DNA of 64,000 bases from assembly GCF_904067545.1 (NCBI RefSeq), contig NZ_LR881183.1:1306277-1370276 (forward strand), read 5' to 3'. Source of the stretch: Thermococcus camini. GTDB lineage: Archaea > Methanobacteriota_B > Thermococci > Thermococcales > Thermococcaceae. The notes under the pieces were generated by a model. That model was not told the origin of the DNA. It made no database searches and was given only the letters and a program-made list of their open reading frames with translations. The stretch's first letter is position 1. Every line of letters begins with the position of its first letter. Both the position numbers and the translations under genes were made by a program. Below, one piece after another: positions 1-64,000 of the stretch.

Positions 1-105
1 GTCGCGGCCCTCAAGAACCCTAACCTTGACCTGGGTAACGCCACCGGTGACGCCGGCCCTGGCGACTATCTCAATAACCTCAGCCGGGTATCCTTCGTCG
101 CTCAT
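1..105 (-). CDS. rps28e: 30S ribosomal protein S28e (partial, C-terminus outside window)
   Basis: The minus strand reads in from an ATG at 103-105: [20 protein letters not shown], continuing with [15 protein letters not shown] before leaving the window. This is the conserved start of archaeal S28e, a small-subunit ribosomal protein of about 70 residues with an OB fold. About 35 codons are present and the stop lies outside. A GGGGTGTGA ribosome site precedes the ATG. The next gene upstream on the same strand is L7Ae; the L7Ae-S28e order is the usual archaeal cluster (commonly followed by L24e, ndk and infB), so co-transcription from the L7Ae promoter is expected. Confidence 0.95.
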
Positions 106-180
106 TTCTCACACCCCTTAACCTAAAAATCCCTCGCACGGATGAACTTAAACCTTTCCGTGAATGAAGGGAAAAGGAGC

Positions 181-552
181 TCACTTCATGAGCTCCCTGA
201 CCTTCATAGCGATGTCCTCAACGAGCTCGCGGCCCTTGCCTGGCTCAACGATGGCTATGCTAGCCGACGGGACCTCAAGCCCGGCAGCGGCGCCGAGCTC
301 CTTCTTGCTCGGAACGTAAATGTACGGAATCTCCTTCTCCTCGCACAGCGGCGGGAGGTGGGCAACGATCTCCTCAGGGTCAACGTCCTCAGCGATGACA
401 ACGAGCTTGGCCTGGCCCCTCTCAACGGCCTTGGTCGTCTCGTTGGTACCCTTTCTTATCCTTCCGGTGTCGCGAGCGAGCTCAACAGCTTCGAGAGCCT
501 TCTCAGCAAGCTCAGCCGGAACCTCAAACTTGACGTAGCTTGGCTTAGCCAT
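181..552 (-). CDS. rpl7ae: 50S ribosomal protein L7Ae (kink-turn RNA-binding protein)
   Basis: The 123-residue protein has the full L7Ae/L30e/Gadd45 fold sequence: the RNA-contacting [18 protein letters not shown] segment at about 35-52, [19 protein letters not shown], and the [17 protein letters not shown] helix. L7Ae binds kink-turns in 23S rRNA and is also the core subunit of archaeal C/D and H/ACA guide RNPs and of RNase P. Length is typical. The ATG at 550-552 follows GGAGGGATGAAAA. A TATA box (CTTTTAAAGC, minus strand, 613-622) lies about 60 nt upstream, giving a short 5' leader. It is first in an operon with S28e, 75 nt downstream. Confidence 0.97.
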
Positions 553-612
553 TTTTCATCCCTCCGGAATCCTCATCGTTCATCGAGTTGTGCATGCTCG
601 ATTCTGGGGGAG

Positions 613-622
613 GCTTTAAAAG
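613..622 (-). promoter_or_regulatory. TATA box for the L7Ae-S28e operon
   Basis: CTTTTAAAGC read on the minus strand, about 62 nt before the L7Ae ATG and between L7Ae and the next upstream gene. Its composition and place fit an archaeal TATA element; no experimental start is known from sequence alone. Confidence 0.55.
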
Positions 623-704
623 GATTTCGATATCAGCAGCGGCCAAGCTCTTCATTCCCCGACGGGTCAGAAAAGGAAAGACAGCCTCATCATCTCCGGT
701 GTTC

Positions 705-1319
705 TCACCGGGATTCCCTGCCGTAGCCCCTGTATATCTCCAGGCTCCTCCTTGCGCGGGCGCGGGGAATCGAGTGGCCCATAATGGAGACGATTTTGTC
801 GGCCCTCGCCTTTCCATGGCGGAGCATCTTGGTTTCCGTTTTAATCTTCTCGATCCGGAAGGTGTAGCCGCCGACCTCCAGAACCTCGCCGACGACGAAC
901 TCCTCGTCCCTGCCGACTTTGACCCTGAAGGCCTGGGTTACACCCTTCGGCAGGTATATTGACACCTTGATGACCTTTGGGTAGGTGAGGCTCTCGCCCC
1001 AGAGGGTCTTTATCTCCCCTATCATGCCCTTGTTGACCCTTTTCTCCCCTTCGAGCTCTATTCCAGTAATCCTGACCTCGTCGTCTTCGGTCTCGACGAT
1101 GTCGCCGACCTTTATCTCCTCACCCTCCGGTAGCTCGACAAAGGTCCTGAAGCTCCTCTCGTGTTTGCTGACGATCAGGGGCACCTTGATGAGCTTTGGA
1201 AGGGTGACGTGCCAGATGTTGCTACACTCATTGCACTTCAGAGTAAGCTCTCTCCCCCTCTCCCTGATTACCTCGACGTCATCGCTACCGCATTCCGGAC
1301 AGATGAAGTACTCCTCCAT
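705..1319 (-). CDS. HVO_0476-family zinc-ribbon protein
   Basis: A 204-residue protein beginning MEEYFICPECGSDDVEVI, with a second CxxC pair (LKCNECSNIWHV) at about 28-40 that completes an N-terminal zinc ribbon. The rest is a basic, beta-rich region ending in an arginine-rich stretch (SIPRARARRSLEIYRGYGR). This matches the archaeal HVO_0476 zinc-finger family, of unknown role; the fold suggests nucleic-acid binding (inference). A GTG nine bases upstream (1326-1328) is in frame, but the ATG at 1317-1319 has GGTGAG five bases before it and was chosen. A TATA box (CTTTATAAAC, minus, 1351-1360) lies about 32 nt upstream, so the leader is very short. Confidence 0.8.
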   Translation of the reverse strand: MEEYFICPECGSDDVEVIRERGRELTLKCNECSNIWHVTLPKLIKVPLIVSKHERSFRTFVELPEGEEIKVGDIVETEDDEVRITGIELEGEKRVNKGMIGEIKTLWGESLTYPKVIKVSIYLPKGVTQAFRVKVGRDEEFVVGEVLEVGGYTFRIEKIKTETKMLRHGKARADKIVSIMGHSIPRARARRSLEIYRGYGRESR

Positions 1320-1364
1320 GTCTCTCACCAGAGGAAAGAATAGGGGAGGCGTTTATAAAGGTAC

Positions 1365-2318
1365 TCACTCCTTCAGAAAAACCCGGTAGGTTCTCCCTTC
1401 CTTCACGCGGGTTATCAGCCCCTTCTCCTCCATCTCGCGGAGGATTATGCTGACCTTCGCCTTTGAAACACCGAGCTTATCGGTGAGTTCGCTCTGAAGA
1501 ACCGGGCCCTCCCTCAGCAGGGCGAGTATCTTCTCCTCGTCGCTCCGCAGGTGCACCTTTTCCTCCTCGCGCTTCCTCTCACGGTAGAGGGCGTAGCCGT
1601 AAACGCTCCCCCCTCCGATGAGGAGGCCGATGATGAAAACACCGACGTAGATCCACGGTGAGGGCGGCCTTGGAACGGTTATCTCGCCCGAAAAGCCGAC
1701 TATGAAGTAGAACTCATCGCCAGCGCGGAGGTCGCGGCGCGTCCACTCAAGCAGAAGCCGGCTTGTGGAGCTCTCGACCCTGTCCGGTGACGGGATTATC
1801 GGAGAGAGTACCGCGTAGCCCCTGGGGACGATCAGCTGCATGTGGAAGAGACCCACCGGCTGGCTGAAGCGTATGTAATAGGTGAACTGGTTCTTCCCTT
1901 CGTCCTCGGTTATCATGCCCCTGGTCGTGAAAGTCAGCCGTATCCTCGCGCTCTCGCCCGGACCAAGGGTTTGGAAATACATGTAGATTGCGTTCGTTCC
2001 CCCCAGGACCTCCCGGACCGTCACGTTTACCGGTTTCACGCCGCTCGGAAGATCCAGAACGGCCCGCGGATCCTCCACGGGGTAGTCTGTGTAGATAACG
2101 TACCCGCTGAGGTTTGTGTGGGAAGTTAAATCGATCTCAATCGTCTCTTCCACCTGGCTGGGGGTAACCACGTCGAAATAGACCGCGTAGGCGTTTATCT
2201 CGTAGTCGTACTCCCCCGCACCCACAATCGGAAGAAAAAGGAGGACGAGAAGAGAAAGGACTAGCCCGATTAGAGCTGACTTCCTTCCTCGGGGTTTTTG
2301 ATTTTTAACAGCGGGCAT
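1365..2318 (-). CDS. Membrane-anchored winged-helix (MarR/ArsR-like) protein with extracellular domain
   Basis: About 317 residues. A basic N-terminus and signal sequence (LIGLVLSLLVLLFLPIVGAG) are followed by a roughly 190-residue beta-rich outer domain, one transmembrane helix (IYVGVFIIGLLIGGGSVYGY, about 225-245), a basic stretch (RERKREEE), and a C-terminal winged helix (ILALLREGPVLQSELTDKLG, then VSKAKVSIILREMEEKGLI). The topology is that of a one-component sensor: outside domain, single membrane span, inner DNA-binding domain. The ligand is unknown. The start is uncertain: GTG at 2328-2330 sits directly after GGGA, ATG at 2316-2318 is the first ATG. Either overlaps the 3' end of the upstream PAPS-reductase-like gene by 49-61 bp, implying co-transcription. 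Confidence 0.75.
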   Translation of the reverse strand: MPAVKNQKPRGRKSALIGLVLSLLVLLFLPIVGAGEYDYEINAYAVYFDVVTPSQVEETIEIDLTSHTNLSGYVIYTDYPVEDPRAVLDLPSGVKPVNVTVREVLGGTNAIYMYFQTLGPGESARIRLTFTTRGMITEDEGKNQFTYYIRFSQPVGLFHMQLIVPRGYAVLSPIIPSPDRVESSTSRLLLEWTRRDLRAGDEFYFIVGFSGEITVPRPPSPWIYVGVFIIGLLIGGGSVYGYALYRERKREEEKVHLRSDEEKILALLREGPVLQSELTDKLGVSKAKVSIILREMEEKGLITRVKEGRTYRVFLKE

Positions 2319-4159
2319 ACGTCCATACACTCCCTGCAGTGGGTGCAGAGCTCGGGGTTCACGAGGATTTTCTTGCTCCTAGGGTCTATGCTGAGGGCAT
2401 TCTCGGGGCACTTGCCGACGCAGACGCCGCAGCCGACGCACTCGTAGGCCCTCTTGACGAGGTAATAGGCCTGCACTCCCTCGTTGAAGTCGCTCGTGTA
2501 GGCGCCATCTGGTCTGAATGTAACTTTCCCCGCCCTTATGTAGTTTTCGCCTTCCTCGACCTCTCCTAGGATTGGAGCGACCTCTCTGATTCTTTTCAGG
2601 TTCACGACGGTGTTGAAGCGAACAGCAAAGCCGTCCTCGTTCTTCACAATCGAATACTTCACCGGCTCCCAGGAACGCTCCTCAGGAACTTCAATGCCCA
2701 ACTCCCTTGCTATCGCCTTCTCGCCCCTGCTAAGCTTCTTCCACCGCCAGAAGCCGTAGGTTATCCACTCGTCGGGCATTCCAAAGCGCTTCCCCCAGAC
2801 CTTGAGCTCGTTCTCCCACCTAGCCCACAGTTCGGGCTTCTCCTCCTTGAGAGTGTAGATTTCCGCCAGGGAGGCGCTCGGACAGAGGAAGCAGCCTATC
2901 CTGTCAAGCCTGTCCTCGTAAAGCGGGTTGTATTTCAGCTTCCTGCTGAAGATGTAGAGCCAGACCTCCAGCGCGCGCCAGTGGAATATCGGCGATGCCC
3001 CCCTCTCGTTCGGCACCCAGGGGTTCTTCCATATCCTAGGCTGCTTGAAGCGTTTTATGCTCTCGTACTTCCTCTGACCGACGAACATGAGCACTCCTTC
3101 GGGGTAGTTTTCCTTTATTGCCATCGTTATCGGGCCGAGCTTCGTCACCTTACAGCACCAGCGGTAGTCTCTACCAGGTGGGGAAAAGACGTGAAGGGCG
3201 CGCCAGAACGCATCGCCGGCGTCGGCAACGATGAACTTTATGCCCTTCGGCTCAAGCTCCCTCCTCAGCTCCTCGACGTATTCGAGAGTTTCAGGAAACT
3301 CTATGCCGGTGTTGTTGAAGAAGACGGTGAAGCCCTCGTCGAACTCCTCAAGAGCGAGACCAAGGACGGCCAGGCTGTCCTTGCCGCCGGAGAAGGCCAC
3401 CGCAACCGGAAGGTCGGAGTACTTAACGGCAACCTTCCTCATGAAGCGCCTCGCTTCCATCACCTTCCTCTCAAGCTCGATGGAGTTGGCCCTCAGCACA
3501 TCTTCCATCGTGGCTTTCCTTCCCTCGCGGTAGTTGATGGTCTTCTGTCGTCTCACCTTGACACCGGTCCCGCGCTCCTTGCTGGCTAAGGCTTCGTAGT
3601 CCTTCTTCGCTATGCCGGTAGCGATAACCTCACCGCTCTCGGAGACGAGGATTACACCGTCGTTTCTCCTTATGCTCCCCTCGGCTTCGATTATGCCGAC
3701 CGGCAGGAGGTTGGAGCCGTTGAGTATTGGCTCTATGGCTCCCTCATCGACGATTATCCACTTCCTCATTGACTTTCCAAAGCGCTTCCAGAGAGCCATA
3801 GCTCCCTCGACCTTTAAGCCGGGCTTCCAGCGAAGCTCCAGCGGGTCGAAGCGTATCCAGCCGAAGACGTAGCCGTCGAGGATTATCTCGTAGGAGTCGT
3901 CCTCTCCGGGCGTCTTGTTGAGGAGGACGATTTTACCATCAAAGAGTTTACCAATGTCAACGCCGTAGTGCTCCCTGAAGACCGAGCGTATGAACTCGAT
4001 GTCCTTCTCAAAGGCGAATCTCAAATCGCCGGGAGGCGTGATGTTGAGCTTAAACACGCTCTCCTCCCCGTGAACGGCACAGCTGTCACCGATGAGCGGG
4101 ACGTTGCACTTCTCGCACCAGTTTATGTAAGCCTTACCGAGGAAGACCGGCCTTCCCAT
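2270..4159 (-). CDS. PAPS-reductase-like PP-loop protein fused to PUA and 2x[4Fe-4S] ferredoxin domains
   Basis: The 629-residue protein starts with a zinc-ribbon-like segment (CEKCNVPLIGDSC). A PUA-like region (GVILVSESGEVIATGIAKKD, about 168-187) follows, then the ATP-pyrophosphatase PP-loop SGGKDSLAVLGLA at about 258-270 and the downstream GCFLCPSASLAEIYTL segment typical of archaeal PAPS-reductase-family proteins. It ends in a two-cluster ferredoxin (CVGCGVCVGKCPENA and CTHCRECMDVCPLL). The family is annotated as phosphoadenosine-phosphosulfate reductase, but the PUA domain and the lack of other sulfate-assimilation genes nearby leave open an RNA-thiolation-type role (inference). The ATG follows GGGAGAAA; a TATA box lies at 4191-4200 on the minus strand. 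Confidence 0.8.
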   Translation of the reverse strand: MGRPVFLGKAYINWCEKCNVPLIGDSCAVHGEESVFKLNITPPGDLRFAFEKDIEFIRSVFREHYGVDIGKLFDGKIVLLNKTPGEDDSYEIILDGYVFGWIRFDPLELRWKPGLKVEGAMALWKRFGKSMRKWIIVDEGAIEPILNGSNLLPVGIIEAEGSIRRNDGVILVSESGEVIATGIAKKDYEALASKERGTGVKVRRQKTINYREGRKATMEDVLRANSIELERKVMEARRFMRKVAVKYSDLPVAVAFSGGKDSLAVLGLALEEFDEGFTVFFNNTGIEFPETLEYVEELRRELEPKGIKFIVADAGDAFWRALHVFSPPGRDYRWCCKVTKLGPITMAIKENYPEGVLMFVGQRKYESIKRFKQPRIWKNPWVPNERGASPIFHWRALEVWLYIFSRKLKYNPLYEDRLDRIGCFLCPSASLAEIYTLKEEKPELWARWENELKVWGKRFGMPDEWITYGFWRWKKLSRGEKAIARELGIEVPEERSWEPVKYSIVKNEDGFAVRFNTVVNLKRIREVAPILGEVEEGENYIRAGKVTFRPDGAYTSDFNEGVQAYYLVKRAYECVGCGVCVGKCPENALSIDPRSKKILVNPELCTHCRECMDVCPLLKIKNPEEGSQL

Positions 4160-4516
4160 TTTCTCCCACCGCGCTTAGAAGGGAACGGGGGTTTATAAAG
4201 GCGATTGGTCGGTCTTGCGGAACGCCGTTCGGCAAGGGTTTATAAAGACGTGCCGAATACGAATCGACAATGGTTTATAAACCCCTGCTGTCGACCGGTA
4301 GGGAGGACCAACATGACATTTTTCTTTTGAAAGCCTTGCCGTTCACGGCAGGGGAAGGTTAGACTAGACATCATCGCTCGATTGTACGATCCGAGAGCTT
4401 TCTTACCCTGCCGGGTGAACCTGTCACAGATTATCTCTTTGTCCCGTTGACATAATAGAAACCCTTATAAGAACTTCAATCCACTTAAGTTTGAAAAATC
4501 ACTGGAGGCGATGGTA
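4160..4516. promoter_or_regulatory. Intergenic region with three GGTTTATAAA boxes and the stomatin promoter
   Basis: This 350-base gap between divergent genes holds three near-identical TATA-type boxes: 4191-4200 (serves the minus-strand gene at the right distance), 4236-4247, and the perfect palindrome GTTTATAAAC at 4273-4282. The last two lie upstream of the hairpin element at 4319 and have no obvious gene to serve. A fourth box, CCCTTATAAG at about 4463-4472, is correctly placed about 45 nt before the stomatin gene. Immediately before the hairpin element is GGGAGGACCAACATG opening a five-codon frame that stops at once. Confidence 0.5.
4319..4363 (+). mobile_element. Solo IS200/IS605-like right-end hairpin (copy A)
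   Basis: The sequence begins TTTCTTTTGAAAGC, a small TTTC/GAAA stem-loop, followed by an eight-pair stem CCTTGCCG/CGGCAGGG closing a TTCA loop, and ends GGGAAGGTTAGA. The same layout recurs at 7218-7260 and 46922-46978. The GAAAGCC-hairpin-GG(A)GG-GTCAG pattern resembles the right end (and guide-RNA 3' hairpin) of TnpB-type IS200/IS605 elements. No tnpA or tnpB frame adjoins it, so it is at most a remnant or a non-autonomous copy. The family assignment is from memory of such ends, not from a search. Confidence 0.45.
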
Positions 4517-5485
4517 ATGGCAGCCTTTGCCGGTGCCGCGTTGATAATACTGGGAGTTTTTCTTTTGGTAATGCTCCTGCTGAGCGTAAAGGTTATCCGC
4601 CCGTACCAGAAAGGACTCGTTGAAAGGCTCGGAAAGTTCAACAGGATTTTAGAGCCAGGGATACACTTCATAATCCCCTTCATGGAGCGCGTCAAGGTCG
4701 TGGACATGCGCGAGCACGTCGTCGATGTGCCGCCGCAGGAGGTCATCTGTAAGGACAACGTCGTCGTCACCGTCGATGCCGTTGTTTACTACCAGATCCT
4801 CGACCCCGTAAAGGTCATCTACAACGTCAGCAACTTCCTGATGGCCATAATCAAGCTCGCCCAGACCAACCTCCGTGCCATCATAGGTGAGATGGAGCTC
4901 GACGAGACGCTGAGCGGAAGGGACATAATCAACGCCAAACTGAGGGAAGAGCTCGACAAGATAACCGACCGCTGGGGCGTCAAGATTACGCGCGTCGAGA
5001 TACAGCGCATAGACCCGCCCAAGGACATTCAGGACGCGATGGCCAAGCAGATGACGGCCGAGCGTGAAAAGAGGGCCATGATACTTATAGCCGAAGGTAA
5101 GAAGGAGGCCGCCATTAAGGAAGCGGAGGGACAGAAGCAAGCTGCCATACTCAAGGCGGAGGGTGAGAAGCAGAGGCAGATACTCGTGGCGGAGGGCCAG
5201 GCCGAGGCGATAAGGAAGGTTCTCGAAGCTCTGAGCCAGGCAGACGAGAAGTACCTCACGCTCCAGTACATCGAGAAGATGCCCGAGCTTGCAAAGTACG
5301 GCAACCTAATAGTGCCCTACGACACGGAAGCTCTCATCGGCCTGCTGAGGATACTCCAGAAGGTGAAGGACGTTCCGATACCAGAGCCACCGAAGCCCCC
5401 GAAGGGAGACAACCCGGGGAATGAGGGCGTATCGACCAATCCCTCAGAAGACGAGCTGAAAAAGCTTAAGAACCTGATGGAGTGA
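4517..5485 (+). CDS. Stomatin-like SPFH/Band 7 membrane protein
   Basis: About 322 residues: an N-terminal membrane helix (ALIILGVFLLVMLLLSVKVI), an SPFH/Band 7 domain (QKGLVERLGKFNRILEPGIH; DMREHVVDVPPQEVICKDNV), then an AEG-repeat coiled coil (AAIKEAEGQKQAAILKAEGE) and a proline-rich, acidic tail. This matches archaeal p-stomatin, which assembles on the inner membrane face and is cleaved by NfeD-type partners. Two ATGs compete: 4511 is only two bases after GGAGG, while 4517 has eight and is preferred. A TATA box (CCCTTATAAG) lies about 45 nt upstream. The nfeD-like gene follows 18 nt after the stop, the usual pairing. Confidence 0.9.
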   Translation: MAAFAGAALIILGVFLLVMLLLSVKVIRPYQKGLVERLGKFNRILEPGIHFIIPFMERVKVVDMREHVVDVPPQEVICKDNVVVTVDAVVYYQILDPVKVIYNVSNFLMAIIKLAQTNLRAIIGEMELDETLSGRDIINAKLREELDKITDRWGVKITRVEIQRIDPPKDIQDAMAKQMTAEREKRAMILIAEGKKEAAIKEAEGQKQAAILKAEGEKQRQILVAEGQAEAIRKVLEALSQADEKYLTLQYIEKMPELAKYGNLIVPYDTEALIGLLRILQKVKDVPIPEPPKPPKGDNPGNEGVSTNPSEDELKKLKNLME

Positions 5486-5503
5486 TTTAGACCGGTGGTG
5501 AGG

Positions 5504-5923
5504 ATGGATATCCTTCCAATTTCCCTTTTGATTCTTGGACTGCTCGTGATAGTCCTCGACATGATGGTGGCCGCGTTCATAACACCCATTGGAACAGCCA
5601 TGGTCGTCATGGGGGTTCTGCTCGGATTCGGCGTCGGATTCACCGAGAGCTTTGTCCTGGCCCTCGTAGCTGCAGTTGTGGCTTACATCCTCGTTGGCAG
5701 GTACATAAAGAGGGACGTCCGGGATGCCGGAAAGGGCAAGTACACCTTCGACCTGAAGGGCAAGCGCGGAAGGATCGTCGAGATAGGCAGAGAGCACTAC
5801 ATAGTCGAGCTTGAGGGGGACAGATGGATAGCCCTGGCCGAGGGGGACGAAAAGCTGAAAATAGGCGAAACTGTCGAAGTCGTTGACGTTGACGGAGTCA
5901 AGCTCATCGTCCGGAAGGCCTGA
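5504..5923 (+). CDS. Short NfeD-like membrane protein (OB-fold), stomatin partner
   Basis: About 139 residues beginning [20 protein letters not shown], with three or four membrane helices in the first 70 residues and a soluble C-terminal OB-type domain ([20 protein letters not shown], then [20 protein letters not shown]). It lacks the N-terminal ClpP-like protease domain of long NfeD, so it is the short form, comparable to the Pyrococcus short NfeD that sits beside a second stomatin. It likely caps or anchors the stomatin oligomer (family knowledge plus inference). In-frame GTG codons at 5495 and 5498 are less likely starts; GGTGGTGAGG precedes the ATG. Its end overlaps the convergent amidohydrolase by 20 bp. 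Confidence 0.85.
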
Positions 5924-7166
5924 GCTCTTCCCACAGTTCCTCCAGTGTTTTTCCCAGCCTCAGCAGCATCCCGTTTTTGTAAACTACCTCTCCGTTCACC
6001 ATCACCAGCTCGACGTCACTGCCTCTTGTGGAGTAAACGATGTGTGAGTAAGGGTTCTCACCCGGCAGGAACCGGGGCTTTCTTGCGTTTATCAGCACGA
6101 GGTCAGCAAGATAGCCAGGTTTTATCAGGCCCGCCTTCAGCTTCAGAGCTCTGGCACCGCCGAGGCTCGCCCAGCGGAAGACTTCCTTAGCTGGAGCAAC
6201 GTCAGTCCTCTTCCTCCAGACCTTATTCAGAACCGCCGCGAAGCGCATCTCCTCAAAGGGGTCCATCATTCCAACAGGGTTCGGGGAGTCGTTGCCGAGG
6301 GCTATGTTGGCACCCCTTTCAGCCAGCTCGATTATTGGTGCTATCCTCGCCTCAAGCTTCGCCATGCTCAGAGAGCAATGGACGAGCGTCGCACCGCTTT
6401 TCGCGTAGAGGGAAACCTCGGAATCGCTCAGGTAGATGCCGTGGACGCCGACAAGGTCGTCCCCAAGCACGCCGGCCCTTTCGAGGTATTCAACGGGAGA
6501 GAGACCGTAGCGCCGCTTGACCTCCAGCACTTCGCCCCTGCTCTGGGAGATGTGGACGTGGATGAGCGCGTTTCTTTCCCTGGCGAATTCGCCGATTTCC
6601 CCCATCAGCTCAAGGGAAACGGTGTTGGTTGCGTGTGGAGCAAGGACAGGAGTTACGAGCTCATCCTTTCCTGCCCATTTCTTGAAGAACCTGAAGCCCT
6701 CCTCCGGCTCGGCTATAGGGAAGTCAATCGTGTCCATAACGGTCTGGCCGATAAAGGCCCTGATTCCAAGCTCCTTAGCCACCTCCGCTATCTCGCCGGC
6801 GAAGAAGTAGTGGTCGTTTATCGCCGTCGAACCGTTTGCCAGGGCCTCGGCCATTCCGAGGAGTGCCCAGCGGCGTATCTCTTCCCTCGTCCACTCCAGC
6901 TCCGCGGGCCAGATAACATCGTTAAGCCACCGCTCGATGGGAAAATCTTCGCCGAGTCCCCTAAAGCGGGCCATTGCCACGTGGGTGTGGGTATTGACCA
7001 GGCCTGGCAGAATTATGTAGCCGTCTCCCCCGTAAACTTCATCGACGGCGTATTCACCGACCCTTTCCCGGGGGACGACGTCCCGGATGAACCCGTTTTC
7101 CACTATGACCGCGACGTTCTCTCTGGCCGATCCGCAGTCAACGGCGGTTCCAACCAATGCTCTCAT
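5904..7166 (-). CDS. Amidohydrolase of the SAH/MTA/5'-deoxyadenosine deaminase group
   Basis: The 420-residue metal-dependent amidohydrolase has the expected ligands in order: HxH in [11 protein letters not shown], His in [12 protein letters not shown], His in [11 protein letters not shown], and Asp in [16 protein letters not shown]. Such archaeal enzymes deaminate S-adenosylhomocysteine, methylthioadenosine or related nucleosides to inosine derivatives; the exact substrate cannot be read from sequence. An upstream in-frame extension to 7250 would run through the promoter and the hairpin repeat at 7218-7260, so the ATG at 7164-7166, preceded by CGGTGAGCCT, was chosen. A TATA-like CCTTATAATT (minus) lies about 35 nt upstream. 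The 3' end overlaps the convergent nfeD-like gene. Confidence 0.85.
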
Positions 7167-7217
7167 AGGCTCACCGGGGGAAGTTGATTCACGGAAATTA
7201 TAAGGTTTCACGTTACA

Positions 7218-7260
7218 TCTTTCTTTTTGAAAGCCTCGCCCTTCAGGCAAGGAGGAGTCA
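7218..7260 (+). mobile_element. Solo IS200/IS605-like right-end hairpin (copy B)
   Basis: CTTTCTTTTTGAAAG forms a five-pair stem with a T-rich loop, followed by the second stem CCTCGCC/GGCAAGG (one C-A mismatch) around CTTCA, then GGAGGAGTCAGC. It is closest of the three copies to the textbook TnpB-element right end (GAAGCC...CTTCAGG...GGAGGAGTCA). It lies between the amidohydrolase promoter and the end of the arl operon; the TGA stop of the last arl-operon gene is inside the terminal GTCA. No transposase frame adjoins it. Confidence 0.5.
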
Positions 7261-9234
7261 GCTCTCCTCCAGTCTGGCCGCTATCCACGCAAGGAGGAGT
7301 ATAAAAACCATTCCGGCGACAAAGGAACCGGCCGCGTATGGGAGCTTCCTCCCCTGGGATATCCCGGTTTTTGCATCATCCCCACAGGTGGTGTTTGAGG
7401 CAACCTGAACAGTTACCACTTTGGTAACCACCTCCGGCTCACAGGTCGTGTTGGTGCCGTTTCCGAACGTCGTTGCGTTCCCTGGGGCAGGGGGTGTGGG
7501 GACATCCTCCGCAGTATCGGCACTGGAGGTGGGCTGCGGCCCCACGACTATTCGGGTCGAGTTGTAGAACACATGACCAGCACTCTCAACGCCGGCGGTT
7601 ATCGTGTACTCCCCCGGGGCCAGGGGGACTATCTCCATTGAGTACGTCCTGCTTTCCCCGGCGCCAAGACTGTCGCTTCCCCCCAACCACTTCCCGTTAA
7701 TCGTGAAGTTCCTGGCGATGGCGGCGAAGTCTTCGGGCAGGGCAACTGTGATGTTGAAGGGCAGACCCGTGTTGCCCGTGTTCGTCACGGTGATGTTCAA
7801 AGGGATACCAGTCCCGACGGTTCCGTTTAGCGCCTTCACCGCGACCGCGTATTTAACCTCAGCATTCCCTACGTGCACAACCCTCCTCTCCGAGGTGAAC
7901 GTCATATCTACCATCCCGTAACAGGAGAGGTCGTAGGGTGCGTGCCCGACGATGGCCACGTCGCCAAGGGTGAGGTTGCCCGCCTTCACCGGAACGATGG
8001 TCATGGAAAACTCAACCCTGCCCCCTTTCGGGATGGTCGGGATGTATTCCGGATAGTCACCGAGGATTCTAAAGCCCGACGTGAAGTTCGGGATCACCTC
8101 AATGTACCTTACCTCCCCGGGGCCGGTGTTCGTTATCACGACCCTCGCCTCGAAGGGTTGCAGCTGTGTTGCATTGTCGGGCGCGTCGAGGGAGACGTTA
8201 AGCATGGCCGCATCGCCGGGCTCAGGAACATCTGCGTCGTTGAGGAAGGCAACGATGCGGAGCTCCCGCGTGCCCCCGCTCGGTTTGGTGCCCGTTGCGC
8301 CCAGAAGGAGGCCGCCATAGTATATCCCGGACGAAACGTTGCCTGCGTAAACGAAGCCTGAGCGCAGAACCCTGCCGCAGGGGTTTCTTATCGAGACGTA
8401 TCCACCGTCATCGAGCACTTTCTCCACGCGGATGATGTACGGACCGAGCTTTTCCGTCTTGCCCTCACTGAGCCAGCCCTCAAAGGACGGAAGGACGTCC
8501 ACATCGAGATAAGCGCCCCTGAGCCTTAAGTGCACCTTCAAATACTCGGAGCCCACGAGGTCGCCCACGTTTATTACCAATCCATCCACTTCTATCGTGT
8601 CCCCTGGTTCTGCCAGATACCTCTTCTTGTTTACAAAAACCTCAACGATCTCCTCAAGCTCACCTCCCCGCGAGGTCACGGTGTAGTTGCCGAATTCCAC
8701 GAACCATCCTCCCACCCGAAGGGCCCTGCCCCTCCTGAGATAGCCGTCAAAGAGAACCGGCATCGGGGTGGCGGATATCCGGAGGTTCCCGATGGACGCG
8801 TCTTTGCCCCCTGTAAGGGCGAGTTCGGCTGACCTGTCCCCGAGAGAAACATTCAGAGTGACCGTCTTCTCATTAACAGACTCTAAAACCATCCTGTAGC
8901 GCCCAAAAAGCAACTCTTCTCCTTCCAGGAGGTACGGGAAGCGGTAAGAGACGTTGAGATACATGGAGTCCCCTGAGTAGATGCCCCCACGAAAGTCAAA
9001 CTCGCGGTCATTCCACGCGAGACTCTCCCCAACATGAAGGACACTCATACCGGTGGAATAGCCCCCCGGGTACACCAACACCGAACCGTCATCCAACGAT
9101 ACGTCACCAACCCGCACTTCCCCGGTCCCGGGATCTATGGTGAATGGATAGCTGAACCAGCCGGTTATTGAGGAATCCGCCGATACGCGGGGAAGAAGAA
9201 GCACAACGAAGACCAGGATAATGAGCTTTTTCAC
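7258..9234 (-). CDS. Secreted, membrane-anchored beta-domain protein, last gene of the archaellum operon
   Basis: A 658-residue protein. It starts at GTG (9232-9234), whose GTGA overlaps the arlJ stop, and follows GGGGTGAT. The first residues (KKLIILVFVVLLLPRVSA) are a signal peptide. A long beta-rich region holds at least two tandem Ig-like/NEW3-type segments (AAMLNVSLDAPDNATQLQPF; VKALNGTVGTGIPLNITVTN) with many N-x-S/T sequons. A threonine/proline-rich linker with two cysteines precedes a C-terminal membrane helix (AGMVFILLLAWIAARLEES). Translational coupling to arlJ suggests a role with the archaellum or cell surface, but no function is known to me. Its stop codon lies in the hairpin element at 7218-7260. 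Confidence 0.75.
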   Translation of the reverse strand: MKKLIILVFVVLLLPRVSADSSITGWFSYPFTIDPGTGEVRVGDVSLDDGSVLVYPGGYSTGMSVLHVGESLAWNDREFDFRGGIYSGDSMYLNVSYRFPYLLEGEELLFGRYRMVLESVNEKTVTLNVSLGDRSAELALTGGKDASIGNLRISATPMPVLFDGYLRRGRALRVGGWFVEFGNYTVTSRGGELEEIVEVFVNKKRYLAEPGDTIEVDGLVINVGDLVGSEYLKVHLRLRGAYLDVDVLPSFEGWLSEGKTEKLGPYIIRVEKVLDDGGYVSIRNPCGRVLRSGFVYAGNVSSGIYYGGLLLGATGTKPSGGTRELRIVAFLNDADVPEPGDAAMLNVSLDAPDNATQLQPFEARVVITNTGPGEVRYIEVIPNFTSGFRILGDYPEYIPTIPKGGRVEFSMTIVPVKAGNLTLGDVAIVGHAPYDLSCYGMVDMTFTSERRVVHVGNAEVKYAVAVKALNGTVGTGIPLNITVTNTGNTGLPFNITVALPEDFAAIARNFTINGKWLGGSDSLGAGESRTYSMEIVPLAPGEYTITAGVESAGHVFYNSTRIVVGPQPTSSADTAEDVPTPPAPGNATTFGNGTNTTCEPEVVTKVVTVQVASNTTCGDDAKTGISQGRKLPYAAGSFVAGMVFILLLAWIAARLEES

Positions 9235-10949
9235 AGCATCACCCCCAGAGATCCGGTCAGGACCCCGACCAAGGAGGAGAAGGTCATCATCTTGCCCATG
9301 ACCACAGTACCAAGGTACTGGCCGATGGCGGAGAGCCATACCAGCACGACGAAGTAGTAAACGGTGATTCCCACATGCCCCCCATCTGCAAACTTTATCG
9401 AAAGGGCCGAGATGAGGGAATGGACGAGGAGGATAAGTATCAAAATGTACTCCGTCAGCTCCAGTCCCGCCTTCGACGGCACGAAGATTATGCTCTGAAG
9501 GAGATCGCTCTGAATGGACAGATTGGAGAACAGCTGATTCATGTAAACGGCGACCTGGAATGCGGAGGCCACGGAGAAGGCAAATGCGCCCGTCACACCG
9601 TAGATAACACCTCTAAAGCTGGCCACGGTCTGTGCACGCTTCCGTCTGAGCCTGATGAGCCGTTCAAAATTCCGTGAGATGACCATTCCAACGTAGTCCG
9701 GCTCGGCGCCCAGCTTTATACTCTTGTTGAATATCTCCGAAAACATACCTATCAGCCAGCTTCCGGTGTCAATCGTGAAGTAGCGCCACGACCTGTCGTT
9801 ACTTATCCTCATCGACACCCTGCGGTAGAGGTTTCTTATGTCCCGTGTGAGGACGCCGAAGTCGTGGGCGCTCAGATACTTGAGGACGAGCGGAAGGGCT
9901 GCCCCACTAGCCGCAAGGGAAGAGCTCAGGCTTCTCATGAAGGCGGGAAAGTTCTCATCCTTCAGAAGGATGCTTTTCTCCTCCCTATCCAGAACCTTAC
10001 CCACGTACATCATAGGGGTCAGACCCACGGCGATCTGGACGAGAAGCGGGACATCAAAGCGCGGCCGCAGGAGGAGCACCACCGCGATGGAAACCACCAT
10101 GCTCCCCCCAAAGGACACCATAGCGGCCTTCAGGAACCTGCCCCTCCGTTCGGGCGTCATAGCGTATTCCGCCCATATCCTGTCCTCGGGCATCTTGTAT
10201 TTTATAACCAGCATTATACCGATCTCCGTTGCCAGGACGAGGACGAACATGAAAGCGCTCAGGCTGACTATATCCTGTCCGGTTAGTATCGGTCCGATGA
10301 TGATGAACGTGACCATGAAAACGACGGATATGATGAGGGATGAGTACACCTCCTTGAAGACGTCGAGGTCGTAGAGGGCACCCTCGTAGAAGGTCTCGTA
10401 GTCATCCATGACGGTCTTCTGCTCCTGAAGGAGGTACTCCTTAAGGTCAACACCGCTGTCCAGGGAGTAAGCCAGCCTGTCAAGGAAGTCCGCGAAGACC
10501 TTGCTGGGCGTCCTCCTGGCAAGGAACCTCAGGGCATCTGGCATTCCCCTGTGGAGCCTGGCTATCAGGTAGTAAACCTTCTTCATGTCGCTCGCTATCG
10601 GCTCCAGAATCTTCTCGGTGGCCAGATTCCAGATGAGCTCGCTCCTGCTAACGTCACTCGTCGAGAGTACCGCAAAATACGTTGCAAAATACGGTATCTT
10701 CGAGTTTATCTGGACTTTCCTGCCGCTGACCTTGGCGTAGGGATATCCTATGGCATAGAGGAGTGGGAGGAGGGGGATGGAGTAGATGGCGAAGAGAACC
10801 GTCCTCGACAGGGACGCGAAATTCCGGAGGGCCGAGACCGCCACAAAGAGTACCACCGCCCCCACAAGACTGGGGAGAAGCACCTTTCGTAGGTACTCGC
10901 GCATGGTGACGCCCGACTGCACCAGGATTCCCGCCTTTTCCCCCACCAT
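9231..10949 (-). CDS. arlJ: Archaellum platform (polytopic membrane) protein ArlJ/FlaJ
   Basis: About 572 residues with eight or nine hydrophobic segments in two T2SF-type blocks, the pattern of FlaJ. It is the membrane platform on which the ArlI motor acts to export archaellins and rotate the filament. Basic cytoplasmic loops (FERLIRLRRKRAQTVASFRG) separate the helix groups. The ATG at 10947-10949 lies five bases after GAGGTGA, which is better than the in-frame GTG at 10956-10958. It follows arlI by 10 nt and its stop overlaps the GTG of the next gene. Confidence 0.93.
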   Translation of the reverse strand: MVGEKAGILVQSGVTMREYLRKVLLPSLVGAVVLFVAVSALRNFASLSRTVLFAIYSIPLLPLLYAIGYPYAKVSGRKVQINSKIPYFATYFAVLSTSDVSRSELIWNLATEKILEPIASDMKKVYYLIARLHRGMPDALRFLARRTPSKVFADFLDRLAYSLDSGVDLKEYLLQEQKTVMDDYETFYEGALYDLDVFKEVYSSLIISVVFMVTFIIIGPILTGQDIVSLSAFMFVLVLATEIGIMLVIKYKMPEDRIWAEYAMTPERRGRFLKAAMVSFGGSMVVSIAVVLLLRPRFDVPLLVQIAVGLTPMMYVGKVLDREEKSILLKDENFPAFMRSLSSSLAASGAALPLVLKYLSAHDFGVLTRDIRNLYRRVSMRISNDRSWRYFTIDTGSWLIGMFSEIFNKSIKLGAEPDYVGMVISRNFERLIRLRRKRAQTVASFRGVIYGVTGAFAFSVASAFQVAVYMNQLFSNLSIQSDLLQSIIFVPSKAGLELTEYILILILLVHSLISALSIKFADGGHVGITVYYFVVLVWLSAIGQYLGTVVMGKMMTFSSLVGVLTGSLGVML

Positions 10950-10959
10950 CCCAGTCACC

Positions 10960-12588
10960 TCACAGCCTGAAGCTCAGCCCCTCTATTCCCTTCTCATAGA
11001 ACGCCCTTATCTCGCGGTGAACGTCATAGTAGCCGGTTATCCCCAGCTCGGCCATCCGCTTTATGATCCTGGCCCTGAGGAAGAGCTCGTTGTAGATTTC
11101 CTTGGGGTCTTCGTATCCCGCAACCTCGGCTATCTTCCTCTCGAGGATGTACGAGTTGTTCATTCCCCTGAAGATGTGCCTGTCCGTCACCGAGTCCCAC
11201 TCGAAGACGTTCCTCGTCGCGACGCCACCGAGCTCCTCATAGTAGCCCTCTATTTCAACGACGCTCAGAACCCTCCTCAGGAACCTGCCGCGGACGTAGA
11301 CCGCCTGCTGGAAGAGGGCTATGTTGAGGTTGTCTATGAACGTCACGGGGATGTTTATTGGCGAGCCGGTGAAGCGCTGTATCATCTTCCTGACGTCGCC
11401 CGCGTGGAACGTCGCCATGACCGGATGGCCGGTCTGCATGGCCTGAAATGCTATGGCACCCTCGGCTCCACGAATCTCGCCCACTATGATGTAGTTCGGT
11501 CTCGAACGTAGCGCCGCTTTCAGGAGGTCGAAGAGCGTAACCCTACTCTCCTCAGGGCCGCGCTCCCTTGTGGTGAGCCTCTGCCAGTTCTTGTGCGGAA
11601 CGACAACCTCCGGCGTGTCCTCCGCGGTGTAGATTTTAGCGTCTGGTTTGATGAACGGGATAATTGAATTGAGCGTTGTGGTCTTTCCGCTCGCCGTCTC
11701 ACCGCAGACGAAGATGCTCATGCCGTACTCAAGGGCCAGCCAGAGGTAGGCAGCCACCTCCGCCGAGAATGTGTTCCACTTGACGAGCTGGACGACGCTC
11801 AGCGGAGTCGCCGAGAACTTACGGATAGTTGCGCTCGGACCCTGGATGCTGACGTCAGGTGAGTAGATGATGTTGATACGGGAGCCATCTGGAAGAGTTC
11901 CGTCAACTATGGGGTTCTTGTCGCTGACCGGCCTTCCCATCCTCTCGCTGAGGTTCTTAAAGTAGTCCGCCAGGCGGAGGTTGTCGCCGAAGGTTATGTT
12001 GGTCTCCATCGCGTCGAATATCTTGTGGATAAGGGAGACGTAGTTGGCGCCGATGATGTGGATATCCTCGATGTAGGGGTCGCGCATGAGGGGCTCGAGG
12101 GGACCGATGCCAACGATGTCCCTCTTAAGGAGATAGCGGAACTTCATTATCTCCTGAGGGGCAAACGAGGTCTTTTTCCTGAAGGGAAGGCCCCTGGAGA
12201 GTTTTGAAACCGCATCATCAATCAGCTCATCCAGGAAGCGCTCGAACTCCTCGCTGTCCTCCGGTATCTTCCTTTGAGGGGCAAGCTCGAGAATTTTGTC
12301 CCTGAGAATCTCGTATTTCGCCTCCTCCGCAGGGCCGGATATTCTGGGTTCCACGACCAGATACCGCCTCTCGGTATGCATATCCCCGTAAATGTGAATG
12401 AATATCGGATCGCCCACAGGGTATATTATGTTGGGGTACTTGATGTCCCCCATGTCCCGGGTTATTTGCGGATGGAAATCGGGGAGCTTACCCGTTCTCT
12501 TCATAAAGCCCTCTATATACGCCTTTAAATGAGGGTTTCGGGCAACGGCCATGTCCAGAGTGTCGCTGACGTCCTTCTTAACCGGCAT
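10960..12588 (-). CDS. arlI: Archaellum motor ATPase ArlI/FlaI
   Basis: A 542-residue type II/IV secretion-family ATPase. The C-terminal RecA-like half has Walker A GETASGKTTTLNS (about 317-329), an Asp box (YTAEDTPEVVVPH), and Walker B/His-box segments YIIVGEIRGAEG and QTGHPVMATFHAGD. The N-terminal half is the usual FlaI domain. The hexamer powers both archaellum assembly and rotation. The start ATG follows GGTGGTATGAG. It is placed between arlH (1 nt before) and arlJ (10 nt after), consistent with tight operon packing. Confidence 0.97.
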   Translation of the reverse strand: MPVKKDVSDTLDMAVARNPHLKAYIEGFMKRTGKLPDFHPQITRDMGDIKYPNIIYPVGDPIFIHIYGDMHTERRYLVVEPRISGPAEEAKYEILRDKILELAPQRKIPEDSEEFERFLDELIDDAVSKLSRGLPFRKKTSFAPQEIMKFRYLLKRDIVGIGPLEPLMRDPYIEDIHIIGANYVSLIHKIFDAMETNITFGDNLRLADYFKNLSERMGRPVSDKNPIVDGTLPDGSRINIIYSPDVSIQGPSATIRKFSATPLSVVQLVKWNTFSAEVAAYLWLALEYGMSIFVCGETASGKTTTLNSIIPFIKPDAKIYTAEDTPEVVVPHKNWQRLTTRERGPEESRVTLFDLLKAALRSRPNYIIVGEIRGAEGAIAFQAMQTGHPVMATFHAGDVRKMIQRFTGSPINIPVTFIDNLNIALFQQAVYVRGRFLRRVLSVVEIEGYYEELGGVATRNVFEWDSVTDRHIFRGMNNSYILERKIAEVAGYEDPKEIYNELFLRARIIKRMAELGITGYYDVHREIRAFYEKGIEGLSFRL

Positions 12589-12589
12589 C

Positions 12590-13285
12590 TCATACCACCG
12601 CAGCTATCTCGACAATGAACCCCACCCTGGGCTCCACTCTGAACGGGATTATCTTCTGAAAGATCCCCGGGGCATTGTTGTATTTCACGATGGTTGCCGA
12701 GTTCTTCAGGTCGCCTCCGAAGACCTTCACGCTGAGTCGTATCAGCATGGTGGAGGCCTCTTCAAACACCCTCAGCGCGTCAGATCCGATGTCGGATGGA
12801 TTCACCGTCAGGATTATTGCCTTTCCCAGGGCACTGACTCTCTTGAGATGGAGTGAGAACTCGCGCGCTTCATCTTCACCGATATCGGACGATAGGAGGG
12901 CCGACACGGAGTCAATTATGATCACGTCGGTTTTCCAGAGCCTCGGCTCTCCAACGAACCGGTTCAGGAATTTCTTTCTATCAGAGAGCCCAACTAGGAG
13001 GGGATAGAGTGACACAAAGAGGAGGCGTCTTTTTATCAGCTCGGGAACTATCCCGTATCCCAGGGATTCCATCTGGTTTATGAACTCCGGTGTGGTGTAC
13101 TGGCTTGAGACGTAGGTAGCGCTGTGGCCGTTTTTGAGGAAGCCGTAGAGCAGCCTCTGAGAGAATATGGACTTGCCAGTCCCCCTGTCCCCCTCAACCA
13201 GGACTATGCTACCGGGGGGTATTCCCCCACCAAGACGCCTGTGAAGCTCGTCATTGGGTACCCGTATTTCAAGGAGCGACTTCAT
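12590..13285 (-). CDS. arlH: Archaellum ATP-binding regulator ArlH/FlaH
   Basis: About 231 residues, a KaiC/RecA-like single domain with Walker A EGDRGTGKSIFSQRL near the N-terminus and Walker B VIIIDSVSALLSS. ArlH binds ATP without strong turnover and docks on ArlI and the ArlC/D/E switch ring. The ATG at 13283-13285 follows GGTGAGGCCA; the GTG three codons earlier would be the ribosome site itself. The start region overlaps the end of arlG. Confidence 0.95.
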   Translation of the reverse strand: MKSLLEIRVPNDELHRRLGGGIPPGSIVLVEGDRGTGKSIFSQRLLYGFLKNGHSATYVSSQYTTPEFINQMESLGYGIVPELIKRRLLFVSLYPLLVGLSDRKKFLNRFVGEPRLWKTDVIIIDSVSALLSSDIGEDEAREFSLHLKRVSALGKAIILTVNPSDIGSDALRVFEEASTMLIRLSVKVFGGDLKNSATIVKYNNAPGIFQKIIPFRVEPRVGFIVEIAAVV

Positions 13286-13290
13286 TGGCC

Positions 13291-13743
13291 TCACCCTATC
13301 CTAAATATAAGTGACCGCCGGTTTCCGCTCTCGGTAACGACCGTTATCCTGTGGTATCCCGATGACAGGAAGGACATGGGCACGTGTATCTCACCGACAT
13401 CGTAGGGGGCCAGAATGCCCGAAGGTGTGAAGGTCAGGTTTGAGGGGGGGATTACCACGCCGTCTATCATGACGACAACCGAATTTGGGGTGAACGTGAT
13501 TGGGGATTTCCCGATGTTCCTCACGTAGAACACGTACAAACCGCCCGAACTGGGTATGTTCTCAGGATCGTTTATTATCTCGAAGTTCGTTCGCAGGGCC
13601 GTGGCCACAGAACTGCCCTTCACCGCGATGCCGTCGGAGATATCCTGAGTAACCAGATAGAGTCCCCCCGCCACCATTCCCGCCACCAGCAGTGAGGTTA
13701 TGAAAAGTACCAGTTCCGAAGCCACGGAGCCTGCCATCATCAT
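13291..13743 (-). CDS. arlG: Archaellum stator protein ArlG/FlaG
   Basis: About 150 residues: a short N-terminus, a single membrane helix (SELVLFITSLLVAGMVAGGL), and an extracellular beta-sandwich domain. ArlG forms a complex with ArlF that binds the S-layer and acts as the stator. Three successive ATGs (13743, 13740, 13737) follow GTGGAGGG; the first makes an ATGA overlap with the arlF stop, while the third has the best spacing, so the true start may be 13737. Upstream in-frame codons as far as 13836 lie inside arlF and were not used. Confidence 0.9.
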   Translation of the reverse strand: MMMAGSVASELVLFITSLLVAGMVAGGLYLVTQDISDGIAVKGSSVATALRTNFEIINDPENIPSSGGLYVFYVRNIGKSPITFTPNSVVVMIDGVVIPPSNLTFTPSGILAPYDVGEIHVPMSFLSSGYHRITVVTESGNRRSLIFRIG

Positions 13744-14249
13744 CCCTCCACGGGGCAGTACCAGGCACTGCCGACCACCCTTGGTGAACCGTTGGTTCGG
13801 TTGCCGACCCACTCCCATTTGACCTTGAGGGCGCATCCCACTTCCGTGCTGATAACGAGTGAATGAACCTCCAGCTCGACTTTGGGAATGTTCTGCACCG
13901 TCACAGTCATGGAGTCCCCTGGAAGGAGGTACTCATCCCCTGATATCAGGATCGCCGAGTCGTCGAGCCGGCCGTCGTAGATGAAGGCCCATCTGGCCGG
14001 GGAGAGGGTGGTCCCCTCGTTGGTCAGGTTGAACGTCATGTCATAAACTAGCACGGTGCCATCCGTCGTGTAGTTGTACGATGACAGAGCCAGCTCGGCA
14101 GTCTTCGCACGGAGCACCATCTGGTTGTAGTCCTCGCCGGCCTCGTGGATCATGGAGTAAGCACTCTCCCCCGAGGTGTAGAGCAGCCCAAAGGAAACCA
14201 GCGCTGCCGTGACTATTACCGCAAAGGCCGCAGGAACGCTGAGTCCCAT
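13740..14249 (-). CDS. arlF: Archaellum stator protein ArlF/FlaF
   Basis: A 169-residue protein with an N-terminal membrane helix (VPAAFAVIVTAALVSFGLLY) and an extracellular beta-sandwich domain. This is the FlaF architecture, and the gene sits directly before arlG. ArlF binds the S-layer and pairs with ArlG as the periplasm-spanning stator. The start ATG follows AGGGGATC. Nine bases separate it from arlD. Confidence 0.92.
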   Translation of the reverse strand: MGLSVPAAFAVIVTAALVSFGLLYTSGESAYSMIHEAGEDYNQMVLRAKTAELALSSYNYTTDGTVLVYDMTFNLTNEGTTLSPARWAFIYDGRLDDSAILISGDEYLLPGDSMTVTVQNIPKVELEVHSLVISTEVGCALKVKWEWVGNRTNGSPRVVGSAWYCPVEG

Positions 14250-14258
14250 GGGGATCCC

Positions 14259-15122
14259 CTAAACCCCGTACATATCGTCCAGCACCTTTCCGATTAGTCT
14301 CATCTCCCTCTCCACCGCGTCTAGTACCTCCCTGGTTATTCTGACCCCTCTCAGCCTTTCAATGAAGAGCAGGGACACCAGGTGGTCCTGGATGGTGAGC
14401 CTCTCGTCCGGCCTCCAGTCGGGTTCCCTGTGGTGCGGCCTTATACCCGCCGCGTACCTGAGCAGGGTGTTGAGCACCCCCTCCGATATCCAGCCTATCG
14501 AATAATAGAACTCCAGCACGTTCTCGAGGTTCTGCATTCCCACGCGGTCAATTAGAAAGCCGAGCCACTTCAGGGCCATCATGGTAGAGACCATGTCGTT
14601 TGGTATCCTCTCAAGCCGGGCAGGGGTGCTGGGGGCGCTTATCAGAACATCCCTAATATCCGGAGGTATCTCAAATCCCCTCTCCATAGGCATGACCTCC
14701 ACAGTTCCGGGGGTAGCGGTATTCAGGGACATGGAAACATCGCCCGCAGACTCACGGATGGGAGACTCCTCGCTGATTTTTGTGGCAATACCCGCACCAT
14801 TCGTCTCGAAGGCTTCGCCTGACCCCTGTGATACTTCCCCAAACGTCCGCTGATTACCGGGGTTACTCGAAAGGCCCGCCAGATGGTTGCGTATCTCCTC
14901 GAGGTAGCGACCGATCTCATCAACACGGCTGTCGAGCTTTGATATCCTCTCCAGCTGGCCCGCGTAGGTCTGGAGCACCCTGTCGACTATTTTATCGACC
15001 TGCTCCGGAGTGAGTATGTCCCTCTTCTTCATGAGCCTCTCCTTCAGGTCATCAACCAGGAAGTTCGGCACCTTTCCCCTCAGGCGCTTCAGTTTTTCGT
15101 CAATCTCGATCTCGGTGATCAT
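14259..15122 (-). CDS. arlD: Archaellum cytoplasmic ring protein ArlD/E (FlaD/E family)
   Basis: A 287-residue protein. The N-terminal part is a charged helical region (DEKLKRLRGKVPNFLVDDLK; QLERISKLDSRVDEIGRYLE), the middle is a low-complexity linker, and the C-terminal about 120 residues form the conserved FlaD/E domain (TMMALKWLGFLIDRVGMQNL; ENVLEFYYSIGWISEGVLNT). ArlD/E with ArlC forms the switch ring under the motor and receives signals from the CheF adaptor. ATG overlaps the arlC stop by ATGA, showing translational coupling. Confidence 0.92.
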   Translation of the reverse strand: MITEIEIDEKLKRLRGKVPNFLVDDLKERLMKKRDILTPEQVDKIVDRVLQTYAGQLERISKLDSRVDEIGRYLEEIRNHLAGLSSNPGNQRTFGEVSQGSGEAFETNGAGIATKISEESPIRESAGDVSMSLNTATPGTVEVMPMERGFEIPPDIRDVLISAPSTPARLERIPNDMVSTMMALKWLGFLIDRVGMQNLENVLEFYYSIGWISEGVLNTLLRYAAGIRPHHREPDWRPDERLTIQDHLVSLLFIERLRGVRITREVLDAVEREMRLIGKVLDDMYGV

Positions 15123-15625
15123 AGGCCTCCCTCCGAAAGGACATCATATATGAGGTCATCGAGATCCACACCATCAACCACGAGAAGCTTCATGTCAGCC
15201 TTTATGTGAGCAATCTCAGTCTTCAGATTCTCAACCTCCTCACTCAGTTCCTGGATCTCGCTCAGCAGCGGGTTAGCAGAGTCAACATCCTTAAACGGGT
15301 TGATCTGCTGTGATACAACCTCGTAGAGAACCATGACATCCTTTATGACGCGGTCAAGGCGCTCTATCTCTTCCCGGAGCTCATTAATCTGGGACTTGAG
15401 GGTGTCGATACTCACCTTTATCCTCGGGATATCGTTTTCAATCTCATTCACACGGGCCATGACCTGGGTCAGGAGCTCCTCTTCCTCGTTTTTCCCGGCG
15501 GCAGGTTCTTCAAGGACCTCCCCCTGAAGCTCATCCAGCGTTATTATTTCCCTGTTATCCCCGGGATCCGCCGAATCCCCCCCGTTTTTCTTTTTGAATT
15601 TATTTTTGAGGTACGAAAATGACAT
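15119..15625 (-). CDS. arlC: Archaellum cytoplasmic ring protein ArlC/FlaC
   Basis: About 168 residues, strongly acidic and coiled-coil forming (DTLKSQINELREEIERLDRV; ELSEEVENLKTEIAHIKADM), typical of FlaC. It partners ArlD/E in the chemotaxis switch complex. The ATG at 15623-15625 follows GGTGATCGGG; a GTG nine bases earlier is the ribosome site. A 56-nt gap separates it from arlB and carries a pyrimidine run (TTTCTCCCTTTTTCC on the minus strand) that could cause partial termination after the abundant archaellin transcript. Confidence 0.9.
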   Translation of the reverse strand: MSFSYLKNKFKKKNGGDSADPGDNREIITLDELQGEVLEEPAAGKNEEEELLTQVMARVNEIENDIPRIKVSIDTLKSQINELREEIERLDRVIKDVMVLYEVVSQQINPFKDVDSANPLLSEIQELSEEVENLKTEIAHIKADMKLLVVDGVDLDDLIYDVLSEGGL

Positions 15626-15681
15626 CCCGATCACCCGCGAGAGAGCTGTGGAAAAAGGGAGAAACGATGGAGCTTAAGACA

Positions 15682-16347
15682 TCACTTGAGGTCAAGGATA
15701 GTCTGCTGGCTGTAGCTGGACGGAGTGGTGACCTTGGTGTAGCCGGGAGCACCAACTTCCGGCTTGAGCTCTATCGAGATTCCAGTCCTCGGCGGAACGT
15801 TAGTGAAGACCTGACTGGTGTCAATGGTGAGAATGACTATGTCACCGGCGTTGATGGTCGGGTTGCTAGCGCTGAGGGATCCATCGGCGTCCTGAATGAC
15901 TATGATACCAAAGTGAGTACCATCTGCGTTGCTCCAAGCGTTGTTGCTCGTGCTGTCAAAGAGATCACTCGGGATCGCGGAACTAAACGCAGCTGAGGTA
16001 GCGTCTCCCCACTTGTACCTAAGAGTGGCAACGGTATTTCCGTCCTCAAGAATGAGAACGGTCTGGTTGAGATCAATTGGCTGTGATCCTGGCCTGAGGC
16101 TTATGTAGACGGCCATCTTATCCATGCTGCTACCAGTGGAGTCCACATGTCCAAGGACTTTCTCTATGCTGATACCCGTAGCAACCTGCTGAGTAGTCTG
16201 CCTGCCCGTGGCCTCAGCCCTCTGCTGGAGGTAGCCGCTCGTGTTGATGAGCACCGCAGCAGCCACTGCAGCCACCAACACCATAGCAATAAACACAATC
16301 AGGGTGCCAATACCAACAGCACCCCTCTTCTTCCTCCCGAACTTCAT
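15682..16347 (-). CDS. arlB: Archaellin ArlB/FlaB (major filament subunit precursor)
   Basis: A 221-residue precursor beginning [20 protein letters not shown]. The class III signal KKRG/AVGIG is cut after Gly by the archaeal prepilin peptidase, followed by the hydrophobic assembly helix and an outer domain rich in Ser/Thr. It polymerises into the archaellum filament and is usually N-glycosylated; few sequons are visible (NQT). The ATG at 16345-16347 follows GGGGGTGTCAGGAA. It is the only archaellin gene in the operon, whereas related species carry several. The promoter and activator sites are described at 16396-16454. Confidence 0.95.
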
Positions 16348-16395
16348 TTCCTGACACCCCCTTTGGAGAGTCTGCAATATACTCTAAGTATGTTT

Positions 16396-16454
16396 GCATA
16401 TAAATCAATTTTTTGTTTGTAATTATGTAGAAACCGGTGTAACTACATATGTAG
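16396..16454 (-). promoter_or_regulatory. arlB promoter with TACATA (EarA-type) activator sites
   Basis: On the minus strand the TATA box ATTTATATGC (16396-16405) lies about 50 nt before the arlB ATG. Upstream are TACATA at 16424-16429 and the 12-bp palindrome CTACATATGTAG at 16443-16454, which carries TACATA on both strands; same-strand copies are 24 bp apart. TACATA is the reported binding motif of EarA, the euryarchaeal archaellum activator, placed just upstream of BRE. A candidate earA gene lies about 1 kb upstream. Confidence 0.7.
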
Positions 16455-16529
16455 GTTGATATTATTTCAAAAAGTAATTTTGATTAGGAAGAATCTTCAA
16501 GAAAGATTGTAGAGGATGCAATCAAAAAA

Positions 16530-17492
16530 TCACAACACGCGGGTCACCACGATGGTGGAGTTTCCGATCACGGATGCCTCGGCATCGTAGGGGCTCTCAT
16601 CCACCGCAGCCAGGATTTCCCCTGCCCTTGGAAACCTCACAAACTCCTTTGTTAGACTTTCAAAAAATTCCAGCGCGGCAACCCTTGGATTGAGGTCCCT
16701 AAAGGAGTCCAGTATAACCAGCCTCCCCCCCGGGCCAAGCATCTCGAGAGCTTTCCTGACGACCGCTCCAGGGTTCTCCAGGTACCCAAGCAGAAAACTC
16801 ATCACAACTCCATCGTATGTGTTTCTTACAACCAGTCTCCTCACGTCCATCTCCCGGAGGGCGACCCAATCCAGCCCCTCGTTCCTTACACGGCTCATTG
16901 CGATGCTGAGCAGTCCCGGAGAGAAGTCAATACCCACGTATTTTCCGTTTGGTCCGACGACACTCCCCAGCTCAACCGGCGAGACCGAACCGCATCCAAG
17001 GTCTATAATACGCATGCCGTCCTCAAGGCCAAGGAGGTGGGAAGCCAGCTGCCGGTAGACCTTGTTAATGCCCAGGAGGAGACGCATGTCCCAGAAGTCA
17101 GCCCCCTTATCGAAATCCATAAGCACCTTGGGATGCTCCCGTGAAATAAAAGCGTAGTCGGCCATCTTGTACATTTCCTCGAGAATCGGGATCCAATCCG
17201 GCAGGAGCTTTTCAAGCCGTTCCTGTGCCAGAGGGAGTTCATAAGAAAACTCTGCCATCCTCAGGGACCCACCAGACTCCTCCACTATCCCCAGCTGGAG
17301 GTATGTATCAATGAGTCGCCCAAGGCGCTCCTTGTTCGGCAGGGGAACCGAGGCGATTAGTTTTTCCCTGCTCACCCCCTGAACCAGCTCCTTGAAGACG
17401 TCGTACTTGAGCCCAATCTGAATTAAATAACCCACCGCCACATCGGCCATCGCTTCCATATTCCGGTCAAGGACCTCCACCAGCGGGTCCAT
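16530..17492 (-). CDS. SAM-dependent methyltransferase next to the archaellum operon
   Basis: A 320-residue class I methyltransferase. The N-terminal about 110 residues are helical and resemble the dimerisation/winged-helix part of O-methyltransferase-like proteins (VAVGYLIQIGLKYDVFKELV). The catalytic domain has motif I IIDLGCGSVSPVELG, the acidic GIDFSPGLLSIAMSRV, and motif IV-like GVVMSFLLGYLENPG. The substrate is unknown; its position between the putative activator and arlB suggests a link to archaellum or surface glycan modification (inference). ATG follows GGTGGGAGC and lies 9 nt after the stop of the earA-like gene, so the two are co-transcribed. Confidence 0.8.
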   Translation of the reverse strand: MDPLVEVLDRNMEAMADVAVGYLIQIGLKYDVFKELVQGVSREKLIASVPLPNKERLGRLIDTYLQLGIVEESGGSLRMAEFSYELPLAQERLEKLLPDWIPILEEMYKMADYAFISREHPKVLMDFDKGADFWDMRLLLGINKVYRQLASHLLGLEDGMRIIDLGCGSVSPVELGSVVGPNGKYVGIDFSPGLLSIAMSRVRNEGLDWVALREMDVRRLVVRNTYDGVVMSFLLGYLENPGAVVRKALEMLGPGGRLVILDSFRDLNPRVAALEFFESLTKEFVRFPRAGEILAAVDESPYDAEASVIGNSTIVVTRVL

Positions 17493-17501
17493 GCTCCCAC
17501 C

Positions 17502-17822
17502 TCATGTGTACTTCGAGTAGTACGAGTGATACGACCTCAGCAAGCCCACAACCTGTTTCCCGTACTCCGTGAGCCGGTAGTACTTGAAGCCTCCCTCGGT
17601 CACGACCTCCACCAGACCAAGGCTCACGAGGGAGCTGTGTCCGTTGTAACGGTTCCCCAGTCCGACGAGGGCACCCTTAACGTTCGAGGGGTCTGATTTA
17701 ACCACCCTCGCGATTTCAGAGAGGTACGTGGGGGATGGGTAGATTTCGTCAAGATACATCAGAATCCTCTTGCGGAGTTCACTTCGATTGATGGACCTTA
17801 TTACAAAGGGGTCAATGAACAT
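17502..17822 (-). CDS. earA: Winged-helix regulator, probable archaellum activator EarA
   Basis: About 106 residues. The core (IDPFVIRSINRSELRKRILM; YPSPTYLSEIARVVKSDPSN; VKGALVGLGNRYNGHSSLVS) is a single winged-helix domain with a basic N-terminus and tyrosine-rich C-terminus (YHSYYSKYT). It closely resembles what I recall of EarA from Methanococcus and Pyrococcus, the activator of the archaellum operon. Support comes from its place upstream of arlB and TACATA motifs in that promoter. Start ATG 17820-17822 follows GGGGGATGCTCCA; an upstream in-frame extension to 17897 overlaps the TATA box (TTTATATATG, minus, about 17894-17904) and was rejected. Confidence 0.75.
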   Translation of the reverse strand: MFIDPFVIRSINRSELRKRILMYLDEIYPSPTYLSEIARVVKSDPSNVKGALVGLGNRYNGHSSLVSLGLVEVVTEGGFKYYRLTEYGKQVVGLLRSYHSYYSKYT

Positions 17823-17897
17823 TGGAGCATCCCCCATCAATACGTGATTGTATTGGAGACATTTCAACAGGAGGCGGGGTATCTTGGGAAACAACAT

Positions 17898-18286
17898 ATA
17901 TAAACATTACGATGTGTCAAATCAAGGTACCACTAACATCTATGAAGAGTCATTAGAGACGTAAGATATATCCAGATGTTAAGTAATAACCCACATAACA
18001 CAGAATCTGCCCACATTTTGGATAATTTCCAATTATGCCCAAAACCACCCCGCAGCACCACATGACAGATTTACAAAAAATCCACCAAATATTAACATAT
18101 TGACATCCAAACGGGCAAAGGGTTTAAATGGAAAATATTCCGAAAATCCCCCATGCCACTACTAATAATCGTCAGACTCGGGATTGGGGCAGTCACCCTG
18201 TGGCCGAATTGACGCTCTTCTGGGAGCCGTTGCTCCAAATCGCTACCGTTATAAAGTCCCCCTCAAAGCCTCTGGAGGTGGTAAGG
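17898..18286. promoter_or_regulatory. AT-rich intergenic region between earA and asnS
   Basis: This 390-base stretch holds the earA promoter (minus, about 17894-17904). On the plus strand GGGTTTAAATGG at about 18119-18130 would start a transcript near an ATG at 18153 that opens a 19-codon frame (MPLLIIVRLGIGAVTLWPN). The asnS promoter (GTTATAAAG, about 18248-18256) lies about 35 nt before asnS. The rest (17940-18115) is AT-rich with no frame or hairpin I can support. Confidence 0.5.
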
Positions 18287-19579
18287 ATGATTGATAAGAT
18301 TTACTGTGCCGATGTTCAGCCCGATATGGAAGGTAAACGCGTCAAGCTCGCAGGATGGGTTTACAGAAAGAGAGAAGTTGGAAAGAAGGTGTTCATAGTC
18401 CTCCGTGACTCAAGCGGAATCGTTCAGACGATATTCAAAAAGGAGCTAAGCGAAGAAGCCTACGCCGAAGCGAAAAAGGTCGGGATAGAGTCCAGCATCA
18501 TCGTGGAGGGCACCGTTAAGGCCGACCCCCGCGCTCCCACCGGCGTCGAGATTCAGGCCGATAAGATAGAGGTCGTCCAGAACGTGGACTTCTTCCCGAT
18601 AACAAAGGACGCGAGCGAGGAGTTCCTCCTCGACGTCAGGCACCTTCACCTGCACTCACCCAAGGTCGCGAGCATAATGAAGGTCAAGGCAACCATGATG
18701 CAGGCCGCTCGCGAGTGGCTCCTTCAGGACGGCTGGTATGAGGTCTTTCCCCCGATACTCGTTACCGGTGCCGTCGAGGGAGGAGCGACGCTCTTCAAGC
18801 TCAAGTACTTCGACAGAACCGCCTACCTCAGCCAGTCCGCCCAGCTCTACCTTGAGGCGGCAATCTTCGGCCTCGAGAAGGTCTGGTCGCTCACGCCGAG
18901 CTTTAGGGCGGAGAAGAGCAGAACCAGGAGGCACCTCACCGAGTTCTGGCACCTTGAGCTCGAGGCCGCCTGGATGGACCTCTGGGACATCATGAAGGTC
19001 GAGGAGGAGCTTGTGAGCTACATGGTTCAGCGCACGCTGGAGCTCAGGAGGAGCGAGATTGAGACCTTCAGGAAGGACTTAACGACGCTCAAGAACGCGG
19101 TTCCGCCCTTCCCGAGGGTGAGCTACGACGAGGCCATAGACATCCTCCAGAGCAAGGGCGTCGAAATAGAGTGGGGGGAGGACATGGGCGCCGACGAGGA
19201 GCGCATCTTGACCCAGGAGTTCGAGGCCCCGTTCTTTGTCTACGGCTATCCAAAGGGCATTAAGGCATTCTACATGAAGGAGGACCCGGAGGACCCGCGC
19301 AAGGTTCTCGCGGCGGACATGCTCGCGCCGGAAGGATACGGCGAGGTCATCGGCGGTTCCCAGCGTGAGGACAGCTATGACAAGCTCGTGCAGCGCATCC
19401 TAGAGGAGGGCATGAAGCCGGAGGACTACGAGTGGTACCTCGACCTCAGGAAGTACGGTTCAGTTCCGCACAGCGGCTTCGGACTGGGCCTTGAGAGGCT
19501 CGTCGCATGGGTGCTGAAGCTCGACCACGTCCGCTGGGCCACCCTCTTCCCGAGGACGCCGAGCAGGCTGTATCCGTGA
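18287..19579 (+). CDS. asnS: Asparaginyl-tRNA synthetase
   Basis: A 430-residue class IIb synthetase that charges tRNA-Asn directly. The N-terminal OB anticodon-binding domain (GKRVKLAGWVYRKREVGKKV) is followed by the catalytic domain with motif 2 region SLTPSFRAEKSRTRRHLTEF and motif 3 HSGFGLGLERLVAWVL near the C-terminus, ending in FPRTPSRLYP. The sequence is close to the Pyrococcus AsnRS rather than the archaeal AspRS. The start ATG at 18287 follows GGAGGTGGTAAGG; the frame stays open to 18128, but that part crosses the promoter and is not expected to be translated. Confidence 0.93.
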   Translation: MIDKIYCADVQPDMEGKRVKLAGWVYRKREVGKKVFIVLRDSSGIVQTIFKKELSEEAYAEAKKVGIESSIIVEGTVKADPRAPTGVEIQADKIEVVQNVDFFPITKDASEEFLLDVRHLHLHSPKVASIMKVKATMMQAAREWLLQDGWYEVFPPILVTGAVEGGATLFKLKYFDRTAYLSQSAQLYLEAAIFGLEKVWSLTPSFRAEKSRTRRHLTEFWHLELEAAWMDLWDIMKVEEELVSYMVQRTLELRRSEIETFRKDLTTLKNAVPPFPRVSYDEAIDILQSKGVEIEWGEDMGADEERILTQEFEAPFFVYGYPKGIKAFYMKEDPEDPRKVLAADMLAPEGYGEVIGGSQREDSYDKLVQRILEEGMKPEDYEWYLDLRKYGSVPHSGFGLGLERLVAWVLKLDHVRWATLFPRTPSRLYP

Positions 19580-19727
19580 AGGTTTCCCCTCCCAACTTTT
19601 ATTACTACACGGCTCGCGTTTTGAGCTTGTTCACTTAAGAAAACAAGATTCAATTCAGCCGGTTAATGTTGTCGGAGTTTCTCAAACCTTTTAAGCACTT
19701 AATCGCATGGAAAATAGGGGTGAAGTT

Positions 19728-19949
19728 ATGAGTGAGAGCGTCCAAGTCATCATTCACCGCATTGAAAAAATCGAGAAAGAACTCGAAGAGCTCAAGCTAG
19801 AGCTCCTGAAACTCCAGGTCGAGAAAGAAGAAGCCGAAATAATCCCCGAGGAAGAATACCGGGACCTCATGAAAAAAGCCGAGCACTTAAAGAACAACCC
19901 CTCGGAAGGACTGAGCGCAGACGAGGCGATCCAAGAACTCTTGAGTTAA
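19728..19949 (+). CDS. relB: RelB-like antitoxin (coiled-coil, type II toxin-antitoxin)
   Basis: About 73 residues, mostly one charged helix (HRIEKIEKELEELKLELLKL) with a C-terminal part (EEYRDLMKKAEHLKNNPSEG; LSADEAIQELL) of the type that wraps a RelE toxin. It lacks an obvious ribbon-helix-helix, so autoregulation is uncertain. The ATG at 19728 follows GGGGTGAAGTT; an ATG seven codons earlier lacks a ribosome site. A TATA-like CCTTTTAAGC lies about 40 nt upstream. The toxin gene begins 1 nt after its stop, the standard TA layout. Confidence 0.8.
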   Translation: MSESVQVIIHRIEKIEKELEELKLELLKLQVEKEEAEIIPEEEYRDLMKKAEHLKNNPSEGLSADEAIQELLS

Positions 19950-19950
19950 G

Positions 19951-20241
19951 ATGGGGGAAGTGTACAGAGTCATCGTGGACAAAAACATCGTCAAAAAAGC
20001 CAAAAAACACCTCAAGCCAGCCCAACGCAAGAAACTGGCCGAATTCATTGATACTCTCAAAACAAACCCCTACCCAAAGCCCCCCTACGACCTGAAACCC
20101 GTCAAAGGCGAGAAAACAGAGAAAACCAACACCTACCGTTTTAGAATTGGGGATTACAGAGTATTCTACACTGTTTACTGGAACGAGAAAGTTATCGTCG
20201 TAACGGACCTAAAGCCGAGAGAAACCGCCTACAAGAGGTGA
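19951..20241 (+). CDS. relE: RelE/ParE-superfamily toxin
   Basis: A 96-residue basic protein with the RelE fold signature: helix KKAKKHLKPAQRKKLAEFID, then beta strands RFRIGDYRVFYTVYWNEKVI and VVTDLKPRETAYK. Archaeal RelE homologues cut mRNA on the ribosome; basic residues for this are present (R in YRFRIGDYR). It is directly coupled to the antitoxin. The pair lies between asnS and an integrase remnant, in the only clearly accessory patch of this part of the window. Confidence 0.88.
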   Translation: MGEVYRVIVDKNIVKKAKKHLKPAQRKKLAEFIDTLKTNPYPKPPYDLKPVKGEKTEKTNTYRFRIGDYRVFYTVYWNEKVIVVTDLKPRETAYKR

Positions 20242-20301
20242 GTTAATGAGCTAAGATGCTAAAATCATCGACCCTTAGCAAAGACAGAATAAAGAAGAAA
20301 C

Positions 20302-21279
20302 TCATCTTATGATGATCTTCCTCCGAGCATCCTTGATGATGATCTCCCTTGAACGGCCTTTCCGTTTAATGTTCCCTTCCAACACTACAACCTCAGTCCC
20401 AAGCTGACGGAGCTTCTTGATGTAATTATCAATGTCAACGTTGGCCCCAACGTCAAGAATCACTGCGATGACTTCATCGAAATGCTCCACATAATCCAGA
20501 ACCTGCCCAACGAGCCTCTGAAGCTTGCTCCGATTTTCTGCAATCTTTATCTCAATGCCTACAGAGTCTCCAACTGCAATGTCAATTTTTTGGTCTCCTA
20601 CTTGGTACTGCCTTCTAACATTACTACCGAGCCTTGCCCGAAGGAATTGGTAAAGCTGTTTTTCGAGATCTTCTTCGTCCCTCACTGTTTCAGGATGGAA
20701 ATCTTCAAGAATGTCCAATATGTCTGGCTCACCTGGAACCTCATCTTCTCCATAGGACTGTTCTTCAAGTTCGCCATAGTCAAAGCTATAGTCATCTTCG
20801 CTGTCTTCAACGTTGATGTTAAGTTCTTTCAGTTTCTCCGCTTTGAATTCCTCGAATTCCTTCCACAGAGCTTTTTCTACCTCCCTAAATGCCTTAATCT
20901 CGTCCTTCGATGCCGTCTTGTACCTCCAGGCCCAATTCTTAACCTCGTCCAAGTCAAGACGCTCAGCGAGATAGTTTGCCAGTTCATCTTTTCTACGGGT
21001 TCTTGGGCAATCCAGACTCTCAGCGGCACATATAGTCTTTAAGTGATTCATCTTGAGCTTCATGAGAATGCTGACTTTTGTCTTGTGCTCTTCCCTAACG
21101 ATAGCCTCTTCTATTTCTCTCTGCTTTTGCTGGATTTCATAATAAATCCAATCTTCCTTTGAAAGTTCTCTCTGTTTAGATTGGGACGATGAAGAGGTCT
21201 CATTCCCACTCTGGAGCAGTCCAAAAAGTAATATTACTCCGATAACCACAATAATACTCAAAATTGTCTGAATATCCAC
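20302..21279 (-). CDS. Membrane-anchored PD-(D/E)xK nuclease-like protein with SAP-like domain
   Basis: A 325-residue protein. An N-terminal membrane helix (ILSIIVVIGVILLFGLLQSG) is followed by a charged coil and a SAP-like helix-extended loop-helix (LKTICAAESLDCPRTRRKDE). A long acidic linker leads to a C-terminal PD-(D/E)xK core: Asp in QKIDIAVGDSV, ExK in GIEIKIAE, and a following Gln helix LQRLVGQVLDYVEHF, so the catalytic set looks complete. The predicted role is a membrane-tethered DNA or RNA nuclease; the target is unknown. Start GTG at 21277-21279 follows GGTGGCGTGGG. Codon use is more AT-rich than neighbours, fitting acquisition. It converges on the RelE gene with a 60-nt gap. Confidence 0.7.
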   Translation of the reverse strand: MDIQTILSIIVVIGVILLFGLLQSGNETSSSSQSKQRELSKEDWIYYEIQQKQREIEEAIVREEHKTKVSILMKLKMNHLKTICAAESLDCPRTRRKDELANYLAERLDLDEVKNWAWRYKTASKDEIKAFREVEKALWKEFEEFKAEKLKELNINVEDSEDDYSFDYGELEEQSYGEDEVPGEPDILDILEDFHPETVRDEEDLEKQLYQFLRARLGSNVRRQYQVGDQKIDIAVGDSVGIEIKIAENRSKLQRLVGQVLDYVEHFDEVIAVILDVGANVDIDNYIKKLRQLGTEVVVLEGNIKRKGRSREIIIKDARRKIIIR

Positions 21280-21355
21280 CCCACGCCACCCCTTGTATTC
21301 CTTACGGAAGTATTACCTAGGCTTGATTAAAAAGTTTTGGTAGTGGGTCGTTTAA

Positions 21356-21613
<258 letters not shown>

Positions 21614-21673
21614 TCGCTCCTATGCTTTTGGAGCGCTCTTATAAAAGTTGCGGTGGGAAGAAAAGGAAGAAAC

Positions 21674-22810
21674 TCACCGCCTCCTCCTGAAGATGAGCGG
21701 CACCATGGCAAGGCCGACTATCAGGGCCGGCCCACAGATGCTGGAGTTGCTGGATTCTCCGCCGGTTTCGGTGGTTGTCTTCCCGAGTATCTCATCCGGG
21801 CTCTTGCCCTCGACCATTAGCTGGGTCCACTGCTTGAGCCAGAGGTCGTAGCTCTTCTCGATCTCCCTGGAGTCTATTGCGACGGGCTTGTCTACCTTGG
21901 CGGCATAGCTAAAGACCTCCGGGAGTTCAACGTCTCCGTTAACAGGGTACATCCACTGGTTGAGGGGGAGCTTTTCCTGAGCCTCGGCACTGATGAGGAA
22001 CTCGATGAACTTCTTGGCCAGCTCCTTGTTCCTGGCGCCTTTGACTATTCCCGCACCCTCTATCTGGAGGTAGTTGCCCTCCCTGAAGGCGACGGCTCCG
22101 ACGTTGGTGTTGTTGTCGTAGTAAACCGTGGCGGCGGGGGAGGTGGCGTAGCTGAGGACGAGCGGGTACTCACCCTCGCTGAACGCCCCCCACGCCTCGC
22201 TCCAGCCCTTGACTATCTGAACGTCGTTCTCCTTCAGCTTCTCCCAGTAGTAGAGCCAGTCGTCGCCGTAGACCGCTATCGTCCAGAGGAGGAAGGCCAT
22301 TCCCGGCGAGCTCGTGCGCGGATCCTCTATGATGAGCTTGCCCTTCCACTCCGGCTTGGTGAGGTCTTCGAGACTTGCCGGTGGGTTCTGGACCATGTCC
22401 TTGCGGTAGTTGATTGCTACGAAGCCGTAGTCGTAGGGCGTGAGGTGGTAGGTCGGGTCGAACTTCTCAACGATCCAGTCCGGAATCACATCGGCGTTGG
22501 CCGGCTTGTACGGCTCCAGCACACCCGCGTCTATGGCCTTTGCCAGGTAGCTGTTGTCTATGCCGACCACAACGTCAGCCTGGGGATTGTCCTTCTCAAG
22601 GATGAGCCTGTTTAGAACCTCGCCGGCGTCACCGATGAGGACGAGGTTCACCTTGACACCATATTTCTGTTCGAAAATCGGAACTATCTCCTTCATCCAC
22701 CACTCGATGCTGTCGTATGAGTAAACCGTCAGCGTCTCTTCAGCCGCGACAGGTTTTGGGACCAGGAGCCCCAGGAGCAGCACGGCGAGGAACGCGCCAA
22801 GCTTCCTCAT
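21674..22810 (-). CDS. Thiamine-type ABC transporter substrate-binding protein, CGP-CTERM anchored
   Basis: A 378-residue secreted binding protein: signal peptide (LGAFLAVLLLGLLVPKPVAA), then a periplasmic-binding fold of the thiamine/iron family (LTVYSYDSIEWWMKEIVPIF; PQADVVVGIDNSYLAKAIDA; WKGKLIIEDPRTSSPGMAFL). It ends with the CGP-CTERM tail: ICGP, hydrophobic helix (ALIVGLAMVPLIF), RRRR, which marks sorting and surface anchoring in Thermococcales. No permease or ATPase adjoins, so the partners must be elsewhere. A TATA-like TTTATTAATCC (minus) lies about 50 nt upstream. The tRNA downstream has its own promoter. Confidence 0.85.
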   Translation of the reverse strand: MRKLGAFLAVLLLGLLVPKPVAAEETLTVYSYDSIEWWMKEIVPIFEQKYGVKVNLVLIGDAGEVLNRLILEKDNPQADVVVGIDNSYLAKAIDAGVLEPYKPANADVIPDWIVEKFDPTYHLTPYDYGFVAINYRKDMVQNPPASLEDLTKPEWKGKLIIEDPRTSSPGMAFLLWTIAVYGDDWLYYWEKLKENDVQIVKGWSEAWGAFSEGEYPLVLSYATSPAATVYYDNNTNVGAVAFREGNYLQIEGAGIVKGARNKELAKKFIEFLISAEAQEKLPLNQWMYPVNGDVELPEVFSYAAKVDKPVAIDSREIEKSYDLWLKQWTQLMVEGKSPDEILGKTTTETGGESSNSSICGPALIVGLAMVPLIFRRRR

Positions 22811-22918
22811 GGCAACACCCCCAAATACTCGGTTTTGATTCCCAATAATGGGGTAATAACCGGATTAATAAAGCTTTGCTTCCCATTTTCGGGAAGTCGG
22901 AAAGAGTTGAGAAGGAGG

Positions 22919-23851
22919 TTAGAGCCTCACGGCGCCGGTGGTGTAGGCGTACAGGAAGTACGCATAGACGGCCAGAAAAACACCCGCGGTAACCCGGTCT
23001 ATCCTTCCCGTGAGTCTCAGGACTGCCGTGAGAAGCCCCATGACGAGGAGGGTCAGCGGCAGGGTGAAGGTGTAAACCGTCGCATCCACCTTTATGGGGT
23101 TTATCAGGGACGCTATTCCTATGACCATTAGCACGTCGAGTATGTTGGCGCCGATTATGTTGCCGACGCTTATGTTGGGCAGCCTCTTGAGGGTAGCCAT
23201 GAGGGAGTTCGTGAGCTCCGGCAGGGAGGTTCCTATGGACACCATCGTCAGGCCGAGCACTATCTCCGGGACACCGTAGGCCCTGGCTATCGTTACGGCG
23301 CTGTCCACGACCAGTTTGGCGCCGATGACTACAATCAGTCCGCTTCCGAGCATTATCAGGGCATCCCTCCTCGGATTACCACGTCCGCCCTCGGGAAGTT
23401 CCTCGAGCGTCATGTGCTTCCGGTAGAGGTAGTAGAGGAAGCCGAAGTAGATGAGTATGAGGCTGGCACCATCGAGCCGGCTTATAGTCCCGTCGTGCAT
23501 GAGCAAGCCAGCATAGGCGGTGACGGCCACCATGAAGAGGGCATTTTTCCAGGCGGTTCTCTCAACGCTGAGGGGCATTATCAGGGCCGAGACTCCGAGG
23601 ATGAGGGCTATGTTGGCTAGGGCGCTCCCTATGGCGTTTCCCAGGGCGATGTCAGGGTTTCCCTGATAGGAGGATATGGCAGAGACCGTTACCTCCGGCA
23701 GTGTGGTGGCGATGCTCGCGAGGACGAGCGCTATGAGGAACTCACTGACGCCGAACCCCTTGGCGACGCGCGAAGCGGCCTCCACGAAGTAATCGCTCCC
23801 CTTGATGAGAAGAACCAGACCAACGGCGAAGAGGATTATTTCAACTATCAC
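22919..23851 (-). CDS. Calcium/sodium antiporter of the CaCA family (YrbG-type)
   Basis: About 310 residues, ten or eleven membrane helices in two inverted repeats. Each carries an alpha-repeat ion-binding motif: LASIATTLPEVTVSAIS and LGNAIGSALANI in the first half, TMVSIGTSLPELTNSLMA and VGNIIGANILDVLMVIG in the second. It exchanges Na+ (or H+) for Ca2+ across the membrane. The GTG at 23849-23851 has GGTGGGG just before it and is preferred over the GTG nine bases upstream. A CTTCCCGAAAATGGGAAG hairpin lies just past the stop (about 22878-22897) and may be a terminator. Confidence 0.9.
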   Translation of the reverse strand: MIVEIILFAVGLVLLIKGSDYFVEAASRVAKGFGVSEFLIALVLASIATTLPEVTVSAISSYQGNPDIALGNAIGSALANIALILGVSALIMPLSVERTAWKNALFMVAVTAYAGLLMHDGTISRLDGASLILIYFGFLYYLYRKHMTLEELPEGGRGNPRRDALIMLGSGLIVVIGAKLVVDSAVTIARAYGVPEIVLGLTMVSIGTSLPELTNSLMATLKRLPNISVGNIIGANILDVLMVIGIASLINPIKVDATVYTFTLPLTLLVMGLLTAVLRLTGRIDRVTAGVFLAVYAYFLYAYTTGAVRL

Positions 23852-23882
23852 GTTCCCCACCAGGGCAGAATAGGAAAGGGAC

Positions 23883-24395
23883 TTAAAAGTTATTTGCCCG
23901 CTCCTCCCCCTTCCCCTCCATTCTTATCACGTAGTCGGCCGCGTTCTGAAGGGCCACGGAAAAGCCAGGCTCAACGCCTATGGCTATGGTCTCCTTGCCC
24001 TTACGTTTGGCCTCGTTGATGAGGGGGAGGAAGTCCGCATCGCGGGTGGCCAGGGCGATGACCTCGACGTCCGAGTTGTAGATGAGCTCCATCGCCTCTA
24101 TCGCTATCCTGACGTCCGTGTCGCCGGCGACTATAATTGGCTCAAGCCCCTGGTTCACAACGGCCTCTATCAATCCCTGTGGGGCGTACTGGTTGAGGAC
24201 AACCTTGGCAACGCGTATCTTTCCGATCCTCTCAAGCGCTTCCACTATGTCCTCGAGCTTTATCCCGAACTCCTTGCGGAGGATATTCGGACCGTCGATT
24301 ATCAGGCCGATGCTCTTGCCCTTCACGTGCTTGGGGGGCTCGGCCTCGACCTCCTTCTCGCCCCTGCGGAGCACCTTAAAGAGGGTCTCCTTCAT
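23883..24395 (-). CDS. NYN-domain (LabA/DUF88-like, TIGR00288) protein, acidic site intact
   Basis: A 170-residue PIN-like NYN protein. Conserved parts are the first acidic strand [34 protein letters not shown], the second acid in [14 protein letters not shown], and [18 protein letters not shown] with both Asp residues of the S/T-R-D-x-D pattern. NYN proteins are predicted metal-dependent RNases; the substrate here is unknown. The ATG overlaps the stop of the upstream paralogue (ATGA), so the two are translated together and probably interact. Confidence 0.82.
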
Positions 24396-24904
24396 TCCTC
24401 ACCACCCTTCGGGTTCAGGATTATAGTGTAGTCCGCCGCGTGCTTGAGGGCCGCGGAAAAGCCCGGCTCTATGCCGAGTACTATCGTCTCCTTACCCTTC
24501 TCCTTGGCCTTGAGGATGACGGGGAGGAACTCCGCGTTTCGGGTTGCTATAGCTATGGCATCGATGTTCGGGTTGTATATCTCGCGCATCGCCTCCACCG
24601 CGAGCTTCACCCCTGTCTCGCCGGAGACGACCATGGTGTCAAACCCCTGGTTCGAGACGGCCTCGATGAGTCCCTGGGGGGCGTACTGGTTGAGAACAAC
24701 CTTGGCAACGCGCAGGTCGCCGAGTCCCTCAAGGGCCTCGACTATGTCCTCGAGCTTTATCCCGAACTCCTTGCGGAGGATATTCGGGCCATCAATTAGA
24801 AGGGCTATCCTCTTCCCCCGGCTCATCTTTCTCCGCATCATTCCGATGCTCCTCATCCCGTCCTTCGTCATCGATATTATCCGCTCCCAGTTGCTGCCCG
24901 CCAT
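24392..24904 (-). CDS. NYN-domain paralogue with altered acidic residues
   Basis: Also 170 residues and clearly a tandem duplicate of the next gene (shared [20 protein letters not shown] and [18 protein letters not shown]). The N-terminal Asp is kept (LLIDGPN), but the other acidic positions differ: VSGETGVKL instead of VAGDTDVRI, and ATRNAEFLP instead of ATRDADFLP. These changes suggest a weakened or non-catalytic partner (inference). Its extra N-terminus is basic ([16 protein letters not shown]). ATG follows GGTGACTCCCT; a TATA-type TTTTTATAGG (minus) lies about 75 nt upstream. Confidence 0.8.
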
Positions 24905-25050
24905 AGGGAGTCACCGTTGAAATTGTCCAACCAATCACGCGATCAGAGTGATACACCCTACCTACGGGACAATCCTATAAAAAGGTTGATTCCCGGAAAC
25001 CGTATATCGTTATCGAGTGCATGATACAAGCCATACAAAAAAAGAGGGAC

Positions 25051-27483
25051 TTAAAGGAGCCGCTTGTAGTAGTACCAGAGGCCCCGTATAATGTCGCGCA
25101 CCTCTATCATTGTGAAGGTTTCGGTTCTGTCTATGAGCTTCGCGGTCTCCTCCCAGCTGTGGGCCTGGAGCACGCGGTAGATCAGGAGCTTTATCTGTCT
25201 CTCATCGAGGTAGGGCTTCATCCAGCCGTCGAGGAAGTAGAGCTTCACTATCGGCTTGACCGCGTCGAGCACGGTGTCGTACGTCAGAACCTTGCCCGTG
25301 AAAGCGTCGAGCCTCTTCTTCTGGACGTCAGTGAGGTGAACCGGATAATCCACGGCCTCACCGAAGGGCGTCTCGAAAAGCCAGCGCGCTATTTCAGGCT
25401 CAAGCTCCCTGTGGGTGTCGCCCAGCCACTCCGTGAGTCTGATCCTGAACTCATCGCTGGCCTGGCGAATGAGCTTTTTGGTTTTCTCGCTTATCGGCTT
25501 GAGGACTATGGCTGTGAACTCACCGCTGACCGGGTTCCTGGCGGGGCTGAGGTGCACCACCGCGAAGCCGTTCCTGACCCAGAAGCGGGCAAGCTCTTCA
25601 CTCGCACCGAAGCCCGAGCCTATCCAGTCGAGGCCCTTCTCACGCGCTTCCTTTTCAAGGAGCTCAAGGGCCTTGCTGCCCAGTCCCATGTCCATTGCAT
25701 CGGGATGCGTGGCTATGCGGACGATGCGGTAGCCCTTCAGTTTGGCGAACTCCTTGAGCATGTGGTGCTTGACCATCATGTCAGGGATTATATTGCCGCG
25801 CGGCTTGTAGCCCTTCGCCATCTTCTCGATGACCTTCTTGGGTATGTTGCCCTCCTCGGCTATCTGAATCGCCGTCACTATCTTGCCGTTCTTAAGCCTC
25901 AAAACCCTCGCCTCGTGGTGGGGAGCGTCAGCCAAAAGGGCCACATCGCTCGGCCTGTTCCGGTAGTGGGCGAGAATGTAGATGCCGACGAAATTCCTGA
26001 GGTCTTCCCGGTCCTTTTCAAACCAGTCATCGAGGTCGGGCTTCTCAAAGTACACCTCGCCGTTCTTTATCAGCCTGTAATCCTCCTCCGTGAGCTCAAC
26101 CGGCTCCGCATCTAGCAGGAGAACGTCGAAGAGCCACTTCTCGATGGGGTCGCCTTCAGCATAGCGTATCGGCTCGTCCATGTGGAGCTCTTTAAAGGAG
26201 CGCTTCTCCCTTGCCTTCTTCAGGAACTTGACCGAGAATCCCCTGCCCGCGCCCTCGTAGCCGTGAATCGTGGAGGAGTAAACGACGCGGGGCTTGTTGA
26301 GGTACTTGTGGAGTATGGGAACGTGGATTCCGGCGGCCTCGTCCAGGATGTAGAGGTCGGCGCTCTTGCGGTAGCCCTCGGCCGGCGGGTAATATCTCAG
26401 TCCAATCTTCCTCGCGTAGAGCTCCTTTATCAGGCCCCTCTCCTCCACGACGTGGGGCTTAAAGCCCAGCCTCTCGAGAGCGCGCTTTGCGAAGCGGAAT
26501 AAACTTTGAACGTTCTCCGGCTCGGGGGCGGTTACAACGATGCGGGTGCGCTTGTTAAGGGCGAGGGCAAGCCCTATCGCAGCTATTCCGACCGAGACAC
26601 TCTTTCCACGCCCCCTGTCCGCCGTGAGGACGAGCATGCCCTCCCCTTCGACCAGCTCCTCGAAGGCCCTCAGAACCTCGACCTGGCCCTCGGTGAGCGC
26701 CATCTCGTAGAGCTCGCGCGGGAAAAGGGTATTCTCAGGTATCGGTACGCCCTTTCTGGCCCTAATTTTTGCCTGGGTTTTGTTCCTCTTCGGCTTCTTC
26801 CTGAGCTTGCCGTTCTCGGTGATTATGTAGATACCGTCGTATTCGGTGAACTTACGGATGATGCGCCTGTTGAAGCGCTTCTTCACGTCGTCTATTGTGT
26901 AGGGCGGCGTGACGAGGCTCTTGTGAAAGCCCGTCCACATCTTCTTCCACTTCTCAAAGGGGTGGGCGAGAATGAATATCAAACCGCCGCCGCGGACGGT
27001 CTCAATAATCCTTCCGAGGTCGTTGGGGGAGTAGTCGTAGCTCATGTCCAGAACGAGCAGGTCGTACGTTCTGCCAAGGATATCGCGGGTGTGCTTGAAT
27101 GTTACAGCCTTCACATCGGCGTTTGAACCCGCGAGAACGTCAAAGTGCTTTCTAAATGCCTCGTAGCGCTTCCGCCCGAAGGTGTCCTCCCCCAGGGCGT
27201 CCGTCGCGTAGAGAACCTGTATCCCATCCTCACTCTCGTCGCGGAGGCGCTTTTTCTTCAGTCCCTCAAGGATATCGCTCAAAACGCGCGCTGAAGCCCC
27301 TGCCAGAATTCCGGCCAGCTCCGCCTTTCGCGGCGTATCGCCCTCTATCAGAATCATCCTTCTGTGGAACTTCTCAAGCGCCTGCGCCAGGGCAGTCTCG
27401 GTGAGCCTGAGAACATCGTCCTTAACCTTCTCGCCTTTGGCGTATTCTCTCACTTCCCTGTCAAAGCGGACCTTGACGGTCAT
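25051..27483 (-). CDS. tmcA: tRNA/RNA cytidine N4-acetyltransferase TmcA (Nat10 homologue)
   Basis: An 810-residue protein: N-terminal DUF1726 region, helicase-like ATPase domain with Walker A TADRGRGKSVSVG and Walker B LYILDEAAGIHVP, and a C-terminal GNAT domain (RIVRIATHPDAMDMGLGSKA; LDWIGSGFGASEELARFWVR) plus RNA-binding tail. It uses ATP and acetyl-CoA to make N4-acetylcytidine. In Thermococcus the homologue acetylates many sites in rRNA and other RNAs, aiding growth at high temperature (established work). The gene has its own TATA box (CTTTTTAAATCC, minus, about 27516-27527). Confidence 0.93.
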   Translation of the reverse strand: MTVKVRFDREVREYAKGEKVKDDVLRLTETALAQALEKFHRRMILIEGDTPRKAELAGILAGASARVLSDILEGLKKKRLRDESEDGIQVLYATDALGEDTFGRKRYEAFRKHFDVLAGSNADVKAVTFKHTRDILGRTYDLLVLDMSYDYSPNDLGRIIETVRGGGLIFILAHPFEKWKKMWTGFHKSLVTPPYTIDDVKKRFNRRIIRKFTEYDGIYIITENGKLRKKPKRNKTQAKIRARKGVPIPENTLFPRELYEMALTEGQVEVLRAFEELVEGEGMLVLTADRGRGKSVSVGIAAIGLALALNKRTRIVVTAPEPENVQSLFRFAKRALERLGFKPHVVEERGLIKELYARKIGLRYYPPAEGYRKSADLYILDEAAGIHVPILHKYLNKPRVVYSSTIHGYEGAGRGFSVKFLKKAREKRSFKELHMDEPIRYAEGDPIEKWLFDVLLLDAEPVELTEEDYRLIKNGEVYFEKPDLDDWFEKDREDLRNFVGIYILAHYRNRPSDVALLADAPHHEARVLRLKNGKIVTAIQIAEEGNIPKKVIEKMAKGYKPRGNIIPDMMVKHHMLKEFAKLKGYRIVRIATHPDAMDMGLGSKALELLEKEAREKGLDWIGSGFGASEELARFWVRNGFAVVHLSPARNPVSGEFTAIVLKPISEKTKKLIRQASDEFRIRLTEWLGDTHRELEPEIARWLFETPFGEAVDYPVHLTDVQKKRLDAFTGKVLTYDTVLDAVKPIVKLYFLDGWMKPYLDERQIKLLIYRVLQAHSWEETAKLIDRTETFTMIEVRDIIRGLWYYYKRLL

Positions 27484-27530
27484 CTCTCATCCCCGGATAA
27501 AGGGGAGAAGGGGGATTTAAAAAGGTGGCG

Positions 27531-28442
27531 TCAGGTGCAGTCCGGTTCCAGCACTTCAGCCAGTCTTTCCATTTCATCTTTTCTCAGGCGTTTCTCCAGA
27601 TACGCGAGGGTCTCGCAGGTGGCTTTCTCGTCACCCATGTAGTCGAGGGCCGCGTGGAAGAGCATGGAGTGGCAGTCCTCCAGGTGGACAACGTCACACC
27701 CGGGGCGGGCCGGCGTCGGGTGGTCGTTTTCTCCGTTTGGATGGGTAAGCTTCAGCACCGGAATGACGGAGCCGAAGAGGATAACCATCAGGAGGAACGA
27801 TGTTGCCATTTTAAGCGGCCCTTTAAATGGTACCCTTGCAACGAGGAAGAGCCAGAGCCAGAAAATACCAACGATGAGAAATGCAAGAACGGTTCCAAAG
27901 AGCATAGCCCTAAAGTTTTCGTTCTTGCTGAGATTTTCCAGGGCAGACCTCAATGAAAGGACCCACTTCAGGGGAGGGGCCGGTTTGAAAGTCACGGCCG
28001 TCAGGTTCTTCCGGCAGAGCCTTTCTTGGAGCCAGAACATGAAGTAGCTCCTCTCCACCACCTGAAACGCCATCTCAACCTCCTCGTCGCTCCCGTTCGC
28101 TAGGAAGTTTCGGAGATAGGTTACCGAGTCGTTCAGCTCTCGGGAAAGGTGCCAGTAGAGGTCTTCGTACTCCGGATTTGGCTTCCCGAGTTTTTCGGGG
28201 ACTACCATCTCAAGCTCACCGGAGAAACCGTAGCGGTGGCCGATTGCTTCATCAAGGAGTTCCCCCGGCGGGAGGAAGGACTCGACCTCGAGCCTGTACG
28301 GCGCAGGGGAGAGGTTGCAGGGGAGCAAGAGGGCCCTTTCGCGGGCATTCTCAAAGGCCGTCCACTGAATGGTCGAGGCTAGGGCAAGTGAAGCGAGCGC
28401 CATCAAAAGCACCGCTGATACGGGTTTTGGAACCTGTTTCAT
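27531..28442 (-). CDS. Unknown membrane protein, third gene of a three-gene operon
   Basis: A 303-residue protein I do not recognise. It has an N-terminal membrane helix (VSAVLLMALASLALASTIQW), an outer helical domain of about 150 residues with two Cys, two adjacent membrane helices (MLFGTVLAFLIVGIFWLWLF and ATSFLLMVILFGSVIPVLKL), and a C-terminal domain with four Cys (GCDVVHLEDCHSM, CETL, the last in EPDCT). The layout (helix, outer domain, helix pair, second domain) matches the two genes upstream. It begins 26 nt after the stop of the preceding gene, so it is in the same transcript. Confidence 0.75.
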   Translation of the reverse strand: MKQVPKPVSAVLLMALASLALASTIQWTAFENARERALLLPCNLSPAPYRLEVESFLPPGELLDEAIGHRYGFSGELEMVVPEKLGKPNPEYEDLYWHLSRELNDSVTYLRNFLANGSDEEVEMAFQVVERSYFMFWLQERLCRKNLTAVTFKPAPPLKWVLSLRSALENLSKNENFRAMLFGTVLAFLIVGIFWLWLFLVARVPFKGPLKMATSFLLMVILFGSVIPVLKLTHPNGENDHPTPARPGCDVVHLEDCHSMLFHAALDYMGDEKATCETLAYLEKRLRKDEMERLAEVLEPDCT

Positions 28443-28468
28443 GCGCCACGCCCCTTTTCCAAAGCTGA

Positions 28469-29578
28469 CTACCCTCTAAAGTACACCCATACTCGGTATT
28501 TAGCTGGAAAATCCATCTCAAGCAGCCGTTCCCTTCTGGTTTTTATCTCCACCCTCAGCCTCATGTAATCTTCCTCATCGATGTAGCCTCTCTCAAGGAG
28601 CTCCTTCCCCAGGGTCTCAGTCTCCTCCAGGTACCTCAGGCGCATCTCGTCCCAGCACTCACCCCCTTCAACCCACACAACTGAAAGGTTTTCCAGTTCC
28701 GAGAGGAGCGCGTCCCTCTCGCTCTCGTTGAGCCACAGCTCGAGGTAGTGAACGGAGTACTCGGGATCGTCTGCATAGACCGGCGGATTGCTACGGAGGT
28801 GCTCCCTGAAGATTCTCTCCACATCGGGCGTCGCCCTGACGAACCAGTCTTCCAAGCAAGGAGGGCTGATGGTGGCGTTTCTCTCCACCGGCTCGATTCC
28901 AGCGAGGAATCCTTCCGGAACAGGCTCGTAACCGCTATGGAACGGGTAACCCCCGAAAACGAAGGCGTAACCAACCATGAGCATGGTGGAAAAGATCACC
29001 GCCACCGCCAGGGCCTTTGCAGGCTCCCTGTCGGCGAAGTCCCTTATCTCGAAGGCAAAAGCTATGCCCGCGAGGGTTATCACGAACACCTGAAGGAGAA
29101 TCAAACCAGGACTTCCCGCGGGGAACAGCTCAACGCTCGCCTCGTCAAAGCCCTCTCTTGACTTGGCTATGCTCTCGTTGAGCCAGACAACATTGGAGAG
29201 CTGAAGGTAAAGCCCGCTTCCGTTCCAGCTGCCCTTCTTCCCCCTCACTTCCTCAAGGATCCGTTCAATTTCTACGGAACGGTTCTCAATCAGCTCCCCA
29301 ATCTCGGGCCTGTTGTCGTACATGACCGGCAGGCTCAGGTTACCCGCCGTTCTGACGTAGAGCGTATCGCCGACCCTCCAGATTATCTCCCCGTTCCTCT
29401 CGGCCTCCAGTACCGCATAAGTCTTGGGGAAGTAGATACCGTACGTCACGGGCGTGCCCACAATCACCGGAACCTCCGGCACGTCCCGGAGGAGGAACTC
29501 CGCTATTCCGTAGTCCACGAAGGGAATTGCCACCAGGAGAAACACCAGGGCAAATATCACCTTCGACGACTTCTTCAT
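28469..29578 (-). CDS. Unknown membrane protein, second gene of a three-gene operon
   Basis: About 369 residues, not recognised. N-terminal membrane helix (VIFALVFLLVAIPFVDYGIA), an outer domain of about 130 residues with an acidic helical part, a helix pair (LILLQVFVITLAGIAFAFEI and AVAVIFSTMLMVGYAFVFGG), then a C-terminal domain with two Cys (CLEDWF, ECWDEM). Same architecture as both neighbours. ATG at 29576-29578 overlaps the preceding stop (ATGA), so translation is coupled. Confidence 0.75.
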   Translation of the reverse strand: MKKSSKVIFALVFLLVAIPFVDYGIAEFLLRDVPEVPVIVGTPVTYGIYFPKTYAVLEAERNGEIIWRVGDTLYVRTAGNLSLPVMYDNRPEIGELIENRSVEIERILEEVRGKKGSWNGSGLYLQLSNVVWLNESIAKSREGFDEASVELFPAGSPGLILLQVFVITLAGIAFAFEIRDFADREPAKALAVAVIFSTMLMVGYAFVFGGYPFHSGYEPVPEGFLAGIEPVERNATISPPCLEDWFVRATPDVERIFREHLRSNPPVYADDPEYSVHYLELWLNESERDALLSELENLSVVWVEGGECWDEMRLRYLEETETLGKELLERGYIDEEDYMRLRVEIKTRRERLLEMDFPAKYRVWVYFRG

Positions 29579-30723
29579 CACCCGATTCCTCCGAAGGTGA
29601 ACTCCAATATGGTAACGTTCGCACAGAACCCGAACTCCGTTCTCGACCGCTCCAGCCCCTCGAGGGAAGCAGACATCACAGCATCAACGGCACCCTCGTC
29701 CAATCCTCCCGTCACAAGCAGGTCTCCCCTGACCAGCGATACCAAGGAGTCATCGATTTCCAGCTTTCTGGGCCACGGAGGGAGGGAATAGACGTAGAGC
29801 ACAGTGGTTTCGTCGGATAGGTTGTTGAGCAGCTCTTCCGCCATCTCCGGGCGAAGTGCCAGCGTTATCGAGAGAACCCTCCCGTTCCACCTCCCGACAC
29901 GGACGTACTCCGCTGAACCCACGGCGTCGAGCAGGAGGGAATCCACCCGGGCGTTGCGATGGACGTAGTAGACCCTCTCGCCGCAGAAATTGAGCTTATG
30001 CTCCCATTTTGACCCGACACCGAGGAGTGGGTCGTGTTCCTGAAGGAGACCGTAGGATATGAGGGAGACCCCGATGACAAGGGCAAGGAGGAGTGCTAGA
30101 TTCCTGAAATCCGAGAACGTCTCAATAAGGACGTCAATCTTGGAAAGTAGGAGAATCGTGCCCGCCAGCAGGAGAAGCGAAATCACAATCTCCCCCGGAA
30201 CAGGGTTCCCGCCGTGGAAAAGCCTGTATGGATAGGGTGGCTTCATCAGGACCTCCGTCACGTTTTCACCGCGTTTGAGTTTCTCCAGTTCATTCCTGGC
30301 CTCGAAGGTTCTCCTGAGCAGGCTCACAGCGTAGATAAAGGCCGATTCGTTCCCAGTTTCATACCAGCGCGCGATGTATTCGGCGGTGATGTTGAGGTAA
30401 TCCATGTAGGAATTCTCAAGCCCGGTTAGTTCCAGCCAGTAGTACTTGTCGGGTTTTCCCTTTTGCCCTCTGACCAGGAGGGCGTACTCGCCGGTAGATG
30501 GCAGGTAAGAATAGCCAAGCAGGGAATCCCCAAGAGAGCGGACGTAGAGAGCCGGCAAAATCGGGCTGACGTTTTCGCGGTAGCAGGCAACGACCTGGCT
30601 ATCGGGGTAGCCCTCTAGAATCTCACCCACCTGGCGATAGCTCCACCACTGGACGACGGTTAAGAGGACTATGCCCGCTATTGCGAGCGCCGCGAGATGT
30701 TTTCTCCTGGAGAGTTTCATCAT
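29578..30723 (-). CDS. Unknown membrane protein, first gene of a three-gene operon
   Basis: About 381 residues, not recognised. N-terminal membrane helix (LAALAIAGIVLLTVVQWWSY), outer domain of about 150 residues, two membrane helices (IVISLLLLAGTILLLSKIDV and LALLLALVIGVSLISYGLLQ) and a C-terminal domain. Several starts compete (30732, 30723, 30720). The TATA box GGTATTTAAGGGC (minus, about 30740-30751) would start the RNA close to 30720-30723, so the message may be nearly leaderless; 30723 was chosen. It is divergent from the acylaminoacyl peptidase. Confidence 0.7.
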   Translation of the reverse strand: MMKLSRRKHLAALAIAGIVLLTVVQWWSYRQVGEILEGYPDSQVVACYRENVSPILPALYVRSLGDSLLGYSYLPSTGEYALLVRGQKGKPDKYYWLELTGLENSYMDYLNITAEYIARWYETGNESAFIYAVSLLRRTFEARNELEKLKRGENVTEVLMKPPYPYRLFHGGNPVPGEIVISLLLLAGTILLLSKIDVLIETFSDFRNLALLLALVIGVSLISYGLLQEHDPLLGVGSKWEHKLNFCGERVYYVHRNARVDSLLLDAVGSAEYVRVGRWNGRVLSITLALRPEMAEELLNNLSDETTVLYVYSLPPWPRKLEIDDSLVSLVRGDLLVTGGLDEGAVDAVMSASLEGLERSRTEFGFCANVTILEFTFGGIG

Positions 30724-30838
30724 CACAACCATGGTTAATGCCCTTAAATACCTTTCGAAGTTGCAAACATGTCAAGGAGACAATCATCGAAACGCTAAGC
30801 TTTTATACGAAAAGGCCGATGTTAGTTCGGTGGCGTCT

Positions 30839-32734
30839 ATGGCTAAGGGATTGGATATTAAAGACCTCGGGAAGTTCAGGCTCGTTGGGAACGTTGATGC
30901 TTTCAGGAAAAGGCTCGTCTTCCAGGTAACGGAAATAAATCTCCAAGAAAACGACTACTTCTCAAGGCTCTATCTCTACGACGGCAGGAAGGTTAGACCC
31001 TTCACCTCAGGAAAGAAGGACTCCAATCCGAGATTCTCCCCGGACGGGAAGCTGATAGCCTTCACATCAAAGCGAGACAGGGAGAGCAAGGAGGCCGAAC
31101 TGTACGTTATTCCAACCGACGGCGGCGAGGCAAGGCTTTTAGCGAAGTTCAAGTATGGGATTAAGAACCTCCGATTCACCGAGGACGGGAAGAGCATAGC
31201 GGTGGTTACACCGATAGACGTTGAGAGGCGGAAAGACGATGTACACATCATCAAGGAGATTCCCTTCTGGTTCAACGGTGTCGGCTGGGTCTACGGAAAG
31301 AGGAGCGTCGTCTATCTGGTGGACATCGAGACGGGCAGAAAAAGGGGCTTAACCCCCAAGAACCTCGACGTCTCGCAGATTCGCTTCCACAATGGAAAAC
31401 TCTACTTCATTGCCCAGGAAGACCGCGAGAGGAAGCCGATGGTGAGCGACCTCTACGTCCTTGAGGGAAGGAAGGCGAAGAGGCTAACGCCAGGAGAGTG
31501 GAGCGTTCAGGACTTCATTCCCCTCGACGACGGCACGTTCATCCTCAAGGCAAACACGAGGGAGCGCGGTATCCCCACAAACACCCACATCTACCACTAC
31601 AACCCTGAGACGGCTCAGCTGAGGAAGCTCACCGCTGAACTCGACCGCTCGGCCTACAACTCCCTCAACTGCGACGTCCGCGGAAGCCAGAGGGCGGAGC
31701 TGGTTTTCAGGGACGGCTGGGTTTATTACGTGGCAACGGATGGCCCGAGGGCGAACCTCTTCAGGGTTAACCTTGAGGGGAAGATTGAGAGGGTTATAGG
31801 CGGCGACAGGAGCGTCGAGAGCTTTGCCATTGGGGACTACATAGCCTTCACCGCCCAGGACTCGGTCACTCCAACGGAGCTCTACGTTCTCCGTGACGGG
31901 AAGGAGAAAAAGCTCACCGACTTCAACGGCTGGATTAGGGACTACAAACTCTCCAAACCGGAGCACTTCAAGGTCAAGGCGAGCGACGGCGTTGAGATAG
32001 ACGCGTGGATTATGAAGCCCGTTGACTTTGAGCCGGGCAAAAAGTATCCGGCCGTGCTTGAGATCCACGGCGGGCCGAAGACGGCCTACGGCTACTCCTT
32101 CATGCACGAGTTCCACGTTTTAACAGCGAAAGGCTTCGTGGTAATCTTCTCAAATCCAAGGGGAAGCGACGGCTACGGCGAGGACTTCGCCGACATCAGG
32201 GAGCACTACGGCGAGCGCGATTATAAGGACCTGATGGAGGTCGTTGACGAAGCCGTTAAGCGCTTTGACTTCATAGACCCCGAAAGAATCGGTGTCACCG
32301 GCGGTTCCTACGGCGGCTTTATGACCAACTGGATTGTCGGGCACACAAACAGATTTAAGGCGGCCGTTACGCAACGCTCCATCTCGAACTGGGTGAGCTT
32401 CTTTGGCACAACGGATATAGGCTACTTCTTCGCCCCGGACCAGGTAGGCGGCGACCCATGGAGCAACACTCAAACTTACTGGGAGAAGAGCCCGCTGAAG
32501 TATGCTCCAAACGTCAAGACACCCCTGCTCATAATCCACTCGATGGAGGACTACCGCTGCTGGCTTCCGGAGGCGTTGCAGTTCTACACGGCCCTTAAAT
32601 ACCTCGGCAAGACCGTTGAGCTTGCCCTCTTCCCGGGCGAGAACCACGACTTAAGCAGGGGCGGAAAGCCGAAGCACAGGGTTAAGAGGCTTGAGCTGAT
32701 ATCAGGGTGGATGGAGAGGTGGCTGAAGGGATAA
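30839..32734 (+). CDS. Acylaminoacyl-peptidase, prolyl oligopeptidase (S9) family
   Basis: A 631-residue S9C serine peptidase. The N-terminal half is a seven-bladed propeller with repeated blades (NPRFSPDGKLIAFTSKRDRE; NLRFTEDGKSIAVVTPIDVE). The C-terminal alpha/beta hydrolase has the nucleophile in GGSYGGFM (about S490), Asp in MEDYRCW (about D571) and His in GENHDLSR (about H603). It removes N-acylated residues from peptide ends, as shown for Pyrococcus and Aeropyrum enzymes. The ATG at 30839 follows GGTGGCGTCT; the frame is open further upstream to 30671 but that overlaps the divergent gene and the promoter (GCTTTTATACG, about 30799-30809). Confidence 0.93.
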   Translation: MAKGLDIKDLGKFRLVGNVDAFRKRLVFQVTEINLQENDYFSRLYLYDGRKVRPFTSGKKDSNPRFSPDGKLIAFTSKRDRESKEAELYVIPTDGGEARLLAKFKYGIKNLRFTEDGKSIAVVTPIDVERRKDDVHIIKEIPFWFNGVGWVYGKRSVVYLVDIETGRKRGLTPKNLDVSQIRFHNGKLYFIAQEDRERKPMVSDLYVLEGRKAKRLTPGEWSVQDFIPLDDGTFILKANTRERGIPTNTHIYHYNPETAQLRKLTAELDRSAYNSLNCDVRGSQRAELVFRDGWVYYVATDGPRANLFRVNLEGKIERVIGGDRSVESFAIGDYIAFTAQDSVTPTELYVLRDGKEKKLTDFNGWIRDYKLSKPEHFKVKASDGVEIDAWIMKPVDFEPGKKYPAVLEIHGGPKTAYGYSFMHEFHVLTAKGFVVIFSNPRGSDGYGEDFADIREHYGERDYKDLMEVVDEAVKRFDFIDPERIGVTGGSYGGFMTNWIVGHTNRFKAAVTQRSISNWVSFFGTTDIGYFFAPDQVGGDPWSNTQTYWEKSPLKYAPNVKTPLLIIHSMEDYRCWLPEALQFYTALKYLGKTVELALFPGENHDLSRGGKPKHRVKRLELISGWMERWLKG

Positions 32735-32799
32735 TTTAACATATTAAAGTTCCTTAAACTTTTTAAGTTATTAATTAATAAGAATACTTGGTGAGATCA

Positions 32800-34146
32800 A
32801 TGGAAGCTTCTAATGGAGAGGATAAGTGGGTAGATCAGTTTAAGGATGTTATCCGATATATCCTCGGAAATTACATTGTCATAGAAGACATTGATGATAG
32901 TATTCTAATAAAAACACAAAAAATTCCTCCTTATCCTAAAAGAGAGAAGCAGATAGAATGGGAAATCAGTAAAGAGAAGATTCAAGAATACTTTCATGAA
33001 CTAGAGAGGATGAATATCCCTCAAGAGTCCGAGACAGTTTTGTATCATGATAATTTCTATGAAACAATAGTCCAGATACCCTCTAAAAATTCCCTATTAT
33101 TTAGTGACTTGTGGCAAATAGAAAGAGATCCTCTTAAAGTTGAAGACAATTTAAATAGTGTTACTTATGAATTGGGGAAACCATCTGATCCATATATTCT
33201 TTATATGCTAAAGGTATTTTACGAAAAGGGAATTTCACAGAAATTTTTAAATTCAATCGTTATTAGAAGACATCTTACACGATATCAAAATAATGATTTC
33301 TTCTATGTGATTTGGAAAATACTACCGGTTAAATATACTGTAAGAGTTCATTCTCAAAGAACAAAATCTTTATCACAATTTGAAAAGCTCAGTGAATACT
33401 TTTTATTTACAGTAAGTTACAACCTAGACATACCACTAATAAAGGTCAGAACATTTGAGGATATATATCAAGTTCAGAAGTTCAAATTATTGACAAGAGG
33501 GGACATTCAAAACATTGAGCCTCCTAGGAGAAGATACATTCCTGATTTGCTTTATCATTATCAGCTTGCAATAGCTTCGGATAACCCAATATTACAATTT
33601 CTATCATTTTATCATATAATAGAGCACTTTTTTGAGGAAGTATACCAAGACGAAATCGTGTCCTTAATACAGAAAGAAATAACAAAGCCAGATTTCTCAT
33701 ACAGAAGAATAGAGGATTTAAGGAAATTATACGCAAAACTCAAGCGAAAAATAGATGCCGAAACTAGTGGTAAAAGTGAATTAGACGCTTTGAAATTAAC
33801 GTTAAAGAAGTTTGTAGATTTAGTGGACTTGAAAAACATCTTAGATACGTATGATCCCCTATTGTCTCAGTATTATATGGACAATGAGGTTTCATTTTCC
33901 CGAGGCAATAGAATACCTTGGGATGGTGAGCCGGAGAAGATATATAGCAAAATAGCTGAGAGAATATATAAAACAAGAAATGCTATTGTTCATAGCAAAA
34001 ATTCATATAAGGCAACTATGAGAGGTGAAATTAAAGAACTGCCGAAATATACTCCATTCAAGCATGATAAGGATCTTCAAAGAGAAATTCCCCTTCTAAG
34101 ATTCATAGCAGAACAGATTATTATAAATAGTGCCCAACCACTATAA
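32800..34146 (+). CDS. HEPN-type protein (candidate defence RNase), AT-rich
   Basis: A 448-residue protein, markedly more AT-rich than its neighbours, with many Ile, Lys, Asn and Tyr codons ending in A/T. The C-terminal helical region has an R-x4-H motif, RNAIVH (about 393-398), in the setting ERIYKTRNAIVHSKNSYK, characteristic of HEPN RNases. An upstream helix QFLSFYHIIEHFFEEVY is of the type seen in ApeA/Abi-like HEPN proteins. The N-terminal about 250 residues match nothing I recognise and could be a sensor. ATG at 32800 follows GGTGAGATCA; the promoter region is ATTAAAG/TTTTTAAG rich. No antitoxin adjoins it. It lies between conserved chromosomal genes, beside a VapC remnant. Confidence 0.65.
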   Translation: MEASNGEDKWVDQFKDVIRYILGNYIVIEDIDDSILIKTQKIPPYPKREKQIEWEISKEKIQEYFHELERMNIPQESETVLYHDNFYETIVQIPSKNSLLFSDLWQIERDPLKVEDNLNSVTYELGKPSDPYILYMLKVFYEKGISQKFLNSIVIRRHLTRYQNNDFFYVIWKILPVKYTVRVHSQRTKSLSQFEKLSEYFLFTVSYNLDIPLIKVRTFEDIYQVQKFKLLTRGDIQNIEPPRRRYIPDLLYHYQLAIASDNPILQFLSFYHIIEHFFEEVYQDEIVSLIQKEITKPDFSYRRIEDLRKLYAKLKRKIDAETSGKSELDALKLTLKKFVDLVDLKNILDTYDPLLSQYYMDNEVSFSRGNRIPWDGEPEKIYSKIAERIYKTRNAIVHSKNSYKATMRGEIKELPKYTPFKHDKDLQREIPLLRFIAEQIIINSAQPL

Positions 34147-34225
34147 TTTTAACGGTCACTTTTTGAACATCTTTGGTTTACGGAACTTAACATGATCCCA
34201 AGTTGTTGAGTTTTTGGGTCTTTGA

Positions 34226-34387
34226 TATTGGCTTGACGTGATAACGCCGAGCCTCGAAGACTACCTGCTGGCAATCAAGATATCGCAGGCAATGGTGAAG
34301 AGGGGAGCACCTGTTCCAGCCGTTGATGCCATCGTTGCCGCCGTTGCAATGAACCAATTCAAGGAGCTGAAGCTCCAGAGCGTATAA
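34226..34387 (+). pseudogene. C-terminal fragment of a VapC-type PIN-domain toxin
   Basis: A frame without a start, entered after a TGA at 34223, reads LDVITPSLEDYLLAIKISQA, then MVKRGAPVPAVDAIVAAVAM and NQFKELKLQSV before TAA. The PVPAVDAIVAAVAM helix with its Asp is typical of the C-terminal half of PIN toxins (xxDxxIAAxAxxxG). The N-terminal half with the first acidic residues is absent, so it cannot be active. Base composition returns to the GC-rich norm here, unlike the preceding HEPN gene. Confidence 0.6.
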
Positions 34388-34412
34388 TGAAACTTCCCGT
34401 TTTTCTACAGCC

Positions 34413-35837
34413 CTATCCCAAAAACCCCCTAATCCCCGCTGCCTCGACTATCAACTCGCTGCTCAGTTCCCCTCCAAGGATCCTTGACGTTATCTCGGCG
34501 TGCCTTTCGTCTCTCTCGTATTCCCTGGCCATCCTCACTAAAGGCTTTAGGAACTTGAACTTCTCCGCCGCCCCCGGGTTGAAATAGCGGAAGGCGAACT
34601 CGATGTCCCGGTAAAGGCCGAGGTAGTACTCGCTGATGAATTCGAGCTCCTTTTCGCTCAATGCGCTCAGGCCGAGGAGCTCGGGCGGGACTCCAAGGGA
34701 GTAAAGCGAAGCAGTGAACTTTATCGCCCTTGGAAGCGCCGAACCGTTCACCTCGCGGGAGTAGCCGAAGAGACCGATGTGAAGCTTCCTCCTTCTCCGC
34801 GATGGGACGAACCTCGCTACCTCCCGGATGAAGGGGGCGAGAGCCCTGAGTTCCTCCGAGTATCTGGCTTCGTACTTCCCGAGGATTTCAAACACCTCTC
34901 CCGGAACGGGCTGGGCTTCCCTCCTTTTCGATTCCCCGATCCACTCAATGGCCCTTATGACGTCCTTCGGCGTTCTATCGTATTTGAACGAGCTCTGAAT
35001 CGTGAAGGTCTGGACGCTCGGGTATTCTGCCAGAACCCCATCGACGTTCTCCGGTGCAAAGTGTCCCCTGAACGGTGCACCGCCAACGCCGATTATCGGG
35101 TAGATTGAGATGCCCGTTTCCTCCTCAAGCTCCTGAAGTTCAAAGAGCGCCAGCTTGTCGTAGAGCACCGCACTTATGAGACCGTAGTTCATGGCCGGAT
35201 CGCTCCTCGCGAGGAAAATGCGCTGATATTCTACCTCCTTCCCGCGGAGGTACTCCCTCACGATGTCCGCCGCACCCAGTATCGCCTCCCTGCTCTCGAA
35301 GAGCGGGATGACGGCTATCTCTGAGGGATAAAACTCCCCTATCCACTCGTGGAGCTTGATGTCGTGGACCCGCTTGTACTGCTTCCCGGTTATGTAGTGT
35401 CGGTATAGCTCGTAGACCCTGTTCAGTTCCCGAGAGGAGGTTGTCATCGGAAGGATGACCTCGAATATCGGCGGAAGCTCTTCCCCGTAGAACAGCCTCG
35501 CGTAGTCCGCCGACCGGGGTATGGTCTCTAAGGTCTCGAGGAGGAGCTTTGCCTCCGCCCTCTCGACGCTGGGGTTGGGGACGCGCGGCGTCAGTCTGAG
35601 TTCTTTTCCGAGCTTTTTGCGCTTGAAGAAATAGCCGTAGCGCTCGAATAGCTTCTTGACGACGAACTCGTCAACCTCCTTACCCTCGAAGTCCCACATC
35701 TGCTCGTCTATCCCCAGGACGCTGAAGGCGTAGAAAGCCTCTATAACCTCGTCCTCACCGCCCATAGTCGGACTGCCCGCGAAAAAGGGAATGAATACGT
35801 TGTCAGGATGCTGAGTACTCATCGTTCTTGGTATCAT
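34413..35837 (-). CDS. ppcA: Phosphoenolpyruvate carboxylase, archaeal type
   Basis: A 474-residue enzyme of the archaeal PEPC family, about half the length of bacterial PEPC. It begins MIPRTMSTQHPDNVFIPFFA and carries conserved segments such as EQMWDFEGKEVDEFVVKKLF, ILPMTTSSREL, GVGGAPFRGHFAPENV and TIQSSFKYD. It carboxylates PEP to oxaloacetate, an anaplerotic step. ATG at 35835-35837 follows GGTGGAATAA. It stands alone, divergent from the MobA-like gene. Confidence 0.95.
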   Translation of the reverse strand: MIPRTMSTQHPDNVFIPFFAGSPTMGGEDEVIEAFYAFSVLGIDEQMWDFEGKEVDEFVVKKLFERYGYFFKRKKLGKELRLTPRVPNPSVERAEAKLLLETLETIPRSADYARLFYGEELPPIFEVILPMTTSSRELNRVYELYRHYITGKQYKRVHDIKLHEWIGEFYPSEIAVIPLFESREAILGAADIVREYLRGKEVEYQRIFLARSDPAMNYGLISAVLYDKLALFELQELEEETGISIYPIIGVGGAPFRGHFAPENVDGVLAEYPSVQTFTIQSSFKYDRTPKDVIRAIEWIGESKRREAQPVPGEVFEILGKYEARYSEELRALAPFIREVARFVPSRRRRKLHIGLFGYSREVNGSALPRAIKFTASLYSLGVPPELLGLSALSEKELEFISEYYLGLYRDIEFAFRYFNPGAAEKFKFLKPLVRMAREYERDERHAEITSRILGGELSSELIVEAAGIRGFLG

Positions 35838-35951
35838 TTATTCCACCAAAATGGCAAAGAACCGGCATAATTTAAGATTTTCGGGAAAAAATTTGTACAA
35901 ATGACGGGAAGTCGGAAAAAGGTTTTTAAACGACCCGCCCTAGTTCCGCCC

Positions 35952-36539
35952 ATGAGGGCGTGCATCTTGGCGTTTCCGGAGAAGCGGTGGGAGAACTACA
36001 CGGTTCCCGTTGCGGACGAGCCGGTTGTTAAGCTCACCGAGAGAAGGCTTTTAATGAGCAAGAGGATAGAAGATGTCATCACGGTAGTCAGAAAGGACAG
36101 GCTCAGGACTTATTCCCTCCATGTCTCAAATCCCCTTCCCGTTGTCGCGAGGAACAAGATGGAGGCCCTTCTGAAAGTCCTCCCTGGGGAGCCGTTCTTT
36201 CTGGCCGAGGGCAACATGCCCCTGATAATGCCCTTCCTCGTGAACTACATGACCGGGCTCTTCTACGAAAACGAGCCCGAGGCTTTAATACCTGTCTGGA
36301 GGGACGGAACGGCAGAGACCACGCATGCAGTTTACGAACCCAACGCCCTGGAAGACGCGATAAACGCGGCCCTGGCCGAGGGCTACCGGGGTCTGAGCAG
36401 GATAACGGAGTTCCTTGACTACGAACCGCTGTCCATTGAAGAGCTGGCGAAGAGAAACCCAAAGGTGGCGCTGAGCTTCTTCAGGGTAAGGAACTCCTTC
36501 GACGTTAGATTTGCGGCCGAGACCCTCAGAAAGCTGTAA
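35952..36539 (+). CDS. MobA-like nucleotidyltransferase-fold protein, signature degenerate
   Basis: A 195-residue protein resembling molybdenum-cofactor guanylyltransferase (KRIEDVITVVRK; FFLAEGNMPLIMPFLVNYMT; EYEPLSIEEL-type end). The glycine-rich nucleotide loop LAGGxSxRMGxxK is missing; it starts MRACILAFPEKRWENYTVPV. In the metal-binding GDMP segment the Asp is Asn (EGNMPLIMP). It may therefore bind rather than transfer a nucleotide. The ATG at 35952 is preceded by TATA GTTTTTAAAC (about 35922-35931) at a distance implying a leaderless message; the frame upstream of it was not used. Confidence 0.65.
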   Translation: MRACILAFPEKRWENYTVPVADEPVVKLTERRLLMSKRIEDVITVVRKDRLRTYSLHVSNPLPVVARNKMEALLKVLPGEPFFLAEGNMPLIMPFLVNYMTGLFYENEPEALIPVWRDGTAETTHAVYEPNALEDAINAALAEGYRGLSRITEFLDYEPLSIEELAKRNPKVALSFFRVRNSFDVRFAAETLRKL

Positions 36540-36563
36540 AGGTAAATTTGAAGGTAAATTTGA
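36540..36563. repeat. Two tandem 12-bp repeats AGGTAAATTTGA
   Basis: AGGTAAATTTGA occurs twice without a gap, at 36540-36551 and 36552-36563, directly after the MobA-like stop and upstream of a TATA-like GACTTAAATAG (about 36593-36603) that would serve the secreted-protein gene at 36680. It could be a regulator site; nothing else supports this. Confidence 0.4.
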
Positions 36564-36679
36564 TTGGAAATTTTTTAAAATTGTGTAAGAAGACTTAAAT
36601 AGTGTAAAGGCTACAATAGATTAAGGGTAGGAGTCCCTAAAAGTTCTTCTGCTCGGTTCGGACCAAAGGAGAGATTTGT

Positions 36680-37711
36680 ATGAAAAAAGTTTTAAGCGCA
36701 GCGTTATCGCTGCTTGTGTTGTTTAGTTTAATGGCCATGATTGGCCCATCATCCGTCTCGGCCAAACCGCTGACGGATTACAACGTACTGATTTTGAAAA
36801 ATTCTGATGCCTGGGGTACGCCTGCTGTTGAGGATGTCCTCACGGGCATGGGAGTACCGTACGACGTCATGACGAGCACTGAGCTCCAGAACAAAACGGC
36901 CCGGGATCTCATAGGTGCGTATGACATGATCATCATAGTCAGCGACCAGGGACAGCAGTTTTACAACGAGATAGGGCCCCAGATGGGCAAACTGGAGGAG
37001 TACGTGAAGGCGGGGAATGTTCTTGAGATTCACGCCGCCAACTGGGGATGGAACGGCGGATTGTGGACCACACCCCTCCCGGGAAACGTCACGATAACGC
37101 AGAGCTACTCGGGCAGAGATTATGTGATCGCCAACAACACCACACTGATAAGCAGCTACGCCAGCCACGGCTATCTCATTGGCCTCCCGGCAAACGCCGA
37201 GATAATCACCGTCCAGGCTCCAGGGGGAAGCCCGGACTACGGAAAGCCAAGCACCGCGGTATACGCCTTTGGAAACGGTAATGTCTTTGTTACTGGACTG
37301 ACCATTGAGTACAGCGTCGCAAGAAAGGGGCCCGAATGGAAAGCCTTCTACAAGGAAGTCATCATAAACAACCTCGGCTACTCATCGATGGCGCCCACCC
37401 CCAAGGTGCCGGTTCAAAAGGGAATAAACGTGATGCTATTCAACTTCTACTACTACATCCAGTACCACAGGGCTCTCGATGAATACAACGTGCTCTATAC
37501 TGAGGCCGTGGAAGGTGGAATGGACAACGAGACACTGGGGATAGCCCAGATCCAGAACTCAACCGCTTCGGAGTACTACGCCAACGCAAGCCAGTACGGG
37601 CCGGTTGTTGCGAACTTCCCAAGGATATACATCTTCATAGATCTGAGAAAGGCGACGCTTCACCAGAAGCAGGCAGTAAAAACCCTGAAAGATGCGATGG
37701 CAGAGCCGTGA
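36680..37711 (+). CDS. Secreted protein with class I glutamine-amidotransferase-like (ThuA/DUF4350-type) fold
   Basis: A 343-residue protein with a signal peptide (AALSLLVLFSLMAMIGPSSV, then SAKP) and a Rossmann-type domain: YNVLILKNSDAWGTPAVEDV, YDMIIIVSDQGQQFYNEIGP, KLEEYVKAGNVLEIHAANWG and NVFVTGLTIEYSV. No catalytic Cys is apparent, so it is likely a non-enzymatic surface or substrate-binding member. Unlike three other secreted proteins in the window it has no CGP-CTERM tail. ATG follows GGAGAGATTTGT with a leader of about 50 nt. The function is not known. Confidence 0.65.
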   Translation: MKKVLSAALSLLVLFSLMAMIGPSSVSAKPLTDYNVLILKNSDAWGTPAVEDVLTGMGVPYDVMTSTELQNKTARDLIGAYDMIIIVSDQGQQFYNEIGPQMGKLEEYVKAGNVLEIHAANWGWNGGLWTTPLPGNVTITQSYSGRDYVIANNTTLISSYASHGYLIGLPANAEIITVQAPGGSPDYGKPSTAVYAFGNGNVFVTGLTIEYSVARKGPEWKAFYKEVIINNLGYSSMAPTPKVPVQKGINVMLFNFYYYIQYHRALDEYNVLYTEAVEGGMDNETLGIAQIQNSTASEYYANASQYGPVVANFPRIYIFIDLRKATLHQKQAVKTLKDAMAEP

Positions 37712-37718
37712 TCTGCCT

Positions 37719-38237
37719 TCACACCGTTTCCACCATTTTTCTGACTGCCCAGGCCACACTCACAGCCACGGTAGCCTTTAGGACATCAAACGGCACGAAG
37801 GGCAGTAACCCAAGCCTGAAAGCACTCTCAAAGTCCCCGTTCATGAAGAAAGCGAGCCTGAGCCAGCCCAGGAGATATATGACCGTGATGCCGCCCAGGG
37901 AGCCTGCGAACATCCCCGCTTTTTTCTCCGTCTTTTCCGTCAGGTATCCTGCTATAAAAGCCGCTATTGGAAATGCGGCTATGTAGCCCCCAGTCGGCCC
38001 GTAGAGAACGGCGAAGCCACCCTGAAGGCCCGCAAACACGGGAATCCCCATCGCACCCATGGCCACGTAAACGAGCTGACTTAAAAAGCCGAGCCTGGCA
38101 CCAAGAACGAGCCCCCCGAGGAGAACGAACAGAACCTGAAGCGTTATTGGAACCGGGCCTATGGGGATGCTTATTTGGGCACCAATCGCCGTCAGAGCGG
38201 CGAAGAGAGCTGCAAACGCCACGTCTCGACTTTTCAT
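37719..38237 (-). CDS. bioY: Biotin ECF transporter substrate-binding S component BioY
   Basis: A 172-residue protein with about six membrane helices and the BioY signature: AALFAALTAIGAQISIPIG, PITLQVLFVLLGGLVLGARL, YVAMGAMGIPVFAGLQGG and the GPTGGYIAAFPIAAFIAGYL helix. It binds biotin and works with the EcfA/EcfT module encoded divergently nearby. Only one EcfA gene is present here; it could act as a homodimer or with another ATPase. ATG follows GGAGGTGATAGA. It shares a promoter/operator region with the BirA-like gene (38271-38299). Confidence 0.93.
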   Translation of the reverse strand: MKSRDVAFAALFAALTAIGAQISIPIGPVPITLQVLFVLLGGLVLGARLGFLSQLVYVAMGAMGIPVFAGLQGGFAVLYGPTGGYIAAFPIAAFIAGYLTEKTEKKAGMFAGSLGGITVIYLLGWLRLAFFMNGDFESAFRLGLLPFVPFDVLKATVAVSVAWAVRKMVETV

Positions 38238-38270
38238 TCTATCACCTCCTTTCCATCACCCGCAGGCGGA

Positions 38271-38299
38271 CGTTAATCTTTAAAATGTTTTAGTTAACG
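38271..38299. promoter_or_regulatory. Palindromic operator spanning the divergent bioY / BirA-like promoters
   Basis: CGTTAA (38271-38276) and TTAACG (38294-38299) are perfect inverted repeats, with inner TAAAA/TTTTA arms giving a 29-bp dyad. It contains TATA-like boxes for both directions (CTTTAAAATG rightward, TTTTAAAG leftward), so a bound repressor would block both genes. The neighbour encodes a BirA-type winged helix, making a biotin-responsive operator the simplest reading. Confidence 0.65.
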
Positions 38300-38312
38300 A
38301 AACTCGGTGGCC

Positions 38313-39107
38313 ATGAGGGGACTCATCAGGGACAGCAGTGTTAAGAGGGGCATCCTTGGCATACTCCGGAGGGATAAGAGGGTATCCGGCGAGGCCATGG
38401 CCGCGGAGCTGGGGGTGTCCAGGGTCGCCGTATGGAAGCATGTGCGGGAGCTGACCGCCCTCGGCTACACCATAGATCCCTCCAGGAAGGGTTATATGCT
38501 CCTCTCTGAGCCAGGGGAGCCTTACCCGTGGGAGCTAAACGTGAGGAGCTACTATGTTCTGAGAACGCCATCTACCATGGACGTTGCAGGGAAGCTCGCA
38601 GAGGAGGGGGAGCCCGGATGGACGTTTGTCATAGCCAGGGAGCAGACATCAGGCAGGGGACGCAGGGGGAGCCGCTGGGAATCCCGGAGGGGAGGACTGT
38701 ACTTCTCCGTTATCCTCCGACCGGATATGAGGCTGGCGGATGTGTCTGGGCTGGTGCCCCCGACGCTCGACGCGATTGTTCGGACACTGTCCCGCTATGG
38801 AATCGAGGCGGAGATGAGGGAATGCGGGGTCTATGCAGAGGGGAGAAAAACGGCCGGCGTGCTGGTGGAGGCCGCGGGTGAGCTGGATATGGTGAGGTAC
38901 GCCGTCATTGGGGTGGGTATCAACGTCTCCAATCCCGTGCCAGCGGGCGCGGTCTCAGTTGCAGAGATACTCGGGGACGCACCGTCCCTCCTGGAGGTTT
39001 CGAGGGTTCTGTTCGGCGAACTCATGAGCTCACTGGGAACTTTTTTAAATCCCGGGACGGAAGTGGAAAGCGATGCTGAGGGTGGAGAACGTCTGGCACG
39101 TCTATGA
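38313..39107 (+). CDS. birA: BirA-family biotin regulator; ligase motif lost
   Basis: A 264-residue protein: N-terminal winged helix (KRVSGEAMAAELGVSRVAVW, KHVRELTALGY, about 20-55), then a biotin ligase-like domain with the biotinyl-AMP loop GRGRRGSRWES and GGLYFSVILRP retained. Where ligases have KWPNDVL this protein has MRECGVY just before KTAGVLVEA, so the catalytic Lys and the whole motif are gone. The C-terminal SH3-like domain is also absent; after ELMSSLGTFLNPG the frame overlaps ecfA by 35 bp. A dedicated biotin-sensing repressor is more likely than an active ligase. ATG at 38313 follows GGTGGCC. Confidence 0.8.
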   Translation: MRGLIRDSSVKRGILGILRRDKRVSGEAMAAELGVSRVAVWKHVRELTALGYTIDPSRKGYMLLSEPGEPYPWELNVRSYYVLRTPSTMDVAGKLAEEGEPGWTFVIAREQTSGRGRRGSRWESRRGGLYFSVILRPDMRLADVSGLVPPTLDAIVRTLSRYGIEAEMRECGVYAEGRKTAGVLVEAAGELDMVRYAVIGVGINVSNPVPAGAVSVAEILGDAPSLLEVSRVLFGELMSSLGTFLNPGTEVESDAEGGERLARL

Positions 39108-39864
39108 GACCGGCAGGGAAGCTCTGAAAGGAGTAAGCTTCGAGATGGGGGAGGAGATAGTCGCGTTAGTTGGCCCTAACGGGAGTGGAAAAACCACCCT
39201 CGCGAAGCACCTCAACGGCCTCCTGAAGCCCACGCGGGGCAGGGTGACGGTGGATGGGATGGACACGCGCGAACACACCGTCGCCGAGCTGAGCACGAAG
39301 GTGGGCTACGTCTTTCAGAACCCCGAGCACATGTTCTTCGAGGAGAACGTGTTCCGCGAGGTTGCCTTCGGGCCAAGGAACCTCGGACTGAGCGAGGAGG
39401 AGATTGAAGAGCGCGTCCGGTGGGCGCTGAGGGCGGCCAATCTGGAGGGGTACTGGGAGAGGACACCGTACTCAATGAGCGGCGGCGAGAAGCAGAGATT
39501 AGCTATAGCCTGTGTTCTGGCGATGAAACCGAAGTACCTTATCCTGGACGAACCAACAACCGGACTGGACGCGAGGAGTTCCTCCAGTGTCATCGATGCC
39601 GTGAGGAAGCTCCGCTCCGAGGGGCACGGGATACTGCTCATAACCCACGATATGGACCTGGTTCTGGAGCTGGCCGAGAGGGTCCTCCTGCTGCACGACG
39701 GCAGAAAGGTCTTCGATGGCCCCGTGGAGGAGTTCTTCTCGCTTGAGCTTCACGATTTTGGGCTTGAGAAGCCCGAACTTCTCAGGATAAGCGAGGGTGC
39801 TGGAGTGGGCTTCGTGAGAAGCGTTCGTGAGCTGGTCGATGCCCTGGCGGGTGGTGCGGTATGA
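39073..39864 (+). CDS. ecfA: ECF transporter energy-coupling ATPase EcfA
   Basis: A 263-residue ABC ATPase of the CbiO/EcfA type: Walker A GPNGSGKTTLAKHL (about 34-47), Q-loop VGYVFQNPEHMFFEENV, signature SMSGGEKQRLAIA, Walker B YLILDEPTTGLD and H-loop LLITHDMDL. It powers vitamin uptake with EcfT and an S component, here probably BioY. The start overlaps the end of the BirA-like gene; a TATA-like ACTTTTTTAAATCC at about 39039-39052 inside that gene offers its own promoter. It overlaps ecfT by ATGA. Confidence 0.93.
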   Translation: MLRVENVWHVYETGREALKGVSFEMGEEIVALVGPNGSGKTTLAKHLNGLLKPTRGRVTVDGMDTREHTVAELSTKVGYVFQNPEHMFFEENVFREVAFGPRNLGLSEEEIEERVRWALRAANLEGYWERTPYSMSGGEKQRLAIACVLAMKPKYLILDEPTTGLDARSSSSVIDAVRKLRSEGHGILLITHDMDLVLELAERVLLLHDGRKVFDGPVEEFFSLELHDFGLEKPELLRISEGAGVGFVRSVRELVDALAGGAV

Positions 39865-40622
39865 TATATCCATTCTACACGGAGAAGAGCTCCCCACTGC
39901 ACTCCCTCGACCCCAGGGTCAAGATAATCGGAACCATCGCCGGGATAGCGGCGATTATGCTGTACAACGACCCCAAAATCCTGATACCCCTGTTCTTCGC
40001 TTTCCTGCTCGTCGGAAGGCTTCTCGGCGGGGTCGAGATACGGGAGCAGATAAAGCTCCTCAAACCCCTCCTGCCGATAGTCATCATAACCCTTGTTGTG
40101 TGGCCAATCATCTACGAGCCGAGGCTCAGGGGACTGCTCTTCGGTGTTTCTTTCGCCATGAGGCTGCTCACGTTTGCACTGATAACGTTTCTCCTGTTGA
40201 TGACGACACCCCAGCGCGACCTCATCCTCGGCTTCGTCAGGCTCGGCATGCCATACGAGTTTGGTCTGACGATTTCGATAGCCCTCCGCTACATTCCGAC
40301 ACTCTATGTGTTGTCCAGAAACATAACCGATGCCCAGAGGAGCCGCGGCTGGGAAGTTGAGAAGGGGAATTTCCTGGTGAGGGCAAAAAAGATGACCGCC
40401 GTTCTCATCCCCCTGCTCGTTGCCTCCCTAAAGACCGCCCACGAGCTGAGCATAGCACTTGAGAGCCGCGCCCTCGGCGCCACCAAGAAGAGGACGTTTC
40501 TCTACGATATCGAGATGAAGGGCAGGGATTACGCGGCCACTGTGGTCATTCTGATTCTCTTCGGAGCGGCGCTCTACGTTCGCTACGGCCTGGGGCTCGG
40601 GCACGTTAGTATATACGGCTAG
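39861..40622 (+). CDS. ecfT: ECF transporter transmembrane protein EcfT
   Basis: A 253-residue membrane protein with five or six helices. It has the CbiQ/EcfT cytoplasmic coupling helices with Ala-Arg-Gly-type signatures (DAQRSRGWEVEKGN and ALESRALGATKKR). It links EcfA ATP hydrolysis to toppling of the S component. The N-terminal SPLHSLDPRVKIIGTIAGIA is conserved in the family. Translationally coupled to ecfA. Its TAG stop shares the CTAG tetramer with the stop of the convergent next gene. Confidence 0.92.
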   Translation: MIYPFYTEKSSPLHSLDPRVKIIGTIAGIAAIMLYNDPKILIPLFFAFLLVGRLLGGVEIREQIKLLKPLLPIVIITLVVWPIIYEPRLRGLLFGVSFAMRLLTFALITFLLLMTTPQRDLILGFVRLGMPYEFGLTISIALRYIPTLYVLSRNITDAQRSRGWEVEKGNFLVRAKKMTAVLIPLLVASLKTAHELSIALESRALGATKKRTFLYDIEMKGRDYAATVVILILFGAALYVRYGLGLGHVSIYG

Positions 40623-41248
40623 AGAAGGGGTTTTATCAAGGGGTCTATGGGTATCGAGTGGTCACCAACAGCTGAAACGTAGTCTGGCGGTGCCTTGAGA
40701 ACGGTCATGTTGAGCCTGTAGTGGCCGCGGTAGGAGCTGGTTCTCAGAACTGCTAAAGCTTCGAATATCTCCGGCAGGTCGTAGAGACGCCTGAATTCCC
40801 CCGGAAGATCGAGCTCGTTGAGCTCTATGGTGGTGTGGCCCAGAACCAGGATGAGGCCCTTTCTGTCAACCAGCTTCCTAACCTTGACTACCCCCTCGGC
40901 GGAGCGGTTGAGAAGCGCCGGGAAGAGCGAGACCACCACGAGGGAGCCATCATCAACGACGTTAAGTGCTTGTAGGAGTTCCTCAACGGAGTAGACGTTG
41001 CCAGCATAGAGATTGGAAACGTCCTCAGCGAGGCGCTTCAGAACCTTGACTGAAAACGATGCTCCGGGACCTATATGGTAGACGGGGCCGTCCTCAAGGG
41101 CGTTTGCAACTAGGTGGTACAGAAAAGCCGTCTCGGCCAGCTCGTCGGTTGAGATTACCCCCGCTAGGCTCCCCTCGATGAGACCGAAGGGGAACCCCTC
41201 GAAGGGCTTCACCTCCCTGGATTGGAGCTCGGCCGGTTTGAAGAACAT
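40619..41248 (-). CDS. Unknown protein with degenerate RecA/KaiC-like fold
   Basis: About 209 residues, not clearly recognised. Alternating strands and helices (DGPVYHIGPGASFSVKVLKR; DGSLVVVSLFPALLNRSAEG; RKGLILVLGHTTIELNELDL) suggest a RecA-like or KaiC-like core, but there is no Walker A motif (GPGASFSVK stands roughly there). Three starts compete (41257 GTG, 41254, 41248); the last has GTGAT before it. A TATA box GTATAAATATCC (minus, about 41274-41286) is about 30 nt upstream. Its stop overlaps that of ecfT. Confidence 0.6.
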   Translation of the reverse strand: MFFKPAELQSREVKPFEGFPFGLIEGSLAGVISTDELAETAFLYHLVANALEDGPVYHIGPGASFSVKVLKRLAEDVSNLYAGNVYSVEELLQALNVVDDGSLVVVSLFPALLNRSAEGVVKVRKLVDRKGLILVLGHTTIELNELDLPGEFRRLYDLPEIFEALAVLRTSSYRGHYRLNMTVLKAPPDYVSAVGDHSIPIDPLIKPLL

Positions 41249-41305
41249 AGGCATCACATAGCTTAGTGCGCTGGGGATATTTATACCTTACCCAAAAAGA
41301 GAAAC

Positions 41306-41692
41306 TCAGAGCGCCGCGAGGGCACCGATTGTGAAGAGCCCCAGGAGCGCAAGGATTCCCATTACGATGCCGGCTATCACGGCCGAGAGTACCCATACGA
41401 GGAATGCCCTGAGCCAGTCGGTGTCAAAAACTGCCTTGATGACCCATAGGTTAGTGAGGAACGCTGCTATGGGGCCAAGGGGTCCCAGAACCGCCCCGAC
41501 CAGAGAGCCAACGATGGCGGCCAATATTCCTCCACCGAGTATCGCGACCATCGCCTTTCCCAAGGAAGCATTTTTAATTCCTATTAGCTTCGCGGCCATC
41601 CACAGGAACAGGGCCGCTATGAAGAGCGCCAGCAGGAAGCCCAGTATAGCTACGGCGCCCATACCAAAGATTATCCCGGGTCCGTGTGCCAT
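41306..41692 (-). CDS. Small polytopic membrane protein, unknown
   Basis: About 128 residues with four hydrophobic segments (IIFGMGAVAILGFLLALFIA; AMVAILGGGILAAIVGSLVG; WVLSAVIAGIVMGILALLGL). No functional motif is visible. ATG at 41690-41692 follows GGTGGGAGG; a GTG/ATG seven codons upstream is less likely. It stands in its own transcription unit, with TATA-like AATAAATCGTG (minus) upstream. Confidence 0.7.
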   Translation of the reverse strand: MAHGPGIIFGMGAVAILGFLLALFIAALFLWMAAKLIGIKNASLGKAMVAILGGGILAAIVGSLVGAVLGPLGPIAAFLTNLWVIKAVFDTDWLRAFLVWVLSAVIAGIVMGILALLGLFTIGALAAL

Positions 41693-41794
41693 CCTCCCAC
41701 CTCCAACCATCATTTGGGCACGATTTATTAAAGTTCCCGTTTTCGCTCCAAAAGACCTTTAAAGCAGGAGGGCGACTCAGGCAGGGGGAAAGAA

Positions 41795-42601
41795 ATGCTG
41801 GAATCACTGTGGAGCGAGGCCTGGGGTTTCATCTACAGGTACTTCTGGGAGCCGATGTTCACGAGGAGCGGCTACAACCCGATTAACACGCTCGTTTATG
41901 CACTCATGCTTGGGTTTGGAGCCATATATACATATAGGTATATACTGAAACCCCTCAAGATTAAAATCGACAGGACGCTCTTCATCGCGGTCACCCTGAT
42001 GGTAGTCTTCGGCTCCACGGTGAGGGCCCTCGTCGATGGGGGAATCCTTCCCCAGAACCCTCTCATACTGACACCTGGAATATTCTTTACGACGTTCTTT
42101 ATAATGCTCCCCGCAATAGTTTTGGACGCGAAGCTGAAGACTTATCCAAAGCTGACCTTTGGATGGGGAGCCGTGCTCGCCCTCTGGGCCAACTACCTTC
42201 TGATAACCAACGCCAAGAGCTGGGAACCCTACGGGCTGACGCTTCTTCACACCTTTATCTCCTGGATACCCGCACTGCTGATATACAGGTACAGGCCCTT
42301 TGATAGGCTATACCTCTACGCGGTTTTGGCCCATCTCTACGACATGGGCTCAACTGTCGTTGCCATACACTTCTACGGCTACCGCGAGGTTCACTGGCTG
42401 GAGAACATTCTAGTTCAGCACTTCGGGGCATACTTCTACTACCCGTGGATAGCGTTCATCCTCGTAATCGTTTACTATGCAATTCAAAAGCTCGTCCCGG
42501 ACGAGGAAGAGAGACATCTGTGGTATCTCATGGTCTACGTCCTTGGCCTGGGCCCGGCAATAAGGGACCCTGCTCAACTGGTGCTTCAGATAGGAGGTTG
42601 A
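41795..42601 (+). CDS. DUF63-family membrane protein
   Basis: A 268-residue protein with about seven or eight membrane helices and the archaeal DUF63 signature (FTRSGYNPINTLVYALMLGF; VVFGSTVRALVDGGILP; HLYDMGSTVVAIHFYG; RDPAQL near the end). The family is widespread in euryarchaea and of unknown function. Its ATG follows AGGGGGAAAGA; a TATA-like CCTTTAAAG lies about 40 nt upstream. It converges on the helicase gene with a 4-nt gap. Confidence 0.85.
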   Translation: MLESLWSEAWGFIYRYFWEPMFTRSGYNPINTLVYALMLGFGAIYTYRYILKPLKIKIDRTLFIAVTLMVVFGSTVRALVDGGILPQNPLILTPGIFFTTFFIMLPAIVLDAKLKTYPKLTFGWGAVLALWANYLLITNAKSWEPYGLTLLHTFISWIPALLIYRYRPFDRLYLYAVLAHLYDMGSTVVAIHFYGYREVHWLENILVQHFGAYFYYPWIAFILVIVYYAIQKLVPDEEERHLWYLMVYVLGLGPAIRDPAQLVLQIGG

Positions 42602-42605
42602 GCCC

Positions 42606-45221
42606 TTAGCCACCCCTTCTTTCTCTTCTATCCAGTCCTTTTCGGGTCTGGTTCTTCTTCCAAGGTTTTCCGTGGTCTCTTCTACCCTCAGGACTCGGGT
42701 AGCTTCTCTCCTCCCCGCGATCCCTGCGTATCGTTCTGCCCTCCTCGATTTCCCTCCTCAGAACTTTAGCCTCCTCCTCGGCGTTCCTCACGCGGAAGAC
42801 CCTCGCAATTCTCTCGATTGCTTCAAGCTTCCTCACAATGCCATCGAGCCAAGTAAAGACGTCGCCCGGATAGACTATCAGCCCGTAGACCTTCCTGAAG
42901 TGTTCCGCTATCTGGGTCGGGTGTTTGCCGTTCCGCCTCAGCTCGATTATCATGTCGCTTACCCTTTCCATCGCGTGCTCGGTGCAGTCCTCCTCGGAGC
43001 ACATGAAGAACTCCTGGTAAAGCATGAAGAGCCTCTCGGCGGCGTTGGGGCTCAGCTCGGGAATCACTTTATCCAGTTCATCGAGTATTGAGGCAAAGCT
43101 CGGCGAGAAGACGTTTGCACTCAGCCTTCCCCTAACTGCGCCCTCAAGCTCCCTCTGGAGCGTCCCGCTCAGGTAGAGGTTCTCGAAGGGGAGGAGCTTG
43201 ACGGCTATCCACCGGGCGGGCTTCTTTCCGAGGTTGTCCCTTATGAACGCCGCCTCCTTGGGCAGGAGGAAGCTCATGCTCACGGCCCTTCCGTAGGGCG
43301 TGACCTCAACAACAGGCCTTCCAAGCCGGACGAAGCCGAACTCCTCAAGCTTTTCGAGAACCTTTTCCGCGCTCTGGTTGGCGCCAAGGCATTTGGATTG
43401 GACATCCTCGATGACGTCGAGGCGGTTGAAGACGCAGGAATGTGCCAAAACGTTGTCCTGCTCCAGCTCGTCGCCCCACTCGACGAGGACGGGTTCAATC
43501 GGCGCTGTTAAAAGCTTGAATGCAACTTCATCTTCAGAGCTTTCCATTTGGGCGGAATACTTTCTCCCGGGCTCGACTATGAGGTAGACCCTGCCCTTCT
43601 CGTGGTAGAGGGGCCTTCCGGCACGACCGAGCATCTGGTGGAACTCCCTGACGGTGAGCCACTTGTTGCCCATCGCGAGGCTCTCGAAGATGACCTGCGA
43701 AGCTGGAAAGTCCACCCCGGCCCCGAGGGCGGCGGTTGTAACCACAACGTCGAGCATCTGGGCCTGGAACTCCATCTCGGTGAGCTTTCTCTGTCTGTAC
43801 GGCAGTCCGGAGTGGTAGGGCTTCGCTTTGAGGCCTTTGCTCGTGAGGTAAGCGGCCAGCTCGTGCGTCCTCTTGCGCGAGAAGGTGAAGACTATCGTCT
43901 GCCCCCGGTAGCCCTGCCTTGACTTCCTCATCGCCTCGGCTTTACAGAGAACCGCTATGTGGCGCCACTTCTCGCTCTCGTTCCTTGCTATGATTATGTG
44001 CCTCTCCAGATCGACCGGTCTCTCGTCGTACAGGACAAGCTTCAACCCGAGTTCCCTGGCCAGCTCGTCAGGGTTTCCAACGGTCGCAGAGAGGCCTATG
44101 AACTGGGCATTTGGGTAGAGCCTCCTTAAGCGAGCTATTAAACCGTCCAGCCTCGGCCCGCGCTCCTCGTCGTCAAGGGTGTGTATCTCGTCTATCACGA
44201 TTGTTCCAACGTTACCGATTTTTCTTCCTGCCCTCAACAGGTAGTCTATTCCCTCGTAGGTTCCAACTATGATGTCCGCATCGATGCCCGTGTCAACGAC
44301 CACAAGCTCGTCCCGGGTCTTTATGCGGCTCATACCAACCCTTATCGCCACGCGGAGGCCGAGCTTGGAATAGCGCCGCTTGAAGTCCTCGTACTTCTGG
44401 TTAGCCAGAGCGACCAGCGGGACGAGGAAGAGGAGCTTTCTGCCTTTCATGGCCTTTGGAACTCCCGCCAGCTCGCCGATGAGGGTTTTGCCGCTCGCAG
44501 TGGCTGAAACCACGAGTAAGCTTTCACCCTCAAGGAGGCCGTTTTTTACAGCCAAGCTCTGGACAGGCAAGAGCTCGTTAACGCCTTCAGCTTTGAGAAC
44601 GGATTTGAACTTCTCGGGAAGCGGAAGCTCGTCGAGGTGGACTTTCTCTACCCTGAGATGCTTGGCCTTCAGCTCGTCCCACTTGGTTATCTCCGGGTGC
44701 CTCGTCGGGTCGAAGCGCGGGTCGAAGGCGTAGAGAACCTTATCTAGGTCCCTGAACCGGTCAAGGAGCTTCTTCGCCTGGTCGAACATGGCAACACTTC
44801 TGAACCTGAAGCGGAGTTCCCTTTTCAGTTCGTCCTCGGCACAGCGCTCGCAGATGTACTCGTTGTGGTATTTTATCCTATTCCCCTCGGTGAGGACGGT
44901 TATCCTGCCATCGAGGAGGCAGAGACGGCACAGCTCGGCCTTCTCAACACGCTTGTTTTGGAGCCTTCTCTTAAAATAATCCTCCCACTCGCCCGCATTA
45001 ACGAGGACGATTCTTGCTTGGCGAAGGAGCTTTTCAATCTCCTTGGGATTGCGATACTGACTCCCCTCAAGGACTTTGAAGAGCCTCCCCTCGCGCACTA
45101 TGAAGCGGTATATAGCGTCTGCCTTGAGGTTTCTCATCTGTGAGAGCTTTTCGGGCTCGTTCTCGATGAAGAAAGCCTCAAGCTCGTTCTTCTTTCTTCC
45201 GGGTCTCACGACGAAGAGCAT
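42606..45221 (-). CDS. Ski2-like SF2 RNA helicase (ASH-Ski2 / DUF5814 type)
   Basis: An about 871-residue SF2 helicase. The N-terminal about 200 residues carry a zinc pair CRLC...CERC (about 97 and 122). The helicase core has Walker A SATASGKTLIGEL, DEIH box VIDEIHTLDDEERG, SAT motif IGLSATVGNP, and motif VI QMLGRAGRP, followed by winged-helix and helical domains with CSEEDCTEH, and a basic tail. The zinc-bearing N-terminal domain matches archaeal ASH-Ski2, reported to act with the 5'-3' exonuclease aRNase J and the exosome in Thermococcales RNA decay. ATG 45221 or GTG 45227 are both possible starts (GGTGAGGCGGTGGGAATG). Confidence 0.85.
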   Translation of the reverse strand: MLFVVRPGRKKNELEAFFIENEPEKLSQMRNLKADAIYRFIVREGRLFKVLEGSQYRNPKEIEKLLRQARIVLVNAGEWEDYFKRRLQNKRVEKAELCRLCLLDGRITVLTEGNRIKYHNEYICERCAEDELKRELRFRFRSVAMFDQAKKLLDRFRDLDKVLYAFDPRFDPTRHPEITKWDELKAKHLRVEKVHLDELPLPEKFKSVLKAEGVNELLPVQSLAVKNGLLEGESLLVVSATASGKTLIGELAGVPKAMKGRKLLFLVPLVALANQKYEDFKRRYSKLGLRVAIRVGMSRIKTRDELVVVDTGIDADIIVGTYEGIDYLLRAGRKIGNVGTIVIDEIHTLDDEERGPRLDGLIARLRRLYPNAQFIGLSATVGNPDELARELGLKLVLYDERPVDLERHIIIARNESEKWRHIAVLCKAEAMRKSRQGYRGQTIVFTFSRKRTHELAAYLTSKGLKAKPYHSGLPYRQRKLTEMEFQAQMLDVVVTTAALGAGVDFPASQVIFESLAMGNKWLTVREFHQMLGRAGRPLYHEKGRVYLIVEPGRKYSAQMESSEDEVAFKLLTAPIEPVLVEWGDELEQDNVLAHSCVFNRLDVIEDVQSKCLGANQSAEKVLEKLEEFGFVRLGRPVVEVTPYGRAVSMSFLLPKEAAFIRDNLGKKPARWIAVKLLPFENLYLSGTLQRELEGAVRGRLSANVFSPSFASILDELDKVIPELSPNAAERLFMLYQEFFMCSEEDCTEHAMERVSDMIIELRRNGKHPTQIAEHFRKVYGLIVYPGDVFTWLDGIVRKLEAIERIARVFRVRNAEEEAKVLRREIEEGRTIRRDRGEERSYPSPEGRRDHGKPWKKNQTRKGLDRRERRGG

Positions 45222-45242
45222 TCCCACCGCCTCACCAAGCGA

Positions 45243-45716
45243 TCAGCGCCTCTTGCCCTCACCGGACACCCAGTTCTCCTTAAAGGTGTCTATTATGAGC
45301 GTAACCTCCACCCGCTCAAGGTTTTTGCCAAAGAACCGTTTGAGCCTTCCGGCAAAGGCCTTGACCTCATCCGTGTCGTGGAAGCTCGCCCTTACGAGTA
45401 TCTGCCTCTCGCCGCTGCGCCGGTAAAGGCTCTGAACCTCCTCCAGCCTGGCAATCCGTCGCAGAATCGGGTCGATAGTGTGGTCGTCTATGGCAAGCTT
45501 CAGCTCAAAGAACGCCTGAACGTATTCGTCGAGGAAGGCAGGGTCAACGATGGCTGAGTAGCCCCTAATTGCCCCGAGCTTCTCCAGCTTTTCTACCCTG
45601 TTCTTCACGCTCGCCGGGGATAGGCCAACTCTCTTCCCGAGCTCGGTTAGGGTTATCCTGCCCTCCTTCCGGAGGATTCTGAGTATCTCCCTGTCCTTCT
45701 CGTCTATTCCCGGCAT
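45243..45716 (-). CDS. Lrp/AsnC-family transcriptional regulator
   Basis: About 157 residues: N-terminal helix-turn-helix (EGRITLTELGKRVGLSPASV, KNRVEKLEKLGAI) and C-terminal RAM-type ligand domain (YVQAFFELKLAIDDHTIDPI; RRSGERQILVRASF). These dimers or octamers sense amino acids or related effectors; the target is not evident. ATG at 45714-45716 has GGTGGAG three bases before. Fifteen to 21 nt separate it from the helicase gene downstream, so the two may be co-transcribed. Confidence 0.88.
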   Translation of the reverse strand: MPGIDEKDREILRILRKEGRITLTELGKRVGLSPASVKNRVEKLEKLGAIRGYSAIVDPAFLDEYVQAFFELKLAIDDHTIDPILRRIARLEEVQSLYRRSGERQILVRASFHDTDEVKAFAGRLKRFFGKNLERVEVTLIIDTFKENWVSGEGKRR

Positions 45717-45746
45717 CGGCTCCACCAGCTAAAAGGAAAGGAAAAA

Positions 45747-46874
45747 TCAGCGGGTGATCTTTATCTCCCGCATTAGCTCAAGCGGCTCTGGATTCCTCTC
45801 GAAGTAGTCCCTGACCGGCTTGAGGAGCTCGATGAGATATTCTGCCACCGCGTTCTTCAAATCGAGCGGGTGGAGCTTTCCTTCCGCGAAGTCCCTCTTG
45901 AGCTCCTCAATGGTCGTGTAGGTGACGTCGCCGCCGAACTTGGCCGGCCTGTGTATTGTGAATTCGGTCGGCTCCTCGCGGAAGATTATGTACTCGGCCC
46001 AATCTAAAACCGGGTTGTACCTGACCTCCCTGGCCGGGCAGAAGGCCTTCCTGAGCTTCTGCTTTATCTCCTCCGGCGTGTCGTGTATGAAGACCGCCGA
46101 GTAGGGCTTGCTCTTGCTCATCTTCATCTGGGTCTTCAGCTCTTTGAACTGCTCCTCGCTCTCTATCGGCCAGACCGGCGGTTCCTGAAGGCCGAGCAGG
46201 AGGTGGTGATGCAGAGCGACCGGTTTGAGCTTCTCCCCCTTCCACTCAAGGGCGTGGTACTTGAGCTTCTGTGCCACCTCGATGGCTATGACGTGGGCCT
46301 TTCTCTGGTCCATTCCGGCGTGGGCTATTGTGACACCCTGGTAGTAAATATCAGCCACCTGCATCGCCGGGTAAATCAGCTTGGCGAAGTCTATCGCTTC
46401 ACCCATCTGCCTGCCCATTATCGTTATGGAGCGCATCATTCTTGCCAGAGTAACGTTCTTGGAGATGTCTATGACGGTCTGCCAGTAGTCACCCTTCTCC
46501 AGTATCTCGCTGGCCAGAACGAACTCGACCTTGTCCGGGTCGCCGCCCATGACCTTTATGCTCTGCTTCATGCCCTCCTTGAAGTAGCTCAGCGCGACCT
46601 TCTGGATAACCTCCAGATCACCGCCAAGCTTGTCGTTTATCCAGCTGTGCCAGTCCGCTAAGAAAATCCTCGTCTTGATTCCAGCCTTCTGAAGGTCGGC
46701 TATCTTCGCCCCGGCCATCAAACCGGTTCCCAGATGAATGTAACCGCTTATCTCAAATCCGATGTAGTGCTGCATCGGAACGCCGACTTCGAGCAGGTGC
46801 CTGAGGTTCTCCGCGGTCAGAAGCTCCTCCGTTGGCTTTCTCCCAATAAGTTCCATCCTCTTTTCGATGTCCAT
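45747..46874 (-). CDS. tyrS: Tyrosyl-tRNA synthetase, archaeal type
   Basis: A 375-residue class I synthetase. The HIGH-like motif is GYIHLGTGLMAG (about 40-51) and the KMSKS motif is exact in TQMKMSKSKPYSAVF. The sequence is very close to the Pyrococcus TyrRS, including GYHE-type tRNA and tyrosine contacts (IYPAMQVADIYYQGVTIAHA, GMDQRK). Start ATG at 46872-46874 follows GGTGGTGAGT; nine upstream in-frame codons were not used. TATA CCCTTAAAGGC (minus, about 46904-46914). The hairpin element copy C begins just upstream of this promoter. Confidence 0.96.
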   Translation of the reverse strand: MDIEKRMELIGRKPTEELLTAENLRHLLEVGVPMQHYIGFEISGYIHLGTGLMAGAKIADLQKAGIKTRIFLADWHSWINDKLGGDLEVIQKVALSYFKEGMKQSIKVMGGDPDKVEFVLASEILEKGDYWQTVIDISKNVTLARMMRSITIMGRQMGEAIDFAKLIYPAMQVADIYYQGVTIAHAGMDQRKAHVIAIEVAQKLKYHALEWKGEKLKPVALHHHLLLGLQEPPVWPIESEEQFKELKTQMKMSKSKPYSAVFIHDTPEEIKQKLRKAFCPAREVRYNPVLDWAEYIIFREEPTEFTIHRPAKFGGDVTYTTIEELKRDFAEGKLHPLDLKNAVAEYLIELLKPVRDYFERNPEPLELMREIKITR

Positions 46875-46921
46875 ACTCACCACCTGAAGCCTGAACGGCA
46901 CAAGCCTTTAAGGGTTTTACC

Positions 46922-46978
46922 ATTTCTTTTGAAAGCTCGTCCGTGGGGGTCAACCCCTCACGGCCGGGAGGCGGTCAG
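46922..46978 (+). mobile_element. Solo IS200/IS605-like right-end hairpin (copy C)
   Basis: TTTCTTTTGAAAGC opens the element as in copies A and B. It is followed by a longer stem CCGTG-GGGG/CCCC-CACGG around TCAA, with one bulged T, then CCGGGAGGCGGTCAG. The loop and flanking bases differ from the other copies, but the layout (small TTTC/GAAA loop, GC-rich hairpin, GGAGG, GTCAG) is kept. It lies between the divergent tyrS and 47095 genes; no transposase is present. Confidence 0.45.
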
Positions 46979-47094
46979 TGCGGGGGAAGTCCAGCCGATG
47001 GCTTCGGGGATGGCTTAAAAGTTTAACCGAGTCGAAAAACTTCCCACTTCATAAGATTTATAACTTCCTGAGCCTTAGATAACCCGGTGATACC

Positions 47095-48141
47095 ATGAGG
47101 AAGGCTGCAATAATACTTGCGGTGTTTGTTTTCTTTGGTGTTTTTGGATTTGCCATGGCCAGTGCTACGACCGTCGGTGTTGATCTCGCCCACGGCGAGA
47201 GCGACAAGGGTCTGGCGGTTCTGACCGACAAGGACGGCAACGTTCTCGCTGAGGGGATGATAAAGACCATCGGCGACGTCAGCTGGGCTTACATTGGACC
47301 GGCGGAGAAGGCTGACGAGCTTGGAATCAAGCAGCTCGGGGAGAAGATAACCTACGACGCCATCAAGGACGTGGACTTCCTTATCCTCGGCCAGCCGACC
47401 CAGGCCTTCAGCCCGGACGAGGTTCAGGCCATCGTCCAGTGGTGGAACGACGGAAACAGGATCCTATGGGTTGCCGGGGATTCGGACTATGGTGACGGCC
47501 CGCAGAGGATCGACTTCGTGGATACCATTCTCGATGCCATCGGTGCCAACCTCAGGCTCGACCAGTGCTCCGCTGAAGATGCTACCAGCAACGCTGGAGC
47601 CGGCTACCGTGTTATAGGCCTCGTCAACCCGGACAGCGGAACCCCTGACAAGGACATGCTTACCAAGGACTTCAAGAACGGTGGCAAGGTTCTCTTCCAC
47701 GGGCCGGGTGTTGTCGCTTACGTCGATGAGAACGGCAACTGGCAGAAACTCCACGGCGGAATAGCCGATGGAATATACATCATCGTCACCACCAGCGCCG
47801 ACGGCCAGATCGTTGAGAACACCGACCCGGCGGCCCAGGCTTACACCGCCGGCGACGCCGGTGAGTTCCCGCTCATGGCCGTTCAGCTCTTCGAGGACAA
47901 GAAGAACGTCCTCGTTGTCAGCGGTGAGACCCCCTACGGCGGCTACGAGCCGATGTGGAGCCCGAGCTACCACGGCGTTGACCTCGACGGCCCGCAGTTC
48001 GTCACCAACTTCATCCACTGGGCCATCAGCGTCCAGCAGAACCTTGGCAAGGAGGAAGGTGGCGGCGGAAGCACCTGTGGTCCGGCAGCTCTGATCGGTC
48101 TCGCCCTGATTCCGCTTGCCCTCTACCGGAGGAGGAAGTGA
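47095..48141 (+). CDS. CGP-CTERM secreted protein with GATase1-like fold
   Basis: A 348-residue protein: signal peptide (AAIILAVFVFFGVFGFAMAS), a beta-alpha domain (DVDFLILGQPTQAFSPDEVQ; IVQWWNDGNRILWVAGDSDY; KNVLVVSGETPYGGYEPMWS), a Gly-rich linker and the CGP-CTERM tail (TCGPAALIGLALIPLALYRR). The fold resembles the GldG/DUF4350-type amidotransferase-like domains of surface binding proteins; no catalytic Cys is obvious. ATG follows GGTGATACC, TATA GATTTATAAC lies about 35 nt upstream. It precedes an ABC importer cluster, with a terminator between. Confidence 0.8.
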   Translation: MRKAAIILAVFVFFGVFGFAMASATTVGVDLAHGESDKGLAVLTDKDGNVLAEGMIKTIGDVSWAYIGPAEKADELGIKQLGEKITYDAIKDVDFLILGQPTQAFSPDEVQAIVQWWNDGNRILWVAGDSDYGDGPQRIDFVDTILDAIGANLRLDQCSAEDATSNAGAGYRVIGLVNPDSGTPDKDMLTKDFKNGGKVLFHGPGVVAYVDENGNWQKLHGGIADGIYIIVTTSADGQIVENTDPAAQAYTAGDAGEFPLMAVQLFEDKKNVLVVSGETPYGGYEPMWSPSYHGVDLDGPQFVTNFIHWAISVQQNLGKEEGGGGSTCGPAALIGLALIPLALYRRRK

Positions 48142-48160
48142 TCTCCTCCATTTTTCTTTG
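48128..48160 (+). terminator. Stop-straddling hairpin and T-run after the CGP-CTERM gene
   Basis: GGAGGA, within the last Arg-Arg codons, pairs with TCCTCC six bases beyond the TGA, and is followed by TTTTTCTTT. The T-run alone is enough for archaeal termination. Confidence 0.5.
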
Positions 48161-48229
48161 CCGTTGAACCATTAATTTTTTATTGAGTTTCTCGAATCAC
48201 CCACGATTGACATAACCAGGTGATAAACC

Positions 48230-49675
48230 ATGAAGAAGCCCGTGGCAATTGGCTTTATCCTGCTTCTTGCCCTCAGCGTCGTGGCCAGCGGCTGCATAAG
48301 CGGAGGAAACGGCGGTGAAACCTCCGGAATAACCCTTGTCATCGTTACCAGGCACGACGCGACCATACAGTACATGGTCAAGCAGACCTTCCTCCAGAGC
48401 GATATCGCCAAGCAGTACAACATCGAGGACATCAAGTTCATCAAAGTCCCGGAGAGCCTCTGGCCCAGCTACATAGACAAAGGAGCCGACGTTGGCTGGG
48501 GAGGAGGACCGACGCTCTTTGACGACCTCTACAAGGCAAACTACCTCGCCCCGATAACCGACGAGAAGGTTCTCGGTCTCCTCGGCAACCCGCTCCCCAC
48601 CGAGCTCGCGGGAATGCCCATGGTCAGGAAAGACGATGACGGCAAAGTTTACTGGATAGCCGCGGCGCTCTCCTCCTTCGGATATACCATCAACAAGAAG
48701 CAGCTCGAGAAGTGGAACCTTCCGGTTCCGGAGAAGTGGGAGGACATAGCCAGTGAGGAGTGGGCTCTCAACCCGCCGCAGTACGGCATAGCCGACCCGA
48801 CCAGGAGCACCTCCAACACTAGGATATACCAGATAATCCTCCAGGCCTTCGGCTGGGAGGAGGGCTGGCGCATCATGACCCTCATCACGGCCAACTCCAA
48901 GGTTTACCTCGCCAGCGATGCCGTCAGGGACGCCGTTATCAACGGCGAGATAGCGGCAGGAAACACCATCGACTTCTACGGTTACACCGCCATGCAGCAG
49001 AACCCCGACTGCCAGTACATAGTCCCGAAGGGAGAGAGCATCATAAACGGTGACCCGATAGCGCTCCTCAAGAACGCCAAGCACCCCGAGGCGGCTCAGG
49101 CCTTCATCTACTGGGTCCTCACCGAGGGCCAGGCCGTATGGATGAGCCCCGACGTGAACAGGCTCCCGATCAACCCGCAGATATTCGACATGACCATCAC
49201 CAAGACCTACGCGGACGTCATCTTCAAGGGCCAGAACGAGGGCAAGACCTACGGCGAGGCCAGGCCCGCCCTTGAGAAGGCCTACGATGACGCCATACAC
49301 GCCGAGGGAATACCCTTCGATGACAAGCGCGCTCTTGAGACCGTGAGCGCACTTCAGTACTACTTCAAGGCCACCCTCGTTGACCCGAACCAGAAGCTTC
49401 ACGACGCATGGGTTGCTATAGTCCAGGCCCACAAGCAGGGCAAGATAACCGATGAGCAGTTCAAGCAGCTCAAGGACGAGCTCACCGCCCCGATAGAGTT
49501 CAAGGATCCCGAGACCGGCCAGACCGTTACCTTCACCGAGGAGTACGCCAAGAAGATAAACAACAGGATCGTCAAGGACAGGAACTTCCAGGACCAGCTC
49601 GTCCAGGAGTGGCGTCAGGGCGCCATGGACAAGTATCAGAAGGTACTCGACGACCTCAAGGGCATGCTCGGTTGA
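48230..49675 (+). CDS. ABC transporter substrate-binding lipoprotein
   Basis: A 481-residue binding protein with a lipoprotein signal (MKKPVAIGFILLLALSVVAS then GC, lipobox VASGC). It has the extracellular solute-binding type 1 / iron-thiamine-like fold (WPSYIDKGADVGWGGGPTLF; WNLPVPEKWEDIASEEWALN; AGNTIDFYGYTAMQQNPDC). The C-terminal about 120 residues are an added charged helical region (VAIVQAHKQGKITDEQFKQL). The substrate cannot be assigned. Unlike three other secreted proteins here it is lipid-anchored rather than CGP-CTERM anchored. ATG follows GGTGATAAACC. Permease and ATPase genes follow on the same strand after a T-rich terminator and a fresh promoter. Confidence 0.85.
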   Translation: MKKPVAIGFILLLALSVVASGCISGGNGGETSGITLVIVTRHDATIQYMVKQTFLQSDIAKQYNIEDIKFIKVPESLWPSYIDKGADVGWGGGPTLFDDLYKANYLAPITDEKVLGLLGNPLPTELAGMPMVRKDDDGKVYWIAAALSSFGYTINKKQLEKWNLPVPEKWEDIASEEWALNPPQYGIADPTRSTSNTRIYQIILQAFGWEEGWRIMTLITANSKVYLASDAVRDAVINGEIAAGNTIDFYGYTAMQQNPDCQYIVPKGESIINGDPIALLKNAKHPEAAQAFIYWVLTEGQAVWMSPDVNRLPINPQIFDMTITKTYADVIFKGQNEGKTYGEARPALEKAYDDAIHAEGIPFDDKRALETVSALQYYFKATLVDPNQKLHDAWVAIVQAHKQGKITDEQFKQLKDELTAPIEFKDPETGQTVTFTEEYAKKINNRIVKDRNFQDQLVQEWRQGAMDKYQKVLDDLKGMLG

Positions 49676-49701
49676 GTTTGATATCCTCCTGCGAATTTCC
49701 A

Positions 49702-49721
49702 TTCTTTTTTGGCACTTTTTC
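49702..49721 (+). terminator. T-run terminator after the binding-protein gene
   Basis: TTCTTTTTT and CACTTTTT follow the lipoprotein stop. A TATA box (ATCTTTAAATAG, about 49751-49762) then restarts transcription for the permease, which fits higher expression of the binding protein than of the transporter. Confidence 0.5.
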
Positions 49722-49825
49722 AATATGGGTGAATCAACAAATTTTTGGAAATCTTTAAATAGACCCCACCTCGACCAACACAGAGTGGCGGGTATGGTCA
49801 GAAGCAGAACGGAGGTTGATGCTCA

Positions 49826-51664
49826 ATGAAGGTAAGCAAGTGGAGCGAGAGACTCTTTGGAACACCCCTGTTTGATCCGGTCGTCACGACTTCGTTCCTG
49901 TTCCCACTCCTGTACCTGGTGGCCTTCCTGATAATCCCAGTACTGGCAATGCTTGCGGTGGCCTTCGAGTACAACGGTCACTTCTCATTCCACTGGTTCA
50001 CCAGCATACTGACGTCGGAGTACTACATCAGCGGGCCGACGGGGGAGTTCTCCAGACTGGTCACCCTTCCCAGCGGGGAGCAGATATACTACATTCAGGG
50101 TGTTGATTTTGGGGTTATTCTCAACTCCATAATAGTCTCCCTGAGCGTCATGATCCTGACCACGATACTGGGGACCATCTTCGCCTTCGTCATGGCGCGC
50201 TACGACTTCCCGGGCAAGAACATCGTCAGGATTCTGCTCTTCGTGCCGCTCCTCGTTACGCCCTTCGTCAACGTCTTCATCGTTAAGAAGATGTTCCTTC
50301 CCAACGGTCTGATAAACTGGCTGTTCTACGATATCCTTCACGTATTCCCGCACAGAATCGTTATCGACGGCCTCGTGGGCGTTATAGTCGCTCAGGCGAT
50401 GACCTACTATCCAATAGTTTACCTCAACGCCTACGCGAGCTTCATCAACATCGACCCCACCCTTGAGGAGCAGGCCGAGAATCTTGGAAGCAGGGGCTTC
50501 CACCTCTTCAGAACCGTTACGTTCCCGCTCGCCCTCCCGGGAATAGCTGCCGGTGCAACCCTCGTCGGAATCTTCAGCCTTGAGGACCTCGCCGCGCCGA
50601 TAGTCTTCCAGGGCAACCCGCTCGCCAGGAAGCTCATGTCCTTCCAGATCTACAGCGCCTTCACCAGCGGTTTCAACGTTGGAAGCCCGCAGCTCGCCGC
50701 CCTCGCGCTCATAATGCTCACCATCGCTATTCTGATGTTCCTTGGTATCAGAAAGTACGTCAGCCTGCGCCAGTACGCCATGCTCAGCAAGGGCGGACGG
50801 TGGAAGCCGAGAGTTGCCAGGCCCAAGGGCTGGCAGGCGGTTCTCATATACCTCGTCGTCCTTCCGATGCTCCTCATCTCGATATTCCCGCAGGTCGGTG
50901 TCGTGCTCCTCGCCTTCAGCGAGAGCTGGGTCGGAACCTGGCCGGAGGGCTTTACTACCGCGCACATTCAGAGCATTATAACCCAGCCGGACATTGAACG
51001 CGTTATCATGAACAGCATCATGTATTCCACTGCAGCAATAATCGTCATCATCCTCCTGTCTCTCACCGCCTCCTACGCCTCCAGCAGGTTCAAGAAGAGT
51101 CAGCTCGGGCCCGTTCTCGACAGCCTCTCAACGATACCCATAGCCGTTCCGGGTATCGTTATAGCAATGAGCTACTTCTTCTTCTTCGCCAAGGTGTTCC
51201 CGGACACGCCCCTCGACCCCACGAACCTGCTCGGCTTCAACCCGGCGATGGTTCTCGTGCTGGCGTACTCAATCAGGCGTCTGCCCTTCGCGGCGCGCTC
51301 CATCTCGGCCGGAATCCAGCAGGTTCACGTGTCCCTCGAGGAGGCGGCGCTCAACCTTGGTGCCGGAAGGTGGAAGGCGCTGACGGGAATCCTCATGCCG
51401 CTGATACTCCTGAACCTGCTTGGAGGAGCCATGCTGAGCTTCGTCTACTGTATGAGCGAGACCAGCGTAGGCATCACCCTCGGTTCCATCAACCCCGACT
51501 ACTACCCGATAACCGCCAGGATGGTCGAGCTCATGACGAGCGCCGTTGGAAGCGCGAACCTCGCGGCCGCGCTCGGTGTTTTCCTCATGACGGTGCAGAT
51601 TATAGCAATAGTCCTGGCAAACGTGATAACCAAGCAGAGGTACTCATTCATAGGTCTCACATGA
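49826..51664 (+). CDS. ABC transporter permease, two permease halves in one chain
   Basis: A 612-residue inner-membrane protein with about twelve helices and two BPD-type permease domains, as in FbpB/ThiP-type iron and thiamine importers. Each half has an EAA loop: EEQAENLGSRGFHLFRTVTF and EEAALNLGAGRWKALTGILM. ATG follows GGAGGTTGATGCTCA. It lies 9 nt before the ATPase gene start and is translated with it. One polypeptide therefore provides both halves of the channel. Confidence 0.92.
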   Translation: MKVSKWSERLFGTPLFDPVVTTSFLFPLLYLVAFLIIPVLAMLAVAFEYNGHFSFHWFTSILTSEYYISGPTGEFSRLVTLPSGEQIYYIQGVDFGVILNSIIVSLSVMILTTILGTIFAFVMARYDFPGKNIVRILLFVPLLVTPFVNVFIVKKMFLPNGLINWLFYDILHVFPHRIVIDGLVGVIVAQAMTYYPIVYLNAYASFINIDPTLEEQAENLGSRGFHLFRTVTFPLALPGIAAGATLVGIFSLEDLAAPIVFQGNPLARKLMSFQIYSAFTSGFNVGSPQLAALALIMLTIAILMFLGIRKYVSLRQYAMLSKGGRWKPRVARPKGWQAVLIYLVVLPMLLISIFPQVGVVLLAFSESWVGTWPEGFTTAHIQSIITQPDIERVIMNSIMYSTAAIIVIILLSLTASYASSRFKKSQLGPVLDSLSTIPIAVPGIVIAMSYFFFFAKVFPDTPLDPTNLLGFNPAMVLVLAYSIRRLPFAARSISAGIQQVHVSLEEAALNLGAGRWKALTGILMPLILLNLLGGAMLSFVYCMSETSVGITLGSINPDYYPITARMVELMTSAVGSANLAAALGVFLMTVQIIAIVLANVITKQRYSFIGLT

Positions 51665-51674
51665 GGTGGTTGAG

Positions 51675-52739
51675 ATGGTTGATGTCAAGCTTGAGAACAT
51701 CGTCAAAACCTTCGGAGAAACGGTTGCCCTTAAGGGGATAGACCTTCATATAAAGGCCGGGGAGCTCTTCACCCTGCTCGGACCGAGCGGGTGTGGAAAG
51801 TCCACAACGCTGAGAATCATAGCCGGCCTGGACTTCCCGGACAGCGGAACAATACACTTCGGCGACGAGGAGGTCACCTACCTCCCGTCCAGCAAGCGCG
51901 GTGCGGTGCTCGTCTTCCAGAACTACGCCCTGTGGCCCCACATGACGGTCTTTGACAACGTCGCCTATGGCCTGAAGCTCAAGAAGCTTCCAAAGGACGA
52001 GATAAAGAAGAAGGTCGAGTGGGCCCTCGAACTCGTCAAGCTCGAGGGCTTCGCGGACCGCTATCCTACACAGCTTTCCGGAGGTCAGCAGCAGCGTGTC
52101 GCAATAGCTAGAGCTTTGGTCGTCGAGCCCAAGGTTCTCCTTCTGGACGAGCCGCTGAGCAACCTCGACGCCAAGCTCAGGCTTGAAATGCGCTCTGAGA
52201 TAAGGAGAATCCAGCGCGAGCTCGGCATTACCGTCATCTACGTCACCCACGACCAGGAGGAGGCGATGGCCATAAGCGACAGGATTGCCGTCATGAACGT
52301 CGGAACCGTCGAGCAGGTCGGAACGCCGAAGGAGATATACGAAAGCCCGAGGACTGAATTCGTCGCCAGCTTCATGGGCAAGACCAACGTCATCCCGGCC
52401 AAGGTTGTCGAGAGGAACGGCGATCGCGTTTCCGTCGAGTTCGAGGGCATAAGGCTCGACGGCCTCTACTACACTGACAAGAGCGACGACGTCGTCATAG
52501 TCATCAGGCCCGAGAGGATAAAGCTCAAGCCCGTCGAGAACGCGGTCTCATTCACCGGGACCGTTGACCTCATCGAGTACTACGGATTCTTCATCGAGGT
52601 CGTCGGTCTCTTCGGGGACACCAGGATCATCGCCAGAACCATCAGCGACAGGGAGATAGCGGGACTCAGGCCGCTCCAGCAGGTGACGTTCTACGTCGAG
52701 AGGGACGACATCATCGTCCTCCCGAAGCAGAGGCTTTAA
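51675..52739 (+). CDS. ABC transporter ATP-binding protein
   Basis: A 354-residue importer ATPase: Walker A GPSGCGKSTTLRIIAG, Q-loop LVFQNYALWPHM, signature LSGGQQQRVAIARAL, Walker B VLLLDEPLSNLDAKL, H-loop YVTHDQEEAM, and a C-terminal TOBE regulatory domain (VVIVIRPERIKLKPVENAVS). This is the MalK/FbpC/PotA class. ATG at 51675 follows GAGGTGGTTGAG; an ATG three codons earlier (51666) is the ribosome site region. It completes the importer with the two preceding genes. Confidence 0.93.
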   Translation: MVDVKLENIVKTFGETVALKGIDLHIKAGELFTLLGPSGCGKSTTLRIIAGLDFPDSGTIHFGDEEVTYLPSSKRGAVLVFQNYALWPHMTVFDNVAYGLKLKKLPKDEIKKKVEWALELVKLEGFADRYPTQLSGGQQQRVAIARALVVEPKVLLLDEPLSNLDAKLRLEMRSEIRRIQRELGITVIYVTHDQEEAMAISDRIAVMNVGTVEQVGTPKEIYESPRTEFVASFMGKTNVIPAKVVERNGDRVSVEFEGIRLDGLYYTDKSDDVVIVIRPERIKLKPVENAVSFTGTVDLIEYYGFFIEVVGLFGDTRIIARTISDREIAGLRPLQQVTFYVERDDIIVLPKQRL

Positions 52740-52770
52740 ACCTTCTTCCCCATTTCATTTAGGTGGTCGT

Positions 52771-53367
52771 ATGCGTGGATTTCTGGAGTTCCTCAACGAG
52801 GGGCAGGTCTACGAGGTTCTGCTCGTCACGAGGTCAAATGCCACTCCTGTGGGCGTTGTAAGGGGCGGAAACAAACTGTTTTTCAAGCTCTTTGGTGGAA
52901 AAAGTGCAAAGGAACTGAGGGGGCATCCATACGCGTCGGTTCAGGTGACCAACGACGTTGAGCTGATCGTAAAGCTCGCCCTCAACCTGCCGGTGGAGCT
53001 TGAGTTCGAGAACAGGGGGGCGCACAGGTGGATACGGGGACTACCCGGGGTTTACGGGCCGGTCATGTTCACCGAGGAAGTCCACGAGGACCATCTGGGG
53101 AAAACCCCCGTTTTGAGGTGTTCGCTGGAGCCGGAGGGAATCATCGATGGAAGACTGCCCCCCAAACCACTTAGCAGGGCTGACTGGTACCTCCTGGAGA
53201 TGGCCGTGGACTTCACCCGGCTGGAGGTTGCCCTGAGGAACGGGAAGATGGAGGGCGCCAGGAAGCTGCGCGGAAGGATAGTCGAGAACTATTCATCCTA
53301 CCGGCGGTTCGGGGGGAGCTCGGAGCTGGCGGAGATCATAAGGGCTGCACTGGACGGAAGTGGGTAA
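52771..53367 (+). CDS. DUF447-family protein
   Basis: A 198-residue protein of the archaeal DUF447 family, which has an FMN-binding split-barrel-like fold. Characteristic parts are YEVLLVTRSNATPVGVVRG, VTNDVELIVKLALNLPVELE and LSRADWYLLEMAVDFTRLEV, with the GARKLRGRIVENYSSYRRFG tail. The function is unknown. ATG follows TTTAGGTGGTCGT, 31 nt after the ATPase stop, so it may ride on the importer transcript. Confidence 0.85.
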   Translation: MRGFLEFLNEGQVYEVLLVTRSNATPVGVVRGGNKLFFKLFGGKSAKELRGHPYASVQVTNDVELIVKLALNLPVELEFENRGAHRWIRGLPGVYGPVMFTEEVHEDHLGKTPVLRCSLEPEGIIDGRLPPKPLSRADWYLLEMAVDFTRLEVALRNGKMEGARKLRGRIVENYSSYRRFGGSSELAEIIRAALDGSG

Positions 53368-53431
53368 AGGAGCGCCCCCCAGACAAGGGAAAGCTTATAA
53401 CCGATTTATTTCAGCTTTTCTTGGTGGTACC

Positions 53432-55438
53432 ATGAAGGCAGGCAAGCTTATGGCTCTTTTGGTGGCCCTGCTTACCATAGCGGCGGTTCCAGTGAGCACC
53501 GTCTGGGCCGCTTCAAGCAGCGTGGCACCGGGAGAGATCCTCGTTCAGCCGCTCCCGGGAGTTCCAGCGATAGGAAAGCCAGGGGACGTCGTTGAAATCC
53601 AGCCAGCGGAGGGCGTTGCAATTCAGTCCCTCCAGATAGTCTCGATACTCCACGGACCCTATGACCTTGAAATCGTCGGCACCGAGAACGGCGTCATCAA
53701 GGCCAAGATACCTGAGGAAGCGGTTCCGGACGTCTACTTCCTCGTCGTCAGGAGCGACAAGGGCGAGGTCACGATACCCAACGGAGTGTGGGTCATGAAG
53801 AACGCCCCAACGGTTCTCAGGATAGCCCACGGCAGCGACCTTCACGTCACCAGCGGCTCAAAGATGGGATTCGTCTGCGGGGACTACTTCCAGAAGAGCA
53901 TCCCGGAGATACTCAAGTACTGCAAGCATCCCTACGCAATGCACAGCTACACCGCCCACGACAGCTTCATGACGTACTATGCAATGACTGGAGCGGGCGG
54001 CGAGAACGTTGTTAACCTCATAATAAGCACCGGCGACGACGTCGATACCAACGGCGACAGCGAAGGATACAAGATGTTTGACACGGGTATAATCCACGGC
54101 ACCGCCGCCGGTATGCCCTTCATAAGCATCAAGGGCAACCACGACCACCCGCCGACCTACTACAACAAGTACGTTGGCCCCAGGTACTTCTACGAGGTCA
54201 TCGGGGACTTCATCATCATAGGCCTCGACAGCAGGGGCGAGGAGAGGCACCCCGAGCTTGAGCAGCTCCAGTGGATGGAGAACGTGCTTGAGAGCCACCC
54301 CAACAAGACGGTCATAGTCCTCGTCCACCACCCGTTCTGGTACAGCACCCCCGACGGCAAGTGGGGCGGAACCATAAAGGGCTACACGGCCTTTGACGAC
54401 GGTGACTGGAACGCCCTGACCAAGTTCATAAGCTGGGACTGGGAGGGCAAGAACGGCGAGTACGATGAGATAGCCAGAACCTTCCTCCAGCTTGTCGAGA
54501 AGTACAACGTCAGGCTCGTCCTTGCCGGGCACATCCACAAGGACAAGCCGGTTCTCTACATCGACAAGAACGGCGAGAAGCACTGGTTCTACACCGTCAC
54601 CACCACCGGCGCCCCGGACAAGACCAGCAACCCGCCGAGCCAGGCCGACCAGAGCAGGGGCTACACCACCCCGAGCTGGTACGGCTCGCAGGTCATCTAC
54701 GTCTATGAAAACGGCACCGTGAAGTTCCCGCTCGCCGGCGACGTCCTTCACGAGGGCATAAGCTCCCTTCCGATACCGCAGAAGTTCATAGTTTACAGGC
54801 AGAACGGTGAAGACGGAACCGCGGTCAGGTTCGTGAACGAGCTGGGCGAAGATGTCAGCGGGCCCTTCGTCCTCGAGATACCCGCGGGAGCCAAGGTTGA
54901 TCCGGAGCATACCAACATAACCTACACCGTCCTCGGCGAGAGAGAAATCGGCGGAACCTACTACATGCTCCTCAACGTCACTGTTCCCCAGGGCGTCAGC
55001 CAGATAACCGTTGTCAAGGAAGCCGACACCCAGGCTCCGGAGGTTAAGATAGGCTACCTCATGCCGGGCAAGCCCAAGCCGGGACAGAGGTTCAAGGTCT
55101 ACGTCACCGCCAACGACAACGTCGGAATCAGGGACATGAAGGTGCAGGTAATCAGCGACGGCAAGGTTCTGGCAGAGTACTCGGCGTTCTCGATGAAGCC
55201 GGCAGAGGTCGATGCAACATACTACACCGAGATCCCGGGCGTTGATGCAACCGAGTTCACCATAAAGGTGATCGCGACCGACTTCTATGACAACACCGGC
55301 GAGGCGACCTACACCGTCGGCGGAAGTGCAACTACCAGCCCGAGCCAGACGACCACTGAGAGCGGGGGAAGCACCTGCGGCCCGGCCTTCATCGTGGGCC
55401 TTGCACTCCTCCCGGTTCTTCTCAGGAAGAGGAAGTGA
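53432..55438 (+). CDS. CGP-CTERM secreted calcineurin-like metallophosphoesterase
   Basis: A 668-residue secreted enzyme: signal peptide (MALLVALLTIAAVPVSTVWA), an N-terminal beta domain, then a calcineurin-like phosphoesterase with GSDLHV, STGDDVDTNGD, KGNHDHPPT, VLVHHPFWYS and LAGHIHKD supplying the two-metal ligands. C-terminal Ig-like beta domains (VKIGYLMPGKPKPGQRFKVY) precede a Thr/Ser linker and the CGP-CTERM tail (TCGPAFIVGLALLPVLLRKR). It likely hydrolyses phosphate esters at the cell surface. ATG at 53432 follows GGTGGTACC; TATA GCTTATAACC (about 53391-53401). Confidence 0.9.
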   Translation: MKAGKLMALLVALLTIAAVPVSTVWAASSSVAPGEILVQPLPGVPAIGKPGDVVEIQPAEGVAIQSLQIVSILHGPYDLEIVGTENGVIKAKIPEEAVPDVYFLVVRSDKGEVTIPNGVWVMKNAPTVLRIAHGSDLHVTSGSKMGFVCGDYFQKSIPEILKYCKHPYAMHSYTAHDSFMTYYAMTGAGGENVVNLIISTGDDVDTNGDSEGYKMFDTGIIHGTAAGMPFISIKGNHDHPPTYYNKYVGPRYFYEVIGDFIIIGLDSRGEERHPELEQLQWMENVLESHPNKTVIVLVHHPFWYSTPDGKWGGTIKGYTAFDDGDWNALTKFISWDWEGKNGEYDEIARTFLQLVEKYNVRLVLAGHIHKDKPVLYIDKNGEKHWFYTVTTTGAPDKTSNPPSQADQSRGYTTPSWYGSQVIYVYENGTVKFPLAGDVLHEGISSLPIPQKFIVYRQNGEDGTAVRFVNELGEDVSGPFVLEIPAGAKVDPEHTNITYTVLGEREIGGTYYMLLNVTVPQGVSQITVVKEADTQAPEVKIGYLMPGKPKPGQRFKVYVTANDNVGIRDMKVQVISDGKVLAEYSAFSMKPAEVDATYYTEIPGVDATEFTIKVIATDFYDNTGEATYTVGGSATTSPSQTTTESGGSTCGPAFIVGLALLPVLLRKRK

Positions 55439-55465
55439 CATCTCCTCTTTCAATTTTCTCTTCCA
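55424..55465 (+). terminator. Stop-straddling hairpin and T-rich run after the metallophosphoesterase
   Basis: GAGGA in the last codons pairs with TCCTC just past the TGA, followed by TTTCAATTTTCTCTTCC. The arrangement copies that seen after the CGP-CTERM gene at 48141, since both tails end in Arg/Lys codons. Confidence 0.45.
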
Positions 55466-55605
55466 AACGTCCCACCTCCGAACTGAAGGTGCCGGATAAG
55501 TTTCTTTTCTAGAACACTTCCATGGGGACAGCCAAGGTCAGATAAAGCCGCCAGCAGGCTTCTTCATCAGGGGAAGAGTTTTTAAACCGTCCCCATAAGC
55601 CCCCC

Positions 55606-56229
55606 ATGGTGATGAAGGTGAAGTTCAAAGGTAAAGCCTTCGGGAACATCGTGAGGATGGAGTTCGACATTCTCACGCTCAGCGAGCTTAAAATAGACGA
55701 CCTGCGAGACTTTGACGTTGATTCCATCAAGATTGAGCTCAAGCCCACCTCATCCGGCATACGGGTTACCGGCATATGGGAGGGTACCGTCGAGGAAGCC
55801 GGAGAGGGAATAAAGAAGGCCCTCCTTGAGAGCTACAAACTCCGTGAGAGGATTCTCAACAGGATAAAGAGCAAGACGGAGGCAATAAGGAGCACGATGC
55901 GCCAGCTCGGCTTCAAGGAGGAAGTGGAGGGTTACGGGAGTGCGCTGCGCTTCGTCAAGAAGGTCGGCGCCTACGACATAGTCGTCGTCGCCTCAACGAC
56001 GGACGACGTTGTTAGGGTCGAGGTCTACGGCAACGACAAGAAAATCATCAGCCCGGAGCTGGAGAGCATCTTTGAGGACGTCGAAGTGGAGGAGCTGGAG
56101 ATATACGACTTTGAGGACGACAAGGAGGAGCGGCTCGTCATAAACCTCGAAATACCGAAGAACGAAGAAAAGCCCGAGAGAAAGATAATGGAAGCCATCA
56201 GGATGATAGAAAGCATGCTGATGGCCTGA
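55606..56229 (+). CDS. Conserved unknown protein
   Basis: A 207-residue cytoplasmic protein I do not recognise. It has three parts: a beta region (KVKFKGKAFGNIVRMEFDIL), a basic helical segment (LRERILNRIKSKTEAIRSTM) and an acidic C-terminal alpha/beta part (FEDVEVEELEIYDFEDDKEE). No catalytic motif is seen. The TATA box GTTTTTAAAC (about 55577-55586) lies so close that the message would start at or near the ATG (leaderless). An internal ATG at 55612 is an alternative start. It ends against the convergent 712-residue gene with no gap. Confidence 0.65.
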   Translation: MVMKVKFKGKAFGNIVRMEFDILTLSELKIDDLRDFDVDSIKIELKPTSSGIRVTGIWEGTVEEAGEGIKKALLESYKLRERILNRIKSKTEAIRSTMRQLGFKEEVEGYGSALRFVKKVGAYDIVVVASTTDDVVRVEVYGNDKKIISPELESIFEDVEVEELEIYDFEDDKEERLVINLEIPKNEEKPERKIMEAIRMIESMLMA

Positions 56230-58368
56230 TCACTTGTATCTGCTGTCCAGCTGAAGCTGCTTCAGCTTTGCCGTTATTCCCTTTGTCGGCGCCCTGTCTT
56301 CACTTATTATCCTCCCGGTTCTTGTGTCTATTCTCGCGTAGTAAAGGGTCTCCTTCCCCGCCACCTTGATGTGGACGTAGCCCCTCTCCTCGTAGAGGAC
56401 GAGGCGCTCCACCGCGGGCCGTTCTTCCTTGTATTTCTCCATCACATGCGAGAGGTATGATTCCTTTATCGCCATCTCCGTGAAGCGGACGTCGCTCTTC
56501 AGAACTTCTCCCGTGGTTCTGTGAAGGACGAACCTTCCAACCTTCGTTCTTCCGGCGAATTCGACCTCCCAGTTCTCGTTGAGCGTTATGGATCTTATCA
56601 CAGCCTCCTCGTCTATCTCCTTCGCGGCCTCGGCGGCCATCCTCTCGGCAAGGTCCCTCCTCAGAACTCGGTCCGTCTCCTCGATGAGCTTGCCGTCCCT
56701 GCTGACCCTGACGGTTACCATGTGGCGGTCGTTCTCGGCGGTAACGGTGTATTCGGTTTCTGTGCCCTCGATGGACTTTATCTCAAAGTCGGGATACTTC
56801 CCGGAGACTATCTCCTTTGCCCTGTCGGGCGTCACCTCGACGAGGTAATCGAGGACGTCCCCCGTGGAGCCGTCCACCTTCACGACGGCCTTTCCATCGA
56901 CGCTCTCAAGAACCAGCTCCAGGTACTTGTGCTCCAGCACACGGTATGATTTCATAGCCAGGCCTCTCAGCGGAAAGTTGCCCTCTATGACAGTCCTGGC
57001 GTTTTCGAAGGCGTCTTCGGGTGATGGGAGCCTCCTGGCCTCCTCGTAGCTGCCGTCGGTGAGATCGACGCTGACAACGACCACACCTGCATCAAGGAGT
57101 ATGTCCGCGATGGCGGCTTTCTTGCCCTTCTCGAGGTTGATGACCCTGCCCTGAGGATAGGCGTTTCTCAGTAGTTCGCTGAGGGCGTCGTCGCTCATGA
57201 GAGCCTCCATACCAAGAAGCCTGCCTGTGTAGCCGTTGAACTGGGCCTCAAATGAGAAGCGCTCCGTCTTTCCAGATGCCTTAACCTTTCCGTTTGTTCT
57301 CTTGAGCTCGTACTCGCGGATCTCCTCCCCAGTCTGCTTCCGAACGATGTCCCGGATCCTCTCAGCGAAGTGGTCATCCGGCAGGGGGTTCATCTCGAAG
57401 GTTACCTCTCCGCGCTCCAGATCGACCCTGGCCCCGGCCAGGTTTTCACCCACCCGAACCTCGAGTCTAGCCTCTTTGGGAACGTAGACCTTCTTCCTCT
57501 CGTGAATGGTCACCCTGCCCTCGGGAACGCCGAGCTCCTTTGCGGCGACGGCTTTAAGGACAAAGACCGCCTCGCTTGGGCTTAGGGGAACCTCCACCTC
57601 CCGCTCCGTGGCGCGAATAACCGAGCCGTCGTTCAGGAGGGCCTTGGTTACGGGAACGCTCAGGTTCTTGTCCTGCGTTGCCCTGAGGACTATACGATCC
57701 TCCGAGAACACCACCGCCTTGTCCTTCTCCTCATCCCCTTCGACGGACCAGGAGAATATGTACGCACTGGAGAGGGAGACCGCGATGGATTCGAGCTTCA
57801 CCTCCTCCGGCTTCACGGGGTATTTGGAAGCCGCGAACGAGGCCACCTTCCTCAGCACGGCCTCTGGTGAAAAGTCATGGAGAAGCGGGGCATCGAGCTC
57901 GAACTCCTCCAGGGGGCCTTTTTCTTCCCCTGCCTCCGTCTCAGCCTTAAGCCGCTCCACAAGATCGGCGGGCGGTTCCATCCGGTAGTTGTTGAACAGG
58001 GAGGCGAGCTTCTCGCCGTCCCACGGAACCACCCTCCCTCGGTGCTCCCTGGATATCAGAACCTTGGCGTCCTTCGTGAATCCCGCGGGGGATATCAGTA
58101 TCCCCTTATCCGCCTTGTATTTGTCCACCAGGTCTGCAAAGACGTTGATGTCCCTTGAAGAGGCCAGCCCCTTGGGATGAATCGCCAGAACAACCTTTTC
58201 GATCCCCGCTATGGGGTCGTCCCTTATTGCCACGACGTCTATTCCCCACTCCTTCCTGCCCGCCACCCTCTCGTAGTCCCTGAAGCCCATTCTCTTCAGC
58301 AGCTCGATTACGTCTCCAACAAGCGTTTCCCTGGGTGTCAGCCTTATTAAATCCGGGGTCCACGGCAT
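56230..58368 (-). CDS. Mrr-like restriction-endonuclease-fold protein with long beta-repeat region
   Basis: A 712-residue protein. The first about 140 residues resemble an Mrr-type nuclease domain: LKRMGFRDYERVAGRKEWGI, DVVAIRDD, then KADKGILISPAGFTKDAKVL. The usual Q-x-K of the active strand is not evident (VVLAIHPKG stands there), so activity is doubtful. The remaining about 550 residues contain repeated beta units, each ending in a TG-x-L/V turn (NGYTGRLLGMEA; STGDVLDYLVEV; RTTGEVLKSDVR; RTGRIISEDRAP), reminiscent of PepSY-like repeats. No signal peptide. ATG at 58366-58368 follows GGTGAGACTG. The function is unknown. Confidence 0.6.
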   Translation of the reverse strand: MPWTPDLIRLTPRETLVGDVIELLKRMGFRDYERVAGRKEWGIDVVAIRDDPIAGIEKVVLAIHPKGLASSRDINVFADLVDKYKADKGILISPAGFTKDAKVLISREHRGRVVPWDGEKLASLFNNYRMEPPADLVERLKAETEAGEEKGPLEEFELDAPLLHDFSPEAVLRKVASFAASKYPVKPEEVKLESIAVSLSSAYIFSWSVEGDEEKDKAVVFSEDRIVLRATQDKNLSVPVTKALLNDGSVIRATEREVEVPLSPSEAVFVLKAVAAKELGVPEGRVTIHERKKVYVPKEARLEVRVGENLAGARVDLERGEVTFEMNPLPDDHFAERIRDIVRKQTGEEIREYELKRTNGKVKASGKTERFSFEAQFNGYTGRLLGMEALMSDDALSELLRNAYPQGRVINLEKGKKAAIADILLDAGVVVVSVDLTDGSYEEARRLPSPEDAFENARTVIEGNFPLRGLAMKSYRVLEHKYLELVLESVDGKAVVKVDGSTGDVLDYLVEVTPDRAKEIVSGKYPDFEIKSIEGTETEYTVTAENDRHMVTVRVSRDGKLIEETDRVLRRDLAERMAAEAAKEIDEEAVIRSITLNENWEVEFAGRTKVGRFVLHRTTGEVLKSDVRFTEMAIKESYLSHVMEKYKEERPAVERLVLYEERGYVHIKVAGKETLYYARIDTRTGRIISEDRAPTKGITAKLKQLQLDSRYK

Positions 58369-58448
58369 CAGTCTCACCCATGAAAGTGAAGTCTATTATC
58401 ACGGTTCTTTCGTCTTTATTTTATAAATTTCTTTCCCTGGAAAGGCCT

Positions 58449-58465
58449 TATCACCGCAGGTGTTC
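58449..58465 (+). promoter_or_regulatory. Thermococcales glycolytic motif (TGM)-like site upstream of pgk
   Basis: TATCAC-CGCAG-GTGTTC matches the TGM consensus TATCAC-N5-GTGATA in the left half and the GTG of the right half. It lies just upstream of the pgk TATA element (GTTTTTAAC, about 58473-58481). Upstream placement is where the regulator Tgr activates gluconeogenic genes; pgk is one of its reported targets in Thermococcus. Confidence 0.6.
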
Positions 58466-58512
58466 AAAATAAGTTTTTAACCCCGCCGATTTAACACCCA
58501 CGCGGTGATGGA

Positions 58513-59748
58513 ATGTTCAGGCTCACCGACTTTGACTATCACGGAAAAACCGTCTTTCTGAGGGCAGACCTAAATTCGCCAGCCACTGACGGGAAAATAA
58601 TCAGCGACGCCAGGTTTAGAGCGGTTCTCCCGACGATAATATACCTCCTCGAGCACGGGGCCAAACTCGTCATAGGGACGCACCAGAGCAAGCCCTACAA
58701 GGGCGACTACATAACCACGGAGCAGCACGCCGAGATACTGAGCGGGCTGCTCGGCCAGGAGGTCGAGTACGTTGAGGATATCTTTGGAAAATACGCCCGC
58801 GAGAAGATAAAAGCCCTAAAGCCCGGCGAGGCAGTCATGTTAGAGAACCTCCGCTTCGCCGCGGAAGAGGTCAAATACAAGCCCATTGATGATTGCGAGA
58901 AAACTTTTTTCGTGAGAAAACTTGCACCTCTGATAGATTACGTCGTGAACGATGCCTTCGCAGCGACTCACCGCTCCCAGCCTTCCCTGGTGGGCTTCGC
59001 AAGATTGAAGCCCATGATTATGGGCTTCCTCATGGAAAGGGAGATTAATGCCCTTACCCGAGCATACAATACCGGAGAGAGGCCGAGGGTCTACGTGCTC
59101 GGCGGTGCAAAGGTTGACGACTCGCTCCGCGTTGCCGAGAACGTTCTAAGGAACGGCAGGGCCGAGGTCATACTCACCGGCGGGCTGGTAGGTCACGTGT
59201 TCACCCTCGCCAAGGGCTTCCACCTCGGCGATGCCAACCTGGAGTTTATGGAGAAAAAGGGCCTTCTCGAACTGGTGGACTGGGCAGAGGAGATACTCAA
59301 CGAGTTCTACCCCTACGTGAGAACCCCCGTTGATTTCGCCGTTGATTACAGGGGGGAGCGCGTCGAGGTTGACCTGCTGAGCGAGGAGAAATGGCTGTTC
59401 GACGAGTATCCCATACTCGACGTAGGTTCAAGGACCGTTGAGAAGTACCGCGAGGTGCTCATGGGGGCAAGGATAATAGTCGCCAACGGGCCTATGGGGG
59501 TCTTCGAGCGCGAGGAGTTCGCGGTAGGAACCGTCGGCGTCTTCAGGGCGATAGGAGAAAGCTCCGCCTTCAGCATAGTGGGGGGAGGCCACTCGATAGC
59601 GAGCATATACCAGCACAACATAACGGGCATAAGCCACGTCTCCACCGGCGGCGGCGCGATGCTCAGCTTCTTCGCCGGTGAAAAGCTCCCCGTCCTGGAG
59701 GCGTTCAAGATCAGCTACGAACGCTTCAAGAACCTGCTTGAAGGGTGA
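58513..59748 (+). CDS. pgk: Phosphoglycerate kinase
   Basis: A 411-residue PGK of archaeal type: N-terminal substrate loop VFLRADLNSPATDGKIISDA, GTHQSKPYKGDY, hinge and nucleotide domain with YVLGGAKVDDSLRVAEN, VANGPMGVFEREEF and GGGHSIASIYQ. In Thermococcales it works chiefly in gluconeogenesis, since glycolysis bypasses it with GAPOR. ATG follows GGTGATGGA. The TGM-like site and TATA upstream fit Tgr control. The 3' end overlaps the convergent membrane-protein gene by 23 bp. Confidence 0.96.
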   Translation: MFRLTDFDYHGKTVFLRADLNSPATDGKIISDARFRAVLPTIIYLLEHGAKLVIGTHQSKPYKGDYITTEQHAEILSGLLGQEVEYVEDIFGKYAREKIKALKPGEAVMLENLRFAAEEVKYKPIDDCEKTFFVRKLAPLIDYVVNDAFAATHRSQPSLVGFARLKPMIMGFLMEREINALTRAYNTGERPRVYVLGGAKVDDSLRVAENVLRNGRAEVILTGGLVGHVFTLAKGFHLGDANLEFMEKKGLLELVDWAEEILNEFYPYVRTPVDFAVDYRGERVEVDLLSEEKWLFDEYPILDVGSRTVEKYREVLMGARIIVANGPMGVFEREEFAVGTVGVFRAIGESSAFSIVGGGHSIASIYQHNITGISHVSTGGGAMLSFFAGEKLPVLEAFKISYERFKNLLEG

Positions 59749-60247
59749 ACAGCCAGACGAGGAGCACGGCGATTAAAACTCCGCCGAGGAGCAGCATCAG
59801 GAGCCACTCGACCCGCTCCATTAGTTTTCTGTTAGAGTAGAGAACGTGCCCTACGATTCCAAGGGCGAGGGATGAGACTATGAGCACCCTTTCCTCCGCC
59901 GATTCGACCCTGCTGAGAACCGCCTCAACACCCCAGAGAGCCAGGAACAGCAAAACGGCTCCGGTGACTGCGTAGCCGTGCTTCATCGTTCTCGCGTTGG
60001 TTATGTAGAAGGTCGCGGCGAAGGCAATAAGGAAGATCACCATCGCCTGTATCTCGAGGGGAATCGGAACCGCTTTCGAATGAACCGTCCTCTCATAAAT
60101 CCATATGACTCCGGTGAGTATGGTGGAAACTATCAGCGCCATCACGAAGACCTTATGGACATGGTCAGCTATGCCAAGGGCCTCTTCAAGCTCCTCCAGT
60201 TCCTCCCTTCTGGAGACTTCTCCCCCCACTTCGGCCTCTTCCGCCAT
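59726..60247 (-). CDS. Unknown membrane protein with four or five helices
   Basis: About 173 residues. An acidic coiled N-terminus (REELEELEEALGIADHVHKV) precedes helices such as VFVMALIVSTILTGVIWIYE, AMVIFLIAFAATFYITNART and WLLMLLLGGVLIAVLLVWLF. No functional motif. ATG at 60245-60247 follows GTGAGTTCG; a GTG three codons earlier is possible. TATA CCTTAAATC (minus, about 60278-60287) is about 33 nt upstream. Confidence 0.7.
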   Translation of the reverse strand: MAEEAEVGGEVSRREELEELEEALGIADHVHKVFVMALIVSTILTGVIWIYERTVHSKAVPIPLEIQAMVIFLIAFAATFYITNARTMKHGYAVTGAVLLFLALWGVEAVLSRVESAEERVLIVSSLALGIVGHVLYSNRKLMERVEWLLMLLLGGVLIAVLLVWLFTLQAGS

Positions 60248-60264
60248 CGAACTCACTGTCCTTC

Positions 60265-60471
60265 CTACGCGCTTCGAGATTTAAGGGTATCGCGTTCAGT
60301 CAATTCCTGTTTTCTCATTGGGCCTCTGTAAGCACCCCTGAACTGAGAAACCATTATAATCGCGTAGAGCACCGCGAAGGATTTCAGGGGGAAGTGGGCG
60401 CCGAGGGATATGTGGGGTAGATTCCAAAGAAAGGGACGCCAACTGTGAGCGCTATAACGGAAGAACCTCAC
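60265..60471 (-). pseudogene. Possible small or decayed membrane-protein gene
   Basis: In the 290-base gap between two membrane-protein genes a minus-strand frame of 68 codons contains LPHISLGAHFPLKSFAVLYA then IIMVSQFRGAYRGPMRKQEL, which looks like part of a membrane protein with a hydrophobic helix and basic tail. It has no clear ribosome site, and the rest of the gap shows nothing I can name. It may be a gene remnant or chance. Confidence 0.2.
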
Positions 60472-60537
60472 AGTTCATTTTCCTTCGGGGTAATTAAAAC
60501 GTTCAAAAGCTAGAAAGATTTCGAGAGAATACAAACT

Positions 60538-60846
60538 TCAGTAGCCTATCAGCACGCCGAAGATTACCGCCACCCACCAGACCTCGAGGAAGGCAAAGCC
60601 CACCGTGGCCGTTCCTGTTACGAGCCACCCGACGAATATCACATAGGCCACGAGCGTCACAGCCACGTGTAACTTCAGGAATGTCCTGTTGAGTTCCCCT
60701 CCCGATTTCATCCAGCCCGTCGGTAGTGGAAGCCAGTCGAAGAACGCCCCGGTCAGGGCAAGGAGGGGTCGGTTGAAAAAGACCGTGGGAATGAAGATGA
60801 GGCCCGCGAGGGCCACGCAGAGCATCGTCAGGACCTGCTTCTTCAT
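60538..60846 (-). CDS. Small membrane protein, unknown
   Basis: A 102-residue protein with three hydrophobic helices (TMLCVALAGLIFIPTVFFNR; VAVTLVAYVIFVGWLVTGTA; WWVAVIFGVLIGY). No motif recognised. ATG follows GAGGTGAGGAAAG and lies 11 nt after the stop of the ABC exporter permease, so it is probably the last gene of the padR-ABC operon and might assist the exporter. Confidence 0.75.
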   Translation of the reverse strand: MKKQVLTMLCVALAGLIFIPTVFFNRPLLALTGAFFDWLPLPTGWMKSGGELNRTFLKLHVAVTLVAYVIFVGWLVTGTATVGFAFLEVWWVAVIFGVLIGY

Positions 60847-60857
60847 CTTTCCTCACC

Positions 60858-61622
60858 TCAGTCTATCGTCGCCTTCCTGAAGCTGAGAGCGGCAACCCCA
60901 GCGAACAGCGCCGCCAGACCCATGAGCACGACCCAGTCCGTTGCGATTCCAAAGGCCGGCTCAACCCCGGCCAGGTAGTAGCGGGAACCGTCTACCGCGT
61001 AGGTCAGCGGGTTCACCTTGGCCAGCCACTGCATCCACTCGGGCATCGTCTTTACCGGATAGAAGGCTCCGCTGAGGAAGGTCATGGGGAGCATTATCAT
61101 CATGACGATCATCTGGAAGCCTTCCATGCTGCTCATCTTGAGGGCTATTGCAACCCCCATTCCGGCTATGGCGAGGCCCACCAGGAAGCTAAGGCCGAGA
61201 GCAGGAAGGATTCCGCTCACTTTGAGGTCGGCGAGGGCGAAGCTGAGGATCAGGATTATGGCGCCCTGTATCATGGCCATGAGCGCTCCCCCGGTGATCC
61301 TGCCGAGTATTGCCTCGGTCCTGCTCGCGGGAGCTACCAAAATCTCCTTCAGGAAGCCGAACTGCTTGTCCCAGATGAGCGTTATGCCCTGCATGAAGCT
61401 CATGTTGAAGACGGTCATCGCTATTATTCCCGGCACGAGGTAGGTCATGTAGTCAACGCCGCCGAATATTTGAGACGCAAACGGGTTGTCGAAGACACCG
61501 CTCCAGCCCTTTCCGAAGAATATGAGCCAGATGAGAGGATTGATTATGCTCCCAATGACCCTCGCCCGTGAGCGGGAAAAGCGCTTCAGCTCGCGGTATA
61601 TCATGGTGAAAAAGACCTGCAT
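60858..61622 (-). CDS. ABC-2 type exporter permease
   Basis: A 254-residue membrane protein with six helices of the ABC2/DrrB type (RELKRFSRSRARVIGSIINP at the start; MTYLVPGIIAMTVFNMSFMQ; MIVMMIMLPMTFLSGAFYPV, then WLAKVNPLTYAVDGSRYY). It exports lipids, drugs or similar hydrophobic substrates with the ATPase encoded just upstream. ATG follows GGAGGTGATGGC, 4 nt after the ATPase stop. Confidence 0.9.
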   Translation of the reverse strand: MQVFFTMIYRELKRFSRSRARVIGSIINPLIWLIFFGKGWSGVFDNPFASQIFGGVDYMTYLVPGIIAMTVFNMSFMQGITLIWDKQFGFLKEILVAPASRTEAILGRITGGALMAMIQGAIILILSFALADLKVSGILPALGLSFLVGLAIAGMGVAIALKMSSMEGFQMIVMMIMLPMTFLSGAFYPVKTMPEWMQWLAKVNPLTYAVDGSRYYLAGVEPAFGIATDWVVLMGLAALFAGVAALSFRKATID

Positions 61623-61626
61623 GCCA

Positions 61627-62610
61627 TCACCTCCTCATACGGGCTTTCATTATCATCCTTGCCACGTTTCCCTCACCGCCTTCGTCCCTGATCTCTCTGC
61701 CCGTCAGATGTAGGAAGACGTCGTTGAGCGTCGGCCGGTGATAGGTGACCTCAAGGATTTTGACACCCGATTCCTTTGCCAGCTCGAAGAGCCTGGGAAG
61801 GGCTTCAGCGGCGTTGTCCACGTCAAGGCGAACCCTCCCGTCGGGTAAAAGCCTGCAGCCCTTGATGAAATCCGCTTTGAGGCACTTGAGGTCCTCCCTT
61901 GCCTGGAGCTTCAGGTAGATTATGTCGTTGCCGACAAGTTTCTTCAGCTCTTCAGCCGTTCCTTCGGCGATTATCTTTCCGTGGTCCATTATCGCTATCC
62001 TGTCAGCTAACTGCTCCGCCTCGTCCATGTAGTGCGTCGTGAGGAAAATCGTCATGTTGTGCTCTTCCTTCATGGCCCTTATGTAGTCCCAGATGTGGGC
62101 CCTGGTCTGCGGGTCGAGGCCTATCGTGGGCTCATCGAGGAACAGTATTTCGGGCTCGTGAAGAAGGGAGCGCGCTATCTCAAGCCTTCTCTGCATTCCG
62201 CCGGAGAAGAACTTAAGGGGCCTGTCCTTGAACTCCCAGAGCTCGACGAACTTGAGGAGGCGCTCGATTTTTTCCTTCAGTTCGTTTCCACTCAGGCCGT
62301 ATATCCTGCCGTGGATGAGCATGTTCTCATAGGCGGTAAGCTCTCTATCAACGCTCGGATCCTGAAAGACTATGCCTATCTTCTTCCTAACCGCTATCGG
62401 CTCCTTAACGACGTCATGACCGGCAACTATGGCCTTTCCGGCCGTCGGCTTCAACAATGTAGTGAGGACGTGGACGGTTGTGGTCTTCCCGGCCCCGTTG
62501 GGACCCAGAAAGGCAAATATCTCGCCCCGTCTCACGTTGAAGGATATTCCCTTAACGGCTTCAAAATCCCCGTACTTCTTCACCAGGTTCTCAACCTCAA
62601 TCGCGTTCAT
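61627..62610 (-). CDS. ABC exporter ATPase, DrrA/daunorubicin-resistance type
   Basis: A 327-residue ATPase: Walker A GPNGAGKTTTVHVLTTL (about 35-51), Q-loop GIVFQDPSVDREL, signature FSGGMQRRLEIARSL, Walker B EILFLDEPTIGLDPQTRAHI, H-loop FLTTHYMDEAEQL, and the C-terminal DrrA-type extension. ATG at 62608-62610 follows GGTGGACGGT and overlaps the end of the padR gene by 14 bp. With the permease it forms a two-component exporter under PadR control. Confidence 0.92.
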   Translation of the reverse strand: MNAIEVENLVKKYGDFEAVKGISFNVRRGEIFAFLGPNGAGKTTTVHVLTTLLKPTAGKAIVAGHDVVKEPIAVRKKIGIVFQDPSVDRELTAYENMLIHGRIYGLSGNELKEKIERLLKFVELWEFKDRPLKFFSGGMQRRLEIARSLLHEPEILFLDEPTIGLDPQTRAHIWDYIRAMKEEHNMTIFLTTHYMDEAEQLADRIAIMDHGKIIAEGTAEELKKLVGNDIIYLKLQAREDLKCLKADFIKGCRLLPDGRVRLDVDNAAEALPRLFELAKESGVKILEVTYHRPTLNDVFLHLTGREIRDEGGEGNVARMIMKARMRR

Positions 62611-63061
62611 ACCGTCCACCTCCAAGTAGAATCAGCCTGAGTTTCTTCGCGCAGCCGGTGAACAGCTCCTTGATCTCCTCCCTCTGCTCGTCCGTCAGGT
62701 CATCCATCGACTCAAAGAGCTCCCTAAAGGCGGCCTTCAGCTCGTCGCCCCCCAGCTCAAGGAATGCCTTGTAGGCGCGCATTCTTCGTTTTGCCTCAAT
62801 TAGCTCTTCCGCGTGCTCTGAGAGGTACTCCAGTCCCTTCTCGGTGATCACGTAGGTTTTTTTCTCCCTCTCCCCCCTGCCGGCCACCTCAATGAGCCCA
62901 CTCCTCTTCAGGGACGCGAGGATTGGATAGACCGTGCCAGCGCTGAGCTTCATACCGTACCTTTCTTCCAGCTCCGCCATTATGCCGTAGCCGTGCATCG
63001 GCTCCCGGAGGAGGTCGAGGATAAGTACCTTCATATGACCGCGAAAACTTGGGCGCTCCAT
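62597..63061 (-). CDS. PadR-family transcriptional repressor
   Basis: A 154-residue PadR regulator: winged helix (ILDLLREPMHGYGIMAELEE; SAGTVYPILASLKRSGLIEV; EREKKTYVITEKGLEYLSEH) followed by a dimerisation coil (EELIEAKRRMRAYKAFLELG). PadR proteins repress exporters and release DNA on binding hydrophobic ligands. ATG at 63059-63061 follows GGTGGAGAA. A palindrome at 63072-63091 lies between its TATA box and start codon, suggesting autorepression of the padR-ABC operon. Confidence 0.9.
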   Translation of the reverse strand: MERPSFRGHMKVLILDLLREPMHGYGIMAELEERYGMKLSAGTVYPILASLKRSGLIEVAGRGEREKKTYVITEKGLEYLSEHAEELIEAKRRMRAYKAFLELGGDELKAAFRELFESMDDLTDEQREEIKELFTGCAKKLRLILLGGGRYERD

Positions 63062-63071
63062 TTTCTCCACC

Positions 63072-63104
63072 GATATATCGTTCGATATGTCATCCTTATA
63101 AACC
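63072..63104. promoter_or_regulatory. Bidirectional promoter with PadR-type palindrome
   Basis: ATATCG-TT-CGATAT (63075-63088), extended with one mismatch to GATATATCGTTCGATATGTC (63072-63091), is adjacent to the TATA element 63094-63104 (CCTTATAAACC rightward, GGTTTATAAGG leftward). On the padR side the dyad covers the expected RNA start, a classic repressor position. The rightward start would serve the gene at 63133. Confidence 0.65.
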
Positions 63105-63132
63105 TTCCCTCAGAGTACTCACGGGTGATAAG

Positions 63133-63564
63133 ATGCGGCTGGTTCTCAAGCCCCTCTTCGAGGCCGAGCTGCCGGCCGATTTCAGCGAGGTCATAAAGGG
63201 CAAGCTCATGGGAGAAGAACTCAGGACAGGTGAGGAAATCGAAGTGGAGCTCCTCGGAAAGCCCCTCCGATTCAAGGTCGTCCTCGCGGAGCCCTCGCCG
63301 CTGAAAGTCAGAAGAAACACGAGGATAGAGTTCTCGCATGGGGAGGTTGAAGTCGTTGATTTTGAGTTCGATGAACCGGTTAATGATGTAATCCCCTTCG
63401 ATGGTGGCTTCGTTGTTGTGCTCGAGAGAGAGGTTCTGATTCTGAACCAGGACTGGCAAAAGATTTATAGCGATGAGTTCGAGGACCTTAACAAAGTTAG
63501 GGTTTCCAAAGGAAAGGTGGTGATAATCCATGGAGAAAGAAAAATCAGGCTCGTTAAGCCTTGA
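63133..63564 (+). CDS. Conserved Thermococcales protein of unknown function
   Basis: A 143-residue acidic, beta-rich protein (LKPLFEAELPADFSEVIKGK; TGEEIEVELLGKPLRFKVVL; GEVEVVDFEFDEPVNDVIPF; VLEREVLILNQDWQKIYSDE). No catalytic motif is seen; it may be the DUF6849-type protein of this order, but I am not sure. ATG at 63133 follows GGTGATAAG; the open frame to 63049 crosses the promoter. Its last 35 bp overlap the start of nth, so the two are co-translated. Confidence 0.65.
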   Translation: MRLVLKPLFEAELPADFSEVIKGKLMGEELRTGEEIEVELLGKPLRFKVVLAEPSPLKVRRNTRIEFSHGEVEVVDFEFDEPVNDVIPFDGGFVVVLEREVLILNQDWQKIYSDEFEDLNKVRVSKGKVVIIHGERKIRLVKP

Positions 63565-64000
63565 AAAGTTCACCTTCGATGAAAGCTGGGAGGAGAAGAG
63601 AAAGCGTGCGGAGAGAATCGTCGAGATTCTGATGGAGACGCACCCCAGGGAAAAGCTCCTCATCGGCGACCCCTACAGGACCTTAGTCCACTGCATAATC
63701 TCACAGCGCATGAGGGACGAGGTAACTTACCGCGTCTGGGAGGAGTTATTCAAGAAGTATCACGACATCGAGACGATAGCAAAAACACCGGTTGAGGAGA
63801 TGCAGGAGTTTCTAAGGAAGAACGGGGTCGGCCTCTGGAAGACCAAGGGCGAGTGGATTGTCAAGGTCTCGCAGATAATCCTCGAAAAGTACGGCGGAAA
63901 GGTTCCAGATGACATTAGAAAGCTGATGGAGCTTCCTGGAATCGGAAGAAAGTGCGCCAACATAGTCTTAGCTTATGGCTTCGGAAGGCAGGCCATTCCA
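63530..64000 (+). CDS. nth: Endonuclease III (partial, runs past window end)
   Basis: The frame begins MEKEKSGSLSLEKFTFDESW at 63530 (after GGTGGTGATAATCC) and continues to the window end, about 157 codons. It has the helix-hairpin-helix glycosylase fold: LVHCIISQRMRDEVTYRVWE, GLWKTKGEWIVKVSQIILEK, and the HhH ELPGIGRKCANIV. It is a DNA glycosylase/AP lyase that removes oxidised pyrimidines. The catalytic Lys/Asp region and any 4Fe-4S cysteines lie beyond 64000 and could not be checked. Confidence 0.88.
   Translation, partial: MEKEKSGSLSLEKFTFDESWEEKRKRAERIVEILMETHPREKLLIGDPYRTLVHCIISQRMRDEVTYRVWEELFKKYHDIETIAKTPVEEMQEFLRKNGVGLWKTKGEWIVKVSQIILEKYGGKVPDDIRKLMELPGIGRKCANIVLAYGFGRQAIP

Follow-up and report, generated by a model that had tools for sequence, protein, structure and literature searches.

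The locus described here raises the question of whether a BirA-like protein that lacks a ligase motif is still a bifunctional biotin ligase or has become a dedicated biotin regulator. The protein, REG, is encoded within a 64,000-nucleotide stretch of the Thermococcus camini genome (the window; C1:1306277-1370276 of a 2.02-Mb single contig) by a 264-aa ORF on the + strand that runs from an ATG at 38313 (or a GTG at 38307) to the stop at 39107. A sequence-only reading of the window had taken this ORF for a ligase turned into a pure biotin sensor. In window coordinates, REG and its neighbors are the following.

37719-38237, - strand: bioY, biotin-binding S component of an ECF transporter, divergent from REG (PF02632, E=2e-42)
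38313-39107, + strand: REG, proposed BirA-derived regulator with a winged helix (wHTH) and a BPL-like domain, without KWPND or BPL_C (alternative start GTG 38307)
39073-39864, + strand: ecfA, ECF transporter ATPase, its start overlapping the end of REG (best match TIGR04521, below cut-off; assigned with synteny)
39861-40622, + strand: ecfT, transmembrane T component of the CbiQ family (PF02361; synteny)

REG lies between bioY and ecfA-ecfT and overlaps ecfA by 35 nt, which is the arrangement that the sequence-only reading had described. A Shine-Dalgarno-like sequence of bioY, GGAGGTGA, is found at 38242-38249. The same order, with bioY divergent from consecutive REG, ecfA, and ecfT genes, is retained in most genomes outside group g3; some members of groups g2 and g5 have an insert between REG and ecfA, and in the g3 copies only bioY and REG stay together. 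In several genera, an ORF found at 34413-35837 in the window also occurs near bioY; it is tentatively labeled ppc for a possible similarity to archaeal PEP carboxylase.

In a Pfam search, REG matched HTH_11 at residues 14-61 (E=1e-11) and BPL_LplA_LipB (PF03099) at residues 84-204 (E=7.5e-13), in line with the earlier description of a winged helix and a BPL domain. The same search found no BPL_C (PF02237), the SH3-like C-terminal domain that had been thought to be missing, and no GntR or TetR DNA-binding domain (compare BioR and BioQ). The presence of a winged helix sets REG apart from Group I BPLs, which have no DNA-binding domain. Of the features of Group II BirA, REG has the winged helix, a BPL domain with the GRGRRG..W loop and the KxxG lysine, and a BirA-type operator, whereas the KWPND motif and the BPL_C domain are absent. 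The segments of REG that bear on its function are listed below.

38334-38507, + strand: DNA-binding winged helix at about residues 8-65 (HTH_11 match; invariant SG..SR..WK columns)
38520-38537, + strand: PYPWEL linker from the winged helix to the BPL-like domain (P70, P72, W73, and E74 invariant in 19 diverse orthologues)
38571-38579, + strand: S-T-M, matching the biotin-site motif S-T-N found in ligases
38652-38678, + strand: GRGRRGSRW biotinyl-AMP loop, E. coli 115-123 (alignment)
38814-38828, + strand: M-R-E-C-G where ligases have K-W-P-N-D (alignment)
38847-38849, + strand: Lys179, the adenylation lysine equivalent to E. coli K183 and P. horikoshii K111, retained (alignment; role, PMC2384007)
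38910-38924, + strand: G-x-G-x-N, E. coli G204, G206, and N208, retained (alignment)

The PYPWEL segment is almost invariant and is a signature of the REG family.

REG passes the NCBIfam birA_ligase model (TIGR00121, 99 bits against an 83-bit cut-off), as would be expected of a working bifunctional BirA in which other residues have taken over the role of KWPND, the reading that current annotation implies. Published surveys point the same way. Lombard and Moreira (2011) report that P. abyssi and P. furiosus each have a BPL and a BirA gene that branch far apart, and sequences with a complete N-terminal domain are treated there as bifunctional (PMC3199775); a 2021 survey cites an HTH protein of T. 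barophilus and counts it among the biotin ligases too (PMC8253408). The HTH-BPL proteins that these surveys name for the three species very probably belong to the REG family, and the accessible text of both sources makes no mention of a loss of ligase motifs.

Against a bifunctional BirA stands the comparison of REG with its relatives, for which we aligned REG, 44 orthologues, 20 archaeal separate BPLs, and E. coli BirA. Residue counts refer to 44 alignable REG copies, and residues are given in E. coli numbering. The block corresponding to KWPND reads MRECG in REG and is one residue shorter, so the replacement noticed in the sequence-only reading holds up when E. coli BirA, archaeal BPLs, and orthologues are aligned together. 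KxPND is found in 0/44 regulators and in 20/20 of the separate ligases examined, KWPND is also present in all 13 HTH-BPL proteins compared from elsewhere, and a search for an intact K-x-P-N-D elsewhere in REG found none. The C-terminal domain is likewise absent from all of the regulators, and a dedicated ligase is always there where the genome is complete enough. Based on these counts, we consider it improbable that REG is a working bifunctional BirA. A sequencing error or a recent frameshift that masks KWPND or the C-terminal domain was rejected as an explanation, since both are absent in 44/44 orthologues.

One part of the earlier reading did not stand, namely that the catalytic lysine had been lost together with KWPND. 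The lysine reported to be critical for adenylation, K183 of E. coli BirA and K111 of P. horikoshii BPL, sits in the KxAGxLVE motif (PMC2384007), and in REG it is kept as K179. It is one of the residues that are invariant in 44/44 regulators (S89, T90, Q112, G115, W123, S125, K183, G186, E190, G204, G206, and N208). At position N91 of the STN motif, the regulators have Met in 44/44 cases and the ligases Asn in 20/20, a difference that marks off the family. The KWPND motif is reported to make no contacts to ligands (PMC2384007); in S. aureus BirA, its lysine is described as belonging to an electrostatic network that connects the DNA-binding domain with the active site (PMC6391492). Loss of KWPND alone is not proof of lost ligase activity. 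Because the K183 equivalent is kept, biotinyl-AMP binding, and perhaps synthesis, may survive in REG, and the likelier deficit, to judge from the residues retained, is in the transfer of biotin to BCCP rather than in ligand binding.

These observations allow a sharper version of the repressor proposal, in which REG makes biotinyl-AMP as its own corepressor and cannot pass biotin to BCCP. The invariance of the K183 equivalent, W123, and N208, the retention of most of the GRGRRG loop, the critical role reported for a lysine outside the KWPND motif, and the missing C-terminal domain in every copy all fit such a protein. Other data do not: R118 is Arg in 39/44 regulators and Ser or Lys in the other five, the biotinyl-AMP loop is one residue shorter in the g3 (Pyrococcus-like) regulators, and a P. 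horikoshii D104A mutant is reported to have crystallized with unreacted ATP and biotin (2dxt), so the Asp of KWPND may help adenylation. We therefore hold self-made biotinyl-AMP to be possible and no more than tentatively so. It is likewise possible, though less likely than not, that REG acts as a half-ligase transcription factor for which the adenylate would be a signal only and BCCP demand would be read through competition between REG and BPL for biotin, not through the repressor itself. Since R118, which holds biotinyl-AMP in ligases, varies in 5/44 copies, members of the family may differ in ligand and affinity.

A separate ligase, for which the sequence-only reading had proposed a search, is present in the T. 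camini genome: an intact 236-aa BPL with KWPND and BPL_C is encoded at about C1:1223.5-1224.3k. It lies ∼3 kb from the EAMKMEN domain of a carboxylase/decarboxylase-like subunit (L180; G000:C1:1220000-1232000), so that ligase and substrate are neighbors. The genome encodes at least two EAMKMEN-type biotin carrier domains, and an EAMKMEN protein at C1:373.4k is taken as its own BCCP. No bioB was found above cut-off in this genome, from which the organism probably imports its biotin and is a probable biotin scavenger.

In a survey of 94 Thermococcaceae genomes, REG was found in 47, which represent all six genera. In 45 of these the copy is essentially full, although in one case it is divided between contigs, and in the other two it is a fragment. 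A separate BPL is present in 46/47 of the REG genomes, and the exception is a genome that is 69% complete. One 61%-complete genome (L176; G085:C59) has, in addition to REG and a separate BPL, a further HTH-BPL protein of ∼349 aa with KWPND, which may be contamination from another organism. BioY is found in 84/94 genomes, and REG is confined to these (47/84 versus 0/10, p 0.001). As nearly half of the bioY genomes are without REG, the gene is dispensable.

The absence of REG from about half of the genomes and the loss of KWPND and the C-terminal domain might also suggest a decaying birA pseudogene. This reading is contradicted by an open frame in all full-length copies, by pairwise dN/dS values of about 0.08-0.26, by invariant pocket and signature residues, and by the retained operator; REG is under purifying selection, and we reject decay as scarcely credible.

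The intergenic region between bioY and REG contains two features.

38272-38299, no strand assigned: putative BirA-like operator, GTTAAT-N15-GTTAAC(G) (pattern match, conservation)
38279-38285, both strands: TATA-like box TTTAAAA between the half-sites, presumed common promoter of bioY and REG (sequence, conservation)

The palindromic operator facing REG in the sequence-only reading is confirmed, and no other site in the 2.02-Mb genome fits the pattern at ≤3 mismatches; in the window, the pattern is expected 0 times by chance. Intergenic regions of relatives contain GTTAAY-N15/16-GTTAAC with TTTAAAA between the half-sites. The exact operator adjoins bioY in 40/47 REG genomes, with near matches in the other seven, and is found near bioY in 0/37 genomes that have bioY and lack REG (Fisher p 5e-17, with genomes treated as independent of ancestry). 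In two genomes in which REG is apart from bioY (L056 and L065; G093 and G001), the operator remains upstream of bioY and no copy turned up within the 110 bases that precede REG, so autoregulation has probably been lost there. An operator that is conserved with REG and stays at bioY is the pattern expected for a transcription factor and its site. Upstream of bioY in one genome without REG (L127; G092), there is one apparent half-site and a degraded second (gttaaaattttaaaagttaacc), which suggests operator decay after the loss of REG.

A wider regulon was also considered and set aside, given the single genome site at ≤3 mismatches. Extra GTTAAY-N15/16-GTTAAC sites near BPL in three relatives (L177, L178, and L179) are not at biotin genes and look like chance or unrelated matches. 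In two of these relatives, a perfect GTTAAC-N15-GTTAAC (L177:6181 and L178:6368) lies about 5 kb from BPL with no recognizable biotin gene.

The tie to bioY also bears on the identity of the ligand. The fixed N91-to-M change in the biotin site and an LplA-like protein encoded in the same genome (C1:1874k) would suit a regulator for another carboxylate, such as lipoate or octanoate, with bioY a mere neighbor. The restriction of REG to bioY genomes and the position of the operator at bioY argue otherwise, as do the retention of S89, T90, Q112, and the remaining BPL pocket and profile matches that are to BPLs, the LplA model being reached only at E=0.02. We regard another ligand as very unlikely. 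An AlphaFold2 model of REG made from two input sequences has too low a confidence (mean pLDDT 52, pTM 0.53) for the pocket to be read from it; a Foldseek search with it ranked S. aureus BPL/BirA first (E 2e-12), which is consistent with the fold and carries little weight.

Based on the above results, REG is probably a repressor that is dedicated to biotin status and derives from a bifunctional BirA, with BCCP biotinylation left to the separate intact ligase. The idea of a ligase turned into a pure biotin sensor is thus supported by the second BPL, the clade-wide loss, purifying selection, and an operator within an uptake cluster, and is qualified by the adenylation lysine that REG keeps. Biotinyl-AMP drives BirA dimerization and operator binding in B. 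subtilis (PMC4016012) and S. aureus (PMC6391492), and it is by analogy with this behavior that we infer the ligand, dimerization, repression, and absent transfer activity of REG. When biotin is plentiful, REG would bind biotinyl-AMP, self-made or from the separate BPL, or free biotin; the ligand-bound protein would dimerize as BirA does and occupy GTTAAY-N15/16-GTTAAC. Because the half-sites flank a TATA box that appears to be common to the divergent bioY and REG-ecfA-ecfT transcripts, access of TBP/TFB would be blocked and both transcripts would be turned off together, lowering biotin uptake and REG itself. When biotin is scarce, the operator would be freed.

In E. coli and B. subtilis, one BirA molecule senses and serves the demand for biotin, and the levels of the BCCP acceptor feed into repression. 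The REG family would pull apart these two roles. Like the group II BirA proteins of E. coli, B. subtilis, and S. aureus, REG has a winged helix joined to a BPL domain, the GRGRRG loop, a K183-type lysine, and an operator made up of two half-sites at bioY or bio genes; unlike them, it lacks KWPND and BPL_C, would leave ligation to a separate BPL, has STM in place of STN, and contains the PYPWEL linker. The stand-alone BPL of P. horikoshii (235 aa; PDB 1wnl, 2ejg) is the closest solved structure to the REG catalytic domain and represents the separate ligase of REG genomes; in contrast to REG, this enzyme has no wHTH and keeps KWPND and the C-terminal domain. L. lactis BirA1 and BirA2 resemble REG and BPL in being a pair of paralogues of which a single member carries a DNA-binding domain, yet both are active ligases that act via biotinyl-AMP (PMC4861984), whereas REG has lost ligase motifs. 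The BirA1 site at bioY1, ACAGTTAACCTAAATTTGATTTTAGGGTTACTGT, is bound in EMSA (PMC4861984); it is of the GTTAAC type and resembles the putative operator of REG, known here from sequence. BioR, a GntR family regulator dedicated to biotin, likewise has sensing apart from ligation (PMC4554459), but its fold is unrelated and it is not derived from a ligase.

In the literature searched, which lay mostly outside subscription journals, no paper was found that states the loss of ligase motifs or a dedicated repressor role for these proteins. The present analysis would correct a probable annotation error, since the birA_ligase model accepts archaeal REG proteins, which are listed as bifunctional ligases. 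A natural repressor without the ligase parts would permit a direct test of whether sensing works without ligation and of which molecule serves as the signal: biotin itself, or biotinyl-AMP from another source or from REG. Genetic work is feasible in some Thermococcaceae, which makes such a test practical.

The REG proteins form a single clade (support 100/99) that holds when the KWPND columns and N91 are removed. In the sister families of the same class, the corresponding proteins are ordinary HTH-BPL proteins of ∼315-350 aa with KWPND present. The simplest reading of this distribution would be that KWPND and BPL_C were lost once, in an ancestor, and that the resulting form was then maintained. 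One duplication inside Thermococcales as the origin of REG and BPL is neither favored nor rejected by the tree (AU test p 0.34). A wider scan of genome contigs returned only four loci, two from close Thermococcus relatives and two clostridial. One clostridial locus, from a MAG (L036:4001-4585), encodes a 194-aa BPL-like protein that has KPVND for KWPND and is too short for the C-terminal domain; its ORF overlaps the start of a BioY-like gene (L036:4569-5105), and the protein is possibly another ligase variant.
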